A stretch of 64,000 nt of DNA from a virus. The stretch covers positions 62,001 to 126,000 of IMG/VR virus record IMGVR_UViG_3300031669_005479; one strand, 5' to 3'. Numbering within the stretch: position 1 is the first letter of the stretch; every line of letters begins with the position of its first letter. The notes below the pieces were generated by a model, which searched no databases, was not told the DNA's origin, and was given only the letters and a program-made list of their open reading frames with translations. A program made the translations under genes and the position numbers. Shown here piece by piece: positions 1 through 64,000 of this stretch.

Positions 1-122
1 ACATCTTTACTAGTTGAATTATATTCTTTGCCATCGACATAGCCACAAACATTTTTCACTAAATTACTCGTTCTAAATTGTGCACTATATGCCAATAAAT
101 TGCTATTATTTTCGTCTGCCAT
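1..122 (-). CDS. Partial CDS, N-terminal end only, unknown
   Basis: An ATG at 122 opens a minus-strand reading frame that runs off the left edge; about 40 residues are visible, beginning MADENNSNLLAYSAQFRTS. A GTATTTAT late-type motif lies about 33 bases upstream, which suggests a virion or other late gene. Too little is visible to name a family. Confidence 0.6.
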   Translation of the reverse strand, partial: MADENNSNLLAYSAQFRTSNLVKNVCGYVDGKEYNSTSKD

Positions 123-155
123 TTTTTAATTTTTTAGTATTTCTAATTATTTACT

Positions 156-163
156 ATAAATAC
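156..163 (-). promoter_or_regulatory. Putative late promoter GTATTTAT
   Basis: On the minus strand this reads GTATTTATAG, about 33 bases before the ATG at 122 and just after the stop of the NUDIX gene. It is one of sixteen such motifs placed in front of transcription units in the window. Confidence 0.55.
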
Positions 164-166
164 AAA

Positions 167-940
167 TTATTCGTATTTTTTAAATGCTAATGTAATATAT
201 TCCATTAAATGTGGTACAACATCCAAATATTTCATTTCACTTATATCATACCAACCATAATTAGTGTTTTCCTCATTTAATTTAATATCAGTTGGTTCGC
301 CCTTATACCTACAAGCAAATACATGCTCAATGCTGTCAGTATTGCGTTGAATGCTAAATGTTTTAATAAATTTTTTAATTTCTAATCCAGTCTCTTCACT
401 TATCTCACGTTCAATCGCCTTTTGTGGTGTTTCGCCCTTTTCAATACCACCACCAACCAATGACCATTTATTTGGCATCCACATCTTACCATCATCTGCT
501 CTCTTAAGCAGCAATATTTTATTATCCACATCTACGATAATTGCCACAGCATTTTTTTTCAAGTCTCCCTTATCTTCATTAAGCCTAGGTGTTTGATATG
601 GTTTTAATTCTGAATTCGGATTCGTATTCATATCCTGTTTAATTTTTTTACTACTTGCTACAGCATGCCTATCTTGATTCAATGTTGTTTCAACAAATCC
701 TTTCATTAAATCACCACCAGCAAGTTCATATTGTGCATTGTCATTAGATTGAGAATCGTGATGATCAAAAAAATTTTTCAAACGCTTTAGTGCCTGATAT
801 GTGATTACACCGTTATTAACTATGAATTTTGCCCTTTTAACGCCAGACCCATTCGGATTGGATATCAACATAGTCTGTATGTATTTAACTACGTTAGATG
901 GCACTTTATATGATTTATTATACAATTCCTGATTTGCCAT
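167..940 (-). CDS. NUDIX hydrolase with N-terminal extension
   Basis: The C-terminal half is a NUDIX domain. The box fits GX5EX7REUXEEXGU exactly (about residues 164-186, with REISEETGL at its end), so the metal-binding glutamates are intact. NUDIX enzymes cleave nucleoside diphosphates linked to another moiety; the substrate here cannot be read. Residues 1-120 form a separate, polar domain of unknown function (VKRAKFIVNNG, YELAGG), so the protein is longer than a minimal NUDIX enzyme. The gene lies 2 bases after the next upstream gene and is probably co-transcribed with it from the motif at 1586. The extension might be a virion or targeting domain, but that is only a guess. Confidence 0.85.
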   Translation of the reverse strand: MANQELYNKSYKVPSNVVKYIQTMLISNPNGSGVKRAKFIVNNGVITYQALKRLKNFFDHHDSQSNDNAQYELAGGDLMKGFVETTLNQDRHAVASSKKIKQDMNTNPNSELKPYQTPRLNEDKGDLKKNAVAIIVDVDNKILLLKRADDGKMWMPNKWSLVGGGIEKGETPQKAIEREISEETGLEIKKFIKTFSIQRNTDSIEHVFACRYKGEPTDIKLNEENTNYGWYDISEMKYLDVVPHLMEYITLAFKKYE

Positions 941-942
941 AA

Positions 943-1569
943 TTATTTACGATTTATCTCAAGCAAATTAATTAACTTATCAATATCCTTCTTGTCTAAC
1001 TTATTGATTAAACCAGCAACCTTTTCGATTTTTTTATCCTTTATTTCGCTATTACTACTTCTCTTAGTAATCTCATCTTCGTTTTTTTTATCAACCATTT
1101 TATCTTCAACAACATTACCCTCATCAATATTTTTGGGTTCATCAAATGCTTTTTTAAAATGTTTTTCAATAACGCTAATAATCTTTTTTGCCCACTTAAC
1201 ATTATTTGTTTCAGATTCGTGCGAATATTCACTTTCAGATGCCTTTCTAAAATCAGACTTTAACTTATTTGGATTTCTATAGTAATATTCGAGAGTTTCC
1301 ATGTAATTGTCTCGCATTAACTCAGTTAATTCATCTAACATTTCGGTTTGTCCTGAATTTTCAACACCTTCCATAAACGGCATGAGTGTAAAACCAAAAC
1401 GACCCAACATATCATAACGATATGGTTGAGTCCCGATTTTGGCATTGTAATCAGTAGTATTTTTTGCCTGTGTATCTGCGTTAGCATCTACTTCTGGCAT
1501 ATCATTTGCACCAATTAATTCACTATTACTATCAATTATTTCATATAAATCTTTCTTTTTCAACTTCAT
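943..1569 (-). CDS. Hypothetical charged protein
   Basis: A 208-residue protein with a lysine-rich start (MKLKKKDLYEII), a middle part with aromatic runs (LEYYYRNPN) and a highly charged C-terminal third (about 140-208) rich in K, E and D that may form helices or a coiled coil. I do not recognise a family. A short segment, LIGAND, resembles LVGANE near the start of the product of 39914-40651, which is too little to claim homology. A GTATTTAT motif is 16 bases upstream of the ATG, so the gene is probably late, and the NUDIX gene follows after 2 bases. Confidence 0.75.
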   Translation of the reverse strand: MKLKKKDLYEIIDSNSELIGANDMPEVDANADTQAKNTTDYNAKIGTQPYRYDMLGRFGFTLMPFMEGVENSGQTEMLDELTELMRDNYMETLEYYYRNPNKLKSDFRKASESEYSHESETNNVKWAKKIISVIEKHFKKAFDEPKNIDEGNVVEDKMVDKKNEDEITKRSSNSEIKDKKIEKVAGLINKLDKKDIDKLINLLEINRK

Positions 1570-1585
1570 GATTGCATATTTTCAT

Positions 1586-1593
1586 ATAAATAC
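1586..1593 (-). promoter_or_regulatory. Putative late promoter GTATTTAT
   Basis: The minus strand reads AAGTATTTATATGAAAA, ending 16 bases before the ATG at 1569. It would drive the hypothetical gene and the NUDIX gene behind it. Confidence 0.55.
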
Positions 1594-1603
1594 TTATTAT
1601 TTG

Positions 1604-4600
1604 TTAATATGCACTATCACTATCGTCAACATCTAAATATTCAACAGCAGCATCCTCAACACTACATTCCAGTTCTTCAACAAAATCATTAAACGCAATG
1701 CTAGAATTTTCAATTTCAGCAAATACTTGTTCCATTGTAGCAACCAGTGGAATTCCAAATTTTTGTTTAAATTGTATAAAGTATTTTCTTCTCAATTCTT
1801 GCTGTGCTTCGAGAAAAATATCCCTATCTGTTTTAACTGAAAGTTCATTAACCTCTAATTCGCTAATCTTCTTTTGGTTTTCTTCAATAATTCTATCAAG
1901 TTCAAGTTCAACACTACTTTTAGGAATGTCCACATTTGATCTAATAATCTGAATATAAACGCCATTATATTTACCAACATGATAGTTGCTGCTATCCTTT
2001 ACAAGTACCAAATCGCCATCAGAATATTCATCATTTATGGATTTAATCATTGGTTTATTTGTAGCAATCATTTTATCATTTAAATATTTCAATGCATTCT
2101 CATATATTTCATAATGAACCTTATAACCATCACGCATTTTAAAACCATTCCAAACTTTATTTGGGTTGTATCCAGTCTTATTCCAGAAGTCAACCTCTAG
2201 TTCCTCCAAATACATTGATTCGTTTAAATCATCCGAATTAAAATTTTTCAAATTCAGTTCATCAAGTAATGGGTTAAATTCGCCCTTTATTAAACTGCCC
2301 TCCTTATCAATTTTAACTAAAATTTTCTTCTGGACTTCAGGCTGAAATCCAACTAAAATTGTTTCAACTCTTTTATTAAATGCATCCAGATACTTCTCAT
2401 AGTTATATACACCAGTAATACTAGGATTTTCTTGTAGGTCTTTAGCACTAATTAGTGTTGCACAAAATCTTTCAACACCTGTTTGCTTATCAACAATCTT
2501 ACTTGAATCACCGTGAGATTTTTTATACCCGCTATTAACATAGTATACAACACCATCTAACTTAGGCTCCTGTGGCATATAGTTAGCAACCAATTTAATC
2601 TTATCATCAATACTTAAATTCTTTTTAATTTTTTCAAGATTTAATTCGTGCTTATGTTCCTCGAAAAGTTTTTCACCAATTGCTTCTCGTTGCTCAATCA
2701 GCAATTCCATGTGTGCTTGCATGCCCTTTTCCCTACCATTTTTATCTTTGCCTCTCTTTTTATATGCACTTAGGCTTGTTTTTATTTTACTCTTACTTGC
2801 AATTTTTTTCAATGGAATTTGCATATAGCGTATATTTTCAGCATATGCGTAATAGTATTCAACAAATTCTTTGCCCTTACCGTGAAGGATTAAATCAAGT
2901 CCCTTATCAATAAATTCCTCAATGTATTCGGGCATAACTTTAGATTTAATCGTATTACCTGTTAGCTTAACCTTTTCCTTCATCTTACCCGTTTTCTTAT
3001 CCTTAGCTAAAGCAAGTGTTGCATAGTTAATACGTGAAAGATTTAAGCAAGAAAGACTTTCACCATCATTATCAACAGCCATATAGGGTGGCAGCATTTC
3101 CTCATCATTAAATTTTTCAATAAGTGCTGCAACACCAATCTTATCACCATATTTCCACATGTCCTCAATTAAACCCTCCTCTTCATATTCAACTACCTGT
3201 TTATCAATAACCCTAATTTTTGTTTTGTCGGGCACATGGAAGTTAATACCATCAGTAACGGCAAGTAATGCAATGCAACCAAATTTACTAAACCATGTTG
3301 TTGCATGTCGAAGTTCAAGACGACCACTACATGTAATACGAGCAGCGCATACATTATCTGACCAGTTAAATGAAATATTTGAACCCAATGCACCAAATAA
3401 CGAGTTATTTAAAATTTTAATAGGTAACTGCTTAATTTTTGACATAAGAATGTCTGCATTAGTAAGATTACCATTAACATATTTAATATGAATTTCTGGG
3501 TCAATTTGTTTCAATAGTTGAACTTCTTCATCATCTAACTTAGTTTCATTTGCAAGTTTTTTATAGATATTACGTGTCGTTGTAAGATATAATAATATCT
3601 TTTTCATAACACCAGTAATATCAAACATTGGAAATATACCCCATGTCAACTGAAGCATAGGATAAAGACTGGCGTAGTCGATTTTTACAATTCGCTCAGT
3701 ATATCCAGTTTTAAAACATCTTGCCAATCCACCACTAAACTTTTCATATTTATCTGATTCTGGAATTGCCAAATCATTCTCATAACTCCATGCAGTTAAC
3801 AGTAAATTCCAAATTGCTGCAGTACCCATCGTACAAATACGTTGATAGGTAGTTGGAACAATTTTTGCTAACATAAATGATGATTGATTATATAATTCAT
3901 CTACTTGTTCAGTTTCCCACAAGTCATCAAGCAGATATTGTTTTACTAATTTCTTCCCGCTAATAAATATTGTAAGATTTTTTGGTAATGCATTTACCCT
4001 AAACCAATCAACAAATTCTTTACTTTCACTAAGGAATTTAACTTTAATTACTTTATATTGCTCTTCAGTAATATTGTCCTTATTTGCCTGAAGTTTATAC
4101 AACTTTTTTGCAGCATCTTGATACGCATTTGGTATTTGAATATAATTATTCTTTTCATCAATTAAGAACATTTTATTTTCATGATAATATCTACCAATCG
4201 TATTGTCTTCGCCATCAATATATGTTCGATTTGGTTTTGCGAACTTTTCAAACTTTGCTACATATTTTAAACCAGTTTCTTTTAAATCACTATTTACCGC
4301 TGCAGTACGTTTTGTTGCATGAAGTATATCAATTACTGAATAACCCCACATTTCAGTTGCAGTATACTTATCAGCAGTATTACCATACTTAACACTTACA
4401 TTACCCCTTCTTTTTAGGTGATAATTTTTTTTAAGGCTAGTTGGCAGGGTTTGCAAATCCATTTTAAGTATTTTTGCTCTACCTAAAATAAAATCAAAGT
4501 CAAACGTCTCAGAGAAATATCCAGAAATGACTGCTGGCCGTATTTCACTAATTAAATTAAAAAAATCTTGAATTAAATGTGCTTCAGATTCATCGTCATC

Positions 4601-5266
4601 TGTTTTATCAACTTCCAATATTGTTTCAAACCCCTTATTATTTCTAACACCAATTGCAAATACTCTGGACGATTGATATCGTAAACCAGTGGTTTCAATG
4701 TCAAACGTAAGTTTATGAACATTTTTATATTCTTCAAACCCTTTATATAGTCTACTTTGTGTTGAAATTAAAAATTGCTCAGTTGTTCTTGGCGAATAAA
4801 AATAATCCCGATACAAATAAATTGCTTCACCCTTCTTATCCTTAACTGGTTGCTCATTTTCGTCGAGAAGTTTTGCGTATGGATCAATGCCGCCATCCTT
4901 AAGATAACTTAAAATATCGTTATATGACCGACTACTTGTTAGCTTAAAACAATATCCATCAACAAGTCTTTTTTGATTACCAGTTTTTAACTTAGTGATT
5001 TTAATCCCATATTTAATTCTCTTACTTTCAATATATTGTTCACTACTACCACCATATAATTTAATATTTTTCTTAGATAAATCTTTCATATACATGAAAG
5101 GTTCATATCTAATATTATCTATTCTTGGTTTTTGATTTGGCTCATGTATAATACATTCAGCAATATTTGTCCTTGGGTCGGTTTCAACATTCACCAAATA
5201 TTTTATATCATTATTGTAGCCTTCAAGAAATCCTTTAATTTCTGTTAATACTGCATGTTTATCCAT
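1604..5266 (-). CDS. Family B DNA polymerase
   Basis: Replicative DNA polymerase with 3'-5' proofreading, the counterpart of T4 gp43. Exonuclease motifs: Exo I DIETTG (D189, E191), Exo II FDFD (about 255-258), Exo III Y309-x3-D313. Polymerase motifs: FSGG (510-513), motif A DYASLYP (530-536), motif B K617-x3-NSLFG. Motif C reads V670-T671-D672-G673 in place of the usual D-T-D-S, so only the second aspartate remains. At 1220 residues it is much longer than T4 gp43 (about 900), with most of the excess after motif C; the C-terminal 300 residues are acidic and I do not recognise them. No GTATTTAT motif precedes it, consistent with earlier expression than the virion genes. Confidence 0.95.
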   Translation of the reverse strand: MDKHAVLTEIKGFLEGYNNDIKYLVNVETDPRTNIAECIIHEPNQKPRIDNIRYEPFMYMKDLSKKNIKLYGGSSEQYIESKRIKYGIKITKLKTGNQKRLVDGYCFKLTSSRSYNDILSYLKDGGIDPYAKLLDENEQPVKDKKGEAIYLYRDYFYSPRTTEQFLISTQSRLYKGFEEYKNVHKLTFDIETTGLRYQSSRVFAIGVRNNKGFETILEVDKTDDDESEAHLIQDFFNLISEIRPAVISGYFSETFDFDFILGRAKILKMDLQTLPTSLKKNYHLKRRGNVSVKYGNTADKYTATEMWGYSVIDILHATKRTAAVNSDLKETGLKYVAKFEKFAKPNRTYIDGEDNTIGRYYHENKMFLIDEKNNYIQIPNAYQDAAKKLYKLQANKDNITEEQYKVIKVKFLSESKEFVDWFRVNALPKNLTIFISGKKLVKQYLLDDLWETEQVDELYNQSSFMLAKIVPTTYQRICTMGTAAIWNLLLTAWSYENDLAIPESDKYEKFSGGLARCFKTGYTERIVKIDYASLYPMLQLTWGIFPMFDITGVMKKILLYLTTTRNIYKKLANETKLDDEEVQLLKQIDPEIHIKYVNGNLTNADILMSKIKQLPIKILNNSLFGALGSNISFNWSDNVCAARITCSGRLELRHATTWFSKFGCIALLAVTDGINFHVPDKTKIRVIDKQVVEYEEEGLIEDMWKYGDKIGVAALIEKFNDEEMLPPYMAVDNDGESLSCLNLSRINYATLALAKDKKTGKMKEKVKLTGNTIKSKVMPEYIEEFIDKGLDLILHGKGKEFVEYYYAYAENIRYMQIPLKKIASKSKIKTSLSAYKKRGKDKNGREKGMQAHMELLIEQREAIGEKLFEEHKHELNLEKIKKNLSIDDKIKLVANYMPQEPKLDGVVYYVNSGYKKSHGDSSKIVDKQTGVERFCATLISAKDLQENPSITGVYNYEKYLDAFNKRVETILVGFQPEVQKKILVKIDKEGSLIKGEFNPLLDELNLKNFNSDDLNESMYLEELEVDFWNKTGYNPNKVWNGFKMRDGYKVHYEIYENALKYLNDKMIATNKPMIKSINDEYSDGDLVLVKDSSNYHVGKYNGVYIQIIRSNVDIPKSSVELELDRIIEENQKKISELEVNELSVKTDRDIFLEAQQELRRKYFIQFKQKFGIPLVATMEQVFAEIENSSIAFNDFVEELECSVEDAAVEYLDVDDSDSAY

Positions 5267-5321
5267 TATTATTATATTAAATTTATTGGTTTATATATTA
5301 TTACAATCAATTTTTTTCATA

Positions 5322-5684
5322 CTATTTTTTTACAAATTTATGTGTTAACCTTTTTGATTTTTTATTATACGTATATTGTATATCACCAATTAAAAACGAA
5401 TCCTTTGTTAATGCATCTTCAATATTTATTGGAAATATACCAGATAACCATAATGCAGTAATTGCATTATTTCCAACCAATTTAACATGATCCTTATCGC
5501 CATTAATATCAAAATCCAAATGTATTACATCATTTTCATTATTCAAAACGTTTTGTAAAATAAAAATGAATGCAGCGTAGATATCACCCCTCATTCGTTT
5601 ATTTGTAACATCAGAATCAGTAATAATTAATTGCAATAAATAATCTTTAAGGGGATTATACCCAAACACATATTTACTTCCCAT
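5322..5684 (-). CDS. Hypothetical protein, 120 aa
   Basis: A small protein starting MGSKYVFGYNPLKDYLL with no family I recognise. The first part looks helical (residues 10-50) and the second part mixed. Its ATG lies inside the last codons of the SNF2 helicase gene (11-base overlap), which suggests translational coupling and a role near replication or recombination. The DNA polymerase gene follows 55 bases downstream. A TAAATTTG that fits the host -7 box TAnnTTTG lies in its last codons, but no convincing -33 element goes with it. Confidence 0.7.
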   Translation of the reverse strand: MGSKYVFGYNPLKDYLLQLIITDSDVTNKRMRGDIYAAFIFILQNVLNNENDVIHLDFDINGDKDHVKLVGNNAITALWLSGIFPINIEDALTKDSFLIGDIQYTYNKKSKRLTHKFVKK

Positions 5685-7467
5685 GTTTACTTTTTATTTT
5701 TTTAATAACATCACTTAACACTGATTCACTAACATTTGATTCATAGTTTTCATTATCCATAACCTTTACTATTTCTTTCCGCTTACTTTCGATTGCAGAA
5801 AATACGTAATCATCTATTGTATCAGGAAAAATCAAGACATAAATATTAACAGCAGATTTTTGCCCAATCCTATGCAGTCTATCGCTAACTTGATCGTATT
5901 CTCCAACGCTATATGGCAATGTCATTATGAATAATTTACTTGCAGCAGTTAATGTTAGTCCATAGTTACAAGTTTGAATTGAACCTAAAAAATCTTTTAG
6001 GTCACTATTAGGGTCTTGAAATTTATTTACAATATCTGAACGTTCCTCAACTGTTTGGTCACCAGTATGTAATGCTGCACTGTCACCAATTAGTTTTTTT
6101 AAATCATATAAACTGTTTTTATAGTAATCAACGACAACCACCTTCTCACCTGTTTCGTGAATATTCTCAATCAACTCAATGACATGCCTTATTTTAATTT
6201 GTGATAGGTATTGTCGCAAACGAATCATAATCGTTAATGCATTATGTGTTGGGTGTTCTACAAATTCATTTGCAACACTATTTTCAATTTCATTATAGAT
6301 TCTTTGCTCATCATCAGTCATTTCCAGTATGATGCGTTGATATGTTTTATCTGGAAGGTCTTTTAAAACATCGATTTTTCGTTTTCTGTGTGTATATGGC
6401 GCAATCTTATAAAACAATTCTTCTAAACGTTGTTCAGCACTATCAATAACATAACCCCAACCATTTTCAATGTCATATGTCATGCCGCAATAATATTCCT
6501 GAAAATGACCTTTTGTTGCAAAATCAACTGGAGATATTTCATGCAATACCGTGTATAATTCATGTGCTCGATTCGGTGCGGGTGTTCCACTTAAAAATAT
6601 TTTACTTATATTACCATTTCTAAAAATCTTATTATCGAACGTTTTCTTAAAATTTTTGTAAGTATTTGATTTTGTGGACTTTAGTTTTTGACACTCGTCT
6701 GAAATAACTGCATCAATTTTATCAATATCTAATTTTTTCCACTTTGAAAAAAATCTTTCGCTACTTGATGGATTAAAGTAGTCATAATTTACAATAATAT
6801 ACTTAGCATCCTCCACACTACAATCATTTTTTTTCCAATTTACTATATGGGCATTACTATTTGTAAATTTCTTAACTTCGTTATAGTAATTAAATTTTAA
6901 TGAATTGGGTGTAATGACAATGACTTTATCAAAATGGTTCATCTCAACATATAATATGCTAGATAAACTCTTACCAGTTCCCATTTCATGTGAAATTAGT
7001 GTGCTACGAGTAGCATTCATGAATAGTGCTGCAACAATTTGGTGCGGAAATAGTTTAATATCTTCTTTTAAAAGTGCATGGCACTTATCGGAATATTTTA
7101 TATATGTTTGTTCTAACTCTTCCTTATACTTAACCCAATTTTCTTTTTTAATGTTAAGATCGGCAATAAACTTACGTTTTTCTGCTTCACTTACCTCAAT
7201 TTTATTTATTTGTTGAATGAATACATTCTTACTATCATCATTTCCAAAATCAAAATGTATTTTATTTGAACCCTTATATTTTTTAATTAAAAGATATAGA
7301 GAATATGTGTTAACTTCCCATACCATCATACCTGCATTCCACTTACGGGTTTCAACTGGAAGTTCTTTTATTCTAGTTGTAAGTTGATCGTTAGGTAAAA
7401 ATCTTAGATAATATGCCTGTCTTCTTGAGATTCTTTCACAAAATACAAGAAATACTGGTGTTTGCAT
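5674..7467 (-). CDS. SNF2/UvsW-type DNA helicase
   Basis: A superfamily 2 DNA translocase of the SNF2 group, equivalent in role to T4 UvsW (fork remodelling, branch migration, recombination-dependent replication). Visible motifs: Walker A MGTGKS (162-167), motif II DECQ (257-260), motif III SGTP (293-296), motif V region GLTLTAAS (503-510), motif VI RLHRIGQ (530-536). The N-terminal 65 residues, with RKWNAGMMVWEV, resemble the small HARP-like module of SMARCAL1-type annealing helicases; this is an inference from pattern only. A host-type promoter with an inverted repeat lies immediately upstream (7489-7519). The gene overlaps the hypothetical gene downstream of it. Confidence 0.92.
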   Translation of the reverse strand: MQTPVFLVFCERISRRQAYYLRFLPNDQLTTRIKELPVETRKWNAGMMVWEVNTYSLYLLIKKYKGSNKIHFDFGNDDSKNVFIQQINKIEVSEAEKRKFIADLNIKKENWVKYKEELEQTYIKYSDKCHALLKEDIKLFPHQIVAALFMNATRSTLISHEMGTGKSLSSILYVEMNHFDKVIVITPNSLKFNYYNEVKKFTNSNAHIVNWKKNDCSVEDAKYIIVNYDYFNPSSSERFFSKWKKLDIDKIDAVISDECQKLKSTKSNTYKNFKKTFDNKIFRNGNISKIFLSGTPAPNRAHELYTVLHEISPVDFATKGHFQEYYCGMTYDIENGWGYVIDSAEQRLEELFYKIAPYTHRKRKIDVLKDLPDKTYQRIILEMTDDEQRIYNEIENSVANEFVEHPTHNALTIMIRLRQYLSQIKIRHVIELIENIHETGEKVVVVDYYKNSLYDLKKLIGDSAALHTGDQTVEERSDIVNKFQDPNSDLKDFLGSIQTCNYGLTLTAASKLFIMTLPYSVGEYDQVSDRLHRIGQKSAVNIYVLIFPDTIDDYVFSAIESKRKEIVKVMDNENYESNVSESVLSDVIKKIKSKHGK

Positions 7468-7480
7468 TGTAAAATACTGT

Positions 7481-7519
7481 TAATCTCGCAAATATATAAA
7501 AAATTTTCGAGATTACAAG
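7481..7519 (-). promoter_or_regulatory. Host-type promoter with overlapping inverted repeat
   Basis: Read on the minus strand there is TTG (7516-7518), a 19-base spacer, then TATATTTG (7489-7496), which matches the Bacteroidota consensus TTTG-N19/21-TAnnTTTG. The ATG of the SNF2 helicase is 22 bases further on. An 8-base inverted repeat, TAATCTCG (7508-7515) and CGAGATTA (7481-7488), spans the promoter and could be an operator. Confidence 0.6.
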
Positions 7520-7939
7520 TTAAATTACTGTCGTTTTCGTAATACTATCGGAGATAATTATATCTATTTGTCCATCAACAGGTAATTTAATTTTACCACA
7601 TCCATATTCCGAATTTAAGAAGTCTACGACAAATTCACCTAAATATCTGCCCGCTTTTGATGTTTGTGATTGCTTAAATCTGTATTTAAGCGTATATTTT
7701 TCTTCAGCGGGATAGTTTACTCTGTCATTATTAATTACGAGATCAGCACCAACATTTGCAACACGATATATACCAGTATCTGCATTAGTCATTGAAAACG
7801 TTACTGCAACATTTTCTAACATATCTTCAGTAATACCATACTGTTCCATTAAACGTTGAGTTAATGGATATTTTAGTTCAGGAAGTGTGCTGTCTTTCTT
7901 AATAAAAAAATTATTAATATTAAATGTAGAATAGTTCAT
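7520..7939 (-). CDS. BppU-like Ig-fold tail protein
   Basis: A 139-residue protein whose residues 40-135 follow the pattern of the BppU/DUF2479 N-terminal domain: a hydrophobic strand with VTFSM, a later KYTLKYRF strand, then GRYLGEFVVDF and a closing strand before IDIIIS. In lactococcal phages such domains sit in the baseplate upper protein. The gene is the last of the fibre cluster on this strand and lies 5 bases after the membrane-protein gene, so it probably belongs to the same late unit. Assignment rests on pattern only. Confidence 0.55.
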   Translation of the reverse strand: MNYSTFNINNFFIKKDSTLPELKYPLTQRLMEQYGITEDMLENVAVTFSMTNADTGIYRVANVGADLVINNDRVNYPAEEKYTLKYRFKQSQTSKAGRYLGEFVVDFLNSEYGCGKIKLPVDGQIDIIISDSITKTTVI

Positions 7940-7944
7940 TATTT

Positions 7945-8319
7945 TTAATTGCTAATGTTTGTCATAATTTTTTCCCTATCTGCGCCAACCATTTTTACTC
8001 TTTTTTTCACTGTTGCTGCAATACCATCACCAATTAATCCTAATGACACTGCATCAAAATTTCCAAATGGATGTCCACTAATTTCAGTATAAAATTTAAA
8101 TAAAACATATGAGCATAGTATTGTGGTTAAATATCTTCTCCAGTTGTCTTTAACCCAAAACATCCAATTCCATTTAGTTGGAGTATTTGGACTATTTTTA
8201 TCCCTACCACTAGTTTCAGTTAAACCGTAAATTAAATATCCAATAGCAAAAAACCATAAATATCCAAATAGTTCAATACTTGTATAGTCTCCAAAAATCA
8301 CCTTTAATAACTCACCCAT
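7945..8319 (-). CDS. Small membrane protein, possible holin
   Basis: A 124-residue protein with a hydrophobic segment at about 15-33 (IELFGYLWFFAIGYLIY), a second at about 65-80 (LTTILCSYVLFKFY) and a weaker one at about 90-104. The middle is polar (KNSPNTPTKWNW) and the C-terminus is basic. Size, two or three membrane segments and a position among tail genes would fit a holin or another inner-membrane lysis protein, but no lysis enzyme is adjacent and I do not recognise the family. It is co-directional with, and close to, the genes on both sides. Confidence 0.65.
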   Translation of the reverse strand: MGELLKVIFGDYTSIELFGYLWFFAIGYLIYGLTETSGRDKNSPNTPTKWNWMFWVKDNWRRYLTTILCSYVLFKFYTEISGHPFGNFDAVSLGLIGDGIAATVKKRVKMVGADREKIMTNISN

Positions 8320-8340
8320 GACTAATATTTATTTTATATA

Positions 8341-9603
8341 CTATAATTCTCTCCAATCAATTGATGCATGAAATGTATCGTTAGCACCATAGTTTATAAT
8401 TTCTAACACTAATACATCGCACACACCGTTAATTTTACTACCAAGTAACAACGAATTTTTAATATCAACAATAATTGAAGACCCACCTTGTGCAGCAGAA
8501 ATACCATTACTTATTTCAATTCCTTGGCCAACAATCGTAGTGTCTGTCGCTAAAAAATTATTTTTGTATTCAATGGCACTATACGTTAATCCAGTGAATG
8601 GAATGTTTGTCCATTGTGTTGGAGTACCATTACGGTTAACTGTTTCATTACCATTATAGTACACCAATGACCAATAAAAATCACCATTAGTTTCATTACT
8701 TGCCGAAACTGTTAATGGTATAACCTCTATCATTCTATCTGTTGCTTTTAATCTGATTGCCAATATTGGTTTACTCAATCCATTATTAATCTGTAATCCA
8801 TCTAATGTAGTTTGAACACTTCGCATAATACCATTAGGATTCACACCACCCTCAGATGATACTGATGAACAAATTTGTGTTAATGTTCCTGCACCGCCAT
8901 TACTTCTAATTTCATAGCGTATTGGTAGATTAGGGTATGCAATATAAACACCAATGGTATTGTTTGCATTTAACACTTGGTGACAATAGTATGTCACACC
9001 ATCAATATTAAAGCCATATCGAATTCTTCCCACACCCAACCATTCAAAATCAATAACAAAAATTTGTGATTTAGTCCAATCAATTTTAATACCAGATGGG
9101 TTTTGTGTTCCACCACTACCATTAAATTTATCTAAATTCCAATTAGATTGAATTATTCTCGTAATACCAGTAATATTTTTCACGACATTAATACTTACAT
9201 CATTGCCATCATTTTCAAAATATAACCCATTTTTAGTCGTGTATGGTGTCGTTGTGATACTATCAAACAATCCAATTCTTTTGGTAACATTTGTTTGTTT
9301 ACTGAATATACCAGTAAAAAAAACTAGCTGACTTTTACCAGATTGATAGTTAAAATATCTTTTTGTTTGTGTGATAACAAAATTATTAGTACCTGCATTT
9401 ACAGTTAAATTATTGGCAGATTCACCAGATATTCTAGCAAATGTTCCACCACTAACGATAGTATCAAAAAATATTGCTGGAGAACTGTTAATAAATTTAA
9501 CGTCAAATATTGTATACAAATCTGATATTCTCAGTCTTCCAAATGCATCTAAATTTGCACTGTCTTTATAGGTAAACTCACTATTTGGTAAATATGACAT
9601 CAC
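8341..9603 (-). CDS. Virion structural protein, DAFGRLR type
   Basis: A 420-residue beta-rich protein with SANLDAFGRLRISDLYTIFD near the start. This DAFGRLR signature recurs at the N-terminus of virion proteins in several groups of large phages. The rest is rich in G, N, S and T with a long concanavalin-like beta pattern and no enzymatic motif. Position at the head of the fibre cluster supports a tail or head decoration role. Start: MMSYL, where the second Met is equally possible. A one-mismatch version of the late motif is 8 bases upstream. Confidence 0.65.
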   Translation of the reverse strand: MMSYLPNSEFTYKDSANLDAFGRLRISDLYTIFDVKFINSSPAIFFDTIVSGGTFARISGESANNLTVNAGTNNFVITQTKRYFNYQSGKSQLVFFTGIFSKQTNVTKRIGLFDSITTTPYTTKNGLYFENDGNDVSINVVKNITGITRIIQSNWNLDKFNGSGGTQNPSGIKIDWTKSQIFVIDFEWLGVGRIRYGFNIDGVTYYCHQVLNANNTIGVYIAYPNLPIRYEIRSNGGAGTLTQICSSVSSEGGVNPNGIMRSVQTTLDGLQINNGLSKPILAIRLKATDRMIEVIPLTVSASNETNGDFYWSLVYYNGNETVNRNGTPTQWTNIPFTGLTYSAIEYKNNFLATDTTIVGQGIEISNGISAAQGGSSIIVDIKNSLLLGSKINGVCDVLVLEIINYGANDTFHASIDWREL

Positions 9604-9611
9604 TTTTCAGT

Positions 9612-9619
9612 ATAAATAA
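9612..9619 (-). promoter_or_regulatory. Late-promoter variant TTATTTAT
   Basis: The minus strand reads TTTATTTATACTG 8 bases before the ATG at 9603. It differs from GTATTTAT at the first base, and the distance to the start codon is short, so it is weaker evidence than the exact copies. Confidence 0.3.
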
Positions 9620-9627
9620 AATTATTT

Positions 9628-10488
9628 TTAAATAACATACCAATTCAAACCGCCATCATTATATAATGTAATTGACCCACCATTGACGTTAAGTGATATA
9701 TTTGAAGACTTTTCAATATAATTTCCAGTCGATGCACTAAAGATAATATTATTATTTTTAGCATTAAATCCCTCATCCTTAAATATCCAATGTATATTAT
9801 TTCCAACAATTGATATGTTAGGTAAATTAATATATACTGTGCCACCACTAGTGCTTAAGATTCCAATTATTTTATCTGTAGCTAATGGTGTATAACTTAG
9901 TGCATTTACTGCAGTTCTCTTATATGTAGAACCTGAATATACGTTAAATTCGGATTTACTTAAAAATGTTGCAGGTACTGTTGTGCCTGAATATGCATTA
10001 AATTCTGATTTACTTAAAAATGTTGCAGGTGCAGTAGTGCCAGTATAATTTGCAAATACGGTTTTATCTACTTTTGCATTTAAATCTACCAGATATGCAA
10101 TCGTACCATCGGCGTTTTGAATAGTTAAATTTCTAAACGTATTTGTTGTAATGCCCGAAATTACAAACATTATGCCTTTACTGGTGTCACTACTATCAAT
10201 TATCTGAAAATTATTTGACTTAAATCCATCTGGAACATCACCCAAATATTTCCAAATACTACCATTGCTAAAGTAAAGTCCAGCTGGCTTTCTATCCAAT
10301 ACCGTTGTACCACTTCCACTTCTTACAACATATATCTGGTTGCTTGCTGAAGATGCTAACGGCAAACTCGAATAAATATTAACTTCAGAATATGTTGATC
10401 CAGTTATTGACGTGCCACCACTACTAGTGAAATCGCCACTAAATAAAAATACCTTACCTGTTAATAAATCAATTGTAAATGTTGCCAT
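9628..10488 (-). CDS. Tail fibre-like protein
   Basis: A 286-residue beta-rich protein typical of a phage fibre. Residues 148-190 contain short direct repeats of the type TTxPATFLSKSEFN-x-YSG, which look like trimeric shaft or linker repeats. The C-terminal 90 residues (VNALSYTPLATDKIIG to the end) resemble the distal domain also found at the end of the products of 17366-19864 and 20996-23305: a run of strands with INLP, then a final NWYVI. No enzymatic residues are visible. It is preceded by a GTATTTAT motif and is probably a late gene. Confidence 0.7.
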   Translation of the reverse strand: MATFTIDLLTGKVFLFSGDFTSSGGTSITGSTYSEVNIYSSLPLASSASNQIYVVRSGSGTTVLDRKPAGLYFSNGSIWKYLGDVPDGFKSNNFQIIDSSDTSKGIMFVISGITTNTFRNLTIQNADGTIAYLVDLNAKVDKTVFANYTGTTAPATFLSKSEFNAYSGTTVPATFLSKSEFNVYSGSTYKRTAVNALSYTPLATDKIIGILSTSGGTVYINLPNISIVGNNIHWIFKDEGFNAKNNNIIFSASTGNYIEKSSNISLNVNGGSITLYNDGGLNWYVI

Positions 10489-10503
10489 TAACTATTCTTT
10501 TTA

Positions 10504-10511
10504 ATAAATAC
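10504..10511 (-). promoter_or_regulatory. Putative late promoter GTATTTAT
   Basis: The minus strand reads AAGTATTTATTAAAAAG; the motif ends 15 bases before the ATG at 10488. A terminator for the preceding unit lies directly behind it. Confidence 0.55.
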
Positions 10512-10542
10512 TTATTGGATTTGAATTTACTTCCAACTTAGT

Positions 10543-10573
10543 AAAAATAAAAAAAGGAACTGCAGTAGTTCCT
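10543..10573 (-). terminator. Rho-independent terminator
   Basis: On the minus strand an 8-base stem (AAGGAACT with AGTTCCTT) around a 5-base loop is followed by a run of seven T and then ATTTTT. It ends the transcript of the small gene at 10601-10846. Confidence 0.8.
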
Positions 10574-10600
10574 TGGTGTATTGCTTTTACATATTTTCAA

Positions 10601-10846
10601 TTAAATCGAATAGTCATAAGTATCCCTTAAGTCCCAAACATATTTAAAATCTTGATCACCATTTGGAAATCCAAAATGCCAAACACTTCCAACCATCCAA
10701 ATCCGTCTAATTCTCCAATTTGGTTTGCCCAAATCTTTACTATTTATTGATTGTCCAACATAAAATTCTGTTGATGATATTTCGTCAATTATTAATGGTG
10801 TTGTGACATCGAAAGACTGTATATTAAAATCACTACTATCAAACAT
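10601..10846 (-). CDS. Hypothetical small protein, 81 aa
   Basis: An 81-residue protein starting MFDSSDFNIQSFDVTTP, with an aromatic C-terminal half (WRIRRIWMVGSVWHFGFPN) that suggests a compact beta fold. The frame could be extended to a TTG at 10870, but that TTG lies inside the GTATTTAT promoter motif at 10861-10868, so the ATG at 10846 is the better start. The gene has its own promoter motif and its own terminator and so forms a single-gene late unit. Family unknown. Confidence 0.7.
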   Translation of the reverse strand: MFDSSDFNIQSFDVTTPLIIDEISSTEFYVGQSINSKDLGKPNWRIRRIWMVGSVWHFGFPNGDQDFKYVWDLRDTYDYSI

Positions 10847-10860
10847 ATTATTATTTTTAT

Positions 10861-10868
10861 ATAAATAC
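10861..10868 (-). promoter_or_regulatory. Putative late promoter GTATTTAT
   Basis: The minus strand reads TTTGTATTTATATAAAAA; the motif ends 14 bases before the ATG at 10846. It decides the start of the small gene downstream. Confidence 0.55.
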
Positions 10869-10908
10869 AAATAATATTGATAAAATGACTATGATTTATC
10901 AAATACTA

Positions 10909-11241
10909 TCACAACAAATATTTTAAAAATCCAAATTTTTTTCTTGTTTTCAAATAATTTGGATTATTTTGATTTGCATACGCCTCCCTTTCAAAACTAA
11001 TATTCATATATGCATTTCCAAATGGTAATCTTAATAACCATTCAACAAAATACCACATATAAAAAAATATACACAGTAGTTCTTTTTGTTGCATCCAATG
11101 AATTTCTTCATGATTAATTGTAGATGGGTTTATTGGATATGGTTGTTCTTTTACATAAATTCCGAATGGATATAATGTTATTGCAATTACATCTTCAGAG
11201 ACAAAGAATTTTAGTAATCCACTTATTTTTTTTATTTTCAT
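10909..11241 (-). CDS. Membrane-associated HExxH metallopeptidase-like protein
   Basis: A 110-residue protein with HEEIH at 44-48 followed by WMQQ, a hydrophobic segment at about 55-72 (LLCIFFYMWYFVEWLL), then SFEREAYANQ (82-91), which supplies possible third-ligand glutamates. HExxH plus a downstream glutamate is the pattern of gluzincin-type zinc sites. The small size and single central membrane segment are unusual for a peptidase, so the activity is inferred only. It lies between fibre genes and the BACON gene; a role in lysis, envelope penetration or processing of surface proteins is possible. Confidence 0.65.
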   Translation of the reverse strand: MKIKKISGLLKFFVSEDVIAITLYPFGIYVKEQPYPINPSTINHEEIHWMQQKELLCIFFYMWYFVEWLLRLPFGNAYMNISFEREAYANQNNPNYLKTRKKFGFLKYLL

Positions 11242-11262
11242 AACATTTTATTATTTTTTACA

Positions 11263-11643
11263 TTAGCCTTGTGTAATACTAATATACGCATTGGGATATA
11301 TAGAAGCAACAGTAATTGTTGCTGTTCTTGGACCGAGAGATGATGTAACTGTTACCGTAAATCCTCCAGTTCCAGTGCCGCTAGAAGAACTAAGTGTACA
11401 CCATGTTTGATTAGATGTCGCAGCCCAACTAATAGTTGGGTCTGTTGTTACCAACACATCGTTTAAACTAGTTGGAAGTCCATTTAATGCAAAAGTAATG
11501 CTTGTGGGTGAAACAGTCAAAGTATTTAATAATACCGTAAATGTCACGCCATCAATTGTATTGATATTGGCGGCTAACACCCCATTTATTGATGCTACGT
11601 TAGAATCTGTTACTCCTGCTATACTCGATACTGTATTACTCAT
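11263..11643 (-). CDS. BACON-domain protein
   Basis: A 126-residue protein. Residues 40-126 form one BACON domain: VSPTSITFALNG opens it, then ISWAATSNQTWCTLSSSSG, then FTVTVTSS and the closing strands RTATITVAS and ISITQG. BACON domains are common in Bacteroidota surface proteins and in crAss-like phages, where they are thought to bind carbohydrate or mucin. The first 35 residues are repetitive (SIAGVTDSNVASINGV) and look like a fibre-type linker. It lies 12 bases after the fibre gene at 11656 and is likely a tail-associated host-contact protein. Confidence 0.8.
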   Translation of the reverse strand: MSNTVSSIAGVTDSNVASINGVLAANINTIDGVTFTVLLNTLTVSPTSITFALNGLPTSLNDVLVTTDPTISWAATSNQTWCTLSSSSGTGTGGFTVTVTSSLGPRTATITVASIYPNAYISITQG

Positions 11644-11655
11644 TGTTTCAAATAT

Positions 11656-13164
11656 TTATTTTAGTAGTATTACATCAGGTGATGGGTTAAATATGAAATT
11701 GTGTGAACTTACTGCAGTTCCTATTGATTGGACATACTGTCCTGCTGTGGTTGGTCTAGTAGTAGTGGGTAACCCAGTTGTTCCTAAGTACACTGGCGCG
11801 CCCACTGTAAGGGTAACTGAGTTATAGCTATTACCTCCAAAAAGTAGAAATGAACCAGATGCGCCACTTCCAACACTACTTGTAGAATTATTAACTCCAA
11901 CTACTCTTGCTTTTGCAGCAGTATCTGCTCTCGCAATACCAACAGTTCCAGATGTTGTAACATAAATTAATGAACCAGCAGTAATTGTTTCTGCTGCCGT
12001 AAAGGTAGCATAAATTCCTTTAGAAGAATTACTATAGGAGGAAATTGTCGTAAGATCAAATACTGAGGTAATATCTTGTGTTCCTTTATAATAATTATTA
12101 GCAGTTAAGTTATTAGCAGCCCAATCAACAGTTGATAAGTTGCTATTACCAGAATGCCATAATTTATAACCTGTTCCTGCTAAATACCGATAAGTTAATG
12201 TTCCTGCTATTCCAGCATCATAAATTCTATGACGTTCAGTTCCATCCCCATCTCTGAATACTATATCACCACTATCTGTACTACCCGAAGCAGCCTGTAA
12301 ACTAAGATCACCACCATTTTGAACACTTATACTACTAGCAGCCCAAGGAACAGTTGGTAGGTTACTATTGGTTGGGTTGTAGTAATAACTACCATCTTGA
12401 CCATCTAATTTATCAGCATCCAAACCCGATCCTGCACCATCGTTACCTGCACTCCATAATAATCCACCATTGGCATATATACTACCAGAAGATGAATACA
12501 TTCTGCTGTCATAATCAGTTGTTGCTGCGTTTGTTTCGTGAAAATCTAGGTATTTACCGACCTCCATAACACCGTCAGGCCCAATATAAGTTATACCATC
12601 CCAATTTGAACCAGTTGAAACAGTTCCGTGTCCTCTTAACGTATCAGCATCCAAACCACTGCCTACACCATCATTATTCTCATTCCATATTTTATATCCA
12701 TTATACTTGGGAGTAGTTCCATCATCTGAGAATAAGCTATTCCCTATTGCAGAAGTTCCAGTAAATTTTGGGAGATTATTGGCAGTTCCAGTACCAGAAA
12801 TTCCACCAGATACACTTGCATTAATTGCAATATAACTACCATTGCATGTTAGCGTAATATTTGTCCCACCACTTAAAGTCTTAAGCTGTATACTATTGTT
12901 ATTTAAACCAGTATATATTGTTCCATTTCCAGTTCCTAAATTCGTTGCACCACTAACGCTAATAATAGGTGTTTGCCAACTACCAACACCGTTGGCATCT
13001 GAAGTAAAAACCTTACCCAATCCTTTATTATCAACTATTGATATTGTACCACCATTTTCAATGATATATTTGCCATATACTTCAGTACAGCCAGATAGTT
13101 TTAAAACATCAGCAATGCTTTGCTCAAATTTGTCGCTATTTAAATTAGGTTTAGTATCAATCAC
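11656..13164 (-). CDS. Tail fibre protein with GLDAD repeats
   Basis: A 502-residue modular fibre. Residues about 70-122 are a module shared with other fibres here (TNLGTGNGTIYTG, then KTLSGGTN). Two copies of the tail-fibre repeat GSGLDAD(T/K)L(R/D)G follow (about 170 and 245), each after a phrase like GYKIWNENNDG or GLLWSAGNDG, a pattern frequent in phage tail fibres. The C-terminal 120 residues read like a surface-exposed beta domain (AAETITAGSLIYVTTSGTVG). No catalytic residues are seen. Transcribed with the genes on both sides; no own promoter motif seen. Confidence 0.75.
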   Translation of the reverse strand: MIDTKPNLNSDKFEQSIADVLKLSGCTEVYGKYIIENGGTISIVDNKGLGKVFTSDANGVGSWQTPIISVSGATNLGTGNGTIYTGLNNNSIQLKTLSGGTNITLTCNGSYIAINASVSGGISGTGTANNLPKFTGTSAIGNSLFSDDGTTPKYNGYKIWNENNDGVGSGLDADTLRGHGTVSTGSNWDGITYIGPDGVMEVGKYLDFHETNAATTDYDSRMYSSSGSIYANGGLLWSAGNDGAGSGLDADKLDGQDGSYYYNPTNSNLPTVPWAASSISVQNGGDLSLQAASGSTDSGDIVFRDGDGTERHRIYDAGIAGTLTYRYLAGTGYKLWHSGNSNLSTVDWAANNLTANNYYKGTQDITSVFDLTTISSYSNSSKGIYATFTAAETITAGSLIYVTTSGTVGIARADTAAKARVVGVNNSTSSVGSGASGSFLLFGGNSYNSVTLTVGAPVYLGTTGLPTTTRPTTAGQYVQSIGTAVSSHNFIFNPSPDVILLK

Positions 13165-13213
13165 AACATGAATATTTTCATAATATATTATTTAGGTGTA
13201 TTATTATTACTAC

Positions 13214-14107
13214 TTACTGTAATACATTCCAACTATATGTAAATATACCATAAGTATATTTCCAATCCATGCTCACAATCGAACCTGCTGCAATATCTGT
13301 GGCAGCAACATTAGTATAGTACTTATTTATTGTTTCATAATTTGATGGAAATGATATATTACTATCTGAAAATGTAATAATACTTGTACTAGCATTATTT
13401 AATATAACATTTCCATACATGCCATCGCCTAATTCAGAAATCAGTAAATTAAATGTATTACTAATTAAATCGCCATTATTGAAAACTTTCGTATAATTTT
13501 TACTAATTGGGCAATTAATAATCAAAACACTACCACCAAAATCAGTTAAATTTGCATCATAGTATCTATAATATTCCCTACTCATATTAGTTTTATATAT
13601 ACTACTCGTACCAGTAAGATAGTATGATGTTATTGTTAACTCACAAGTATCGTAAGTTCCAACAACAACAATACCTGGATACAATATCGTATTATAACTA
13701 GGCAATTCAACATTTGAAATAACAAAATCTTTACTTTGAGATATAAGATATATCTTATATCCAGAATCGCTATTTGACTGGCCAACAATTCTAATTCTAG
13801 TCATGGTAGATTCACTACTACCACTAGTGATTGGTGGTAATGCAATCGCATAATCATTACTTGCACTAATATTTATTGTATTTCCAATATCATTAGGTGA
13901 TAATACATATGTTGGTATAATAGCATAATTACCAACTCCAAGTGTAATTCCCATACCATTTGATAAAAATAGTTGATTACTGCTATTTCCAGTTATAAAT
14001 GATGCACGGTATTTATAGTATCCATCATACATTATAACAGTTCTATTTTTATGTTCATCTGTAGTCCAAGTCTGAGTTGTATCTGTATAATTAACAGGTA
14101 TTGCCAT
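13214..14107 (-). CDS. Fibre-associated beta-rich protein
   Basis: A 297-residue beta-rich protein starting MAIPVNYTDTTQTWTTDEHKNRTV. It has many aromatic and asparagine residues and no enzymatic motif. I do not recognise the family; position between two fibre genes and composition support a virion or receptor-binding role. It is separated from the next gene by 27 bases and probably shares its transcript. Confidence 0.6.
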   Translation of the reverse strand: MAIPVNYTDTTQTWTTDEHKNRTVIMYDGYYKYRASFITGNSSNQLFLSNGMGITLGVGNYAIIPTYVLSPNDIGNTINISASNDYAIALPPITSGSSESTMTRIRIVGQSNSDSGYKIYLISQSKDFVISNVELPSYNTILYPGIVVVGTYDTCELTITSYYLTGTSSIYKTNMSREYYRYYDANLTDFGGSVLIINCPISKNYTKVFNNGDLISNTFNLLISELGDGMYGNVILNNASTSIITFSDSNISFPSNYETINKYYTNVAATDIAAGSIVSMDWKYTYGIFTYSWNVLQ

Positions 14108-14134
14108 TTTTTTATATTTTATTGTTTAATATTA

Positions 14135-16219
14135 TTATGATGTAAATGTTGATTTAACGTAATACGATGCGCTGCTAGCTAAATTTATTGGCATACTAGA
14201 TACACTAGCATTAATTGTAATGTAACTACCATTGCATGTTAGTGTAACATTTGTTCCACCACTTAATGTTTTAAATTGTATACTATTGTTACTTATACCA
14301 GTATATATCGTTCCATTTCCAGTCCCTAAATTTGTTGCACCAGTAATTCCACCACCAGATGCTGTAGCATATGTTAATTCGTGTGTAGCATTATCATAAA
14401 ACACCGCATTTGATTTGCTTGCATTGGTTAATCCAGAAATATATGTTTTCCCCCTTATGCAAAGTTTTTCATTATCAAACTCACCGTAAATCAACGATTT
14501 GTTTGGGTAATTTGCAACATATAGTTTATTTGAACCCATTTCATTATATCCAGAACCATTACCAATTGCAACATTATTTGTACCACCAGTATTACTGAAT
14601 AATGCAGTAAAACCAATAGCAATATTATTATTTCCAGTTGTATTATAGTATAGTGCTTGATATCCATTAGCAATATTAAAACATCCAGAAGTATTGTTAT
14701 ATAGTACGCTCGTCCCATTAGCAATATTATTATTTCCAGTTGTATTATAGTATAGTGCTTGATACCCATTAACAATATTATAACTTCCAGAAGTATTGTT
14801 ATATAGTACGCTCGTCCCATTAGCAATATTATAACTTCCAGTTGTATTGCAGTTTAGTGCACTAAACCCATTAGCAATATTATTATTTCCAGTTGTATTA
14901 TAGTATAGTGCTTGATATCCATTAGCAATATTAAAACATCCAGAAGTATTGTTATATAGTACGCTCGTCCCATTAGCAATATTATAATATCCAGTTGTAT
15001 TACTGAATAATGCCCTAGTCCCATTAGCAATATTATTATTTCCAGTTGTATTATAGTATAGTGCTTGACATCCATTAGCAATATTATAACATCCAGAAGT
15101 ATTGTTATATAGTACGCTCGTCCCATTAGCAATATTATTATTTCCAGTTGTATTATAGTATAGTGCTTGATATCCATTAGCAATATTATAACATCCAGAA
15201 GTATTACTGTTTAGTGCTAGATATCCCAAACCAATGTTATTGTAACCACAAGTTGTTTTAGCGAGTGCTTGGTATCCCAAACCAATGTTATAGTAACCAC
15301 TTATCAGACCACATCCAATTGCACATTGACCAATAGCAATATTATGCCCATCACTACTATTACTAAAATATAGTGCTCGATATCCCAATGCAATATTATT
15401 ACTACTTGTTGTAATCGATTTACCTGCATCGCATCCAAACAAAATATTATCAGTTGCAGTTGTTAATCCAGTTGGAATATTTTTACAGGTATATACAACA
15501 TCATTCGGCGTAACCACAACCGAACCGCTAGTATCCGCATTAATTGTAATATAGTTACCATTACATGTTAGATTAATATTAGTTCCACCACTCAATGTTT
15601 TTAGTTGAATATTGCAATTACTCAAACCAGTATATATTGCCCCACTTCCCGTTCCTAAGTTTGTTACACCAGTAACTGTGATAGTTGGTGTTGGCGTTAA
15701 TTCAATTGCACCATTAATCGAATTTCTACAAAGCAATTTGCCACTACCCGTTGGTGTATTTAGTATTGCCAAACTAGGAACTATGACCGAATTACAATAC
15801 GTATTTGCACCAATTTCAACACCATTTAGACCAACAATTGTTGCATTTGTGTTTCCACTAAAAATTATATTATTATATCCACCAATAATATTAGCACCGC
15901 ATGAACAACTAGTATTACCACAACCAATTGTAACGCTATTGGTACATAGTGCGACTGCACCATTACCAATACTTATTGATGAATTACCACAACTAAATGA
16001 ATTTGAACCAATTTGTAGTGTTTTTTCTGTGTGACCTGCATTAAAAATTGTTTCACCACAAATTCGATATCCACTATTTGAATCAATTTCACCGTGAATT
16101 CCACAAATAACTGTACAACCACCTAAATGCAACACATCTGTACATCCCGTTTGATTGTATGTTTGTATAAATTGTTCATCCCTTAAATGTGGTCTATTAC
16201 TATATTTCCAATTTTCCAT
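14135..16219 (-). CDS. YadA-like repeat adhesin / tail fibre
   Basis: A 694-residue fibre. Residues 180-230 and about 625-675 are two copies of the module TNLGTGxGxIYTG...KTLSGGTN. Residues 309-563 are about fifteen tandem 17-residue units of the form (Y/N)NIANGxxxLYxNT(T/S)G, the pattern of YadA-like trimeric adhesin head repeats that build a left-handed beta roll. After the repeats comes NKLYVANYPNKSLIYG, a phrase often found near the end of such heads. The first 170 residues carry many cysteines, odd for a protein assembled in the cytoplasm. A GTATTTAT motif lies upstream. Likely a trimeric host-binding fibre. Confidence 0.8.
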   Translation of the reverse strand: MENWKYSNRPHLRDEQFIQTYNQTGCTDVLHLGGCTVICGIHGEIDSNSGYRICGETIFNAGHTEKTLQIGSNSFSCGNSSISIGNGAVALCTNSVTIGCGNTSCSCGANIIGGYNNIIFSGNTNATIVGLNGVEIGANTYCNSVIVPSLAILNTPTGSGKLLCRNSINGAIELTPTPTITVTGVTNLGTGSGAIYTGLSNCNIQLKTLSGGTNINLTCNGNYITINADTSGSVVVTPNDVVYTCKNIPTGLTTATDNILFGCDAGKSITTSSNNIALGYRALYFSNSSDGHNIAIGQCAIGCGLISGYYNIGLGYQALAKTTCGYNNIGLGYLALNSNTSGCYNIANGYQALYYNTTGNNNIANGTSVLYNNTSGCYNIANGCQALYYNTTGNNNIANGTRALFSNTTGYYNIANGTSVLYNNTSGCFNIANGYQALYYNTTGNNNIANGFSALNCNTTGSYNIANGTSVLYNNTSGSYNIVNGYQALYYNTTGNNNIANGTSVLYNNTSGCFNIANGYQALYYNTTGNNNIAIGFTALFSNTGGTNNVAIGNGSGYNEMGSNKLYVANYPNKSLIYGEFDNEKLCIRGKTYISGLTNASKSNAVFYDNATHELTYATASGGGITGATNLGTGNGTIYTGISNNSIQFKTLSGGTNVTLTCNGSYITINASVSSMPINLASSASYYVKSTFTS
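14531..15295 (-). repeat. 51-base tandem repeats coding for 17-aa units
   Basis: About fifteen units of 51 bases in frame within the adhesin gene. Neighbouring units alternate between two types (ending LYYNTTG and LYNNTSG), giving a higher-order period of 102 bases whose copies are nearly identical at DNA level. Such an array can gain or lose units by recombination. Confidence 0.9.
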
Positions 16220-16240
16220 TACTAATGTTTTTTCATAATA

Positions 16241-16248
16241 ATAAATAC
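16241..16248 (-). promoter_or_regulatory. Putative late promoter GTATTTAT
   Basis: The minus strand reads TAGTATTTATTATTATG; the motif ends 21 bases before the ATG at 16219 and just after a terminator. Confidence 0.55.
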
Positions 16249-16270
16249 TATAAAATTTAAGTTAAAATAA

Positions 16271-16300
16271 AAAACCTTGTCATATTCGACAAGGTTTTTA
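16271..16300 (-). terminator. Rho-independent terminator
   Basis: An inverted repeat AACCTTGTC...GACAAGGTT with a 6-base loop, followed on the minus strand by a T-run. It ends the glycosyltransferase transcript (16321-17232); the A/T tracts on both sides would allow it to work in both directions. Confidence 0.8.
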
Positions 16301-16320
16301 ACTAACAATTAAATAATGGC

Positions 16321-17232
16321 CTATTTTTGTTTATTTACTGCTTCAATTATCTTATTTATATCAAAAACATTCACAGTATCATAAGGAAAGGCTTGTATTT
16401 GCCCATCAATTGTAAATTTATCTAAATATGAAAATTTATTTAACTCTCTCACATACTCTGCATTTGGTGTAATATTTATGTGTTCTGGATAACCAAAAAC
16501 TTCTGGTTTATTACCTATCCAAACAACGGTGCTCTGCAAATTCAATGCTGCTGCAACATGCTGTGCAAACGAATCTATAAATAATCTTTTACTACTTAAA
16601 GGAAAAACTGCATACAGTTCTCTAAATGGAAGTGTCAACGCCTCAACGCCTTGCAATACAGGTTGTTCTGGTGATTTTATATGCAATATTCTATAGGACT
16701 TGCTGTAGTAATTTACGAGTTCTTGTGCTATTTCAATTGGCATATCTCTAAACCAAGATTTCTTGCTATATTGTGTATTTGGACTTCCACCATGTGTTTG
16801 CAATAACATTATTGGCTTACCATCTGGTTTAATTTTATCTCTTGCTATTTCTAATTCACGTGGATTTATATATATTTTTGGTTTATACCCATCGTATGGA
16901 ATGTTATACATATCGCACCAAGACTGCGTAAGATGTTTTCTTTGTAAAATATGATCTTCTGTATGATATACTTCCTGACGAAAAATTTTAGTGTTTTCAT
17001 TAATATAGTCATCATAAAAGTATTGCATCTGCCCAAAAGTATAAAAACGCCAAACATCTGGGTTATAAAAAAATGGCCCATCCCATGCAGTCACAACAAT
17101 TAATTTATATTCTGGATATGCTTTTTTTATTGCACGACATACTGCTGTCGCTGAAACTTGCTTACCATGTCCTCCTTCTGAATGAAAAATTACAAATTTA
17201 TCATTAGGATTTATTGATTTATCGTTTTCCAT
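16321..17232 (-). CDS. GT9-like glycosyltransferase (GT-B fold)
   Basis: A 303-residue protein with the layout of a heptosyltransferase-type (GT9) enzyme: an N-terminal Rossmann half opening with KFVIFHSEGGHGKQVSATAV, then a C-terminal half with IMLLQTHGG, a linker, and FIDSFAQHVAAALNLQSTVVWIGNKP, where the second nucleotide-sugar domain usually reads SxxxHxAAAL. It likely moves a sugar from an activated donor; donor and acceptor cannot be read. It is a single-gene unit with its own GTATTTAT motif and terminator inside the fibre cluster, so it may modify virion fibres or host glycans late in infection. Confidence 0.75.
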   Translation of the reverse strand: MENDKSINPNDKFVIFHSEGGHGKQVSATAVCRAIKKAYPEYKLIVVTAWDGPFFYNPDVWRFYTFGQMQYFYDDYINENTKIFRQEVYHTEDHILQRKHLTQSWCDMYNIPYDGYKPKIYINPRELEIARDKIKPDGKPIMLLQTHGGSPNTQYSKKSWFRDMPIEIAQELVNYYSKSYRILHIKSPEQPVLQGVEALTLPFRELYAVFPLSSKRLFIDSFAQHVAAALNLQSTVVWIGNKPEVFGYPEHINITPNAEYVRELNKFSYLDKFTIDGQIQAFPYDTVNVFDINKIIEAVNKQK

Positions 17233-17275
17233 ATGTTTGTTAACTAAAAATAATTATAATTTTTTATATTTTTTT

Positions 17276-17283
17276 ATAAATAC
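17276..17283 (-). promoter_or_regulatory. Putative late promoter GTATTTAT
   Basis: The minus strand reads CTTCGTATTTATAAAAA; the motif ends 43 bases before the ATG at 17232. The preceding bases TTCG match the copy at 27254. Confidence 0.5.
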
Positions 17284-17365
17284 GAAGATAATCATGAAAA
17301 TTCAAATAAATTGAAAAAAAATGAAAAATTTTTAGATTACATTTTTTATTAATGTTTACTTACTA

Positions 17366-19864
17366 TTAGTTAACAAATGCTAAAGTAAACCATTTATCTA
17401 ATTGTGAATTATATACAAATTCTAATGCACCATAATCGGTATTAATTGTTGCACTACTACCACTATCAATTTGTTTACCATTACCACTAATTGTAATATT
17501 ATTGGTTAGTGCATCACCACCAGCATCTTTTATTTTATATGCTTGACCATCAACTGGATTACTTGGTAATGTAATTGTGAATGTTCCACCACTACTATTT
17601 GCAAGAATAACATAGTGGGTGTTATCTAATGTAATATTACTAGTAACTAATGTAGTTATATATTTGTTTGTCTTAATGTTACTCGTAACGCCTGTTACAT
17701 AATTAACATCAACCAATGAATGAAGTGCAAATGTCGTGCTATAATTGGTGGCATATTCAATTCCTTTACCAGAATTACCATCACTAAATATTGCACCCGA
17801 ACTACCTAATGCAAGTGAATATGACTCGCTTCTAACAGTAGTCGATGAAGCAGTAAGGTTGGTTCCAAATATTGACGTATTGGTAGCACCTGTAATTTTG
17901 ATAAATCCATCTGTTGAAAAATTATGTCCACATAAGTTAATGGCCGTATCGCCAGTAAAATTACCACCAAGCACAATTGTTCCACTACAATTAGTTAAGC
18001 CATTTCCAGCAGAAATGGTAGATAATGCACCAATAACGTATTCTTTATCAACCAATGATCTATTTGTATAATTTGCACAATAATTACACTGATAGGTTAT
18101 ACCAGCAAAAGTATTTACTGAATTGCATTGAGCACCAATTAGCATCGAATCTTTTGTCATTGCAACATCGAATACATATGAATTACAATTGTCCAGAATA
18201 GAAAAATTAATACACGTTGGTGATATCACAACTGTACTATTTTCACACGTTGATGAATTGCATGTGTTTGAAATAATACTTGAACCATTTATTACTGAAT
18301 AGCAATTTCCAGAAGCATTAATGACTGTATTACCAGTTAAATTGCCACCAAGACTAATCATGCATCCAGATTTGGTTAATCCATTATTTGCAAGTGAGCA
18401 CGAAAAATCACTACTATCAACATATAGTATATTTGTACCACCACTATCAATTCTAACGGGAATTTCTAAACCAACTGAAGAGCCAACCGTTGCTCTAACA
18501 TCAACCTTACCAGTAGTAACGCTACACGTTAAACCTATACGAAATATGTTATAATCAATTTCAAGTGAAGATGAATCAAAACATAGACCAGGATTACTAT
18601 TTGATAATTTAACCGCAACATTTCTATTTGTACCAATTGATGTTACACAAATACCATTGCCTTGCGTAATACCAAATTGCTGGGCAAATATTGAATATGT
18701 TAGTGTATCGCCACTAGTTATCGGATTTGGTGTAACTAAAATCCATTGACTATTAGCGTTTGTATTACCACTACTTACTGGAATAATATCACCATTCGAA
18801 ATTTCACCTAATGGTGAATAGTTATAGTCTTCAGTTCGAACCCAATTGCCAGTGCTTGCAGAATAAATTCCATTTAATGCACCATTAGTTTGTGATTTAA
18901 CTAAGATTCTATTATTTGTTGAAATAATATCAACAACATTAATACCATCAATTGTTCCACTATTGCCACTTAATGTAACATTTGTAGTTGTTGCTGCAGC
19001 AACTGCTGCATGAACATTTAGTCCAGATGCAACGCTGTCAACGTAGTATTTATCAACAAGTGAATGTTCACAATAGGTATTACTATAATCTGTAGCATAT
19101 ACTAAGCCATGTGGACAGGCAGTATTATCGGTAACCAGCATTGCTGGTATACCATTATAGTCAATTGCTATAATAGCAGCATTTGTTGTATCATTACTTG
19201 AGGCAACACTACCACTCTGTGATTTTAAATAAATCGCACCATTAGATTTAGCATTTAATGCAATATCTGTATTATTTGCACTACTTAGACAAATGCCATT
19301 TAAATCACCCAAAGTTAATAATTGTGTGCCTGAAATAGTTGTTGGCGTAATTAATGTTCCACCTAAACATATTTTTTGACTAGTATTGCCCAATCCATTT
19401 GTTGCACCTGTGATTATAATGCTTAATATTTGACCAGTTTTTCCCGTCACGTATGCTGCATCAACAAGACTACGTAAATTATAACCACCACTGTAATCGC
19501 CACCATACTGTAAACCAAGCGTATTTCCAGCACCACGACCATCAATAAAAACCGTAGAACCAGTTATGGTTCCACCTAGTTTTACTGCTGTGCCTACTTT
19601 AGTCAAGCCATTATACGCTGAAGTAATGCCAGTATTTGCCAAACCACTATCTTTAATGACCAAGCCACTATCAGTAACGTTTAAATGCCACCAATAATCA
19701 ATATTGGCAATATTAATTGTTAAACCAATATATCTTAACGCTTGTGGTATTGCAGCAATTGCCTCTGCAATATCAGTATATGGTTGATTACTAGAATTCA
19801 AATATTTAATATCAACTGGTTTACCAGCATTGATTTTTAAACCATCGTTTAGTATAATTGCCAT
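17366..19864 (-). CDS. Modular tail fibre protein
   Basis: An 832-residue fibre. It contains several copies of a short module of the type NGLTKxGxxVxLGGxxTG(N/S)T (for example near residues 85-105 and 490-510) and a domain at about 275-395 with RILVKSQTNGALNGIYSAST and WILVTPNP. That domain is a common phage tail-fibre fold, shared with the product of 20996-23305. The C-terminal 90 residues (FTITLPSNPVDGQAYKIKD to WFTLAFVN) are a distal tip domain shared with that same paralogue. The N-terminal 70 residues (GLKINAGKPVDIKYLN) look like an attachment region. Many cysteines occur in the middle. Confidence 0.75.
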   Translation of the reverse strand: MAIILNDGLKINAGKPVDIKYLNSSNQPYTDIAEAIAAIPQALRYIGLTINIANIDYWWHLNVTDSGLVIKDSGLANTGITSAYNGLTKVGTAVKLGGTITGSTVFIDGRGAGNTLGLQYGGDYSGGYNLRSLVDAAYVTGKTGQILSIIITGATNGLGNTSQKICLGGTLITPTTISGTQLLTLGDLNGICLSSANNTDIALNAKSNGAIYLKSQSGSVASSNDTTNAAIIAIDYNGIPAMLVTDNTACPHGLVYATDYSNTYCEHSLVDKYYVDSVASGLNVHAAVAAATTTNVTLSGNSGTIDGINVVDIISTNNRILVKSQTNGALNGIYSASTGNWVRTEDYNYSPLGEISNGDIIPVSSGNTNANSQWILVTPNPITSGDTLTYSIFAQQFGITQGNGICVTSIGTNRNVAVKLSNSNPGLCFDSSSLEIDYNIFRIGLTCSVTTGKVDVRATVGSSVGLEIPVRIDSGGTNILYVDSSDFSCSLANNGLTKSGCMISLGGNLTGNTVINASGNCYSVINGSSIISNTCNSSTCENSTVVISPTCINFSILDNCNSYVFDVAMTKDSMLIGAQCNSVNTFAGITYQCNYCANYTNRSLVDKEYVIGALSTISAGNGLTNCSGTIVLGGNFTGDTAINLCGHNFSTDGFIKITGATNTSIFGTNLTASSTTVRSESYSLALGSSGAIFSDGNSGKGIEYATNYSTTFALHSLVDVNYVTGVTSNIKTNKYITTLVTSNITLDNTHYVILANSSGGTFTITLPSNPVDGQAYKIKDAGGDALTNNITISGNGKQIDSGSSATINTDYGALEFVYNSQLDKWFTLAFVN

Positions 19865-19902
19865 TATTCGTTGTTTATATAATTAAACTTTCATGTATAA
19901 CA

Positions 19903-20967
19903 CTAACTTATTGACATTGTTGATGTTACACTTGATTGATAATTACTAATATATAATTTATAACTTTGTCCTGACCACAATCCATTGGCAACGCCATTTA
20001 CAGTATCGGGTGCTGGAAATAGATTACCCGCAGCAGATACTACACCACCGATTATACCATTATTAAGTGCACTCACATACCATGTAGTTTTTGTCGCATA
20101 TGCAATAGGAACTGCAAACCAAATATAATCACTATCACCGCTATTAAAATTAATATTTAATATACCATTGCCACTAGCAACAACTTTAGTACCACCTGTT
20201 ATTAGTGCAGCAGTACTAGCTGGACGACCCGTACCAGATGCACCAGTAACTGTTAAATTTCCCCAATAATATGGATAAATACCAGTTATTGAGGCATTAG
20301 CAAAACCAGTATTTCCAGAAGTCAATGGATTTGGAGATACTGTACTATTACCACCAGCACTATCCTTGACAACTGGACCAGCACTATAGTATACACACGA
20401 ACTCCACGCATTTGAACCTTCAATAACAATATAGTTTGATGCAATTTCAATATCAACAAGTGCACCACAAATATGATTTCCTGCAACACCTGTACCAACA
20501 AAACAATGACTTACAGCACAACCACTTCTATATGGAGTTGCACTACTATATTGTGGAGTAATTGAGCCCATATTAAATGATGAGCATACCTGAAATGTAT
20601 TACTACTGCCAACTTCCTTATTTCCAGAAATAGATAATGATAAGCTATTTGATGGCTCAACAACAACTGGCTGCAATGTTGGAACTAAAATATCTCTCAA
20701 TATTTCATTTGAAGTCTTACCAGTTAACTGTGTTCCAGCACAAATTCCACCAACTGTTACTGACGCAGGTGTTGCTAGATTATAAACAATGCCATCAGTA
20801 ATACCACTCACAACCAACACATCCACATACTTTTTATCAACAAGCTGTGTATCTCCAGTAAAATTTGGATGTATTGCATATTTAGTATTACCACTTAATG
20901 TCAAAGTAGTTCCAGCACGTTGCTCAACGTGCTGGTCATCAATTTTAATTTTAGTATTAAATGCCAT
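19903..20967 (-). CDS. Fibre-associated protein, paralogue of 25627-26733
   Basis: A 354-residue protein. Residues about 65-105 (TVGGICAGTQLTGKTSNEIL, then LVPTLQP) and the C-terminal part (IWFAVP...KTTWYVSALNNGII, then LYISNYQSS) match the same positions in the product of 25627-26733. The N-terminal 50 residues carry a short YAIHPNFTGDTQLVDKKYVD segment typical of fibre necks. No enzymatic motif. It alternates with the large fibre genes in the cluster, which suggests it pairs with them as an adaptor or tip protein. Confidence 0.7.
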   Translation of the reverse strand: MAFNTKIKIDDQHVEQRAGTTLTLSGNTKYAIHPNFTGDTQLVDKKYVDVLVVSGITDGIVYNLATPASVTVGGICAGTQLTGKTSNEILRDILVPTLQPVVVEPSNSLSLSISGNKEVGSSNTFQVCSSFNMGSITPQYSSATPYRSGCAVSHCFVGTGVAGNHICGALVDIEIASNYIVIEGSNAWSSCVYYSAGPVVKDSAGGNSTVSPNPLTSGNTGFANASITGIYPYYWGNLTVTGASGTGRPASTAALITGGTKVVASGNGILNINFNSGDSDYIWFAVPIAYATKTTWYVSALNNGIIGGVVSAAGNLFPAPDTVNGVANGLWSGQSYKLYISNYQSSVTSTMSIS

Positions 20968-20995
20968 TATTTTTTAATTAAAATTCATATGCTCA

Positions 20996-23305
20996 TTAGT
21001 TAACAAAAGCAATTGCACTCCAAAACATACCATTATATACAAATGTTACTGAACCATAATCGGTGTTAACTACGGATGTGCCAAAACTATTAATACATAC
21101 ACCATTACCATTGATTGTTATTGGGTCATTTAAGGCATTTCCACAAACATCAACAATTGATATTCTCTGACTTCTACCATCACAAACAACTGGTGATGCA
21201 GGTAAAAATATTTGAGATGTTGAAACACCCGAAACTAAAATTATTTCATCACAACTAAACGCATAATAACTTCCACCACTATAAAGACCATTAAGTTTTA
21301 TTTTACTGGTAATTATGCAGGTATTTACCTCATTATCAACATATTGTTTATCTGGAATCCAACGTGGATTATTATTACAATAATTATCACCGTATGTTAA
21401 ACCACTCGTTGTAAGATAAACAGTTGTAGGTGCACTAGATACCTTATTCGACAATACCAAGCACGTATCGCAAATATCTAAACTACTTCCATTTGATGGG
21501 TTTGAACAATGATACGAACTAATGGTATTACTACCACCAGATAATCCCCATTGTGCTGCAGCAGCCGAATATGAGCAAATATTAAACTTTGAATTCGAAT
21601 ATACTGTATTTAATTCAAAACTTGCAAGTCCATAAATATTTGTATTATCCGATTGTAGACGTAATGTATTTCCAGATAAATTAATTACAGTATTGCCAGT
21701 TAAATTTCCACCTAATTTAACAATTTGACCACTTTTTGTTAGACCATTCGTTGCACCAGTAATTGCTGAATTAAGAACAGCACCACCGCTAATCGTTTTT
21801 ACTATTTTATCTGATGAATTCCAAACAAGTATTGAATCACTGTTTAATCCACTAGCGGGTGCTGTGTTAACTTTTATAATACCAACAGTATCAATACAAT
21901 GACCCGAATTATTTAAAGATACACTTGATGTTCCACCACTGGTAAACAGTCCAATATTATTTGCATTAACACAGTAATTATTCAATGATATGTTTTCACC
22001 ATACAATAAATTATATGCGCCATCAATGCAAGTATTGTTTGTTAGATTACCACCCAATGCAATATTTCTACCAACACTTGTTAATCCATTTGTAGCACCT
22101 GTTATTGCGCTATTTATAACTGCTTGCGATGTGTTATCAAGACAAACATTATGACTATCATATTTACAAATTCCATTTGTTGAACCAGTTACTGCAGAGT
22201 TAATGGTTGCTATTGTAGCAGTAGTAAGACAAACATTTCTAGCACTACTACTGATTCCAGTTCCAGTTGCACCTGTAAGCGAACTACTAAGTATTGATTG
22301 AACGGAATTTGTTAAGCAAACATTATGACTATCATATTTACAAATTCCATTTGTTGAACCAGTTGTTGAACTATTAACGATATCCTGTGTTGGAACATCA
22401 AGATTAATTACACGAACACCACCTAGAGTATTTATTGTAATACCCGTACCAGCGATTATATCAGATATGTGTGAGAATAATATAAATTCCAGTGGTGTAG
22501 TATCAACATATATTGGGTCTGGAGTTACTAATACCCATGCAGTATTACCATTTGTAGCACCAGAAAGCACCCACATATATGTGCCACTTACTACCTCACC
22601 AGTAGGAACCCCATCAAAATCAGGACTACGACCCCAAGTTCCAGTACTTGCACTATATACGCCATTTGTTACGCCACTAATTTGGTCTTTAACCAATACT
22701 CTATCACCACTTATAATAGAAATTCCATCAATGGCAGTTAAACCACTTAACGGTATTGAACCAGTTGTTGCAACTTTTACCGCTGCTTTTGGTCTTAATC
22801 CAGTTGCAATAGTATCGGCATATTTTTTTGTAATCAGTGAATTGCTGCTAAAATTTCCACTATAATCACTAGCGTATTGAATACCAATAGGTATTATGCG
22901 ATTATCTGCTATCGTTAGCGAAGTGCCACTACTAATTGTAATGGTTGTTCCAGTAGTTAGTGCACCACCCAATATAACGGTACTACCACTTAATGTAGTG
23001 TGCAACCCATTAGTTGCAAATTCTAGCGTCCCACTTCCACTATTAAATACTTGCCAACCATTGATATTGCCAACATTCGCAACATCTTTAAGTATATAAT
23101 ATTTACTATCACCACTAACATATACAATTGTTGAGTATGCTTTTAACTGACCAGATGCTGCAGGTAAATCAGTCTTACCTGAAAGTGAATATAAATCACT
23201 TAATGTTGCAACTGCAGTTCTGAAGCCACCTTTAATAAAATCACTATCAACAACTGCCAAATCTGGGTTGTTATGTATTAATATGTCTGATTGTCTTAAT
23301 GCCAT
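20996..23305 (-). CDS. Modular tail fibre protein
   Basis: A 769-residue fibre that is a paralogue of the product of 17366-19864. About residues 170-290 carry the domain with DRVLVKDQISGVTNGVYSAS, then GTWGRSPDFDGVPTGEVVSG and WVLVTPDPIY. Residues 310-400 hold repeated short units of the type NSxxTGxTNGICKYDSHNVCL. A TNGLTKSGQIVKLGGNLTGN module lies near 535. The C-terminal tip (ASPVVCDGRSQRISIVDVCG to WSAIAFVN) matches the other paralogue. A tail fibre or receptor-binding role is inferred. Confidence 0.75.
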   Translation of the reverse strand: MALRQSDILIHNNPDLAVVDSDFIKGGFRTAVATLSDLYSLSGKTDLPAASGQLKAYSTIVYVSGDSKYYILKDVANVGNINGWQVFNSGSGTLEFATNGLHTTLSGSTVILGGALTTGTTITISSGTSLTIADNRIIPIGIQYASDYSGNFSSNSLITKKYADTIATGLRPKAAVKVATTGSIPLSGLTAIDGISIISGDRVLVKDQISGVTNGVYSASTGTWGRSPDFDGVPTGEVVSGTYMWVLSGATNGNTAWVLVTPDPIYVDTTPLEFILFSHISDIIAGTGITINTLGGVRVINLDVPTQDIVNSSTTGSTNGICKYDSHNVCLTNSVQSILSSSLTGATGTGISSSARNVCLTTATIATINSAVTGSTNGICKYDSHNVCLDNTSQAVINSAITGATNGLTSVGRNIALGGNLTNNTCIDGAYNLLYGENISLNNYCVNANNIGLFTSGGTSSVSLNNSGHCIDTVGIIKVNTAPASGLNSDSILVWNSSDKIVKTISGGAVLNSAITGATNGLTKSGQIVKLGGNLTGNTVINLSGNTLRLQSDNTNIYGLASFELNTVYSNSKFNICSYSAAAAQWGLSGGSNTISSYHCSNPSNGSSLDICDTCLVLSNKVSSAPTTVYLTTSGLTYGDNYCNNNPRWIPDKQYVDNEVNTCIITSKIKLNGLYSGGSYYAFSCDEIILVSGVSTSQIFLPASPVVCDGRSQRISIVDVCGNALNDPITINGNGVCINSFGTSVVNTDYGSVTFVYNGMFWSAIAFVN

Positions 23306-23337
23306 TTTTTTTTAAATTTTATTTATTTTCAATAATT

Positions 23338-25614
23338 TTATGAAAATACTAGATTATCTCCCGTATATGCATTAGTAGCATTGGTTTTCCATACTTTATA
23401 GTTTAATGATTCACCATATGAATTGATAACGCTTACTTGAGCGAGTTGCGACCATGCCCCAAAATCTTGTGCAATACCATTCTTCAAAATACTCGTTATG
23501 TCACCATATGTTGAAGGATATGCGTAATAGGTATAGTTACTACCAGCAGTAATCGCATTCCAAGTTAATGATTGTGATGATAGAAAATTTTTATTAGCCA
23601 GTGCTTTTATTTGTGTCGATGTTAGTGTCGTATTAATATTAAATCCATAATATGAAAAATATTTAAACGATATGGATAGTGAGCCACCATTTCCTGTAGT
23701 ATATTGATCAGTATATGTGATTCTATAATCAATCGATGTGGCACTTGTTGGAATTCCATTATCAAGAGTAGGAGAAATTGTTGCTGTTAGCGTATTTAAA
23801 CTACTTCCAGAGGCCAATACAACATATGAACCACCATTATATCTTCTTTCTAGCGTCCATGCTGTAATCTTAACCAATATACGATTTGAAGTAATTGAGC
23901 CACTCGGACTACTAATTACATTCCCCTTTTCCCTAACTGTTTGTGTTTCTGGCGATGTAATGGTTCCATTAAGTAGAGATGATATTGTAGGTGCAACATA
24001 TGCTTGTGGCGTAACTGTAATTATTGTACTTCCACTACCACCTGCACTATCAATCACACTATATTTGTATTGAATTGCAGTAGCATTAAATCTATTTGCG
24101 CTATCGTCAATATTATGTGTATACGTTGTTGCACCAGTACTAGTTGTTAATACATTCCAACCAGAACCTCTATTATATTGAAGACTTGTACTTGCAACGT
24201 GTGCACCGACCGTATTTATTGTATACGAAAAACTTAAATTAACTGTTTTACCTGATTGACCAAAACTAACATCACCAGTACCTAAATCACTTAAATTTAT
24301 CGTAGGAACTAGTGCTTCGGCTAACGCTAACTTTATCACATCATTTGCAGTTTTTCCACTAGCAGGAATAATATCACCATTAAGATATTTGCCAAATGTT
24401 TTACCACTTGCAATACTTACCGTAATATTAGAAGTAAATTTTTCACTAGCACTACAACTTGAATTGATTATTATATTGTTTCCAACCTGTGATATTGAAG
24501 TATTTCCACTACCAACAAGAGAATTAAAGCACATATTTCTATTCAAAACACTGCTATAAACGCCAATTCCTGTTCCTAGATTTGTTCCACCTGTTACTGC
24601 AACACGACTATCATTTGAACTTGAATATATTATTAAACAGTTACCTCTTTGAGAAATTGTTGTATCTCCACTAGAAATAAGTGTCCTAAATTGTAAAGTG
24701 CTACCAGTTTTTTGAGAAAAAATTCCATAACCGCTTCCAACATTTTGTGCAGTAATTACAGCACTTGTACCCGATAAATAAACAAACGCATCATCATATG
24801 TAATATTAATATATGAAGGTGTCTTCGATTTTATTGTTCTTAATTGCATTATATTGCTTTCAGTATCCGAATAAATTGGACCACCTATCGTAATTGTATT
24901 TCCAGTTAATAAACTGCCAGTAACTATCGAAACAATTGCCGAACCATTGTTATATGGTGACCCAGATATCCAAGTAGTTGCGGTATATGGAAATGTAGTA
25001 ATACCATTATAATATAATGCATTTCCATATACAGGTGCTGCATTTCCTAAAATTGTTTCTAAATTACCATCAACAAAATTCCAACCATTCTTAGCGTCAA
25101 TTGTTGTTTCTGACCAAACCCAAGATTTAACAGGTAGGGTAGTTTTTACGTATCCTCTTTTAGGTATGCCATCTGTAGGAGTGCCAATACGTATAATACC
25201 ATTACTATCTCTATAATAGTTATTATACAATGAGTTATAATTACCACTATAATTGGTTGCATCCAATAAGTTTGTTATAGGTAGTGTTTGAATACCAGTA
25301 TAACCACTAAAAAATCCAATATTTGTGCCACCTGTAACAAAATTACTTGTTGGTATTGTGGTATCATATATTTTTTCAATCAGTGTATTAATGTCATTTT
25401 TAAACCAATATTCTTTATTAACACCAGTGGTTCCACTATCATTAATAACAACTGTTAGTCCGACATATCTCTCACTTGAAGGAATTATATTGAACACTTC
25501 GGTATGTGAAGAATAGGGTAATGGAGTACCATTCAACGTTCTTTCACTTAGATATCGTTTATCGGCAGGTGCAGGTGCTGCTATTTTTAAATTTGAATTT
25601 AATTGTATTGACAT
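23338..25614 (-). CDS. Modular tail fibre / baseplate-attached protein
   Basis: A 758-residue protein. The start (IQLNSNLKIAAPAPADKRYL) resembles the start of the product of 17366-19864. Residues about 290-390 contain two diverged copies of the NxGxGxGI(Y/F) ... GxTxIxQxGN module. Residues 405-440 (GKYLNGDIIPASGKTANDVI, then LVPTINLS) match the shared block of 19903 and 25627. The C-terminal 300 residues look like Ig-like or fibronectin-like strands (GSGWNVLTTSTGATTYTHNI; RYNGGSYVVLAS). Probably a fibre linking baseplate and tip. Confidence 0.7.
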   Translation of the reverse strand: MSIQLNSNLKIAAPAPADKRYLSERTLNGTPLPYSSHTEVFNIIPSSERYVGLTVVINDSGTTGVNKEYWFKNDINTLIEKIYDTTIPTSNFVTGGTNIGFFSGYTGIQTLPITNLLDATNYSGNYNSLYNNYYRDSNGIIRIGTPTDGIPKRGYVKTTLPVKSWVWSETTIDAKNGWNFVDGNLETILGNAAPVYGNALYYNGITTFPYTATTWISGSPYNNGSAIVSIVTGSLLTGNTITIGGPIYSDTESNIMQLRTIKSKTPSYINITYDDAFVYLSGTSAVITAQNVGSGYGIFSQKTGSTLQFRTLISSGDTTISQRGNCLIIYSSSNDSRVAVTGGTNLGTGIGVYSSVLNRNMCFNSLVGSGNTSISQVGNNIIINSSCSASEKFTSNITVSIASGKTFGKYLNGDIIPASGKTANDVIKLALAEALVPTINLSDLGTGDVSFGQSGKTVNLSFSYTINTVGAHVASTSLQYNRGSGWNVLTTSTGATTYTHNIDDSANRFNATAIQYKYSVIDSAGGSGSTIITVTPQAYVAPTISSLLNGTITSPETQTVREKGNVISSPSGSITSNRILVKITAWTLERRYNGGSYVVLASGSSLNTLTATISPTLDNGIPTSATSIDYRITYTDQYTTGNGGSLSISFKYFSYYGFNINTTLTSTQIKALANKNFLSSQSLTWNAITAGSNYTYYAYPSTYGDITSILKNGIAQDFGAWSQLAQVSVINSYGESLNYKVWKTNATNAYTGDNLVFS

Positions 25615-25626
25615 ATTCTAAATATT

Positions 25627-26733
25627 TTAATTTGTAAATGTTAATGAATAACCAACAGTACTTGTTTGATAATTACTAATATAAAACTCATAAGAAATTG
25701 CAGACCAACAAGAATTTGGAGAATTTACTAATATTGCCGTAGGAGAATTAAATAATCCACCAGGTATTGATTCAGTATTGGTTGTCGGAGCATTTGAACC
25801 ATACCATTTAGTCTTAGTATTACCAGCAGGGATAGCAAGCCAAACATATTTTGTTGCCACATTATAGTTAACTGTAACATTTCCGCTACTAATACATACA
25901 CATTTAGTACCACCTGTCAACAATGTTGAACTTGCAATTGGTTGTGTATTGCTACTACCATAGAAATATGGGTAAATACCACATACTGGAATGTTCACTG
26001 TGGGTGAAATTCCTGCAGAACAACAGGTCATTCCACCAATACTTCCATCACTTTTTAATGGATATTGACCTGCGGAATAACTAACATTAAGCGAAATATT
26101 ATGACATCCAAATTGAATTTGATGTGGCTGCAATGCAATTGAATTGCACAGTGATGATGATACTGCACAACACGTAGAACCATTATCGGCAGTATAATTA
26201 TATGCCGTTGGTAATCCAGTTCTAACTGAGGTTCCACCACAATACACAGGATTTACGCTGCCTTGATTATATATTGCGCATGTTGTAAATACACAACCAG
26301 TTCCAACTTCCAATGGATTTGTCGCAGATGTTATTGATAATGTTACATAGTTTGGAGTACAAATTGGACTTAATGTAGGTGAAACAATCTGTTCAATAAT
26401 ACATGACAAGGATTCACCAACAATTGGAGTACCTGCAGGTAATCCACCAACACTACATGTTGTTGGAGAAGAACCATTATAAATTGTTGAACCGCCAGAT
26501 ACTGACGATAACGCTAAACGAATTTTATTTGATGCATTATCATAGGTTAACACATACCCATCCGTTGCAGGATTTGCACCATCAGCAGTAATTATAACAT
26601 TACTACCATTTCCATCACTTAACGTTAATCCGCTGGTAGATAAAATTTGAGTTTGACCCGATAATGCCAATTCACTCCCGTCAAGTTGTTTAAATTGTAT
26701 ATTATCAAGATTTGGACGACTAAAGAATGCCAT
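25627..26733 (-). CDS. Fibre-associated cysteine-rich protein
   Basis: A 368-residue paralogue of the product of 19903-20967: shared VGGLPAGTPIVGESLSCII block with VSPTLSP, shared AGNTKTKWYGSN and YEFYISNYQTS near the end. It carries an unusual number of cysteines (SSTCCAVSSSLC-like and GMTCCSAG segments), which may be buried rather than paired if assembly is cytoplasmic. The N-terminus (PNLDNIQFKQLDGSELALSG) is a fibre-type start. A GTATTTAT motif lies about 90 bases upstream, with a hairpin-rich leader between. Confidence 0.7.
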   Translation of the reverse strand: MAFFSRPNLDNIQFKQLDGSELALSGQTQILSTSGLTLSDGNGSNVIITADGANPATDGYVLTYDNASNKIRLALSSVSGGSTIYNGSSPTTCSVGGLPAGTPIVGESLSCIIEQIVSPTLSPICTPNYVTLSITSATNPLEVGTGCVFTTCAIYNQGSVNPVYCGGTSVRTGLPTAYNYTADNGSTCCAVSSSLCNSIALQPHQIQFGCHNISLNVSYSAGQYPLKSDGSIGGMTCCSAGISPTVNIPVCGIYPYFYGSSNTQPIASSTLLTGGTKCVCISSGNVTVNYNVATKYVWLAIPAGNTKTKWYGSNAPTTNTESIPGGLFNSPTAILVNSPNSCWSAISYEFYISNYQTSTVGYSLTFTN

Positions 26734-26763
26734 ATTAGTTTATATTTATTATCAATAATTTTT

Positions 26764-26814
26764 GTAACATCACGACCGTATGGTTAGTTACGAAATTCGA
26801 GCATTTATGCTCGA
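26764..26814 (-). promoter_or_regulatory. Structured 5' leader with hairpins
   Basis: Between the promoter motif at 26826 and the start codon at 26733 lie two inverted repeats: TCGAGCAT/ATGCTCGA with a 2-base loop (26797-26814), and GTAAC/GTTAC enclosing ACC/GGT (26764-26791). They may stabilise the leader or control translation. Confidence 0.4.
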
Positions 26815-26825
26815 TTATATTTATA

Positions 26826-26833
26826 ATAAATAC
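26826..26833 (-). promoter_or_regulatory. Putative late promoter GTATTTAT
   Basis: The minus strand reads TTTGTATTTATTATAAA. The distance of about 92 bases to the next ATG is the longest of the fibre-cluster set, leaving room for a structured leader. Confidence 0.5.
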
Positions 26834-26863
26834 AAAAGACTTCAATTAAAAACAAAATAAAAC

Positions 26864-26899
26864 AAAAAACCCCACAAGAAATTTTCTTGTGGGGTTTTT
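26864..26899 (-). terminator. Rho-independent terminator
   Basis: A strong inverted repeat, CCCCACAAGAAA with TTTCTTGTGGGG, flanked by an A-tract on the left and a T-tract on the right, so it can act in both directions. It lies downstream of the tRNA. Confidence 0.9.
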
Positions 26900-27036
26900 A
26901 TATTAATTTAAATCTTATAAACTAAATCTATCTTGTTTACGTGCTTTTCTTCGAAGTTCATTTACTTCACGAAGTGCATTAGGATTAAATCTTTCACGCC
27001 TAACCACACTAACAAGATGATTAAATTCATTTTCAG

Positions 27037-27122
27037 TAGCGGGAGAGAAAGTCGAATTCTCACTTGCATTAGATGTCTCAAGGTTATGAGCCTTGCGTGT
27101 TAGCCATTTACACCATCCCGCA
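27037..27122 (-). tRNA. tRNA with anticodon CAU and long variable region
   Basis: On the minus strand a full cloverleaf can be drawn: acceptor TGCGGGA with TCCCGCT (six of seven pairs; the first position is T-T), T8-G9, D stem GTGT/ACAC with loop AAATGGCTA, anticodon stem CAAGG/CCTTG with loop CTCATAA (anticodon CAT), T stem GAGAA/TTCTC with loop TTCGACT, discriminator A. The variable region has 17 bases with a possible small CAT/ATG stem, as in class II tRNAs. No CCA is encoded (CTG follows). A late-type promoter motif lies 132 bases upstream and a terminator downstream. Identity (Met, initiator-like or Ile2) is uncertain. Confidence 0.85.
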
Positions 27123-27253
27123 ATATATTTTTTAAACCATTTTCTTCTTTTAATGAACGTTGTCCTAGGACGATACAAACATACAATACATTTTTTAAAT
27201 ATGCAAGCATTTTTTTAAAAAAAATGAAAAATTTTATATTCGGTCTTGGAATA

Positions 27254-27261
27254 ATAAATAC
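27254..27261 (-). promoter_or_regulatory. Putative late promoter GTATTTAT
   Basis: The minus strand reads CTTCGTATTTATTATTCC, 132 bases before the 5' end of the tRNA. The stretch between them (27123-27253) has a GTCCTAGGAC palindrome and no convincing gene. Confidence 0.5.
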
Positions 27262-27301
27262 GAAGAAATTCTAAAAAAGTTACAATTTTTTATAAAAAAT
27301 A

Positions 27302-30300
27302 TTATTTATCTTTCATAACGTTCTGATGCATACGCAGTTTCTCAAGATTATCCTTTATGATTTTATTCTCACCATGCTCTTCATCGGGGTCAACCAATAA
27401 TAAATTTTCAATGTCTTCAGATGTAATTTTTTTATTAATCATCTCATGTAATGGTATCTTATGTGTTGGTTTTATGACATTTTGTGTTATATTATCATCC
27501 AAGTCTAATAATGACACATTCGCATCTACAGCAATTTCACCAATAGTATCATTCGCCACTACAATATCTTCAGACTCATCAATTTCAAGAATATTTTGAT
27601 TATTTTCATCAATGTTTTTAAAATTAGAATCATTCGCTTCTCGAATTTCAGTGTCGAAATTTTTATTCATTTCAATATTATTTACTGCACCAAACATTTC
27701 AGGTTCATTATTTCTTCGTATCAGTTCATTTAACGCTTGTGGATTTCTCATTATATCATTCTCGTGCATACTAATTGCTTCATGTATCTTAATATCAGAA
27801 GATTTTTCTTTCACATTGTTAGCATGCTCTTCGAATTTATTAATGTCATCATCCCCATAATGTTTTAACCCTTTATATGTTTTTGTATACCTATACCTTG
27901 GGTCATCAATAATTATCTGCATTTTATCATTATCAAATATACAATCTTCGAAAGACTGTCCATCTTTTGCAAATCTAGCCTTTATAATTCTAATATTTGC
28001 TAAACTTGCTTCCTGTTGTGCGGGTGTCTTAGCGACAGACATAAAGAAATGTGCTTTTTGAATTCTTTTAATGTTTCCACCAATCTGATGCGCTTCAACA
28101 AATTCTGCACCAAAACCCGAACGATTAGATTGTATTGCAGTCCAAGCAGGAATATCTAAGTCAGATGATAATGCTTCAAATGCTTTTATAATTGCAAGTT
28201 CTGCTTCATTTCTATCAGGAGATTTCTTATGGGATTCTAAACAATCGAGATAGTCAAGCACCAATATATCAAAATTAAATCCAAACTTTTTTTGATATCC
28301 AAGCATCCAGTTTTTTACATCCATCATGGTTGTATTTTCCTGACTGAACCTTTTTATGATTAACCTACCATTACCTTCTAAAGATTTTGCCTTTTCATGA
28401 ACAATTTTTGTAACCCTAGCATTTTCATCTTCATCGTCCAATTTACTTAGTGATGATTTTGACCAAATAGTATAGTGTTTACGTTTAATTTGATCTTTCG
28501 TATCCTCAAAAATAATTTGAGCAACATTTTTTTCGTCTTCATATGCAGTATTGGCAATTATAGTAAGTGCGGTAGTATTGTGCGTTAAAATATAATCATT
28601 AGTAACATATAAATGATCGTCATTTTCGACATAAATGCACTGTGCATCTTCATTATGAGAATAGGTTATCGATTGAATATATTTATTATACTTATATTTA
28701 TTTCTGTATATGACACGATTTTGCTTTCTAATTAGTTGAAATGGTTTAATACTTTCGTCCGAAAACGATAATGTTAATATATACGATAACTTACCAATAT
28801 TTATTTCATCATTATACTTATATTTGGGATATTTTTCTTTCATACTACAAAAGCCACCCAACGATAACACCAATTCTCTAACATCAAATGCCAACTGTTT
28901 TGATGTTGTAGTATATTGAACCCTACCAGTCTTAGAGGCAAATCCATCACTATCCATTAATCCCTGTAATAGCAATATTCTATTATCAATTGTATTATAT
29001 TTATAGTCACGAGGGATGAATTTGGTGTTAGATAATTTATCAAATAATTCATAATTAGTTAGATTTTTTCTACTTCCACACAATCTAACTCTATATACAT
29101 TATTTAATTTACGCTTATCCCTATTTATCGTTATATTGTCACTAAAATATTTTTTTACGTTATTAATGACATCAATGTCACACGTAGTAAATTCACAACT
29201 TTTCATATAGCCATCACCAAGCATAATACCCATAATATATGGATGGATTTCCACGTCCTTTAATAAAAATTGTACTGGAGAAATGATAGGTATTCTATAA
29301 TTTAATTTTTTTGATTTTTTACCATATATGATGTAATCTTTCATGATCTCATCAAGAGTCATTGTTTTATATGTATTATCTGGAACTTTTATGTGTTTTA
29401 TTTTGCCATTAATATTATGTGTAGTATTTGCAGTTCGCTGATTTAAAGAATTTACTGCCCATAAATGTTCTCTATCACACATCGCTGACGTACCATCATT
29501 AAATTTTACGTTATATATCTCCCTGATACCTTGTGGATATACACCTAAAACTCGTTGTGATTTTCCATCGCTTCCTATAACACTATCATTAATTTTTATT
29601 TCCCCATTTTTAATCCACCCATTTGGAGTTAATACTGGTGCAGACATTGGTAATGATTTACCAACACCTGAAGGGGTTAGTATCACACCTATTTCACCTT
29701 TACCAAGACCACCACCAGTTAATGAGTCAATTACACCAATACCTGTTGCTATTGGTTGTCTAAACTCTTTACGGAGTGCCTTGTCTATTCCATCAGTAAC
29801 TTCTTCGCAATCATCCTCAATTTCACCAATACGTGCAATTTTTTGAAATCTATCGTCTATTGCCGTAATAACATACTTACTTCTAATATCACCATTCTTA
29901 ACACTATCAATAATAGATTCTGCCAACTTGCGATACTCTTGCTGCTTAATGAAATTATTTGTCGATTTTTGAACAACATCTCCATCGTAAAGCATTTGCT
30001 TATTAATAACCCTTTCGTTCCAAAGTTCAATTCGTTTTACAACTGCAAATAATGACTCTTCCTCAATAACATTATTTGGGGATTTGTATCTATTAATTGC
30101 TTGATGAATACTTTGATTTTGAAGATTGGGAACCTTTTGAAATTCTTTATAATATTCTAAAATAATTATAAATAGTCTTCTAAGATTCGGGTCATCGAAA
30201 TACTCTATTGCTAAATCAAGAATAATTTTTTCCGAAAATTCTGGTTCAACCAACAACTGCCACATAAGACGTTGCTGAAATTCTGGACCTAGATATGCTG

Positions 30301-30328
30301 ATAATGTATGCTCTGTAGTTTCTGCCAT
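27302..30328 (-). CDS. DnaB/gp41-type replicative helicase with intein
   Basis: A replicative DNA helicase interrupted by an intein. The N-extein (1-224) has a DnaB-like N-terminal helical domain, then GVGK of the Walker A loop at 221-224. The intein occupies 225-584. The C-extein resumes with TTALTIIANTAYEDEKNV and continues with the RecA-like core: ILVLDYLDCLE (Walker B), AIQSNRSG, QIGGNIKRIQKA. Removal of the intein restores GVGKTTAL, a complete P-loop. The C-terminal 170 residues after the core are acidic and not part of the usual helicase fold. A perfect inverted repeat lies directly upstream. No late motif is seen, fitting earlier expression. Confidence 0.92.
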   Translation of the reverse strand: MAETTEHTLSAYLGPEFQQRLMWQLLVEPEFSEKIILDLAIEYFDDPNLRRLFIIILEYYKEFQKVPNLQNQSIHQAINRYKSPNNVIEEESLFAVVKRIELWNERVINKQMLYDGDVVQKSTNNFIKQQEYRKLAESIIDSVKNGDIRSKYVITAIDDRFQKIARIGEIEDDCEEVTDGIDKALRKEFRQPIATGIGVIDSLTGGGLGKGEIGVILTPSGVGKSLPMSAPVLTPNGWIKNGEIKINDSVIGSDGKSQRVLGVYPQGIREIYNVKFNDGTSAMCDREHLWAVNSLNQRTANTTHNINGKIKHIKVPDNTYKTMTLDEIMKDYIIYGKKSKKLNYRIPIISPVQFLLKDVEIHPYIMGIMLGDGYMKSCEFTTCDIDVINNVKKYFSDNITINRDKRKLNNVYRVRLCGSRKNLTNYELFDKLSNTKFIPRDYKYNTIDNRILLLQGLMDSDGFASKTGRVQYTTTSKQLAFDVRELVLSLGGFCSMKEKYPKYKYNDEINIGKLSYILTLSFSDESIKPFQLIRKQNRVIYRNKYKYNKYIQSITYSHNEDAQCIYVENDDHLYVTNDYILTHNTTALTIIANTAYEDEKNVAQIIFEDTKDQIKRKHYTIWSKSSLSKLDDEDENARVTKIVHEKAKSLEGNGRLIIKRFSQENTTMMDVKNWMLGYQKKFGFNFDILVLDYLDCLESHKKSPDRNEAELAIIKAFEALSSDLDIPAWTAIQSNRSGFGAEFVEAHQIGGNIKRIQKAHFFMSVAKTPAQQEASLANIRIIKARFAKDGQSFEDCIFDNDKMQIIIDDPRYRYTKTYKGLKHYGDDDINKFEEHANNVKEKSSDIKIHEAISMHENDIMRNPQALNELIRRNNEPEMFGAVNNIEMNKNFDTEIREANDSNFKNIDENNQNILEIDESEDIVVANDTIGEIAVDANVSLLDLDDNITQNVIKPTHKIPLHEMINKKITSEDIENLLLVDPDEEHGENKIIKDNLEKLRMHQNVMKDK
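28577..29656 (-). mobile_element. Intein with LAGLIDADG endonuclease in helicase
   Basis: 360 residues (S225 to N584) inserted in the Walker A motif between K and TT. Splicing blocks: start SLPMSAPVLTPNGW, block B with EHLW (H288, W290), block F with AQCIYV (C564), end LTHN (T582, H583, N584), +1 residue Thr. The W-C-T set together with a non-cysteine first residue fits class 3 inteins. Two LAGLIDADG-type motifs are intact: IMGIMLGDG (about 365-373) and LLQGLMDSDG (453-462), so the homing endonuclease may be active. Confidence 0.9.
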
Positions 30329-30350
30329 TTAGATGTATGTATGTGAAAAG

Positions 30351-30378
30351 TTATTGTAGGTTACATAACCTACAATAA
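30351..30378 (-). terminator. Perfect inverted repeat, terminator or operator
   Basis: A 12-base perfect inverted repeat (TTATTGTAGGTT with AACCTACAATAA) around a 4-base loop, followed on the minus strand by CTTTTC. It can terminate the transcript of 30401-31015. It also spans a promoter-like TTG-N19-TAACTTTT in front of the helicase, so an operator role is the alternative. Confidence 0.55.
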
Positions 30379-30400
30379 CGATAATTATATTCGATAATAC

Positions 30401-31015
30401 TTAGTATTTCTTAAGTTTCCTCAACATCTCATCTCTTTTTGCAGGAGAAAGTTCTCTGATTTGACTTATAGACAATCCTCTATAGTTTATTAAATCATAA
30501 TCATCCCACATATTCTTTACATCACTATTTTTAATTTTTTCAAAAATAGTATCTGCAACTTCAACAACAAGATTAGTTAAATCTAATGACCATCTTGCCA
30601 TAGGATTGTAGCCATCTACATAAAATAGTCTCTCTACAATTGGATTATCGTTTATATAAAGTCCAATTTTGCATTCTACACCACGAATAGTTTTATCGTC
30701 AATTTGCTGAACAATTGGCTGTGGATTGTAACGTAGGTCAGCTCTATGAATCTGAGGATACGATGTAATAACCTCTTGGTTATATTCGTATAAATCATAT
30801 TCCACACCATTTCCCACTCCTACAACAACATCATAATTTCGTTTTGAAAGAATTTTCTGGAATTTGGTAATTGCACGTGGAAGAATGTCCCTAATATCAA
30901 TTGAATACCTAGTAAATGGATTAAACTGATCCGCATCAAAAACTTTTTCACATAGCAATACATTCTCCTGTTGTAAAGAAAATTTAAATACATTGTTGTA
31001 TCCTTTTTCGCTCAT
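30401..31015 (-). CDS. Hypothetical protein with internal duplication
   Basis: A 204-residue protein built from two similar halves. Residues 11-55 (VLLCEKVFDADQFNPFTRYS, then IDIRDILPRAITKFQKIL) align with residues 118-162 (IVERLFYVDGYNPMARWS, then LDLTNLVVEVADTIFEKI). No catalytic motif is seen and I do not recognise the family. The last 30 residues (ISQIRELSPAKRDEMLRKLK) look like a short helical hairpin. It has a host-type promoter (31049-31080), suggesting early or middle expression, and lies between helicase and 5' nuclease genes. Confidence 0.75.
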   Translation of the reverse strand: MSEKGYNNVFKFSLQQENVLLCEKVFDADQFNPFTRYSIDIRDILPRAITKFQKILSKRNYDVVVGVGNGVEYDLYEYNQEVITSYPQIHRADLRYNPQPIVQQIDDKTIRGVECKIGLYINDNPIVERLFYVDGYNPMARWSLDLTNLVVEVADTIFEKIKNSDVKNMWDDYDLINYRGLSISQIRELSPAKRDEMLRKLKKY

Positions 31016-31048
31016 TTTTTTAAAATTTAAAATTATTAATAACTATGA

Positions 31049-31080
31049 CAAATATAGTGTGAATTCGCTAAAATTAAAAG
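31049..31080 (-). promoter_or_regulatory. Host-type promoter (Bacteroidota consensus)
   Basis: The minus strand shows CTTT at 31077-31080, a 20-base spacer, then TATATTTG at 31049-31056, matching TAnnTTTG. The start codon at 31015 is 33 bases further on. Confidence 0.5.
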
Positions 31081-31085
31081 ACTTT

Positions 31086-32144
31086 TTATAAATTACTTTG
31101 ATTATTTTTTAGATACTCAGTAAGTAATTGTTTTTCATTCATTATAATTGTATAAAACGGTTCTACATACTGAACAAACGTGCTACCATAAACAGAGAGA
31201 AAATCGTCTTCAATCATCATTCTATATAAATTTTTACTTCCTCTATCTTCAGGCGATAATGGAATTTCCAATTGTAGTAGGTCATCTTCTGCTTGTTCGT
31301 TAAGCATTGGTTGTCTTAAATTAACTAATTTATAATTAGTTTTAAGCCTTTCAACACCTTCAGGACTAATTAAATTTTTTAATGCAATAAGTGGCTTTTT
31401 TTTATTTAAAATTCTTTCTCGATTAATTTCATCTGCCTTTATACAAATTTCTCTAACACTTACATGTTTATATTTTAGTTCTGGAAAATGTTCCAATAAT
31501 GTTTTTTCACCAATTCCTTCAATGCCACTAATATTATCTGATGTATCACCAGTTATAATTTTAAGTATTAATGCATTCGAATAGTGATGATTAAAATGCA
31601 TTATATAGTTAGAACGAGTTACTGGTTGTTCAATATTTGGAAATATTATTGTTATGTTTAAATCAAGTAATTGCGCAAAATCTCTATCGTTTGAATATAG
31701 AAAAATTTCTTCTTTGTTGTTGTATTTAAGACAATATGCTGCAATTAAATCGTCCGCTTCAACATCATCCACTTCAATTTGACGTAAAAACAATTCTTCG
31801 GCATATGCTTGAATTCTTTTTCTTTGTTTTAAAATTGATTCCTCTTTCTCTTTTTCTCTGCGTATTTCGGCAGCACTCATTTCGATTCTTTTATGCCATT
31901 CTTTAGTTTTACGATTAGCCTTATATTCCCTATCAATTCTATGACGCATAATACCACCACCTTCACCATCCCAAACCAATACGACCTTATTAATCTTATG
32001 TTCCTTAATTTGCTTACGAACTGTGGTAATAAAAGAATATAGACCGCCAATATGTCCATACTTGGCGGTCTCTACATTCTTTGCACCATGAAACGAACGC
32101 TTCAAAAGATAAGATGAATCGATTAATAGTGTTCTAATTTTCAT
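31086..32144 (-). CDS. 5'-3' exonuclease / flap endonuclease (RNase H type)
   Basis: A 352-residue PIN/FEN-family nuclease, the counterpart of T4 RNase H, which removes RNA primers and flaps on the lagging strand. Metal-binding acidic positions are visible: D9 in TLLIDSSYLL, the aspartate of VLVWDGEGGG, EVDDVEADDLIAAY, YSNDRDFAQLL, and GDTSDNISGIEGIGEKT, which starts the helix-hairpin-helix. The length is usual for phage members. The start codon overlaps the stop of the UvsX gene (TAATG), so the two are translationally coupled. Confidence 0.92.
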   Translation of the reverse strand: MKIRTLLIDSSYLLKRSFHGAKNVETAKYGHIGGLYSFITTVRKQIKEHKINKVVLVWDGEGGGIMRHRIDREYKANRKTKEWHKRIEMSAAEIRREKEKEESILKQRKRIQAYAEELFLRQIEVDDVEADDLIAAYCLKYNNKEEIFLYSNDRDFAQLLDLNITIIFPNIEQPVTRSNYIMHFNHHYSNALILKIITGDTSDNISGIEGIGEKTLLEHFPELKYKHVSVREICIKADEINRERILNKKKPLIALKNLISPEGVERLKTNYKLVNLRQPMLNEQAEDDLLQLEIPLSPEDRGSKNLYRMMIEDDFLSVYGSTFVQYVEPFYTIIMNEKQLLTEYLKNNQSNL

Positions 32145-33289
32145 TATTCAATATCTTCAATATTCTGGGTTCTTTCAATCAATTCTTCTGAGCCAATAAC
32201 ATTTCCATCAGCATCCATAGGTTTAGACTGAATTATAATGTCATCTGCAGTTAGACTATCATCTTCAAAAATATTTCGGAAATGAAGAATATGTCGCTTT
32301 TTATATTCATCAATACTTGCCTTATCGCCATATACAAATCCATGTGGTGTTGAGGCAATTTTTCCCTCTAATGAAATGCCACCCTTTTCACCGTCAACGT
32401 GGTTTTTAGCGATATTAACCTTGTTACTAAAACCAAAGTTAACGTCACGACCCTTACTTGTTGCAGTTTCTCTTGCAGTTCCATGTGTAATAATACCACC
32501 AAAATGATAAATAAGTCTTGAACCAAAAAACCAAGTTTCACCACCCTTATGCTTAACAACCTTATTCATTGAATCATACCAAATTTTCTGGACAGCACCA
32601 ACTGTATTGGTATATGGACTATCAATTCTTCTACTGTTTGGAATAGTATTATTTAACATTGACATGAATGATTTCTCATATGCACCAGCATTCCACATAT
32701 TATTATCACTATCATTCTTTTCGAGAGCATTTATTGTTTTAATACAATTTAATGTTCCAATAGAATCTATAGCAAAATACAAATCATATGGTAATTCACC
32801 TGCAGCCTGTTGGTCTAGGAAATAATACATTGCTTTTGCCAAATCTTCAATGCTTGCCTCTTTCCTATCCTTATCTTGCTGTTTTCCGAAATTATCTAAA
32901 AGAAATTTATTTTTAACCAGAATGTAATCACCATTCCAGTCAAAACCCATTAACGTTAACCTCTCATTACCCTCATCAATATTATTTTCAGTATCAATAA
33001 TAATTGGTAATATACCCATTTTTTGTGCATTCACAATTGAACGCATTAAAGCCGTTGATTTACCAGTATTCGAATATCCACGGAAAAGTGTGACATATCC
33101 TTTAGGCATTCCAGGCATTCCAGTTGCTTCTTTCAACGCATCATCAATGGGTATCCATATCAATGGTTTTGATGGGACATCTGAAGCACCAACCTTTTTT
33201 TTAAAATTATCGAGACTAAAATTCTTTTTTGGCGTGGGTTTTCTTACCTCGTTTACTGGCACATCAACTTGTGCTATTTTTTTTGCCAT
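32144..33289 (-). CDS. uvsX: UvsX/RecA-like recombinase
   Basis: A 381-residue strand-exchange ATPase of the RecA/UvsX family that forms filaments on ssDNA with gp32 and drives recombination-dependent replication. Walker A is GYSNTGKS (71-78) and Walker B is LYFAIDSIG (about 169-177). IIIDTENNIDEGNERLTLMG follows the nucleotide-binding strand as in UvsX. The C-terminal tail is acidic (ERTQNIEDIE). The gene ends in a TAATG overlap with the 5' nuclease gene and lies downstream of a terminator that closes the gp32 unit. Confidence 0.9.
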   Translation of the reverse strand: MAKKIAQVDVPVNEVRKPTPKKNFSLDNFKKKVGASDVPSKPLIWIPIDDALKEATGMPGMPKGYVTLFRGYSNTGKSTALMRSIVNAQKMGILPIIIDTENNIDEGNERLTLMGFDWNGDYILVKNKFLLDNFGKQQDKDRKEASIEDLAKAMYYFLDQQAAGELPYDLYFAIDSIGTLNCIKTINALEKNDSDNNMWNAGAYEKSFMSMLNNTIPNSRRIDSPYTNTVGAVQKIWYDSMNKVVKHKGGETWFFGSRLIYHFGGIITHGTARETATSKGRDVNFGFSNKVNIAKNHVDGEKGGISLEGKIASTPHGFVYGDKASIDEYKKRHILHFRNIFEDDSLTADDIIIQSKPMDADGNVIGSEELIERTQNIEDIE

Positions 33290-33313
33290 AAAATTAAATG
33301 TTTTTATTGTAGA

Positions 33314-33342
33314 TTAAAAAGGGGGAAGCGTTCCCCCTTTCA
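33314..33342 (-). terminator. Rho-independent terminator
   Basis: An inverted repeat AAAGGGGGAA with TTCCCCCTTT around GCG; on the minus strand the stem is followed by TTTTTAAT. It ends the gp32-like transcript. Confidence 0.9.
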
Positions 33343-33357
33343 TTAAATAATGTTTAA

Positions 33358-34596
33358 CTAAAATGGTAAATCATCAAATTCATCGCCACCTACGACATCA
33401 TTATCATTGTCATTTACATCGTTTTCATTATCATCATCTTGAATACTTCCAAGTGTTTCTTTTCCCAAATCAGATGCATCATCTTTATATGTACCAACTT
33501 TTGATTCTGTGATATTACTAACGGTAACACGTGGATATTCTTCATCGTTAAGGTCAGATGCCTGTTCGAAATTTTCGTCATCATCTGCATCAAGGTTTGC
33601 TGTTCGAGTATTGGCGGCCTCTTCTAAATCAGGACGACCTGGAAATACCCAATGCTTGTTATTTGCGTCAGTATCATCCCAATACGGACTAGTACCGTTC
33701 GCCACCATTTCAAGAAACTCATGTGGTGTTGTATTGGGTGCTTTCTTAGGCATGAACACGTCTCTCCAAGTAGTGTCATCGGCAAGCCAATTCTCCATAA
33801 CAAGTCTATCATTACTCAACGGTGATGTAGGACGTGCACTGATCGCCGAAATTGCTTTGTAAGAATGACCATTAAAATCGCTATCAGTCATAACAATACT
33901 TAGGTCAGTACCCTTTATTGGGTCAGAAAAATCTGCTTGCTGATTAGACATATAGTCTTCCAAAATTGGGAGCAACTTATCAAGAGTTCCTTGATTTTTA
34001 TAGTTGTGCTTAAATCTCCAAAATTTAACACCATCCTTTTCAGCACCCTTATCAATTCCACGAACAATATAGAATTTCTTAGCTTCCCACTTAACTGCTT
34101 CCTTATAAATTAAGTCATTTTTTTCCTTAACTTTAAGTTGCATGTCATTCATTGCTTCTTTCTTAATACCCTTAATTGATGGGTCTTGCTTTGCAAGTTC
34201 TTTCTTGTGCTTTGCACATAAAGGACATGGAGCGGGAATTAGAATTGGAGCACCATTACTGTCAAGAACTGGCTTGCCATCACTACCCAATTTTGGAACT
34301 TTAGGGTCGTTATGTGCAGGACAATAAATTACACTTCCATGCTTTTTTGTGCCACCTTTAGCGTTGGTTGTAACCACATGAAAAAACGCTTCTTCAATGT
34401 GCTTTTTACCTGCTTTAGGTGGGAGAATTCTGAAGAGTTCTTTAGTTTTTCTTGGAACGAAATACTTTGCAAGAAGGTCTTCACGTGATTTGCGATTTTT
34501 GCTTTGACTTTGTTTTTTCTGGTAATCAGAAAACATTTTTTTTAAGTCAGACAAGTTGCCACCTTGGGCATTTGTCATAGAATTTTCATTACTCAT
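33358..34596 (-). CDS. gp32-like single-stranded DNA-binding protein
   Basis: A 412-residue ssDNA-binding protein of the T4 gp32 type. The N-terminal 45 residues are basic with NRKSREDLLAKYF, as in the cooperativity domain. A zinc site is visible as C92-x2-H95 and C124-x2-C127 (YCPAHND, PCPLCAKH). The core runs to about 320, and the C-terminal 90 residues are strongly acidic (DDDNENDVNDNDNDVV), the part that in gp32 recruits partners. It coats ssDNA in replication and recombination with UvsX and the polymerase. It has a late-type motif and its own terminator, fitting the high amounts needed. Confidence 0.88.
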   Translation of the reverse strand: MSNENSMTNAQGGNLSDLKKMFSDYQKKQSQSKNRKSREDLLAKYFVPRKTKELFRILPPKAGKKHIEEAFFHVVTTNAKGGTKKHGSVIYCPAHNDPKVPKLGSDGKPVLDSNGAPILIPAPCPLCAKHKKELAKQDPSIKGIKKEAMNDMQLKVKEKNDLIYKEAVKWEAKKFYIVRGIDKGAEKDGVKFWRFKHNYKNQGTLDKLLPILEDYMSNQQADFSDPIKGTDLSIVMTDSDFNGHSYKAISAISARPTSPLSNDRLVMENWLADDTTWRDVFMPKKAPNTTPHEFLEMVANGTSPYWDDTDANNKHWVFPGRPDLEEAANTRTANLDADDDENFEQASDLNDEEYPRVTVSNITESKVGTYKDDASDLGKETLGSIQDDDNENDVNDNDNDVVGGDEFDDLPF

Positions 34597-34670
34597 TTTT
34601 CAATTTTAATTTACAGTTATTTTCGTTTTCAATTATAAAAATTGCAGTACAAATGTATTATACATTTCAT

Positions 34671-34678
34671 ATAAATAC
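34671..34678 (-). promoter_or_regulatory. Putative late promoter GTATTTAT
   Basis: The minus strand reads CTTGTATTTATATGAAATG, about 74 bases before the ATG of the gp32-like gene. Confidence 0.5.
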
Positions 34679-34711
34679 AAGGATTTTTAAAAATAAATCC
34701 GATATTTATAA

Positions 34712-36115
34712 TTAAGCAGTTAAAATATTATCCGACACAATTGTAAATGAAACAGTTTGTTTATTTTCATAATAATTGCCATTTTTCATTCTAATTTGTA
34801 AATGATAATCTTGCGGAATTAGCCATGATGTATCAAGATTAAATTCATAACCAGTATTTGTTCGATTAACAGAAGTAAATGGAATCACATCAATTTCATA
34901 TTTTTTACCAACAGTAGTGAATAATCTATATTCAATATCCAAAGGTAAGAAATTATTTTGATTTGGGTATAGTTCCTTAATTGTTAATTTAATTTTTTTG
35001 ACAACACCTGCACTAATATTTTCCTTTTCGCCAATACCCCAAAAATAAAAAAAATAATTATTGAAATCAATTATATTTGAATTATCGTAGGTATTATATT
35101 TTTCTGGTGATATTAAATAAAATTCATCAGAATGTTCACTAGACCTACCATTAATCGTTAATTTCCATACATCTTTAAATAATACTGCATCGGGATATAA
35201 TTCCGAATCAATATTTAAGGTTATTTTGTATATTCCTTTACCTACATTAACAATTGAACTACCAGTTAGTGTATCAATAAGATTATCTTCATGATCGTAA
35301 ATATCAACACCATTTACAGTAATATTCTGTGGAAACCCACCAACATTTACGTATAGATATAAATTATTATCCTTATCTTGATAAAAATAATTACGATCAT
35401 CGATGATAATATCATCAACAGTTGTTTCAATATATGGCTCATACCAAGTGTTGGTATTTTTTGCATGAAATGCAACTGCTTGCGTTAAACTAGTTATTAA
35501 TTCCTCATATACATCTGGAAATTTAATGCCCAACCCATAGGAATTTCCAGTATATGTTGAACCACTACCAGTTAATCTTTGATTTATATAATCAGTAACA
35601 TCAATATTAATATTTTCATTCCCCTTTTCAAATCTTTGTGAACCAATTATTTGTGTAATTCCAGAACTATATGCGCCAGCATTATTCCAAGCAGTCGTAG
35701 TTTTTGCAGAATACCAATTAGATGCTTGATTAATTGGATTAAATGTCGTTGTCGTATCATATATGAAATCATAACCACTACCCTCATCCCAATCTTGATT
35801 TATATTGAACACGTCCAAATCGAAACTTGATGCCCTATTAATTGCATCAGAATATGATCTTTTGCCTAAATATTGTTGTGCATAACTAATAGTATTGGTC
35901 ATGTGTAATGTATGTGTAACTACACTAGCGGGATTAATAAATCCATCCGAAATTTTATTACTCAAATTAGTTAAATCAACATCAAATATCAATCGACTAA
36001 CTCGTTTATTGACTGTACCATATGATATTTCAGTAACAGGATTTTGAGAATTATTTGTTTCGTTAAGACTAATTAATGTATTTGACTTGCTAAAATAACT
36101 TCTATATGTTGACAT
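34712..36115 (-). CDS. Virion structural protein, unknown
   Basis: A 467-residue beta-rich protein starting MSTYRSYFSKSNTLISLNET. The first 220 residues read like a DNRLRE-type jelly-roll (SRLIFDVDLTNL; INIDVTDYINQRL; YGLGIKFP). The second half has strands with WKLTINGRSS and PLDIEYRLFTTVG, as in Ig-like virion domains. No enzymatic motif. It has a late-type motif 26 bases upstream, shared as half of a palindrome with the divergent endonuclease gene. Confidence 0.65.
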   Translation of the reverse strand: MSTYRSYFSKSNTLISLNETNNSQNPVTEISYGTVNKRVSRLIFDVDLTNLSNKISDGFINPASVVTHTLHMTNTISYAQQYLGKRSYSDAINRASSFDLDVFNINQDWDEGSGYDFIYDTTTTFNPINQASNWYSAKTTTAWNNAGAYSSGITQIIGSQRFEKGNENINIDVTDYINQRLTGSGSTYTGNSYGLGIKFPDVYEELITSLTQAVAFHAKNTNTWYEPYIETTVDDIIIDDRNYFYQDKDNNLYLYVNVGGFPQNITVNGVDIYDHEDNLIDTLTGSSIVNVGKGIYKITLNIDSELYPDAVLFKDVWKLTINGRSSEHSDEFYLISPEKYNTYDNSNIIDFNNYFFYFWGIGEKENISAGVVKKIKLTIKELYPNQNNFLPLDIEYRLFTTVGKKYEIDVIPFTSVNRTNTGYEFNLDTSWLIPQDYHLQIRMKNGNYYENKQTVSFTIVSDNILTA

Positions 36116-36132
36116 TATTTTGTTTTTTTATT

Positions 36133-36149
36133 GTATTTATCATAAATAC
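36133..36149. promoter_or_regulatory. Divergent palindromic late promoter
   Basis: GTATTTATCATAAATAC is a perfect 17-base palindrome made of two GTATTTAT motifs facing outward, 1 base apart. The plus copy is 17 bases before the ATG at 36158 and the minus copy 26 bases before the ATG at 36115. Confidence 0.6.
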
Positions 36150-36157
36150 TAAAAAAG

Positions 36158-37282
36158 ATGAAATATACCACAGAAACATTCATAAAAAAAGCAAATGAAA
36201 TTCATAATAATAAATATGATTATTCATTAATTGAATATATCAATACTCAAACATTAATTAATATTGTTTGTCCTCAACATGGCATTTTTAAACAAATTCC
36301 AGCCAATCATATTAGAAATAATAAACCACGTGGATGTCCAAATTGTGCAAAAAATAAAAAATTAACAACAGAAACATTTATAAAAAAAGCAAAAGAAGTT
36401 CATAGTGATAAATATGATTACTCGTTGGTTAAATATGTTAATGCCAATACAAAAATTAAAATTATTTGTCCCAAACATGGTGTTTTTGAACAAAAACCAT
36501 TTCTACATTTACAAAATTATGGTTGTCAAATTTGTGGAAACAACATAAAATTAACAACAGAAACATTTATAAAAAAAGCAAAAGAAGTTCATGGTGATAA
36601 ATATAATTATTCCTTAGCTAAATATGTTGGTTCTCACTTAAAAATTAAAATCATTTGTCCCAAACATGGTGTTTTTGAACAAAAACCAAATAATCATTTA
36701 TGTGGACAAGGATGTTATAGGTGTGGAGAAACTATTAGAAGTAACATAAAATTTATAAACGCAAATAATTCTTTTCTAATTAAGGCAAATAAAATTCATT
36801 CCAATTTATACGATTATTCATTAGTTCAATACAAAAACAATAGAAGTAAAATTAAAATTATTTGTTCAAAACATGGTGTTTTTGAACAAAAAGTTAATTC
36901 ACATCTAAGTGGTCATGGATGTCCTGAATGTAATATTTCAAAAGGTGAACTAAAAATAAAAAATATTTTAGATGAAAAAAATATTGAATATGCCTTTCAA
37001 AAAACATTTGATGATTGTATCACCCCAAATAATAGAAAACTAAAATTCGACTTTTATTTACCAAATCAAAACATATTAATTGAATATGATGGAAAACAAC
37101 ATTACGTGCCATTAAATTATTTTGGCGGTATTAAATCATTTAATGTTAGAAAAGAATATGATGAAATTAAAAATAAATTTGCAAAAGATAATAACATTAC
37201 ATTGTTAAGAATCCCATATTTTAAATATAAAATAATTGATAAATTAATTCAAAAAATTATAGAAAACAAAAAAGACTACTAA
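36158..37282 (+). CDS. Vsr-like homing endonuclease with zinc repeats
   Basis: A 374-residue protein with four repeats of about 60 residues (start TTETFIKKAKEVH, then YDYSLVKY, then IKIICPKHGVFEQKP, HL and GCxxC), each carrying a likely zinc site C-x2-HG ... C-x2-C. The C-terminal 110 residues are a Vsr/EDxHD-type nuclease (KLKFDFYLPNQNILIEYDG with KQHY). Proteins of this layout are free-standing homing endonucleases in large phages and giant viruses. It is the only plus-strand gene inside a minus-strand block, sits between two transcription units, and the repeat DNA copies at about 36361 and 36547 are nearly identical, all signs of a mobile gene. Confidence 0.85.
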   Translation: MKYTTETFIKKANEIHNNKYDYSLIEYINTQTLINIVCPQHGIFKQIPANHIRNNKPRGCPNCAKNKKLTTETFIKKAKEVHSDKYDYSLVKYVNANTKIKIICPKHGVFEQKPFLHLQNYGCQICGNNIKLTTETFIKKAKEVHGDKYNYSLAKYVGSHLKIKIICPKHGVFEQKPNNHLCGQGCYRCGETIRSNIKFINANNSFLIKANKIHSNLYDYSLVQYKNNRSKIKIICSKHGVFEQKVNSHLSGHGCPECNISKGELKIKNILDEKNIEYAFQKTFDDCITPNNRKLKFDFYLPNQNILIEYDGKQHYVPLNYFGGIKSFNVRKEYDEIKNKFAKDNNITLLRIPYFKYKIIDKLIQKIIENKKDY

Positions 37283-37294
37283 ATGTAGTCTTTA
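37268..37294. terminator. Bidirectional terminator between convergent genes
   Basis: AAAGACTAC and GTAGTCTTT pair around TAAAT, with A and T tracts on the flanks. The stop of the endonuclease gene lies in the loop. It can end both the plus gene and the minus gene at 37316. Confidence 0.75.
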
Positions 37295-37315
37295 ATTATT
37301 AATTTAACTTTACCA

Positions 37316-39451
37316 TTATTTCTTTGGTCTATATTTTGTCCATAAATCAAAATATTCTTTTTTTTGACTATCACTTAATGTATTAACATCTTTTTTTTCA
37401 TAGTCTTCAAGTTTAACGTAATCATTATTATCGCTATCTGTTTCTTGTGGTGCAGCCACTGCAGGTACTGCACCAGCAGCACCAACAATTTCATTCATGT
37501 TGTCGCCAACATTTATTGGTTTATACCCAAGTAGTTCATCGGTTTTTTCTTCATCGTCCCCATCTTCACTAGCATCACTTGCTGCGCCAAACTGTGCACT
37601 TGCTTCTGGAGTATCTTTTTCTGTATAGTATTCACTATCTTCGCTAAGATGATCCATTACAATTTCAATTGCAACTAATGGGTCGTCGGTATGCTCCTTT
37701 TCGACTTCAAGTCCCATTAATATTTGTTTTGGATCAAAATCTAATGGCGATTTACCGTCACCCTTACCACCAATGAGCACCTCACCCTCCTCTTCTTTAT
37801 CTTGCGCCAACTTACTAATTTCATCTGCAGTTTCTTGTGATGCACCTGTATTTTCTTCTTCATTCATTTGAGACATATCGTATTGTAGTCCAATATATCC
37901 GATCTTTGGATTCCACGACATTATATATCCATCTTTCTCATAGATATGGTCACTGCTACCATGTCCCAATTCATTGGTGGTTGCATGTTCACCGCTATAA
38001 TGCCATTGTTTTAAATATTCCAGTGCAGCATCCTCACCCTTTGTTTCAAGAATTTCTAATGGTTGAAACGCAGCATCTCCCTGTAGAAAAACAATATCTT
38101 CATATCTATCCCCACCAACACTTTCACTAACACCTGTTTTAACACTAAGTTTTTTCGTTTTATGTTTTTTCTTTGGTTTTGGATATTTTGTGCTTGTTTT
38201 TATGTCACTAGCAATTCCCAATTCTTGAGGATAGTCGGTTTCATTTAATTGTTCCATATATCCATGAAATAATTTCATTGCTGTTTGTCTTACCAATTCA
38301 TAATATTCCTCTTTAGACATTTGATACACCTTAACACCTAAACGCTTCTTAAGCATTTCATCTGCCATGTTTATCAATTTTTGTCTTCTTTCTGGTGTTA
38401 ATTTATTATAATATGCAGGAGTTATCTTATCCACATCAATAGATGTATCGGATTCAGGTAAAAACTTATCTGCCCAAGCAGGATAAACCCTTTTTTTTCC
38501 TTTTGCCATCATATTACCAAGACCAGTAGATTTTTCCGCACTTTGAGATTCTGGCTGTTCAAGATTTTTTAATTTCTCAAATTCCTTATCGATTTCATAT
38601 CGTGTTGGATAGTAGTATGAATTTCTATTTCTTCTATTGTTGTCATTAATTAAATTTTCAACTGCTTGATTATATAGTTCAACATCCTTTGGATCATCTT
38701 CAGTCTCTTCTTCAGGTTCTATTTTAGTATTATATTTATTTTTTTTCATTTCGAGATAATCGGGTGGCATTGCAAGTGGGTCATCTTCAATAGTATCATT
38801 TGTATAATCATCATCAACAACATCGTCATTATCATCGTTTTCGCTAACAAATTTCTGTAATTCAGGTGAATTTACCCTAAGTTTAGGATTAACGGGCTTT
38901 TCATCAAAATATGCCTTTTGTGTTTGAATTTCTTCACTACCTTTTCTATATGGAATTTTATCGATGAATTTAACTGCTTCTTCATACATCTCATCCATTT
39001 CAACGGCAGATTCACCAGCATCCGCATATTTACCAACAACATCAATCATATCTTGACCATATTCTTGGTTCATCTTTGTCAATATGCTTGCACCTTCAGG
39101 TATTTCAATATTATAGCCAGATGAATTATATTCAAATCCAATTAATTCTGCATTTCCAACAGTAAAAACACCTTCTTGTTCGCCCTCATTTGAGGTTATT
39201 TTAAATCTAAATGTAACCTTTTCATTATCATTACCTGATGCAACAATCGTAATATGACTTTCATTATCAACTGTTTGACTATTGGTCTCATCAATATTCA
39301 GATTTCCATCAATTAATTTTGTTAATTCATTTTTGACAACCTCTTCTTGATAATTACCTTGGGTCATATCCTCATTTAGAATTATTTTATTGACTCTTTG
39401 AAACATCTCAAGGAATCTTTCTTTACTACCAATTGAACTATATATTTTCAT
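37316..39451 (-). CDS. Large acidic protein with capsid-targeting-like leader
   Basis: A protein of about 711 residues from the ATG at 39451; a start 15 bases earlier is possible but the chosen one aligns residue for residue with the leader of the next gene (MKIYSSIGSKERFLEM, then RVN, then LNE at 25-27). The body is very acidic and low in complexity. Two recognisable phage domains lie in the C-terminal half: one with DAAFQPLEILETKGEDAALE and YIMSWNPKIGYIGL, and one of the DUF5661 type (GLEVEKEHTDDP, then MDHLSEDSEYYT). The leader and its LNE suggest a protein packed in the prohead and cleaved, by analogy with T4 internal proteins. Function unknown. Confidence 0.75.
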   Translation of the reverse strand: MKIYSSIGSKERFLEMFQRVNKIILNEDMTQGNYQEEVVKNELTKLIDGNLNIDETNSQTVDNESHITIVASGNDNEKVTFRFKITSNEGEQEGVFTVGNAELIGFEYNSSGYNIEIPEGASILTKMNQEYGQDMIDVVGKYADAGESAVEMDEMYEEAVKFIDKIPYRKGSEEIQTQKAYFDEKPVNPKLRVNSPELQKFVSENDDNDDVVDDDYTNDTIEDDPLAMPPDYLEMKKNKYNTKIEPEEETEDDPKDVELYNQAVENLINDNNRRNRNSYYYPTRYEIDKEFEKLKNLEQPESQSAEKSTGLGNMMAKGKKRVYPAWADKFLPESDTSIDVDKITPAYYNKLTPERRQKLINMADEMLKKRLGVKVYQMSKEEYYELVRQTAMKLFHGYMEQLNETDYPQELGIASDIKTSTKYPKPKKKHKTKKLSVKTGVSESVGGDRYEDIVFLQGDAAFQPLEILETKGEDAALEYLKQWHYSGEHATTNELGHGSSDHIYEKDGYIMSWNPKIGYIGLQYDMSQMNEEENTGASQETADEISKLAQDKEEEGEVLIGGKGDGKSPLDFDPKQILMGLEVEKEHTDDPLVAIEIVMDHLSEDSEYYTEKDTPEASAQFGAASDASEDGDDEEKTDELLGYKPINVGDNMNEIVGAAGAVPAVAAPQETDSDNNDYVKLEDYEKKDVNTLSDSQKKEYFDLWTKYRPKK

Positions 39452-39458
39452 GTTTTCA

Positions 39459-39911
39459 CTATTCAAATATTATTGAATTATTTTTTCCAAAATCTCTTAA
39501 TAATACACCTGCTAATGAATTTGCCTCATTTTCGTCTGGACTACCAGTTTTATTAGAATCGGATGTTAATTTTCCATCTAAATTTTGCTTATGGTGTATC
39601 ATTTCGTGTGCTAAAGTTCTTAAAACATCTGCTAAATTTCTATTTGCGATAACAACTCTAATTTCTTTTGATATTGGAGTATATTTTCCAAAAGAATGCA
39701 TAGTTTCAGCCTCTTTTTCATCATTAGATAAAACAATCTTCGGTAAGTTATCTGTATAACCTAACCTTTTACCAGCATACTTAACAAAATCGTTAATTAT
39801 CTCAATTTTTTTTTCTTTAGGTAATAATGCCTCATTTAATGGAGCATTACTTACCCTATTAAGCATTTCAAATAATCTTTCTTTCGAACCATATTGATGA
39901 AATATTTTCAT
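39459..39911 (-). CDS. Zinc metallopeptidase-like protein with leader
   Basis: A 150-residue protein. Residues 1-27 are a leader with GSKERLFEMLNRVSNAPLNE, nearly the same as the leader of the following gene. Residues 95-140 hold an HExxH zinc site: LAHEMIHHKQ (H102, E103, H106), then SPDENEANSLAG with a glutamate as likely third ligand. This is the pattern of small gluzincin peptidases. The domain from 33 to 150 would remain after cleavage behind LNE. It could be an enzyme carried in the capsid and injected, or a structural relic; the motif is intact. It lies 2 bases after the gene at 39914. Confidence 0.75.
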   Translation of the reverse strand: MKIFHQYGSKERLFEMLNRVSNAPLNEALLPKEKKIEIINDFVKYAGKRLGYTDNLPKIVLSNDEKEAETMHSFGKYTPISKEIRVVIANRNLADVLRTLAHEMIHHKQNLDGKLTSDSNKTGSPDENEANSLAGVLLRDFGKNNSIIFE

Positions 39912-39913
39912 TA

Positions 39914-40651
39914 CTAATTCATTTCATTAAAACTGTTCTGAACATCTATTTTTGACCTTTGGGGTAATTCATCAAAATCTGCAACAAACGTACCATCAGG
40001 TAGTTCGCTAATACCCCTTTCTTTTTCCTTCTCACGATTTGCATTAAACCAATTACCTTGCCAAAAATCATTTAAATTAAAATAATATGGATAACTTACG
40101 TTTGTTTTATTCATTAGTTTTTCTGAATTAGTTGGTTCTCTAACTTCTTCCACATCAGCATTAAGTATTTCCAATTTTCCATTTAATCCTTGAACAACGT
40201 TATTCAAATTTTCCAATTGGTCATGAATATCTTTCATGGCTTCAAGGTTATGTTTAATAATATCATTTTGAATATCGTTTACTTGATTTTCTGGTTCAGG
40301 ACTATTACCTATAGGATTGGTGGAAACATTATCAATACCATCAGACATATCATCACCATCATCCACATTGTCACCATTATTATCATCAGATTGGTCAAAT
40401 GCTGGAACTGGTGATGGTGTTGGATTACCATCAACTGGTTGATCGTTTGATGGTGCTGGCAATTGATTTCCCACTGGTTTTGGTGCATCTTCTTGATCTC
40501 CAGCCTCATTAGTTAATTTAGGCATTTCATCAAATTCTTCATTTGCACCAACTAATGGACTATATCTCGCAGTTTCGTTAATCTTATAATTAACACGATA
40601 TTTAATCTTTCGGATTTCTTCTGAAAGATTAGTTAGGTTTTCATTTTTCAT
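39914..40651 (-). CDS. Hypothetical protein with (I)NE leader
   Basis: A 245-residue acidic protein. The N-terminal 26 residues (LSEEIRKIKYRVNYKINE) end in INE and match the RV(N/S)-x2/3-(L/I)NE pattern of the two genes that follow. Residues 60-120 are low-complexity, rich in P, D, N and Q (KPVGNQLPAPSNDQPVDGNP). A likely coiled coil runs from about 130 to 170 (IKHNLEAMKDIHDQLENLNN). The last 60 residues contain NLNDFWQGNWFNANREK. I do not recognise the family. Probably a prohead or internal virion protein, by leader and neighbourhood. Confidence 0.65.
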   Translation of the reverse strand: MKNENLTNLSEEIRKIKYRVNYKINETARYSPLVGANEEFDEMPKLTNEAGDQEDAPKPVGNQLPAPSNDQPVDGNPTPSPVPAFDQSDDNNGDNVDDGDDMSDGIDNVSTNPIGNSPEPENQVNDIQNDIIKHNLEAMKDIHDQLENLNNVVQGLNGKLEILNADVEEVREPTNSEKLMNKTNVSYPYYFNLNDFWQGNWFNANREKEKERGISELPDGTFVADFDELPQRSKIDVQNSFNEMN

Positions 40652-40663
40652 TAAATGAATGTA

Positions 40664-40879
40664 TTAGTATTGTTCTCTCAATAACATGCGTCCAGATTTA
40701 TCAACAAAAATTTTATCAACTCTTTCGATAAGTCCTTCACGTTCATCAAGAACGGCTTTCTTTGCATCATTAATTTTTGCATCAACTTGAGGTTCATCAA
40801 CGAAATTATCAAGTGCCTTTTCTACATTTTTTTCCATAGTATCCATAATCATTTCATATAAATACTGTGTTACATTCAT
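40664..40879 (-). CDS. Hypothetical small helical protein
   Basis: A 71-residue, highly charged, probably all-helical protein (TMEKNVEKALDNFVDEPQVD). The ATG at 40879 overlaps the stop of the gene upstream (ATGA), which supports coupled translation from there. However, a GTATTTAT motif lies inside the first codons (40858-40865), so a transcript from it could only use the internal ATGs at 40852 or 40846, giving a product about 10 residues shorter. It is followed after 12 bases by the gene at 39914, which such a transcript would serve. Confidence 0.65.
   Translation of the reverse strand: MNVTQYLYEMIMDTMEKNVEKALDNFVDEPQVDAKINDAKKAVLDEREGLIERVDKIFVDKSGRMLLREQY
40858..40865 (-). promoter_or_regulatory. 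Putative late promoter GTATTTAT, inside a reading frame
   Basis: The minus strand reads CAGTATTTATATGAAATG within codons 5-8 of the small gene at 40664-40879. It is placed to drive the block of leader-bearing genes down to 37316. Confidence 0.45.
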
Positions 40880-41535
40880 TTTGACAAAATGGAAACAAGA
40901 TATCTTTTAAGTAGAATGAAATTAGGAAATATTTTATAATATTTTAGATATTCATCGCCTTCATTATCAAAATATGAATATTCTGTCCTTTGCTTCAAAT
41001 ATTCAACCATTTTTTCAACATTAAATTGAAAAAATTCATACATTTTTAGATTGATACTTACAATAGTTTCCTTATTCTCGCCAAAATTTTTATTTTCAAA
41101 TAGTAAATACACCATTTCATTTTTGTAGTGGTATGTCGCTTTAATATTCTTAGGAATAATATCTAAAAAATCTTCCAAATCTTTTATTTGAAAAAAAACT
41201 GGGTCTAAGTTTGTAAACATATACTTTGGAATATAGTATAGTGATGGTGCATCATTTACAAAGGAATTTATTCCTTTAACATGTGATGCCTTACCTTCTT
41301 CAAAACTACATTCCCAATACAATTCATTTGTAATTATTTTTCTTTTGAGAATATCAGCATTTTGAATTATCTGATTATCTGGGTTACAATTTTTCATGAA
41401 TGACCATCCAACATATAGTGTTGGGAGTGACATATCCAACTTTTCATACTCAATTGGTTCATTATAATAGTTAACATAATCGACCTTAGTGTGATTAACC
41501 AATTCTTTTTCGTAAACAATATTTGCGATTTTCAT
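40876..41535 (-). CDS. Conserved phage protein, unknown
   Basis: A 219-residue protein. The segment PTLYVGWSFMKN, followed by KRKIITNELYWECSFEEGK, resembles a family seen beside glycosyltransferase genes in other T4-type phages, always without known function. No catalytic motif can be named. It ends in a 4-base overlap with the small gene at 40664 and follows the glycosyltransferase gene at 41547 by 11 bases, so it sits at the seam between the sugar locus and the leader-bearing block. Confidence 0.7.
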   Translation of the reverse strand: MKIANIVYEKELVNHTKVDYVNYYNEPIEYEKLDMSLPTLYVGWSFMKNCNPDNQIIQNADILKRKIITNELYWECSFEEGKASHVKGINSFVNDAPSLYYIPKYMFTNLDPVFFQIKDLEDFLDIIPKNIKATYHYKNEMVYLLFENKNFGENKETIVSINLKMYEFFQFNVEKMVEYLKQRTEYSYFDNEGDEYLKYYKIFPNFILLKRYLVSILSK

Positions 41536-41546
41536 ATACCATTTAT

Positions 41547-42293
41547 TTAAATTATTGTTTGATAATTAGATATTTCTGTTACATGCCAAAGTTTTTCTCT
41601 ATCAAGACTTCTCTTCCATGTCATGTATGCATCACCATTATGTTCATCATAGCACAAATCATCCGTTAGATGATACGCCAAATTCTTAACCGTAATATAC
41701 CACGATTTATTTATTTCATGCAATTTATTGCGAATATTACCATCATAATAATATATTGTTTCGAGAATAAATAGGTCTTTCTTTTTCAATGTCATTAGTG
41801 CTGGAACTCCAATCCCAACAACACTAATTGGAGACATATTTGCTCTATTGTTCATATAGTCAACATAGTAATTAGTTCCAATACGTCTATTTGGATTTCT
41901 CCAGTTACTTAGTGGATATAAATCAACTGACGATATTGCGCAATCGCCATTATTAAATGCCCCAAATATTTCTTGCATTGTTGATTTCATATCATATATG
42001 TAATAATCTCCATCAGTAATGGTAATATAATCATACTTTCGCAAAAAATCTCCATATTCTTTTAAAAATATATTAATTGCATTAGCAACAATATTTTTTT
42101 CAAACTGAATGTATCCTACTAGATTATTTTTTATTTTTTTTTGTTCAAGAAAATATTTTACAATCTCTTCCGAATAATTTGATTTATTTTCAACAATAAA
42201 ATAATCTATATTGTCTTGATACATTGAATCAAAAGACATTTTAATGTGTTCTACATTATTAAAACAAAAAAAAACTAATATGTGTGTGTTCAT
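41547..42293 (-). CDS. Glycosyltransferase-like protein (GT-A)
   Basis: A 248-residue protein with a GT-A layout: an N-terminal strand (HILVFFCFNNVEHIKMSFDS), IDYFIVENKSNYS as in GT2 enzymes, and YDYITITDGDYYIYD, where DGD stands at the usual DxD metal and sugar-nucleotide site. Donor and acceptor are not readable. The start overlaps the end of the acetyltransferase gene by 4 bases, so the two are coupled within the sugar locus. Confidence 0.7.
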   Translation of the reverse strand: MNTHILVFFCFNNVEHIKMSFDSMYQDNIDYFIVENKSNYSEEIVKYFLEQKKIKNNLVGYIQFEKNIVANAINIFLKEYGDFLRKYDYITITDGDYYIYDMKSTMQEIFGAFNNGDCAISSVDLYPLSNWRNPNRRIGTNYYVDYMNNRANMSPISVVGIGVPALMTLKKKDLFILETIYYYDGNIRNKLHEINKSWYITVKNLAYHLTDDLCYDEHNGDAYMTWKRSLDREKLWHVTEISNYQTII

Positions 42294-42892
42294 ACATCTT
42301 TAATTTTAATTGCTGGTGTGCCAACATATACACCAGATTCATTAATATTTTTTATTACTCCAGAATTTAGACCAATAATTATGTCATCACCAATACTAGT
42401 TTTTTCTCTCACACATGAATTACACCCCAAGTATACTCGATTACCAATATTACAGTTACCTAAAACATGAACATTAGGTGCGGTAGTAAAAAAATCCCCA
42501 ATTATTGCATCGTGACTTATATTTGTTGCACGATTTAGTTGAGCATGCTTACCAATTTTAATATTTGTTGTCAATATTGAACCAGCACATATAATCGAAC
42601 CCTCACCAATTTCAATATTATCAAAAATTTGTACTGATTTATGTATAAATGTAAAAAATTTAGTATTGATTGGCAATGCATTCACTAATTTTTGTCTACC
42701 ATACATATCACCAATAGCAACTACTACCTCGTAAATATTTGGGTTAAATTTACTAATTGGAAATATTTTAATATTATCATAAGAATATTCATCGCCAACA
42801 AAAAACACGATTTCCTCATTAGGATTATTATCTAACATCTGAACATATAGTTCTCTGCCCATACCACCAGCACCAATAATTGCTTTTTTCAT
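42290..42892 (-). CDS. NeuD/PglD-type sugar O- or N-acetyltransferase
   Basis: A 200-residue left-handed beta-helix acyltransferase. The N-terminal 75 residues are a small Rossmann domain (KAIIGAGGMGRELYVQML), as in PglD and NeuD. From about 85 on, hexapeptide repeats follow (IEIGEGSIICAGSILT, IKIGKHAQLN, CNIGNRVYLGCNSCV, TSIGDDIIIGLNSG), ending with YVGTPAIKI. The histidine in NISHDAIIGD stands where the catalytic histidine of PglD lies. It probably acetylates a nucleotide-linked amino sugar or sialic-acid-like sugar used by the glycosyltransferases beside it. Confidence 0.85.
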   Translation of the reverse strand: MKKAIIGAGGMGRELYVQMLDNNPNEEIVFFVGDEYSYDNIKIFPISKFNPNIYEVVVAIGDMYGRQKLVNALPINTKFFTFIHKSVQIFDNIEIGEGSIICAGSILTTNIKIGKHAQLNRATNISHDAIIGDFFTTAPNVHVLGNCNIGNRVYLGCNSCVREKTSIGDDIIIGLNSGVIKNINESGVYVGTPAIKIKDV

Positions 42893-42916
42893 GATTTATT
42901 ATTATGTATTAAATTT

Positions 42917-43483
42917 CTAATCATTTTGTATACGCTCAAAAATAAAAAAATCTGCTTGAGTATCATCACCTTTATATGGATTATCCAAAAATTTAATTAA
43001 TTTAAATTCTTGTGGTACGTCAGGCATAAATTTCCTAAATAAATTATGTATGCCACCAAGAACCTCATCTTTATTGGTACTATAAATAATAACATACTTA
43101 TTACTTAGTCTGAAAAGGTCTTTCATATATTGCAGATACACATCTTGTTCAATCAAATGCAATATAACATCCATTGAAATTGTTAAATCATATGTTGTAA
43201 GGTCTGCCATTGACGTAGTAAACTTATGGTTATAATTCATTTTATTTCTATCTATAACAAATTGACTCACATCAAATCCCGTATAGTCAGGAATAGTAAA
43301 TAATGAAAACAACCAATCACCACAACCAAGTTCACACGCAGTTTGAATATTATTATCTATTACAAAATCATTGATTATTTTTGCTTTATATTCTGCAATA
43401 ATACCTTGTGAGCCAATTCCAGAATTTCCACCTGATTTGTATCTATTTTCCCAATATTCCTTGCTATTAAAACTATTGCTCAT
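42917..43483 (-). CDS. SAM-dependent methyltransferase (class I)
   Basis: A 188-residue protein with the class I methyltransferase fold: ACELGCGDWLFSL is motif I (SAM binding), TGFDVSQFVIDRNK motif II, and TYDLTISMDVILHL the motif IV region. The N-terminus has SKEYWENRYKSGGNSGIGSQ, typical of small phage and sugar-locus methyltransferases. The substrate is unknown; in this locus a sugar or a capping group is most likely. The start overlaps the end of the glycosyltransferase gene at 43480 by 4 bases. Confidence 0.8.
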   Translation of the reverse strand: MSNSFNSKEYWENRYKSGGNSGIGSQGIIAEYKAKIINDFVIDNNIQTACELGCGDWLFSLFTIPDYTGFDVSQFVIDRNKMNYNHKFTTSMADLTTYDLTISMDVILHLIEQDVYLQYMKDLFRLSNKYVIIYSTNKDEVLGGIHNLFRKFMPDVPQEFKLIKFLDNPYKGDDTQADFFIFERIQND

Positions 43484-44217
43484 ATTTTATTAAAAATGTT
43501 ATTTATGAATTCCGTTTGAACTTTATCGTCGTATCTATGCTTATCAAAAACATAATTATCTTCTAAAAATTGTTCTTTATGTTTTAAATATCCTTCCCGA
43601 TGTTCGAGTACAATTCTACGTATGCCCCTTTTCTTCGCAAAATAATTCACATATATATCATCCATTGATGTAGTTCCACAGAAATCATACCATTTATCAA
43701 GGTCATCATAAAATTCTCGTTTAAATAATGACCCGCAATTGCTTGCAATATCTACTTCAACATCTTGTTCAACATTTCCTAACGAACGAAAAACGGCTAA
43801 TGGCTGTCCATAATAACTAATAATATTACCTTTAGGTAGTATTCTGCCATGCAAGGAAACCATAGCATTATACTTTTCACAACCATTTACTAATTTATGG
43901 AGATAATTTGATGGATATATTAAATCATCATCGGCCAAGCAAATATAATAATTATGACCAATACCAACAAATCTAAGTTTTTCATTACTTCCCTTTTCAT
44001 TATTAGTTCTATGAAGACTTATCTTTTCATCATTTAACATTTCATTTACGAACTTCCATTGCTCATCAGTGTAATTGTTACATGAAATTGTAATTGTACC
44101 AACTTCTGGATTTAACAACAAAGATTTAACCGTTTTAACAACATGTCCCTGTCGCCATAAGGATGCCATATAAATATCAACAAATTTATCCATACTAATT
44201 AATAGGTTTTTGTCCAT
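43480..44217 (-). CDS. Family 2-like glycosyltransferase
   Basis: A 245-residue GT-A protein. VGTITISCNNYTDEQWKFVN gives the first strand and helix, and YYICLADDDLIYPSNYLHKL gives the DxD site (LADDD). SMDDIYVNYFAKKRG near residue 190 fits the acceptor-side acidic motif. The N-terminal 30 residues are atypical. It overlaps both neighbours (4 bases with the methyltransferase, 23 bases with the large glycosyltransferase), so the locus is tightly coupled. Confidence 0.78.
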   Translation of the reverse strand: MDKNLLISMDKFVDIYMASLWRQGHVVKTVKSLLLNPEVGTITISCNNYTDEQWKFVNEMLNDEKISLHRTNNEKGSNEKLRFVGIGHNYYICLADDDLIYPSNYLHKLVNGCEKYNAMVSLHGRILPKGNIISYYGQPLAVFRSLGNVEQDVEVDIASNCGSLFKREFYDDLDKWYDFCGTTSMDDIYVNYFAKKRGIRRIVLEHREGYLKHKEQFLEDNYVFDKHRYDDKVQTEFINNIFNKI

Positions 44218-46309
44218 AATTTGGGCTACCTTGTGTTTGTGTCAACACCAAGTCAATCCATTTTTGCTGTAATCTTTTCGTAAGACTAGATATTACTCTA
44301 TAGTCTCCAAAATTCCATGAACCCCAATCAACAGGTAAGTGCTTACTATGAAACATAAATCCAATACCTGAAATATTACCAGCAATTATCCTACCAAATC
44401 CATCATTGCTTGGAACAATTTGACCATTAATATCCACTCGCCATAATAATATTTGATTTTCATTTTCAATATTATCTACAATAATTTTTAATGAATCTGG
44501 ATTAATAAATTTATCATCATCGTCTAAATACATTATCCAGCCACCTTTTACATATTTTTGTAATTCATTTAAATGCAAATTCCAAGGTGCTGGATAACTT
44601 GCTGGACCATCTGGAATTGTTGTTGAATATTCCTGCAAATCTAATTTAATGTAATCAGAAAAATAGTCACATTTTATATCACTTCCCACAATATGATTAA
44701 CATTTTTATATGTTTGGGTTAAAATAGAATCCTGACATACTTTAAAATGCTTCGGCCTGTCATGTGTTCGTGTTAATATATTTACCAGTGGATTGTTATT
44801 GCTTTCATGATTGTTGTCATTATTTTTTATAAATGATAGCAATCTTTCATAGTCAACCATAAATCGTTGTTCACCACCACTTAATTTATTTCTTGAGATT
44901 GATTCATAGTGATATGCGACGGCATCGCTAATTGTAATGTTTTTAAGTCCAGAATATTTACATTTGAGATTCAATTCGACATCCTCTAAACATTCAATAT
45001 ATTCTTCATTAAAACCGCCAAACATTAAAAACAATTCTTTTTTTATTAACAAAAAACCGCCAGTATTTCCTTGTGAATTATAATTAATCTCTGTTTGAAA
45101 GCCATCAGTCTTCCTAATATCTTTATGTGATAGTCTTATTTGATTATTATTATCCTTAACTATGGTAATCCCGTTGTGTTGAATACTGCCATCACCATAA
45201 TGTAAACGAATTCCAATTGTTCCAACATTATTTTTATTTTGATTGTAAACTTCAACACATCTACTTAACGCATCGTTTAGTAACTTTATATCGTCATTAC
45301 AAAATAAAATTAACTCAGTATCTGCAGATAGATGATTTTTAACAACATCATTATTTATTTTCGCAAAATTATACCAATTGTATTTAATCAATTTAATTCT
45401 ATCATCAAGAAATTCATCATATTTTTTTATAACGTCTTCATCACTACCAGTATCGGCAATAATTATTTCATAGTTATTATATCTAACAAATTCTTTCCAA
45501 GAATTAATATTATTATTAAGATAACTATAATTGTTTTTTGTTGGAATTATAACAGAAACTTTTGGAAATTCCTTTAACTTTACGTTGAGTTCGCTATGTT
45601 GTGGAGATACTGACAATGGAAGTTCGTCTGCATATCTCCGAGCAAATTGTAATCTATTGTTTTCCCATTGCTGGTTTGTCATACCTATTGACTTATGTAA
45701 TATACGGATTACAGTTGTTACCCCAATATTGCAGCCATCTAAATAATTTGGAATACAAAATCCCAAATCATAAAAATGAAAACCAGCAAACGTTTCGTCA
45801 AATTTATGAATAATTGTATCTGGATTAAAAGTAATAAATAAACCATCAATTAATACCACTTCTTTGACACCAAGAATCTCTGGTGAATACTGACTTACCC
45901 ATGTATTATAACCATCTGTATGCTCAACAATACCACACATTTTTGTTCTATCTTCCCACCATTGAGCAGAAGCAGGTAAAAATGTACTACCAGCAACACC
46001 AATTATATCATAATCAGAACTATTATATTTAGTTAATAAAAGTCTACCCCAATTTTTTGTCTTAATAATAATATCGTTATGACACATAACAAAAATGCAA
46101 TCTTTTTCATAATGATGAGTAATTGCATCGTTATATATTTTAGATAGACCATATTGATTAAAATTGGGATAACAAACTACCTTATGCTTAACACCAATGC
46201 TACTACTAATGTGTTTAATAAACTCATTATTTTCAAGTTCAGTTAAATGAGAAGAAAATATTACAACAATATTATTTTTCATGTATACAGCTTTTGCAAC
46301 TGCAAACAT
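44195..46309 (-). CDS. Three-domain glycosyltransferase
   Basis: A 704-residue protein with three GT-A-like domains in a row. Domain 1 (about 10-230) has VVIFSSHLTELENN and CIFVMCHNDIIIK. Domain 2 (about 245-490) is a rhamnosyltransferase-type GT2: VSVIIPTKNNYSYLNNNINS, ELILFCNDDIKLL (NDD), GGFLLIKKELFLMFGGFNEE. Domain 3 (about 505-690) opens with NILTRTHDRPKHFKVCQDS and has WIMYLDDDDKFINP (DDDD). It could add several sugars in sequence to one acceptor. Two starts are possible: ATG at 46309, or at 46282 (MKNNIVVIFSS), which fits the domain edge better. Confidence 0.82.
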   Translation of the reverse strand: MFAVAKAVYMKNNIVVIFSSHLTELENNEFIKHISSSIGVKHKVVCYPNFNQYGLSKIYNDAITHHYEKDCIFVMCHNDIIIKTKNWGRLLLTKYNSSDYDIIGVAGSTFLPASAQWWEDRTKMCGIVEHTDGYNTWVSQYSPEILGVKEVVLIDGLFITFNPDTIIHKFDETFAGFHFYDLGFCIPNYLDGCNIGVTTVIRILHKSIGMTNQQWENNRLQFARRYADELPLSVSPQHSELNVKLKEFPKVSVIIPTKNNYSYLNNNINSWKEFVRYNNYEIIIADTGSDEDVIKKYDEFLDDRIKLIKYNWYNFAKINNDVVKNHLSADTELILFCNDDIKLLNDALSRCVEVYNQNKNNVGTIGIRLHYGDGSIQHNGITIVKDNNNQIRLSHKDIRKTDGFQTEINYNSQGNTGGFLLIKKELFLMFGGFNEEYIECLEDVELNLKCKYSGLKNITISDAVAYHYESISRNKLSGGEQRFMVDYERLLSFIKNNDNNHESNNNPLVNILTRTHDRPKHFKVCQDSILTQTYKNVNHIVGSDIKCDYFSDYIKLDLQEYSTTIPDGPASYPAPWNLHLNELQKYVKGGWIMYLDDDDKFINPDSLKIIVDNIENENQILLWRVDINGQIVPSNDGFGRIIAGNISGIGFMFHSKHLPVDWGSWNFGDYRVISSLTKRLQQKWIDLVLTQTQGSPNYGQKPIN

Positions 46310-46336
46310 AAGTAATTTAATTTAAAATTACAAGTA

Positions 46337-46651
46337 TTATTCGTTTATATAGGTAGTTAATATCGACTCATAATCAGATTTTGCCTTACTTAATGGAAAT
46401 GCTATTCGAATAAGTGCACCTTCTGGTATGTCAAATTCACTAACATATATATTATTGGCATATAATATTAGAAAATCATAAAAAGGATTACCATAATATT
46501 TTTGTGACAATTTATCGAGTCTACTGTTTTCAGGATTCCAAGTTTCATACTTATCACTAGAATTTATTGGTAAATCAACAAATGGCATTGGGTTAATTGT
46601 ACCGTCCGAATTTCTCAATATTGAATATCTATCGTAGTCTTTATATGGCAT
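46337..46651 (-). CDS. LysM-like baseplate wedge protein (gp53-type)
   Basis: A 104-residue protein. Residues 33-90 look like a LysM-type module of tail proteins: YETWNPENSRLDKLSQKYYG, then FYDFLILYANN and a closing IPEGALIRIAFP. The phrase resembles both gpX-like tail proteins and the T4 gp53 wedge component that holds the baseplate together. It lies 9 bases after the large hub gene and is the last gene of that unit. Confidence 0.65.
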   Translation of the reverse strand: MPYKDYDRYSILRNSDGTINPMPFVDLPINSSDKYETWNPENSRLDKLSQKYYGNPFYDFLILYANNIYVSEFDIPEGALIRIAFPLSKAKSDYESILTTYINE

Positions 46652-46659
46652 ATATTCTA

Positions 46660-49600
46660 TTATTTAGTTCCATTATTTTGATTATTCTGCGAATCTCTTA
46701 TTGCATTAAATGCAGATAATAATGCAGAATTTTTTCCATTTAAAATTCCCTGTGTATAGCTCGACTGATTTTCGGCAACACTTGTTGGAAGTTTATACAT
46801 ACCATCACTAGTATATGTAGAATTTGCATAATAATTGAATGATACAGCATTTTGAAGTGCATCAATTGGTCCCTTAAGCGATTGCCCACCAATTATTTTC
46901 ATTTGCATTGTGATTTTAGCCATCATTGGCTGCATACCAAAACCTTCTGGGTTCATATCCCATGCACTATCATTATAGTCAATTGTTATGTTATCAATTA
47001 CAATTTTAGTATAAAAAAAATCACCTATTCTTAATATACATATTGGTTGTTTACCAAATACAGAATTTTTACCCTGTATTTCTCCATTATCATCTATAAT
47101 ATCATATCTTTTTGCAGCACCCTGCCTAACACATTGCTGCAAAAAAGTAAGACGTTTATGAAAATCTTCGGGTGTCTGACTATGATTAGCAGGTGAGTAA
47201 TAGTTTTCCTTAATATTTTCAAATTGATTTAACACACCCTTTGAATCAAATTTTCTTTGACTATAAATATTATCGGAAATATCACCACTACCATTATTTG
47301 AATTTAATCTATCAATTTTTGATTGAAGTGAATCAATTTCTTTTTGTTTTTCAGATATATCGGTAATATCACTACTTGATTGCAAATTACCATTTATTGG
47401 AATACTCTTTATTTGTGGTGGAGTTGGAATTCTTGAATTTCTAGCAATAAGTATTGTGGCAGTTCTATCACGTTTAACAATGTCAAGATTAATATTATTT
47501 TTATCTGCACCTTCTGAACTACCAACACTACTACCCTGACTTATTGGGTCTTTTAAATCAAAATCATCAAGATTTGATATATTAAGAACCGCTTTTAATC
47601 TTGCCTCAAAAAATTTTCTTGCTGCCAATCCTCTTCTAAATCCAAGTTGATAATTATAATCAGCTTCTTCTGATTTATTTTCATACAATTTTGATGCGTT
47701 TCCAACAAAATTAACCGAATAATATTGTCTAAATTCCTCATTACCAAAAATATCTTTTAATCTCTGATTAAAATAATTCTGAGAATTACCATCACCAATA
47801 TCTTGTTGATTAATTTGTCCAATATTATATTGATCAACATTACTATTATCTTTAACATATTTACCACCAGTAGATTCGGTGAGACCAGTGAAATAATATA
47901 TTTGACTGTTTAATCCTAATGCCCTTCCTTCCTGAGCACTATCAACTTTTGTTGAAATTTCATAATGAAGCGGATTATTATACATGTAGTTCATTGTAGT
48001 GTTTACTTGACTATCAGTTGGAACATCATTTTGAAAATATATAATAAAACTTTCACTAACTGTTGGTGGTTCAGAATATGTATTATTAGTACCATTAATG
48101 GTATTAATTTCATTTTTTAAAACATTTATTCTTAATTGCAAATCATTAATTGCTGCACTAGGATTTAATGGGTCACCACCGAATGCAAAAAAATCTGCGA
48201 CCTTCTTCTTATAATCAGGATTTCCTATATAGTTTTTTAGTTGTTCGGGATAATCCATTAACATAACAAAACTAAGCGTTGCACTTCTTTCAGAATTCAT
48301 GTAATTATACATTGGTTCGTTTCTACCAAGCATAACAGTTGGTTCAAATTTCGCACTAGCTGTTTCGTTTAACTGCATATCATAAGGTGGAAACCACATA
48401 ATTCTTCCAGAAAATGGTCCAACCTCACTTGATGGAATTGGTGATCCAAATTCGTCATCAATTATGCCATTACCACTTTTTGGGTCTTTAATTACACCAA
48501 TTGCAAGATTTTCAATACTAAACATTAGATTTTTCGAATCAATGTTGCCCTTATCATCTCGTGTTGGATGAATTCTTGGCATTACTGATTGATGTATAAC
48601 AGAATTTTCATTTCCACCATAAGCAATATTACCAACGTATCTTAATGTCTTTGCATATCTATCATATTGATCAATTACAGAATGTTGACGAATACCAGTA
48701 TAGTTTAGATTACCACTAACATTTGCATATTGAGAATTATTTGACTGCCATAAAGGATTACCATTAAACCCAATTACATCGTTACCATTCACAAATGCTT
48801 TTTTTGTAATATCTATATAGTGACCAGAAGTAGCATTTAATAAATTCTTTGTATATTCCAATATACCACGCTTTACATTAAAATCGGTATTAAGAACAGA
48901 ACTCTGAAGTTGTAAATTATCCTGCTCGTATGTGGTATTGCCATGCAAATATGATGACACACTTTTTGCATTATCTGAAACACCATCTCTACCCCAAACA
49001 AGTTTATTATTAATACTTTCACTATCAACACTATTAACTACATTGTATAAATCAATACTACCCTTTTGTGGTGTTTTATTTGTTATTCCAAAATCAGAAT
49101 CAATAATGTCTTGACTTGGCGCATATTCATCTGTGGTTGTATCAGTAGTAAACGAATCAAACATATCGATATTGCTACGATAAACAACATATGATGGAGA
49201 ATAAATATGATTATAATTATATGGATGAAATTCTTTACTGTCGAAATTAAAATAAATTTTATCCAGCACAACATCAGATTGTCTAGTTAATTTTACTCCT
49301 TGATATGCACTATCAGAATTAATCGTACTAATCGTATTACTACTATCAGTACCATCTTGATTTATTGATTTATATACATTTAAATTAATGTTTCTAAAAA
49401 ATTGAATTAATTGACCCTTACCAGTATTTTTAAGATAGTCATCATTCGTAGGATTTGCACTAAGTGGATTGGCATTAGTAATATAATTAGTGCTATAAAA
49501 AGCAGTGCTAATTATTTTTTCAAATAGATTTGCATTAATATCCTTTGTAATACCATAATCGGTTGGAAATGACAACGGATTTTGCCATTTTAATATTTTA

Positions 49601-49950
49601 CTTAAATCAACAGATGGTAAATATTGCTGTGCCAAATGCGCTGCAGAATCATAAGATAACTGCTTAATAAGCATTTGTGATCCAATTTGTTCTAAATTAG
49701 TTAAATTTCCACCTCCAGCACTAACAATACCTCTTGAAATTAATGAATTACTAATATTTCCAATGCCGTTAAGTTGTGGAATAACATTAACATAATTACC
49801 AACTTGTTTTAATGAAGTTGGCGTATTATCTTGATATGGAACAGATGAATCATAAGGATTTTCTGCAATAATTGCATTTCTAAAATCATTATAATTAGTA
49901 TAAAATTTACCCTTCCAGCTAATATTTAAATTGCTATCTAATGTTGACAT
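46660..49950 (-). CDS. Large baseplate hub protein with OmpA-like domain
   Basis: A 1096-residue virion protein. The middle (about 510-570) has GRIMWFPPYDMQLNETASAK and MYNYMNSERSATLSFVMLMD, as in large hub proteins of T4-type phages. Residues 634-835 look like an OmpA/Pal-type peptidoglycan-binding domain with a large insertion: FIIYFQND, then VNFVGNAS (746-753), YNYQLGFRRGLAARKFFEA (765-783), and RDRTATILI (827-835). A coiled coil follows (about 866-890). The C-terminus has PICILRIGDFFYTKIVIDNI, EGFGMQPMMAKITMQMKIIG and SFNYYANS, typical for this hub family. It probably contacts the cell wall during injection. Confidence 0.7.
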   Translation of the reverse strand: MSTLDSNLNISWKGKFYTNYNDFRNAIIAENPYDSSVPYQDNTPTSLKQVGNYVNVIPQLNGIGNISNSLISRGIVSAGGGNLTNLEQIGSQMLIKQLSYDSAAHLAQQYLPSVDLSKILKWQNPLSFPTDYGITKDINANLFEKIISTAFYSTNYITNANPLSANPTNDDYLKNTGKGQLIQFFRNINLNVYKSINQDGTDSSNTISTINSDSAYQGVKLTRQSDVVLDKIYFNFDSKEFHPYNYNHIYSPSYVVYRSNIDMFDSFTTDTTTDEYAPSQDIIDSDFGITNKTPQKGSIDLYNVVNSVDSESINNKLVWGRDGVSDNAKSVSSYLHGNTTYEQDNLQLQSSVLNTDFNVKRGILEYTKNLLNATSGHYIDITKKAFVNGNDVIGFNGNPLWQSNNSQYANVSGNLNYTGIRQHSVIDQYDRYAKTLRYVGNIAYGGNENSVIHQSVMPRIHPTRDDKGNIDSKNLMFSIENLAIGVIKDPKSGNGIIDDEFGSPIPSSEVGPFSGRIMWFPPYDMQLNETASAKFEPTVMLGRNEPMYNYMNSERSATLSFVMLMDYPEQLKNYIGNPDYKKKVADFFAFGGDPLNPSAAINDLQLRINVLKNEINTINGTNNTYSEPPTVSESFIIYFQNDVPTDSQVNTTMNYMYNNPLHYEISTKVDSAQEGRALGLNSQIYYFTGLTESTGGKYVKDNSNVDQYNIGQINQQDIGDGNSQNYFNQRLKDIFGNEEFRQYYSVNFVGNASKLYENKSEEADYNYQLGFRRGLAARKFFEARLKAVLNISNLDDFDLKDPISQGSSVGSSEGADKNNINLDIVKRDRTATILIARNSRIPTPPQIKSIPINGNLQSSSDITDISEKQKEIDSLQSKIDRLNSNNGSGDISDNIYSQRKFDSKGVLNQFENIKENYYSPANHSQTPEDFHKRLTFLQQCVRQGAAKRYDIIDDNGEIQGKNSVFGKQPICILRIGDFFYTKIVIDNITIDYNDSAWDMNPEGFGMQPMMAKITMQMKIIGGQSLKGPIDALQNAVSFNYYANSTYTSDGMYKLPTSVAENQSSYTQGILNGKNSALLSAFNAIRDSQNNQNNGTK

Positions 49951-49963
49951 CCACGTATTTTTA

Positions 49964-49971
49964 AATAAATA
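49964..49971 (-). promoter_or_regulatory. Putative late promoter GTATTTAT
   Basis: The minus strand reads CAAGTATTTATTTAAAAA; the motif ends 13 bases before the ATG of the large hub gene. Confidence 0.55.
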
Positions 49972-50304
49972 CTTGCAGAATAAGTTTTTTATATATACTT
50001 TTACCTTGCCAAAAACTATGCAATCGACATATTCTTATAACAATATTTTTTCCTAAAAAAAGTTGAGTATGTAATGAAATTAACTATGATTAATTGAAAT
50101 TATAATATTACTTTTGATTTTTTAATTGATTTCAATTGAAATGAACATAACTATCCCATATTGTCAAATTATTATTAAATTTGTAAAAGTTAATAACAAT
50201 CTTGTAAATTTGTTCATCAATTCGGAGAAGCGATGAAAGAAGTTTGAATGAGTTAAATAACTGTTTGTCTGAAAGACTCCCAAAAGTTTAATGAAAAACT
50301 TCGT
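49972..50304 (-). other. Non-coding stretch, possible leader or small RNA
   Basis: No reading frame above about 20 codons is seen here on either strand. The minus strand downstream of the promoter at 50305 contains small hairpins (GTCTTTCAGAC; AAGTTTTTCATTAAACTT) and the 14-base palindrome ATTTCAATTGAAAT near 50127. It may be a transcribed leader of the hub gene or a separate RNA. Confidence 0.4.
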
Positions 50305-50336
50305 CAAAGTTACAATATTTTTTTGACAATATCAAG
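50305..50336 (-). promoter_or_regulatory. Host-type promoter (Bacteroidota consensus)
   Basis: On the minus strand TTG at 50333-50335 is followed by a 20-base spacer and TAACTTTG at 50305-50312, which fits TAnnTTTG. It points into the 330-base non-coding stretch before the hub gene. Confidence 0.55.
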
Positions 50337-50360
50337 ACATTTTATGTTTTATGGCAAAAT

Positions 50361-52916
50361 TTATTTTTTTCCTGATTTTCCTTGATATGCAGATTGTTGT
50401 TTTTCAATAGCAACTACAGTGTCATATACTTTATGCATGAAAACTTCTCCATTCATATTTAATGTAATGTCATTGCTTAATTGAACTTTTCCACCATTTT
50501 CAAATTCAACTTTTAGTGGAGATTTTAATAGATTTGCAAGTTCTGCAAACATTCCACCACCTTTAATATTTGCTTTTGAAATTGATTCAACAGCATTTTG
50601 AACAGCAATAAAATCATCTTTACTTCCTGACATTACTGATTTTATATTTGCAAATCCATCTCCAACATTTTTTATTGCGTCAGCATGTTTTGCAATGCGA
50701 CCAATTGCAAATGATAGTCCAATTGCAGCAGGTAATGACATTGTTGAAACTCCAAATGCTGCCGACATCATACCAATCCCCGATGCTACTTTAATAAAAT
50801 CATCACCAGCACCTTTAATGTTTTTAAACATATCGCCTAATCCAGTGCCCATATATCCAATACCTGCTGCTGCAATACCAACAGCACCACCTATCATCAA
50901 TAGTGCAGCACCCAATGCTAATAATACTGGTGCTGCAGGAGCAGCAACTGCTGCAACAATACCAATACCCACCGCTGCAGCTGGAAATGTAATTGCAAGT
51001 GTCATTGCAATACTTTTTAGATTTTCTGCCTGATCTTTTGTTAACTTACTCATGGAATCTGCAAGTTTTGATATTCCTTCCGCTGCAAGTCCAACTCCAG
51101 CACCAAGTCCAATTGCGGCTGCACCAATACCAGCACCAGTTCCTAATGATTTTAAACCCTGTCCTGCTGCAAGTCCACCTGCACCTTTTTTTATATTACC
51201 TGCCTTAGTAAACCATTTACTTGCACTCTTACCCATTCCACCACCTTCTTTTGCTATAGAAGATGATTTACCAAACCCAATTGACTTGAATGCACCACCT
51301 AGTTTTCCGCTTTCTAAAAATTTATCTGCAACCCTACCCAATCCAAACGTAACTGTTTTCCAAGCAACCGCTGCTCCTGCTAATATTGCAGCAGTTGCTG
51401 CCAATCCCCCCCATCCTTTTGTTGCAAGGTCTGCAAGCCATTTAACGGCAGGTAATAAATATTTATTAATTCCATTTAATACAGGTAGTAAGGATGCCTT
51501 TAATTCTTGAATAGTTGCCTTAAATGTTTCATCAAATGTTTGTGCGTTTTTTGCACGTTCCTCCAAACTCACCTGTTCTTTAGCAAAAGCTTTTGCTTGA
51601 TCTTTTGTTAGATTACTAATATCTTCCATTCTACCAGCAAGTTCAACTTGAAATCTACCCGATTTTGCATTAAACACTGCAGCACCTTGAACTAATTCTT
51701 TTTCTCTATCAGTTAAACCCAATCCCTGTAATTGCTGTGCCATTTTACTAATATCAAATGCACGTTCTGCCATTTCAGTCATTTTTTCGGTGGTAATGCC
51801 CAACGCTTTACCAGCAAATGCTAATCTATCACGGTCTGCAGGACTAATAAATTTTTCAAACGTTCCATCACTAGTTTTTCTTAATGTAACTAAATTTTTA
51901 GTTAATCCAGCAATTTTTTCTTGTAATTTTTTGGGGTCATTACGTGCAAAATATAGTGTTTGAAACATATCAAGTTTTGCAAATTCACCTCCCATTACTT
52001 GTAGTTTAGCAACCATATTAATTGCGCCATCCAAGGTTCTTGCAGTATCTGCTGCATTTAATGCATCGCTAATATCAATTTTAAATTTTTCGGCATATTG
52101 TGCCATTTCAGCAAAACCCTTAACTCCTTGCTGAAAATTATATGTATTTAATTTTTTAAAATTATCATTTATGTTTTTTAATACTTTGGTTGTATTAACG
52201 CCCATTCTTTCCGATGAATCTACAACCCCCTGTACGTAATTCATTGTACTTTTTGCATCAAATCCCATTAATTCAAATTGCGCACCTAGTTTTGTTGCTT
52301 GCTCAATACCTAATCCAGTACCCTTTCCAATCATAGTAATGTCACTAAGCATTTCAGATGTCATTGCACGTGCCCTACCAGTTTCATCCGCATATCCTTC
52401 TTGAATCTTTTGTAAATCTTCAAGGTTTGCACCAAGTCTTGCAGCAAAAATCGCACTATTTTCAAATGAACTTCGCATCATTTCTGCCTTAGTACCTGAC
52501 ATGCCAAGGTTAAGAACTGTTGATCTAATTATTTTATCTTGTGATTGTAAATATGTCCAAAGTCCTTTTACTGCACCACCTAGTTGTCTGGTTAAGTCAA
52601 CTGCTGTTTGTCTAGCTTTATTTCCTTCCCTAATTGTCTTATTAAATTCCTTTTCTTTATCAATAAGACTTTTTTGTTCATTTCTTAGTTGTTCTACTAA
52701 TTTAAGTGCATCCTTTTCACCAGCAAGATACGATTTAGTTGCTTCAGCAAGTAATTTTTGATTATTTGCAATTTGTTCAGAAAGAAGTCTGCTTTGTTCT
52801 TGCTGACTAACAACACCCTTTTTACCATTAATTTCGTCTTGAATTAATTTATTTAGTGCTGATTGTTGCTCACGCATTTTTTCTAACTCACTTAAACTTT
52901 TATGTGTATCTGCCAT
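50361..52916 (-). CDS. Tail tape measure protein
   Basis: An 851-residue protein with the layout of a tape measure protein. The first 100 residues are a coiled coil (LSELEKMREQQSALNKLIQD, LRNEQKSLIDKEKEFNKTIR). A helical middle follows, then long hydrophobic, alanine- and glycine-rich segments (about 480-500, 560-690) that would reach the host membrane. The length of this protein sets tail length in T4-type phages. It lies between the small chaperone-like gene and the hub gene, the usual order. It has a GTATTTAT motif upstream. Confidence 0.85.
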   Translation of the reverse strand: MADTHKSLSELEKMREQQSALNKLIQDEINGKKGVVSQQEQSRLLSEQIANNQKLLAEATKSYLAGEKDALKLVEQLRNEQKSLIDKEKEFNKTIREGNKARQTAVDLTRQLGGAVKGLWTYLQSQDKIIRSTVLNLGMSGTKAEMMRSSFENSAIFAARLGANLEDLQKIQEGYADETGRARAMTSEMLSDITMIGKGTGLGIEQATKLGAQFELMGFDAKSTMNYVQGVVDSSERMGVNTTKVLKNINDNFKKLNTYNFQQGVKGFAEMAQYAEKFKIDISDALNAADTARTLDGAINMVAKLQVMGGEFAKLDMFQTLYFARNDPKKLQEKIAGLTKNLVTLRKTSDGTFEKFISPADRDRLAFAGKALGITTEKMTEMAERAFDISKMAQQLQGLGLTDREKELVQGAAVFNAKSGRFQVELAGRMEDISNLTKDQAKAFAKEQVSLEERAKNAQTFDETFKATIQELKASLLPVLNGINKYLLPAVKWLADLATKGWGGLAATAAILAGAAVAWKTVTFGLGRVADKFLESGKLGGAFKSIGFGKSSSIAKEGGGMGKSASKWFTKAGNIKKGAGGLAAGQGLKSLGTGAGIGAAAIGLGAGVGLAAEGISKLADSMSKLTKDQAENLKSIAMTLAITFPAAAVGIGIVAAVAAPAAPVLLALGAALLMIGGAVGIAAAGIGYMGTGLGDMFKNIKGAGDDFIKVASGIGMMSAAFGVSTMSLPAAIGLSFAIGRIAKHADAIKNVGDGFANIKSVMSGSKDDFIAVQNAVESISKANIKGGGMFAELANLLKSPLKVEFENGGKVQLSNDITLNMNGEVFMHKVYDTVVAIEKQQSAYQGKSGKK

Positions 52917-52935
52917 AATATTTTGGTGTTTGTAT

Positions 52936-52943
52936 ATAAATAC
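52936..52943 (-). promoter_or_regulatory. Putative late promoter GTATTTAT
   Basis: The minus strand reads ATTGTATTTATATACAAAC; the motif ends 19 bases before the ATG of the tape measure gene. Its first base is the last base of the preceding terminator stem. Confidence 0.55.
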
Positions 52944-52977
52944 AATAGACCAAGAATTTTACCTTCTTGGTCTATTG
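52943..52977 (-). terminator. Terminator hairpin abutting a promoter
   Basis: A 14-base stem (CAATAGACCAAGAA with TTCTTGGTCTATTG) and 7-base loop. One arm codes for the last residues of the 59-residue gene at 52959 and the loop carries its stop. The T-rich sequence that follows is the late promoter of the next gene. Confidence 0.7.
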
Positions 52978-53138
52978 CTACTTTTATTTCTTTCGTTATC
53001 GGCAATTCTTTCTATTTCATCTCTTTCCTTTTTGAGTAAGTGTAGAAAGTGTCGTCTACGATAAATCGGAATATTTTCAATATAATTCGCCTGAAATCTA
53101 CCATGCTTTGTTAAAATGTAAATTTCTTCATTAACCAT
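52959..53138 (-). CDS. Small gp26-associated protein, 59 aa
   Basis: A 59-residue frame from the ATG at 53138 to a TAA at 52959: MVNEEIYILTKHGRF, then YIENIPIYRRRHFLHLLKKE and a basic end. The pattern (a Y/L-T-K-xGRF start, then IYRRRxFLxLL and a charged helix) resembles the small proteins encoded between the hub protein and the tape measure protein in many myoviruses, where they act in baseplate or tail assembly. It lies 17 bases after the gp26-like gene. It would be missed by a 60-residue length cut-off. Confidence 0.75.
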   Translation of the reverse strand: MVNEEIYILTKHGRFQANYIENIPIYRRRHFLHLLKKERDEIERIADNERNKSSNRPRR

Positions 53139-53155
53139 TTTCTTATACTCACCTG

Positions 53156-54061
53156 CTAGGTGCTTGGGAAAAAAAAATCCAGACCAATTGTTAAATTAGC
53201 TTCAAATGTATACCCATCCTTTGTTTTAAATTCATATGCCATATCAACATCAGGTGCAACATCAATGATTTTTCTACGAATTGCGTATGCATCTAGTGCT
53301 GGCATTGCATCTACAAATTTATCAACATATGTTCTGTCCATATTTCCACCAATTGAAATAATATGTGACTTTAATTTCATTGTATTATATTCACTAAATT
53401 CTTGGTTATATACATCTTTTAATGCTTCGGCTTTTTTAAATATGATATCTTCTTCACCTGAAGTGAGCAATCTAATTATAGCAGTTTTTTTACGCATGGG
53501 TAATTCAACACTAAAATATCCCCTTTCATCTGGAAGTTCCTTAATTTCCCTATACTTTAATTTTAATAGGTTAACTGATGCCTTAAATGGTGTATTTGTT
53601 CTAGGGTCATTAACTTGAACAGTGTATTCTGAACCATAACTTGAGCTGCGTAAAAACAAAATTATTGCATTACGGTCACCTGCCAACAGATTTTCAGGAT
53701 TAACACCTGCGGTTTTTATTTTTCTTTTTAATAGTAAATTTAATACAGTACCAGAATCAATTAGTGATGGAGTTGTAAGTAAGTCCTCATCTTTTGATGT
53801 CATATACTCAACATTTACTTCAGAAATTCCATTAGAATAAAATAAACCCTTTGATGGTAATTTAATTATTTCATATGCAATCATCAAATCAGGGTCAGTT
53901 TCAGTTGACATCGTTCTTTCAAAATTACTTTGATTAAATTCTGGGGTCTTTGGTGCTAAATTTATTGGACTACCAATTTGTTGGTTATTTGAGTCTTCTT
54001 TGTATTTTTTTAATACATCTCCAATTTGTTCCTTTTGTGGTAATTGTGCTCCGTCTTCCAT
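53156..54061 (-). CDS. gp26-like baseplate hub protein
   Basis: A 301-residue protein of the T4 gp26 (T4 baseplate) family. The signature is at about 65-80, IKLPSKGLFYSNG, followed by EVNVEYMTSKDEDLLTTPSL and then NLLLKRKI and GDRNAIILFLRSSSYG. The rest (LKYREIKELPDERGYFSVEL) also fits. In T4 this protein belongs to the hub assembly complex of the baseplate. The first 50 residues are polar and may be disordered. It ends in TAG. It is preceded by a GTATTTAT motif 23 bases upstream and heads the unit with the small 59-residue gene. Confidence 0.85.
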   Translation of the reverse strand: MEDGAQLPQKEQIGDVLKKYKEDSNNQQIGSPINLAPKTPEFNQSNFERTMSTETDPDLMIAYEIIKLPSKGLFYSNGISEVNVEYMTSKDEDLLTTPSLIDSGTVLNLLLKRKIKTAGVNPENLLAGDRNAIILFLRSSSYGSEYTVQVNDPRTNTPFKASVNLLKLKYREIKELPDERGYFSVELPMRKKTAIIRLLTSGEEDIIFKKAEALKDVYNQEFSEYNTMKLKSHIISIGGNMDRTYVDKFVDAMPALDAYAIRRKIIDVAPDVDMAYEFKTKDGYTFEANLTIGLDFFFPST

Positions 54062-54084
54062 TTTATATTTTTTTATTGTTTTTG

Positions 54085-54092
54085 ATAAATAC
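54085..54092 (-). promoter_or_regulatory. Putative late promoter GTATTTAT
   Basis: The minus strand reads CAGTATTTATCAAAAAC; the motif ends 23 bases before the ATG at 54061. It lies in the 146-base divergent region before the PhoH gene; no clear plus-strand promoter was found there. Confidence 0.55.
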
Positions 54093-54207
54093 TGTGATTT
54101 AAAAAAATAATAAAAAAATTCAAGATTTTTATTTTATACTCGTATTACTACATGTATGTCAGATTATAAAATGATAATAATTAAAGTAAATTTTTAACTC
54201 AAATTAT

Positions 54208-56097
54208 ATGGGTAGGGATAGAATAAAGGAAAATGAAGATTACAATTCAATGCTTTTTACTAATAATAGTAATCAAATTTCAAAATTTAAGGAAGAAATT
54301 GGTAAACTTTTACCTAATGACATAAAAATTAAAGCAAAAAATGAAAGTCAGGTTAAGTTAATCAATTCAATAAAAAATAATGAAATTACTATTTGTGCTG
54401 GTCCTGCAGGAACTGGAAAAGCACAACCATTAGATTCATTAATTTTATCTGAAAATGGTTTTATTAGAATGGGTGATATTACATTAAAAGATAAAATTTT
54501 TTCAAAATCTGGAAATTTAACAAATGTTATTGGTATTTTTCCACAAGGAGAAAAAGATATATATAAAATAACTTTTAGTGATAATAGTGTAGTTGAATGT
54601 TGTGATGAGCATTTATGGTTGGTTAAATCAGCAAAAGACAGAGAAAATAAAAAAAACTTTAATGTTAAAGAATTGGTCGATATTAAAAAGGATTTCATTC
54701 TAAAAGGAAATGGTCGTAAAAATTATTCAATACCAATAACAAAACCAATTAATTTTTCTAGTAAAGAAGTTACCATTAATCCCTATTTAATGGGAATTTT
54801 AATTGGTGATGGTTGTTTTGTATCACCCAATGTTAGATTAACAACAGTTGATAATGAAATTTTAAATAAATTTAATGATTTATTAGATGATAATTATATT
54901 CTAAGTCAACAAAATTCTGATTTAATTAGTTATAATATAATATTTAAAAATTCTAAAGATTCTAAAAATAGATTTAATGATAATTTAATTCCATTTACCA
55001 CATTAATAGCGAATTATGATTTATTGGGATTAAAATCTAATGAAAAATTTATTCCTAATGATTATAAATTTAATTCGGTTGAAAATAGAATTGAATTATT
55101 GCAAGGATTAATGGATAGTGATGGTACGATTGAAAATAAAAGTAGGAGTTTATCGTTTTCAACATCATCAAAAAAATTAATTGATGATTTTAAATTTATT
55201 GTTGAATCTTTAGGTGGTGTTGTTAACAAGCTACGTATAAAAAAGGGTGGGTATAAAAAAAATAGCATTTACATCGCATGTAAGGAAAGTTATACTTATT
55301 CATTTAGATTACCCAATAATATTATACCATTTAAATTATCAAGGAAATTAATTCTCTTTAAAGAAAAAACCAAATATCTTCCAATAAGATATATTAAAAA
55401 TATTGAATATGTTGGAAAAAAGGAGGCACAATGTATAATGGTCGATGATGAGTCACATACTTATTTAACAAATGATTTAATTGTGACACATAATACTTTC
55501 GTGGCAATTGCATATGCATTAAGTTTATTAAGAAAGCCAAGTAATCACTATAAGAAAATATATTTGGTTAAGTCGGTTACGACACTAAAAGGTGAAGAAA
55601 TTGGTTTTCTAAAGGGTGATTTGAAAGAAAAAATCGAACCATTTATGTGGAGTTTTACAATAAATATGGAAAAAATTTTAAATGATACAATAATTAAGGA
55701 ATTGGTTAATCGAGATGTTATCAGATATTTTCCACTAGCATATATGCGTGGTGCGAGTCTTGATGATTGCATCATTATTGCAGATGAAATGCAAAACGTT
55801 ACGCTTGATAATTCACGAACACTTCTTACTCGTATTGGAAGTAACAGTAAATTAATTTTACTTGGAGATATTAATCAGATTGATATGAAAAATAAGCGTG
55901 AAAGTTCTTTAGAAATCATACTAAATATATTTGATAATACAGATAGTATTGGTGTAATTAAAATGTCTGAAGATGATACTAATGTTAGAAATCCACTTAT
56001 AACAATAGTTGAAGATAAATATAAAGAATATTTTACTTTAAATAAAATTAGTGGTCACAAAAAAATGTTATTGATTGAAGATAATGGAAGAGAATAA
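54208..56097 (+). CDS. phoH: PhoH-like ATPase with intein
   Basis: A PhoH-family P-loop ATPase interrupted by an intein. The N-extein (1-71) ends AGPAGTGK, the Walker A loop. The intein occupies 72-429. The C-extein starts TFVAIAYALSLL and carries KSVTTLKGEEIGFLKGDLKE, YMRGASLDDCIIIADEMQN (Walker B) and LILLGDINQID. Joined exteins give GPAGTGKTFVA, a complete P-loop, and a protein of about 271 residues, the usual PhoH size. In phages PhoH-type proteins are common; an ATPase or RNA-related role is assumed. It is the first gene of the plus-strand block. Confidence 0.92.
   Translation: MGRDRIKENEDYNSMLFTNNSNQISKFKEEIGKLLPNDIKIKAKNESQVKLINSIKNNEITICAGPAGTGKAQPLDSLILSENGFIRMGDITLKDKIFSKSGNLTNVIGIFPQGEKDIYKITFSDNSVVECCDEHLWLVKSAKDRENKKNFNVKELVDIKKDFILKGNGRKNYSIPITKPINFSSKEVTINPYLMGILIGDGCFVSPNVRLTTVDNEILNKFNDLLDDNYILSQQNSDLISYNIIFKNSKDSKNRFNDNLIPFTTLIANYDLLGLKSNEKFIPNDYKFNSVENRIELLQGLMDSDGTIENKSRSLSFSTSSKKLIDDFKFIVESLGGVVNKLRIKKGGYKKNSIYIACKESYTYSFRLPNNIIPFKLSRKLILFKEKTKYLPIRYIKNIEYVGKKEAQCIMVDDESHTYLTNDLIVTHNTFVAIAYALSLLRKPSNHYKKIYLVKSVTTLKGEEIGFLKGDLKEKIEPFMWSFTINMEKILNDTIIKELVNRDVIRYFPLAYMRGASLDDCIIIADEMQNVTLDNSRTLLTRIGSNSKLILLGDINQIDMKNKRESSLEIILNIFDNTDSIGVIKMSEDDTNVRNPLITIVEDKYKEYFTLNKISGHKKMLLIEDNGRE
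54421..55494 (+). mobile_element. Intein with LAGLIDADG endonuclease in PhoH
   Basis: 358 residues (A72 to N429) inserted in the Walker A motif between K and T. It starts with alanine (AQPLDSLILSENGF), so it lacks the usual Cys or Ser nucleophile at position 1. Block B has EHLW (H135, W137), block F AQCIMV (C409), and the end is VTHN (T427, H428, N429) with +1 Thr: the W-C-T set of class 3 inteins. Endonuclease motifs YLMGILIGDG (193-202 of the whole) and LLQGLMDSDG (297-306) are intact. Confidence 0.9.
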
Positions 56098-56368
56098 AAT
56101 AATTGTAATATATGTTGGTATTGCAGGTCTTCGCAGTGAAGATATTGAACAATATGTAATGAAATTAAAAAATAAAATTTCTCCAACATCGGTAAATGGT
56201 GAGGTCATATTCATACCAACACAATCGTATGATACTAGGATTGATTGTATTAATCCAAAATATATAACTGATAGAGAATTGATTCAAGAACATACAAATA
56301 TGATGCATAAATTAGAAAATGAGTTGAAAATTCAGCTCGATATATTAAAAACAAAAAATCATGAGTAA
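56084..56368 (+). CDS. Conserved small phage protein, unknown
   Basis: A 94-residue protein from the ATG at 56084, which overlaps the PhoH end by 14 bases; an upstream TTG at 56075 is possible but less likely. It has a hydrophobic strand IIVIYVGIAGL, then GEVIFIPTQSYDTRIDCINP and KYITDRELIQEH. The phrase DTRIDCINPKYIT is recalled from other T4-type phages, without known function. It overlaps the next gene by 8 bases. Confidence 0.7.
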   Translation: MEENKIIVIYVGIAGLRSEDIEQYVMKLKNKISPTSVNGEVIFIPTQSYDTRIDCINPKYITDRELIQEHTNMMHKLENELKIQLDILKTKNHE

Positions 56369-57095
56369 ATTAAAAATAGGTATTGTTATTGACGAAATAC
56401 TTAGAGCCAAATGGCTTCAATTTGATAGATTTTATGCACAAGAATTTGGTGAAGAACAGCACGAACCAAATTATGTATATGATTTATTTAATGGGTATAA
56501 ATGGGATGATACTTTGGAAGAAGTTAAAGAAATGCGAGAACCAGAAGAAATTCCAGAAAATATTAACCCACTCGACTATCAACCAAATGAAAATGGAGAA
56601 GTACCAGCAGATTTTTTATTGTTTAGAAAATCTGAAAAGGTAAATGTTACTGCAAAAGAAATGTATAATCGTTTTATGTATGAAGACTATTTGTTTGAAA
56701 TACATGGTGCTGCAACTGTAATGTATAAGGGAATGGATTTGCATGTAAATAATTTTTTGCAAAAATATGAAGGTAATGTAGACTTTACTGTAATGAATGT
56801 TGAAAATCGTTTTAGCATTCCACCAACACTTTTCTTTCTTAGTAAAATGTCGTGCAGATTTAAGAATTATAAATTTGTTAATAATTCTGTGGATATGTGG
56901 AACGATGTTGATATTTTAATCACAACCGACCCATATATACTAAAATTGGGAGCACCTTGGGGTAAGAAAATTATAAAATTAAAACGACCATATAATGAAG
57001 AAATTTCTACAGGTTCTATGGAAGTATTACAAATTGCAGACTTAATCGATAATTCTGATTTTGAAAAAATAATTAAATATAAAAAAAGTAAATAA
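56361..57095 (+). CDS. Hypothetical protein, weakly HAD-like
   Basis: A 244-residue protein. IGIVIDEILRAKW near the start and DVDILITTDPYILK, then GKKIIKLKRPYNEE near the end resemble the strand order of HAD-type phosphatases or nucleotidases, but the first motif reads IDE where DxD is expected, so activity is doubtful. A long acidic insert lies between 50 and 95 (REPEEIPENINPLDYQPNEN). It is followed after 1 base by a glycosyltransferase gene. Confidence 0.6.
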   Translation: MSKLKIGIVIDEILRAKWLQFDRFYAQEFGEEQHEPNYVYDLFNGYKWDDTLEEVKEMREPEEIPENINPLDYQPNENGEVPADFLLFRKSEKVNVTAKEMYNRFMYEDYLFEIHGAATVMYKGMDLHVNNFLQKYEGNVDFTVMNVENRFSIPPTLFFLSKMSCRFKNYKFVNNSVDMWNDVDILITTDPYILKLGAPWGKKIIKLKRPYNEEISTGSMEVLQIADLIDNSDFEKIIKYKKSK

Positions 57096-57096
57096 A

Positions 57097-58296
57097 ATGA
57101 GTGAAGAATTACGTAGTGCAGCACAACAAGCTGAATTAGAAAAAACTGAAAAAATTAGGGTGTCTTTAGATAAACTTGTTAATAAAACATCAAAATTTTT
57201 ATTCATTATACCAGAATCACCAAGTCCTGCTGCAAGTGTGTATGAAATATACTTTCATGCAAGTGTTGTTAAAAATATGGGATATGAGGTTATTATTATG
57301 GTTGAAAAGGGTGATTATGTAATACCTGCATGGATTGAAAAGGAACTTACTGATCATAAGCATATGTCAATGTCAGACCCAAAACTTTCTGTTGGTCCTG
57401 AAGATATTATGATTATCCCAGAAGTGTATACAAACGTTATGGAACAAACTAAGAATTTACCTTGTGTTAGAATTGGATTACTACAATCTGTCGATTATAT
57501 GGTTAATTCGTTAATTCCTGGCACTGATTGGGAATCATTTGGAATTCACGATATTATTACAACATCGCAGTCACTCAAGGAATGGGTTGATGTATACTAT
57601 GGTAATAAATTTAATATTAAGGTATATGATATTGGAATTCCAGAATATTTTGAGAAATCAAATACACCACAAAAACCAATTATATCTATTATGGGTAGAA
57701 ATGCAAATGAAATTAGCAAGTTTGTTAAATTGTTTTATGCTAAAAATCCACAATATAATTGGGTAACATTTGACCCTATGCTTACAAAGTCAAAGCCACC
57801 ACAACCAATGCGCAGGGTTGATTTTGCAAAGAGATTGCGTGAAAATTTTGCAGCAGTATGGATTGATAGAATTTCATCGTTTGGAACGTTCCCGCTTGAG
57901 TGCATGAAATCTGGCGTAATTCCAATTGCATTAAAGCCAGATATTATGCCAGAATATATGATCGAAAGAGATGAAAATGGTGTTGGTGTTAGGGCGGTTG
58001 ATGGTGCAGGGGTTTGGACAAATAATTATTACGATCTTCCAGTTATGACTGGTGAGGTATTAATTAAATTTCTGGATGATAGTATTACTTCAGAACTATA
58101 TGAATCAATGGATAAGGTTGTGAGTAAATATACACAGAAAGCAAGTGAAAATATGCTAATCGAAATTTATTCTGAATATGTTAATGACAGAATTAATTTA
58201 TTGCGTTCTGCAATAGAACCAGTTGCTGAATCAGAATCAAAACAATCTACAATAGAATCAGTTGTTGAATCAGAATTAAAACAATCTATTGAATAA
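57097..58296 (+). CDS. GT4-like glycosyltransferase (GT-B)
   Basis: A 399-residue protein with a GT-B layout. The N-terminal half starts at about 33 (FLFIIPESPSPAASVYEIYF). The C-terminal half has PIISIMGRNANEISKFVKLF and, at about 260-285, WIDRISSFGTFPLECMKSGV, where the E-x7-E nucleotide-sugar site of GT4 enzymes is usually found; here one glutamate is visible. The C-terminal 30 residues are an internal repeat (IEPVAESESKQST and IESVVESELKQSI) coded by two 39-base copies. It probably acts with the GT2-like gene that follows. Confidence 0.72.
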   Translation: MSEELRSAAQQAELEKTEKIRVSLDKLVNKTSKFLFIIPESPSPAASVYEIYFHASVVKNMGYEVIIMVEKGDYVIPAWIEKELTDHKHMSMSDPKLSVGPEDIMIIPEVYTNVMEQTKNLPCVRIGLLQSVDYMVNSLIPGTDWESFGIHDIITTSQSLKEWVDVYYGNKFNIKVYDIGIPEYFEKSNTPQKPIISIMGRNANEISKFVKLFYAKNPQYNWVTFDPMLTKSKPPQPMRRVDFAKRLRENFAAVWIDRISSFGTFPLECMKSGVIPIALKPDIMPEYMIERDENGVGVRAVDGAGVWTNNYYDLPVMTGEVLIKFLDDSITSELYESMDKVVSKYTQKASENMLIEIYSEYVNDRINLLRSAIEPVAESESKQSTIESVVESELKQSIE

Positions 58297-58325
58297 AAAT
58301 AATTATAACATTATAATATAAAAAT

Positions 58326-59150
58326 ATGAATATTACTGCAATAATTCCAGTCCATGAATACAATGACAAAATTTCAAGTTATTTAGATAAGGCTGTTGAA
58401 TCTATAATGAAACAAGAGGGTGTTGAGTTACCAGAAATTATCTTGGTATATGCTGCATCAATTGAACCCGAAATCAATGATTTTAATAATCAAATGATTA
58501 GTAAATATCAGGATACGATTAAATTAGTTTTACTAAAAAATAGTGATAATACTGAATATCAGTCACAAGTTAATCTTGCTGTCGATATGGTCAAAACAGA
58601 CTATTTTACAGTAATTGAACTTGATGATGAATACAGTGTGTCTTATTTTAAGAATTCAAGTAAGTATATCGAAAGTTATCCAGAAATTGACATATTTCTT
58701 ACGATGATGGTTGAGGTTAATGATAATAATCAAGGAATTAAATTGACAAATGAAACTGTTTGGGCACAACAATTTGTTGGTGAAAACGGTGAAATGGGTT
58801 ATTTAAACATTAATTCATTAAAGCAATATTCTGATTTTAAACTCAGTGGTGCAATCATTAAAAAATCAGAATTTATTAATTTAGGTAGATATAAAGTAAA
58901 TATTAAATTGGCATTTATGTATGAGTTCTTACTCAGAGCATTAAATAATGCAAGTAAAGTATTTTCAATGCCTAAAATTGGATATAAACATCTTGCAACT
59001 AGAGAGGGTAGTTTATTTGATGGTTATTTGAAAAATATGCCTGTCGAGGAAAGAAAGTTTTGGTTTGAAACTGCAACAAAAGAATCTAATTTTATTGGTG
59101 ATAGAGTTATAGATACATCAAAACTTAATAAAACTGTTGCTCAAAAATAA
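58326..59150 (+). CDS. GT2-like glycosyltransferase
   Basis: A 274-residue GT-A protein. ITAIIPVHEYNDKISSYLDK is the first strand and loop, NLAVDMVKTDYFTVIELDDE gives the nucleotide-sugar site with ELDDE in place of the usual DxD, and LSGAIIKKSEFINLGRY fits the acceptor-side region. The terminal 60 residues are helical. It is separated by 29 bases from the GT4-like gene and by 24 bases from the sigma-factor gene. Confidence 0.72.
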   Translation: MNITAIIPVHEYNDKISSYLDKAVESIMKQEGVELPEIILVYAASIEPEINDFNNQMISKYQDTIKLVLLKNSDNTEYQSQVNLAVDMVKTDYFTVIELDDEYSVSYFKNSSKYIESYPEIDIFLTMMVEVNDNNQGIKLTNETVWAQQFVGENGEMGYLNINSLKQYSDFKLSGAIIKKSEFINLGRYKVNIKLAFMYEFLLRALNNASKVFSMPKIGYKHLATREGSLFDGYLKNMPVEERKFWFETATKESNFIGDRVIDTSKLNKTVAQK

Positions 59151-59174
59151 TCAATATTCTTGAATTTGTTGTAA

Positions 59175-59927
59175 ATGAAAGAAGTTGAAAATGGTGCACA
59201 ATATTTTGCTGAAAGGGAAGAACAAGCAGTTATTGATTATATAAATTCAAATTCTCTGGAAGAGAAAAATAAAATTTATAATGAAATACTGATTGAGCCA
59301 TTCAGAAAAATGATACAATCTATTTTAAGAAGATACCCCATCCATATCGGTAATTACGATATGGTTGAGGTTGAATCTAATGCTCTGACACATCTTATTG
59401 AGCATATGGTCAAATTTAATCCAGATAAAATAACTAAATCTGGAAATAGAACAAAAGCATTTAGTTATTGTCAAACAATTATTAGAAATTATTATAAAGA
59501 CCATAGCAAGAAAAGTTATACTGAAAAAAAAATTAATTTATCATATGATGATTATGCCGATGAAATTAATGAAAATAGCGATTATTCATATGAAATTGAA
59601 ATTGAAACACAACATCAACTTGAAAAATTAATCGATTCAGTAATCATGAAAATCGAAAACATGATTACTGAAGAATCGACATTAAAAAGAAATGAAATTA
59701 TTGTTGGTGATGCAATTATTAATGTATTGAAAAATTGGCATATTTTATTTATGGAGGAAACACCAGAAGGAAAATATTCAAAAAGGGTTACCAATAAATT
59801 TGCTAAAAATAAAATATTGCTATTTTTAAAGGAACAAACAGGACTAACAACAAAAGAAATTAGAATTGGCATTAAACCATTTAAGGAAATATATTTTGTT
59901 GAAAAGATGGACTATTTGGATGACTAA
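59175..59927 (+). CDS. gp55-like late sigma factor
   Basis: A 250-residue protein that resembles T4 gp55, the small sigma factor for late transcription. The block DMVEVESNALTHLIEHMVKF, then NPDKITKSGNRTKAFSYCQT and IIRNYYKDHSKKS matches the sigma region 2 layout of gp55 (a helix, FDxxK, AYxTQxxFNAF, then a basic helix). The C-terminal 90 residues (FAKNKILLFLKEQTGLTTKE) could be a promoter-contact or clamp-binding part and are longer than in T4. It is the best candidate reader of the GTATTTAT motif, and it precedes a late unit. Confidence 0.75.
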   Translation: MKEVENGAQYFAEREEQAVIDYINSNSLEEKNKIYNEILIEPFRKMIQSILRRYPIHIGNYDMVEVESNALTHLIEHMVKFNPDKITKSGNRTKAFSYCQTIIRNYYKDHSKKSYTEKKINLSYDDYADEINENSDYSYEIEIETQHQLEKLIDSVIMKIENMITEESTLKRNEIIVGDAIINVLKNWHILFMEETPEGKYSKRVTNKFAKNKILLFLKEQTGLTTKEIRIGIKPFKEIYFVEKMDYLDD

Positions 59928-60018
59928 TAAATGTTGAATTTATGGTATTGGTTGAACAAAAATGTCTATTTTAATTAAAAAAATGAAATATCATTAAATA
60001 GAATAAATTAAATAACTA

Positions 60019-60026
60019 GTATTTAT
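60019..60026 (+). promoter_or_regulatory. Putative late promoter GTATTTAT
   Basis: The plus strand reads TAGTATTTATATGTACT; the motif ends 21 bases before the ATG at 60048. It heads the plus-strand baseplate unit, showing the motif is oriented with transcription. Confidence 0.6.
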
Positions 60027-60047
60027 ATGTACTAAAACCTACATGTC

Positions 60048-60440
60048 ATGCCAAGACCACAGAGACGAAAATTAGAATTTAATGAAGATAGTGTTAATAA
60101 ACTGCTTCAAGAAATTTATGATGATACCCATAACATAAGAGCAAAAATTACTAGGCTATTTACTAAGTGGGAAACTAAAGTAAAAGAAAATGGTGAAGTT
60201 GCTGCAATTGGTGACCAAATTGTTAAACTTATTGCTGCGGAAGCAAAAAATCAAGATCAAAAAATCATGTTGCTCCGTTATTTAAAAGAAGTTGTGTTTG
60301 ATAATAAAATTGGTATTACCAGCAGTGCAAATGATAAAAAAACTGATGAGAAAAGTAATGTAACCACTGATAGAAGAAATGAGTTACTCAATTTTGTTGC
60401 AGATGAAATTGAGAAAAAGGAAAGAGAAAAGGGTAGATAA
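60048..60440 (+). CDS. Hypothetical helical protein, late unit
   Basis: A 130-residue, charged, mainly helical protein (QRRKLEFNEDSVNKLLQEIY; AIGDQIVKLIAAEAKNQDQK). The last 20 residues are strongly charged (ADEIEKKEREKGR). I do not recognise the family. It is first in a tightly packed late unit that ends with the gp5-like hub gene; its stop overlaps the next start (TAATG). An assembly or minor structural role is inferred from position only. Confidence 0.65.
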   Translation: MPRPQRRKLEFNEDSVNKLLQEIYDDTHNIRAKITRLFTKWETKVKENGEVAAIGDQIVKLIAAEAKNQDQKIMLLRYLKEVVFDNKIGITSSANDKKTDEKSNVTTDRRNELLNFVADEIEKKEREKGR

Positions 60441-61819
60441 TGAGTAGAGCAAGCGATAAATCTGCAACATTCAGTAAAATTCGTGCAATGAATTCTGCTA
60501 ACATGCAAGGTAAAATGCCTAAGCAGTTAAATTCATTGCCATCAATCAATAATAAAACCGAGCCAATACCATATTTGCTCGATATGTTAAAGGTTGTTGC
60601 AGGTTCAGAAGCATTGAAAATGTTGGTTGGTGGCCTTCTAACTAAAGTTGTTGGAAGTGCAGAGCCAAAAGTAAAGTCTGTAATTAAAAAACAATTTACT
60701 CAATCAAATTCAAGCAATTCATTACCAGCATCATTTAAAACAAACGGTGTTAACATACCCATGAAAACACTTGATCCACAAAAAAAATTGCAAGTTAGTC
60801 CCACATCAACAAATACTGGTGGTAAAATATTGTATGGTTCGCCAAGCAATAATAACTTTGATTATCGGGTTCGTGATTCGTTGAGACTTTCTGGACAACC
60901 AGTTCAAACAAATAATATGCAAATTATGCATAATGCAGGAATTGATAGTCTTAATATAAAACCTGCTATAAGTAGTTCAAGTTTAAATGTTGGTACATAT
61001 TTTAGTCAATTTGTTGATAATAGCCAACTTATAAATACAAATGAAATTGTTGGTAGTACAATGGATAGAATTTTTGGCACAATGTCCAAAAGTCAAAATA
61101 AATCTGCCGAACAAATATTGGATGAGTTACAAACAGAAAAGATGTTAGAACAGGTAATTAATGGTGATGATTCATTTGTAATTTCACCTGAAGATAATGC
61201 TGCATTACAGAAGCAAGCGTTAGAAACTGCACAAGGTGTATTAAATTATGATATGGGTTGTGGAATAATGCCATCTTCACTATCAATGAATGCGCTCAAT
61301 ACAATGATAAATACCATATCTGGGTCAACTGATCCCAATGCTGTTTCAAATGCAATTGAGGATGCGCTAGATGCAAGTCTTTCAGGAAATACTGATGTTT
61401 CTGCAGAAAATAAACAAACAATAAAAGATGGTTTTTTCACTAAGTTGATTAATACCCTTACTGTTAAACTATTGGCAGCAGTAACGACAGCACCACAAAT
61501 ACGTGCATTGATGGGAATTATGAGTAGTATTCAAAATAATGGATTGATGCTTCTTACTAGCGTAAAGGATGATATTAAAAAATGGAAAATCTACATAAAA
61601 TGCCTAGCAAAAGAAATTTTAACAATGGTTGCTGAATTTATATTTGCATTGGTTGTTGCATATTTAATTAAGTTGATAAAACCAATTGTAGTAAAAATTG
61701 TAAAAGAAAAGGTTAATCAATTTGTTAGAATAATAAAAAGTTTAGTTTCAGCAAAAGCCGCAGCACTTTCTAGTGCTGTTGCAGGAAGTGCCGATACTTC
61801 AGCAGGACCACCAACATAA
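60440..61819 (+). CDS. Virion-associated protein with C-terminal membrane segment
   Basis: A 459-residue protein. The first 230 residues are polar, with S, N, Q and T, and may be extended. A helical part follows, then a hydrophobic stretch at about 393-415 (EILTMVAEFIFALVVAYLIK) and a basic, alanine-rich end. The layout (long polar part, late membrane-active segment) would fit a tail or hub protein that contacts the host membrane. I do not recognise the family. It is translationally coupled to the gene before it. Confidence 0.6.
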   Translation: MSRASDKSATFSKIRAMNSANMQGKMPKQLNSLPSINNKTEPIPYLLDMLKVVAGSEALKMLVGGLLTKVVGSAEPKVKSVIKKQFTQSNSSNSLPASFKTNGVNIPMKTLDPQKKLQVSPTSTNTGGKILYGSPSNNNFDYRVRDSLRLSGQPVQTNNMQIMHNAGIDSLNIKPAISSSSLNVGTYFSQFVDNSQLINTNEIVGSTMDRIFGTMSKSQNKSAEQILDELQTEKMLEQVINGDDSFVISPEDNAALQKQALETAQGVLNYDMGCGIMPSSLSMNALNTMINTISGSTDPNAVSNAIEDALDASLSGNTDVSAENKQTIKDGFFTKLINTLTVKLLAAVTTAPQIRALMGIMSSIQNNGLMLLTSVKDDIKKWKIYIKCLAKEILTMVAEFIFALVVAYLIKLIKPIVVKIVKEKVNQFVRIIKSLVSAKAAALSSAVAGSADTSAGPPT

Positions 61820-61843
61820 ACATAGAATTTAATACTTAATTAT

Positions 61844-62020
61844 ATGATAGTAGACCAAAAATTAAACAAACAATTTGTCGGAGTTTATCTTATCGATGGT
61901 GAGATAGATGGCACACAACTTGCAACGACAATAAAACCAAATTTGTTTAGAAGATTAATGACAAGTTGGTTTTTGGGTTGGAAATGGATTAGCATTAAAC
62001 AGTTAAAAACCAAGAAATAG
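61844..62020 (+). CDS. Hypothetical small protein, 58 aa
   Basis: A 58-residue frame from the ATG at 61844 to a TAG at 62018-62020: MIVDQKLNKQFVGVYLIDGE, then NLFRRLMTSWFLGWKWISIK and a basic end. It fills the space between two genes of the late unit and is followed by the next start after 2 bases, which supports it as real. The tryptophan-rich second half could be a membrane-surface helix. Family unknown. Confidence 0.7.
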   Translation: MIVDQKLNKQFVGVYLIDGEIDGTQLATTIKPNLFRRLMTSWFLGWKWISIKQLKTKK

Positions 62021-62022
62021 AA

Positions 62023-62430
62023 ATGGCAATTGATTTTACTAGTATTGATTCAATTATTGGTGGGTTTGATAAAGTATTGAGTCTATCGACTGTTGGTGGT
62101 CCACCACCTGTGCCCACACCATTAATACTAATTGGTGTTCCACAACGTGCTGGATTATCACCAACAAAAATCGCAACCAACATTATCGCCAGAAAAAGCG
62201 AAGCTGGGTTGCCAGTAGGTGTTTTACCTAATGGTAATACAAATCCTGATGAAATTATGGAACGAATTAGAATTGAAGAAATTGTTAAAGCACTTCAGGA
62301 AGATGCAATTATTAGCGTGGGCGTACCACCAGGTATAACACTTACGGCAGCAGGTATTTCACCATCTGGTCCAGTTTCAGTTTTTGGTTCAACGATAACA
62401 TTTATTAAGGGATATGGAGTAATACAATAA
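62023..62430 (+). CDS. Hypothetical late protein, 135 aa
   Basis: A 135-residue protein with a proline-rich stretch (VGGPPPVPTPLILIGVPQRA) and a GVPPGITLTAAGISPSGPVS end that reads like a small beta domain of a tail or baseplate protein. No motif is recognised. It lies 2 bases after the 58-residue gene and its stop overlaps the next start by 1 base, so it is part of the hub unit. Confidence 0.65.
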   Translation: MAIDFTSIDSIIGGFDKVLSLSTVGGPPPVPTPLILIGVPQRAGLSPTKIATNIIARKSEAGLPVGVLPNGNTNPDEIMERIRIEEIVKALQEDAIISVGVPPGITLTAAGISPSGPVSVFGSTITFIKGYGVIQ

Positions 62431-62636
62431 TGGAAAATTTGAGTGGATATACTTCAACGCAGTTACTTAAAATTGGAAATGATATTAAGAAACAATATGA
62501 TGAATTAAAAGTTGACATTGTTAACGAAACGTATTTGCTTCAGGAAGTTGAAAATAGATTAAATGAAAAACTTTCTAAGTTTGAACTGCTCGAAAAACAT
62601 TATACAACAGTTATTAATGAAATTAATAAAAGATAG
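62430..62636 (+). CDS. Small coiled-coil protein
   Basis: A 68-residue protein that is almost entirely a predicted coiled coil (QLLKIGNDIKKQYDELKVDI; LLQEVENRLNEKLSKFELLE). Size and position directly before the gp5-like gene suggest an assembly chaperone or a minor hub component; this is inference from neighbourhood only. Confidence 0.65.
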   Translation: MENLSGYTSTQLLKIGNDIKKQYDELKVDIVNETYLLQEVENRLNEKLSKFELLEKHYTTVINEINKR

Positions 62637-62638
62637 TT

Positions 62639-63541
62639 ATGTATAATAAACCATATCTACAAAGAAGTAGGCCAAATGAACAGGTACAATCTACGATTAA
62701 TGTAAATAGAACAATATATTATGGCAGGGTTGTTAGTATTGATGACAATACTGATGGTGGTGCTATTAAGGTATTTATACCAGATTTGGATAATTTTACA
62801 TCCGATTCTGATTTGCCTTGGTGTTATCCATTACTGCCAAAATTTTTTCATATATATCCTCAAATTAATGAAGTTGTGCGTATTTTACTTGAAGACAATA
62901 AATTTCCACAAAGAAGTAGGTATTGGTTAGGTAGTGTTATATCACAACCGCATAAAATTGGTTTTGATTCATGTAAAACTGCGTTATCTACAACTAATTA
63001 TGGTGCTGTTCAGCCAGATAGAGCACCCAGCACATATCCAGATGCACAAGGTGTATATCCACTAAAAACAGATGTGGCACTTGTTGGTAAAGTTAATACT
63101 GACATTATTTTGAGAGATAGTGAGGTTCATATTCGAGCAGGTAAGCATGAAAATGGTAGTGTTTTAAAATTAAATACCACAAATCCTGCAGATATTAGCA
63201 TGACATACGAAATAAAACCAAGCATTTCTGACACTAAAACAGTAACATACTATAGTAATACCGTTATTATGAGTGATAAAATTGCCATAATTTCCCATAC
63301 TGGTGATCCCCAATATAGGGCAGCAAGAGTAACTGCTGCAGATAGAACCGATATGTTTAATACTGGACATCCTATGGTGCGTGGCGATGTGCTTATTGAA
63401 GCACTAAATGTAATTAAGGACGCACTAATAAATCATATTCACGGATATTCGGCAATATCTGCAGAAAAAACAGAAGTAATTACAAAATTAGAAAAACTTG
63501 AGTTGGAATTAATGTTACAACCAAATATTGTAATTAATTAA
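62639..63541 (+). CDS. gp5-like baseplate hub / spike OB-fold protein
   Basis: A 300-residue protein with an N-terminal OB fold as in T4 gp5 and other spike proteins: YYGRVVSIDDNTDGGAIKVF, PDLDN, LPWCYPLLPKFFHIYPQINE, VVRILLEDNKF, RYWLGSVIS. The C-terminal part (GHPMVRGDVLIEALNVIKD, then HIHGYS) matches the end of such hub proteins. No lysozyme domain, catalytic glutamate or beta-helix repeat is visible, so this is a lysozyme-less hub, as in cyanophages. It closes the late hub unit. Confidence 0.82.
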   Translation: MYNKPYLQRSRPNEQVQSTINVNRTIYYGRVVSIDDNTDGGAIKVFIPDLDNFTSDSDLPWCYPLLPKFFHIYPQINEVVRILLEDNKFPQRSRYWLGSVISQPHKIGFDSCKTALSTTNYGAVQPDRAPSTYPDAQGVYPLKTDVALVGKVNTDIILRDSEVHIRAGKHENGSVLKLNTTNPADISMTYEIKPSISDTKTVTYYSNTVIMSDKIAIISHTGDPQYRAARVTAADRTDMFNTGHPMVRGDVLIEALNVIKDALINHIHGYSAISAEKTEVITKLEKLELELMLQPNIVIN

Positions 63542-63560
63542 TTTTTTTGTAGATTTGTCC

Positions 63561-64000
63561 ATGATTGATCTTCAAATACCGAATGAACTATATACATCAT
63601 TTAATGATGTTACGTATTATGATGAACCGCATAAGTATTACCTTAATGGAAATGAATTAATTTCAGTAACAACTATTATTCATAGGTATCAAGAAGAATT
63701 TGATGTAGAATTTTGGTCTTATAGTAAGGGAATTGAGTTTAATCTAAGCCCAGAAATTATTAAGAGGGCATGGAATTTCATAAATAAAAAGGGAACAATT
63801 AAGGGTTCTGCAATACATAATTATAGTGAAAACTTATTTCAAAATAAAATATTCGAATATCCAAAACAATTGATATTAAATGAATTTGGTTTTGATCCAA
63901 TATTACCTGAATTTAATATTACAAAAAAACACGTAGATAAATTTTATTCTGATGTTCATGGTAAGTTAATACCAATTAGAACTGAAATGATTATATATGA
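63561..64000 (+). CDS. Partial PD-(D/E)XK nuclease (RecB-like)
   Basis: A frame from the ATG at 63561 that stays open to the right edge (146 residues visible). YLNGNELISVTTIIHRYQEE is the N-terminal phrase of phage RecB/Cas4-like exonucleases. KKGTIKGSAIHNYSENLF carries the G-x-x-x-H-x-x-x-E pattern of motif I, and IPIRTEMIIYD gives the first acidic residue of the PD-(D/E)XK site. The rest is outside the window. No promoter motif is seen in the 20 bases before it. Confidence 0.8.
   Translation, partial: MIDLQIPNELYTSFNDVTYYDEPHKYYLNGNELISVTTIIHRYQEEFDVEFWSYSKGIEFNLSPEIIKRAWNFINKKGTIKGSAIHNYSENLFQNKIFEYPKQLILNEFGFDPILPEFNITKKHVDKFYSDVHGKLIPIRTEMIIY

Follow-up and report, generated by a model that had tools for sequence, protein, structure and literature searches.

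The window analysed is a stretch of 64,000 bases, positions 62001-126000 of a 202,814-base virus record with a G+C content of 31%. Three neighbouring minus-strand open reading frames were found in it, P711 (37316-39451), P150 (39459-39911) and P245 (39914-40651). The P711 frame opens at a TTG codon (39466), and its relatives start where this frame has an ATG (39451). The coordinates of these genes, of further leader genes and of the head module are collected in Table 1.

Table 1. Leader genes and head genes of the phage. Positions refer to the window, or to the whole record where marked R.
Feature	Position	Strand	Remarks
P711 leader MKIYSSIGSKERFLEMFQRVNKIILNE	39371..39451	-	27 codons from ATG; proposed cut after E27
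P711 body, proposed mature cargo	37316..39370	-	684 residues; homologues in 51-52 related loci
DUF5661 (PF18905) domain of P711, residues 575-611	37619..37729	-	E 1e-6, above curated cut-off
P150 leader MKIFHQYGSKERLFEMLNRVSNAPLNE	39831..39911	-	27 codons; proposed cut after E27
P150 body, zinc-metallopeptidase-like	39459..39830	-	123 residues
P150 HExxH motif (HEMIH, residues 102-106)	39594..39608	-	
P245 N-terminus MKNENLTNLSEEIRKIKYRVNYKINE	40574..40651	-	26 codons; proposed cut after E26
P245 body	39914..40573	-	low-complexity acidic part, predicted helix 120-170, conserved C-terminus
Class 1 leader gene	R 141866-142570		leader ends KLNE
Class 1 leader gene	R 174053-174445		leader ends KLNE; acidic tail
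Class 1 leader gene	R 178239-178544		without clear (L/I)xE
Class 1 leader gene	R 180826-181467		without clear (L/I)xE
gp23 capsid protein	R 152164-153867		
Prohead protease, gp21-type (S77)	R 155637-156413		PF03420, E 1e-19
Portal	R 164201-167503		PF07230
Class 2 leader gene, start MSEDIRKMIDKVKNFKQFVNE	R 191607-192074 (L009:9607-10074)		outside window; VNE end, LYHGTS body

A preliminary description of this DNA reported that the leaders of P711 and P150 align without gaps over 27 residues. The alignment was recovered with 15/27 identities. When the record's N-terminal 27-mers were compared pairwise (21,945 pairs), this pair ranked first (runner-up 12 identities). The two bodies are unrelated; their best ungapped 27-mer match has 8 identities, and BLASTP revealed no significant similarity between them (E ≥ 2.4). 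Judged by these comparisons, the likeness of the two leaders is real and beyond chance. P245 had been described as a third carrier with a shorter match. A conserved (I/V)(N/S)E site is indeed present, and that part of the claim stands. The shared leader does not, as the N-terminus of P245 differs, having only the R-V...INE end in common with the other two, and is not detected by the leader profile described below. The structural model of P245, of low confidence as a whole, has helices at residues 4-19 and 120-170, the second of them long, and between them a stretch predicted with low confidence.

Relatives of P245 were found on 53 viral contigs. None was found in the phage record collection or, in a scan aimed at the host, among bacterial and archaeal genome contigs. 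The order and strand of P245, P150 and P711 are kept in 52/53 contigs. The gap between P245 and P150 exceeds 300 bases in 9/52 contigs, and several of these gaps contain another leader protein. A leader-terminal [LIVM]xE occurs in 38/41 P150, 35/35 P711 and 38/40 P245 relatives; for P245 the site reads (I/V/L)(N/S/G)E in these 38, and the remaining two sequences have gaps there. The leader is the most conserved stretch of P711 (column entropy 0.95 vs 1.1-2.7 elsewhere), the LNE positions being 97, 100 and 100% conserved in 35 relatives, and conservation falls sharply right after E27. Length differences among P150 relatives are confined to the segment between the helix-like part of the leader and the LNE triplet. 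One lineage (L122-L126/L130) has a shortened P150 leader without LxE, and most of its P711 versions are leaderless.

The leaders of 31 P150 homologues, all from other phages, were combined into a leader profile, with which the first 70 residues of each of the record's 879 ORFs were searched. Six leader proteins were detected: P150, P711 (E 7e-12) and four encoded outside the window (E 7.6e-7 to 1e-3), the next candidate having an E-value of 0.5. The preliminary description had proposed such a search of all predicted proteins; with four further carriers the observation is larger than first reported, and the leader family reaches genes beyond the window. The consensus start of this leader, designated class 1, is G-S-K-E-R-L-F-E-M-x-x-K-V-N. 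The carrier at record position 174053 lies within the head gene cluster, upstream of the terminase, portal, protease and gp23 genes and in one orientation with them; leader genes also occur at a distance from that cluster. A P-loop kinase-like protein of a relative (L164) has the leader and lacks a clear (L/I)xE. The hydrophobic moment of the leader, calculated for an amphipathic helix, showed no significant excess over shuffled sequences. Among cultured phages the only class 1 homologue found was a weak match in Lak phages. There, an ORF of Prevotella phage Lak-B9 (L223) has the class-1-like start MDKIQKKRLYESIMKSISKTVKGKLNE followed by DYVDE; its E-value is about 3, yet it is present in nine Lak genomes. 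The literature yielded no direct record of class 1 or of the second leader class described below.

A head module of the T4 type is present in the record, with gp23, a scaffold-like protein, a prohead protease, a portal and a terminase-like protein, the last identified from position and sequence. This module marks the virus as a large T4-like phage. The prohead protease gene, which the preliminary description had suggested looking for, is present, and a PF03420 protease was likewise found in 9/10 relatives searched. In two relatives (L240 in G005, L241 in G002) an intein-like insert that begins with Cys interrupts the protease after SEADHPD, near its conserved His, the whole being a single 650-residue frame. 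The portal gene, too, has an intein-like insert, which includes an HNH domain (PF14890, E 2e-8, slightly below cut-off).

LNE and INE together occur 89 times in the record proteome vs 51 expected from shuffling, and 10 times at N-termini vs 4.8 expected (P = 0.024). These counts alone were rejected as evidence, the tripeptide being common in this proteome. The tripeptide by itself is weak evidence; significance comes from the leader as a whole and from how well it is conserved in relatives. T4 gp21 cuts off its own N-terminus and the 65-residue N-terminus of gp23, and it also shortens Alt and internal proteins by a small N-terminal peptide (PMC9958956). In the capsid protein of this phage M-I-N-E, followed by S, stands at residues 57-60, just ahead of the region alignable to mature T4 gp23*. 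In twelve further phage sequences this position is occupied by INE or LTE. The N-terminal region of the protease has LNE in this record, and LNE, ITE, IAE, ISE, INE or VNE fill one alignment column in nine sequences. Capsid protein, protease and leader proteins hence converge on one rule, (L/I/V)-(N/T/S/A)-E, and all three would be cut after this motif. The leader ends had been said to fit the (L/I)-x-E rule of the T4 protease, and they match the putative cut points of capsid protein (INE) and protease (LNE). The more general proposal of head targeting with T4-type cleavage is strongly supported in silico by the protease, the gp23 sites and the recurrent leader.

The body of P150 has features of a metallopeptidase. 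H102, E103, H106 and E127 are invariant in 31 sequences, and the body gave a weak match to the phrog_87 metallo-protease family (E 5e-4); no Pfam family exceeded its curated cut-off. The best Foldseek matches of the P150 model (pLDDT 78.6) are ImmA/IrrE, selecase and CapP-type structures (6cyj, 8sln, 4qhi) with probabilities of 0.87-0.96, which are suggestive only, as E-values are 0.04 and above and TM-scores are low. P150 has the HExxH motif in common with these metallopeptidases. Together with the model, these features are suggestive of a zinc-metallopeptidase-like protein in which the conserved downstream Glu, E127, is a candidate zinc ligand among the Glu residues. Distant relatives of P150 were found in cyanophages and Flavobacterium phages. 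That of cyanophage B23 starts with a T4-like leader, MNYKQFLRE followed by S; that of S-SRM01 has no leader.

A second leader, class 2, is present in the gene at record position 191607. A whole-protein search with its product returned 18 loci, in most of which only the first ~19-30 residues match (75-96% identity) and the bodies differ beyond the leader. Pattern and profile searches of whole contigs placed the near-identical MSEDIRKMIDKVKNFKQFVNE leader on about 17 unrelated bodies in related phages, with two to four class 2 leaders per contig in three contigs. Where a capsid protein was found on these contigs, it is 57-88% identical to that of this phage. No class 2 homologue was found in cultured phages. 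The class 2 core KNFKQFVNE resembles the T4 leader MKTYQEFIAE. The T4-like pattern K/R-x-(F/Y)-(K/R/Q)-x-(F/L/I)-(I/L/V)-x-E was matched close to the N-terminus in two genes of the record, 191607 and 60574-61593, vs 0.09 expected, and in no gene of the trio. The gene at 60574-61593 of the record, which lies immediately to the left of the window, has KNFRHLITE followed by G in its N-terminal region and is a second candidate for a T4-like leader. Because a Pfam search with ten class 2 bodies gave nothing above the cut-off, motifs recognised by eye are the basis for their ADP-ribosyltransferase-like, acetyltransferase-like and papain-like readings. Read in this way, the LYHGTS body of 191607 suggests an ADP-ribosyltransferase-like fold. 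In three loci of other phages (L029, L060, L063), P-loop and phosphatase-like genes begin with a recurrent MIKLxELLKE and adjoin a nucleotidyltransferase-metallopeptidase fusion that starts MNSLxxSLISxFL(T/N)E. These two starts are possibly further leader families.

We consider it likely that the N-termini in question act as cleavable leaders for capsid targeting, whose cargo is packaged, trimmed and probably injected. Late in infection the leader would carry its protein into the prohead core, where the phage's own gp21-type protease would cut after (L/I/V)-(N/S)-E and free the leader. The body would stay in the head with the DNA, its passage into the next host along with the DNA being the likely outcome. 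P150 would thereby be delivered as a small zinc metallopeptidase and P711 as a DUF5661 protein, and P245, from the same gene block, would be a protein of the head or core that undergoes processing. The packaging and cleavage steps are well supported in silico by the predicted protease and its sites; injection with the DNA, and an effect in the host, would follow by analogy with T4. The best reading of the two leaders, class 1 and class 2, is that both are cleavable and capsid-targeting and would act like those of T4 internal proteins.

The main alternative keeps targeting and cleavage and dispenses with injection: the cargo works in the prohead, where P245 would belong to the core or scaffold, P150 would be an additional maturation protease and P711 a structural protein of the head. 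The fixed trio in 52/53 contigs, unlike the swapped internal proteins of T-even phages, agrees with such roles, as do the position of the 174053 leader gene in the head cluster and its acidic tail, and other jumbo phages have a zincin-like metallopeptidase for which a role as a maturation enzyme has been suggested (PMC7824862). However, the class 2 leader sits on varied effector-like bodies, as would be expected of injected proteins, and some leader genes are far from the head cluster. We regard this alternative as unlikely, though a serious contender.

The leader might instead be an uncut docking or localisation signal for the tail, baseplate or another phage compartment, with LNE as part of a binding motif. 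In favour, some leader proteins have no clear (L/I)xE, and a baseplate-wedge-like gene (46337-46651) lies 6 kb upstream. Yet the leader site matches the capsid protein and protease sites, the indels of P150 relatives part the helix portion from the triplet, and in P711 conservation is lost immediately past the Glu; docking is accordingly quite improbable. Chance, or a gene start that was recently duplicated from one neighbour to the other and left a likeness without function, could be considered because the P711 and P150 genes lie side by side with the same orientation, but the likeness persists in about 50 contigs, the leader is found on at least four distant genes, and it is better conserved than the P711 body. 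We give this explanation almost no credence.

Cleavable capsid-targeting leaders, the preferred reading, have precedents. The T-even internal proteins IPI, IPII and IPIII are unrelated apart from their N-terminal leader (PMC3012670, PMC12373910), and, like the trio, they combine a short (L/I)xE-ended leader on unrelated bodies with a gp21-type protease (PMC9958956). The T4 leader has ~10 residues vs 25-27 in class 1 and the sequences are dissimilar, no similarity to the T4 capsid-targeting sequence having been found in the trio. Furthermore, the T-even internal protein locus is variable, whereas the trio is a conserved block. The trio would thus work like the T4 family and is not counted as a member, because its leader is unlike that of T4 and its presence in virions is a prediction. 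In the giant phages SPN3US and phiKZ, packaged proteins are trimmed at x-x-E by the prohead protease, and two SPN3US paralogues have an identical N-terminal 15-mer (PMC5694885). In these phages the residue at P3 is A or S (A-x-E, S-x-E), and the propeptides are mostly longer than 100 residues; here P3 is L, I or V and the leaders have 25-27 residues.

T4 Alt is a packaged and injected ADP-ribosyltransferase. Gene 191607 is similar to it in having a VNE-ended leader and, by eye, the LYHGTS body; it differs in its leader and in the absence of any family match.

Injected phage proteins are hard to spot, as their bodies are unrelated and the leader alone gives them away. Known leaders come mostly from T-even phages. 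Two further leader families and a cross-checked cleavage rule would permit candidate injected proteins to be listed in uncultured large phages, the tag providing a simple way to find them by sequence. Where the target of a T4 internal protein is known, it is a restriction enzyme of the host, which the protein blocks (PMC12373910); a list of this kind would hence be a direct source of candidates for anti-defence and host takeover. On a wider reading, this largely uncultured lineage of large T4-like phages would use two delivery tags side by side, a core tag, GSKERLFEM...LNE, on a fixed block with a metallopeptidase and an almost invariant swap-in tag, MSEDIRKMIDKVKNFKQFVNE, on an open-ended range of effector-like proteins, which would make the virion a general protein-delivery device. 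We consider the chances of this reading to be evenly balanced; if it is true, the cargo list of the virion could be read from sequence.

Adjoining P711 is a single plus-strand gene (36158-37282) with repeated TTETFIKKAKEVHGDKYDYSLVKY units and a nuclease-like C-terminus, which by eye resembles an insert of the mobile endonuclease type.
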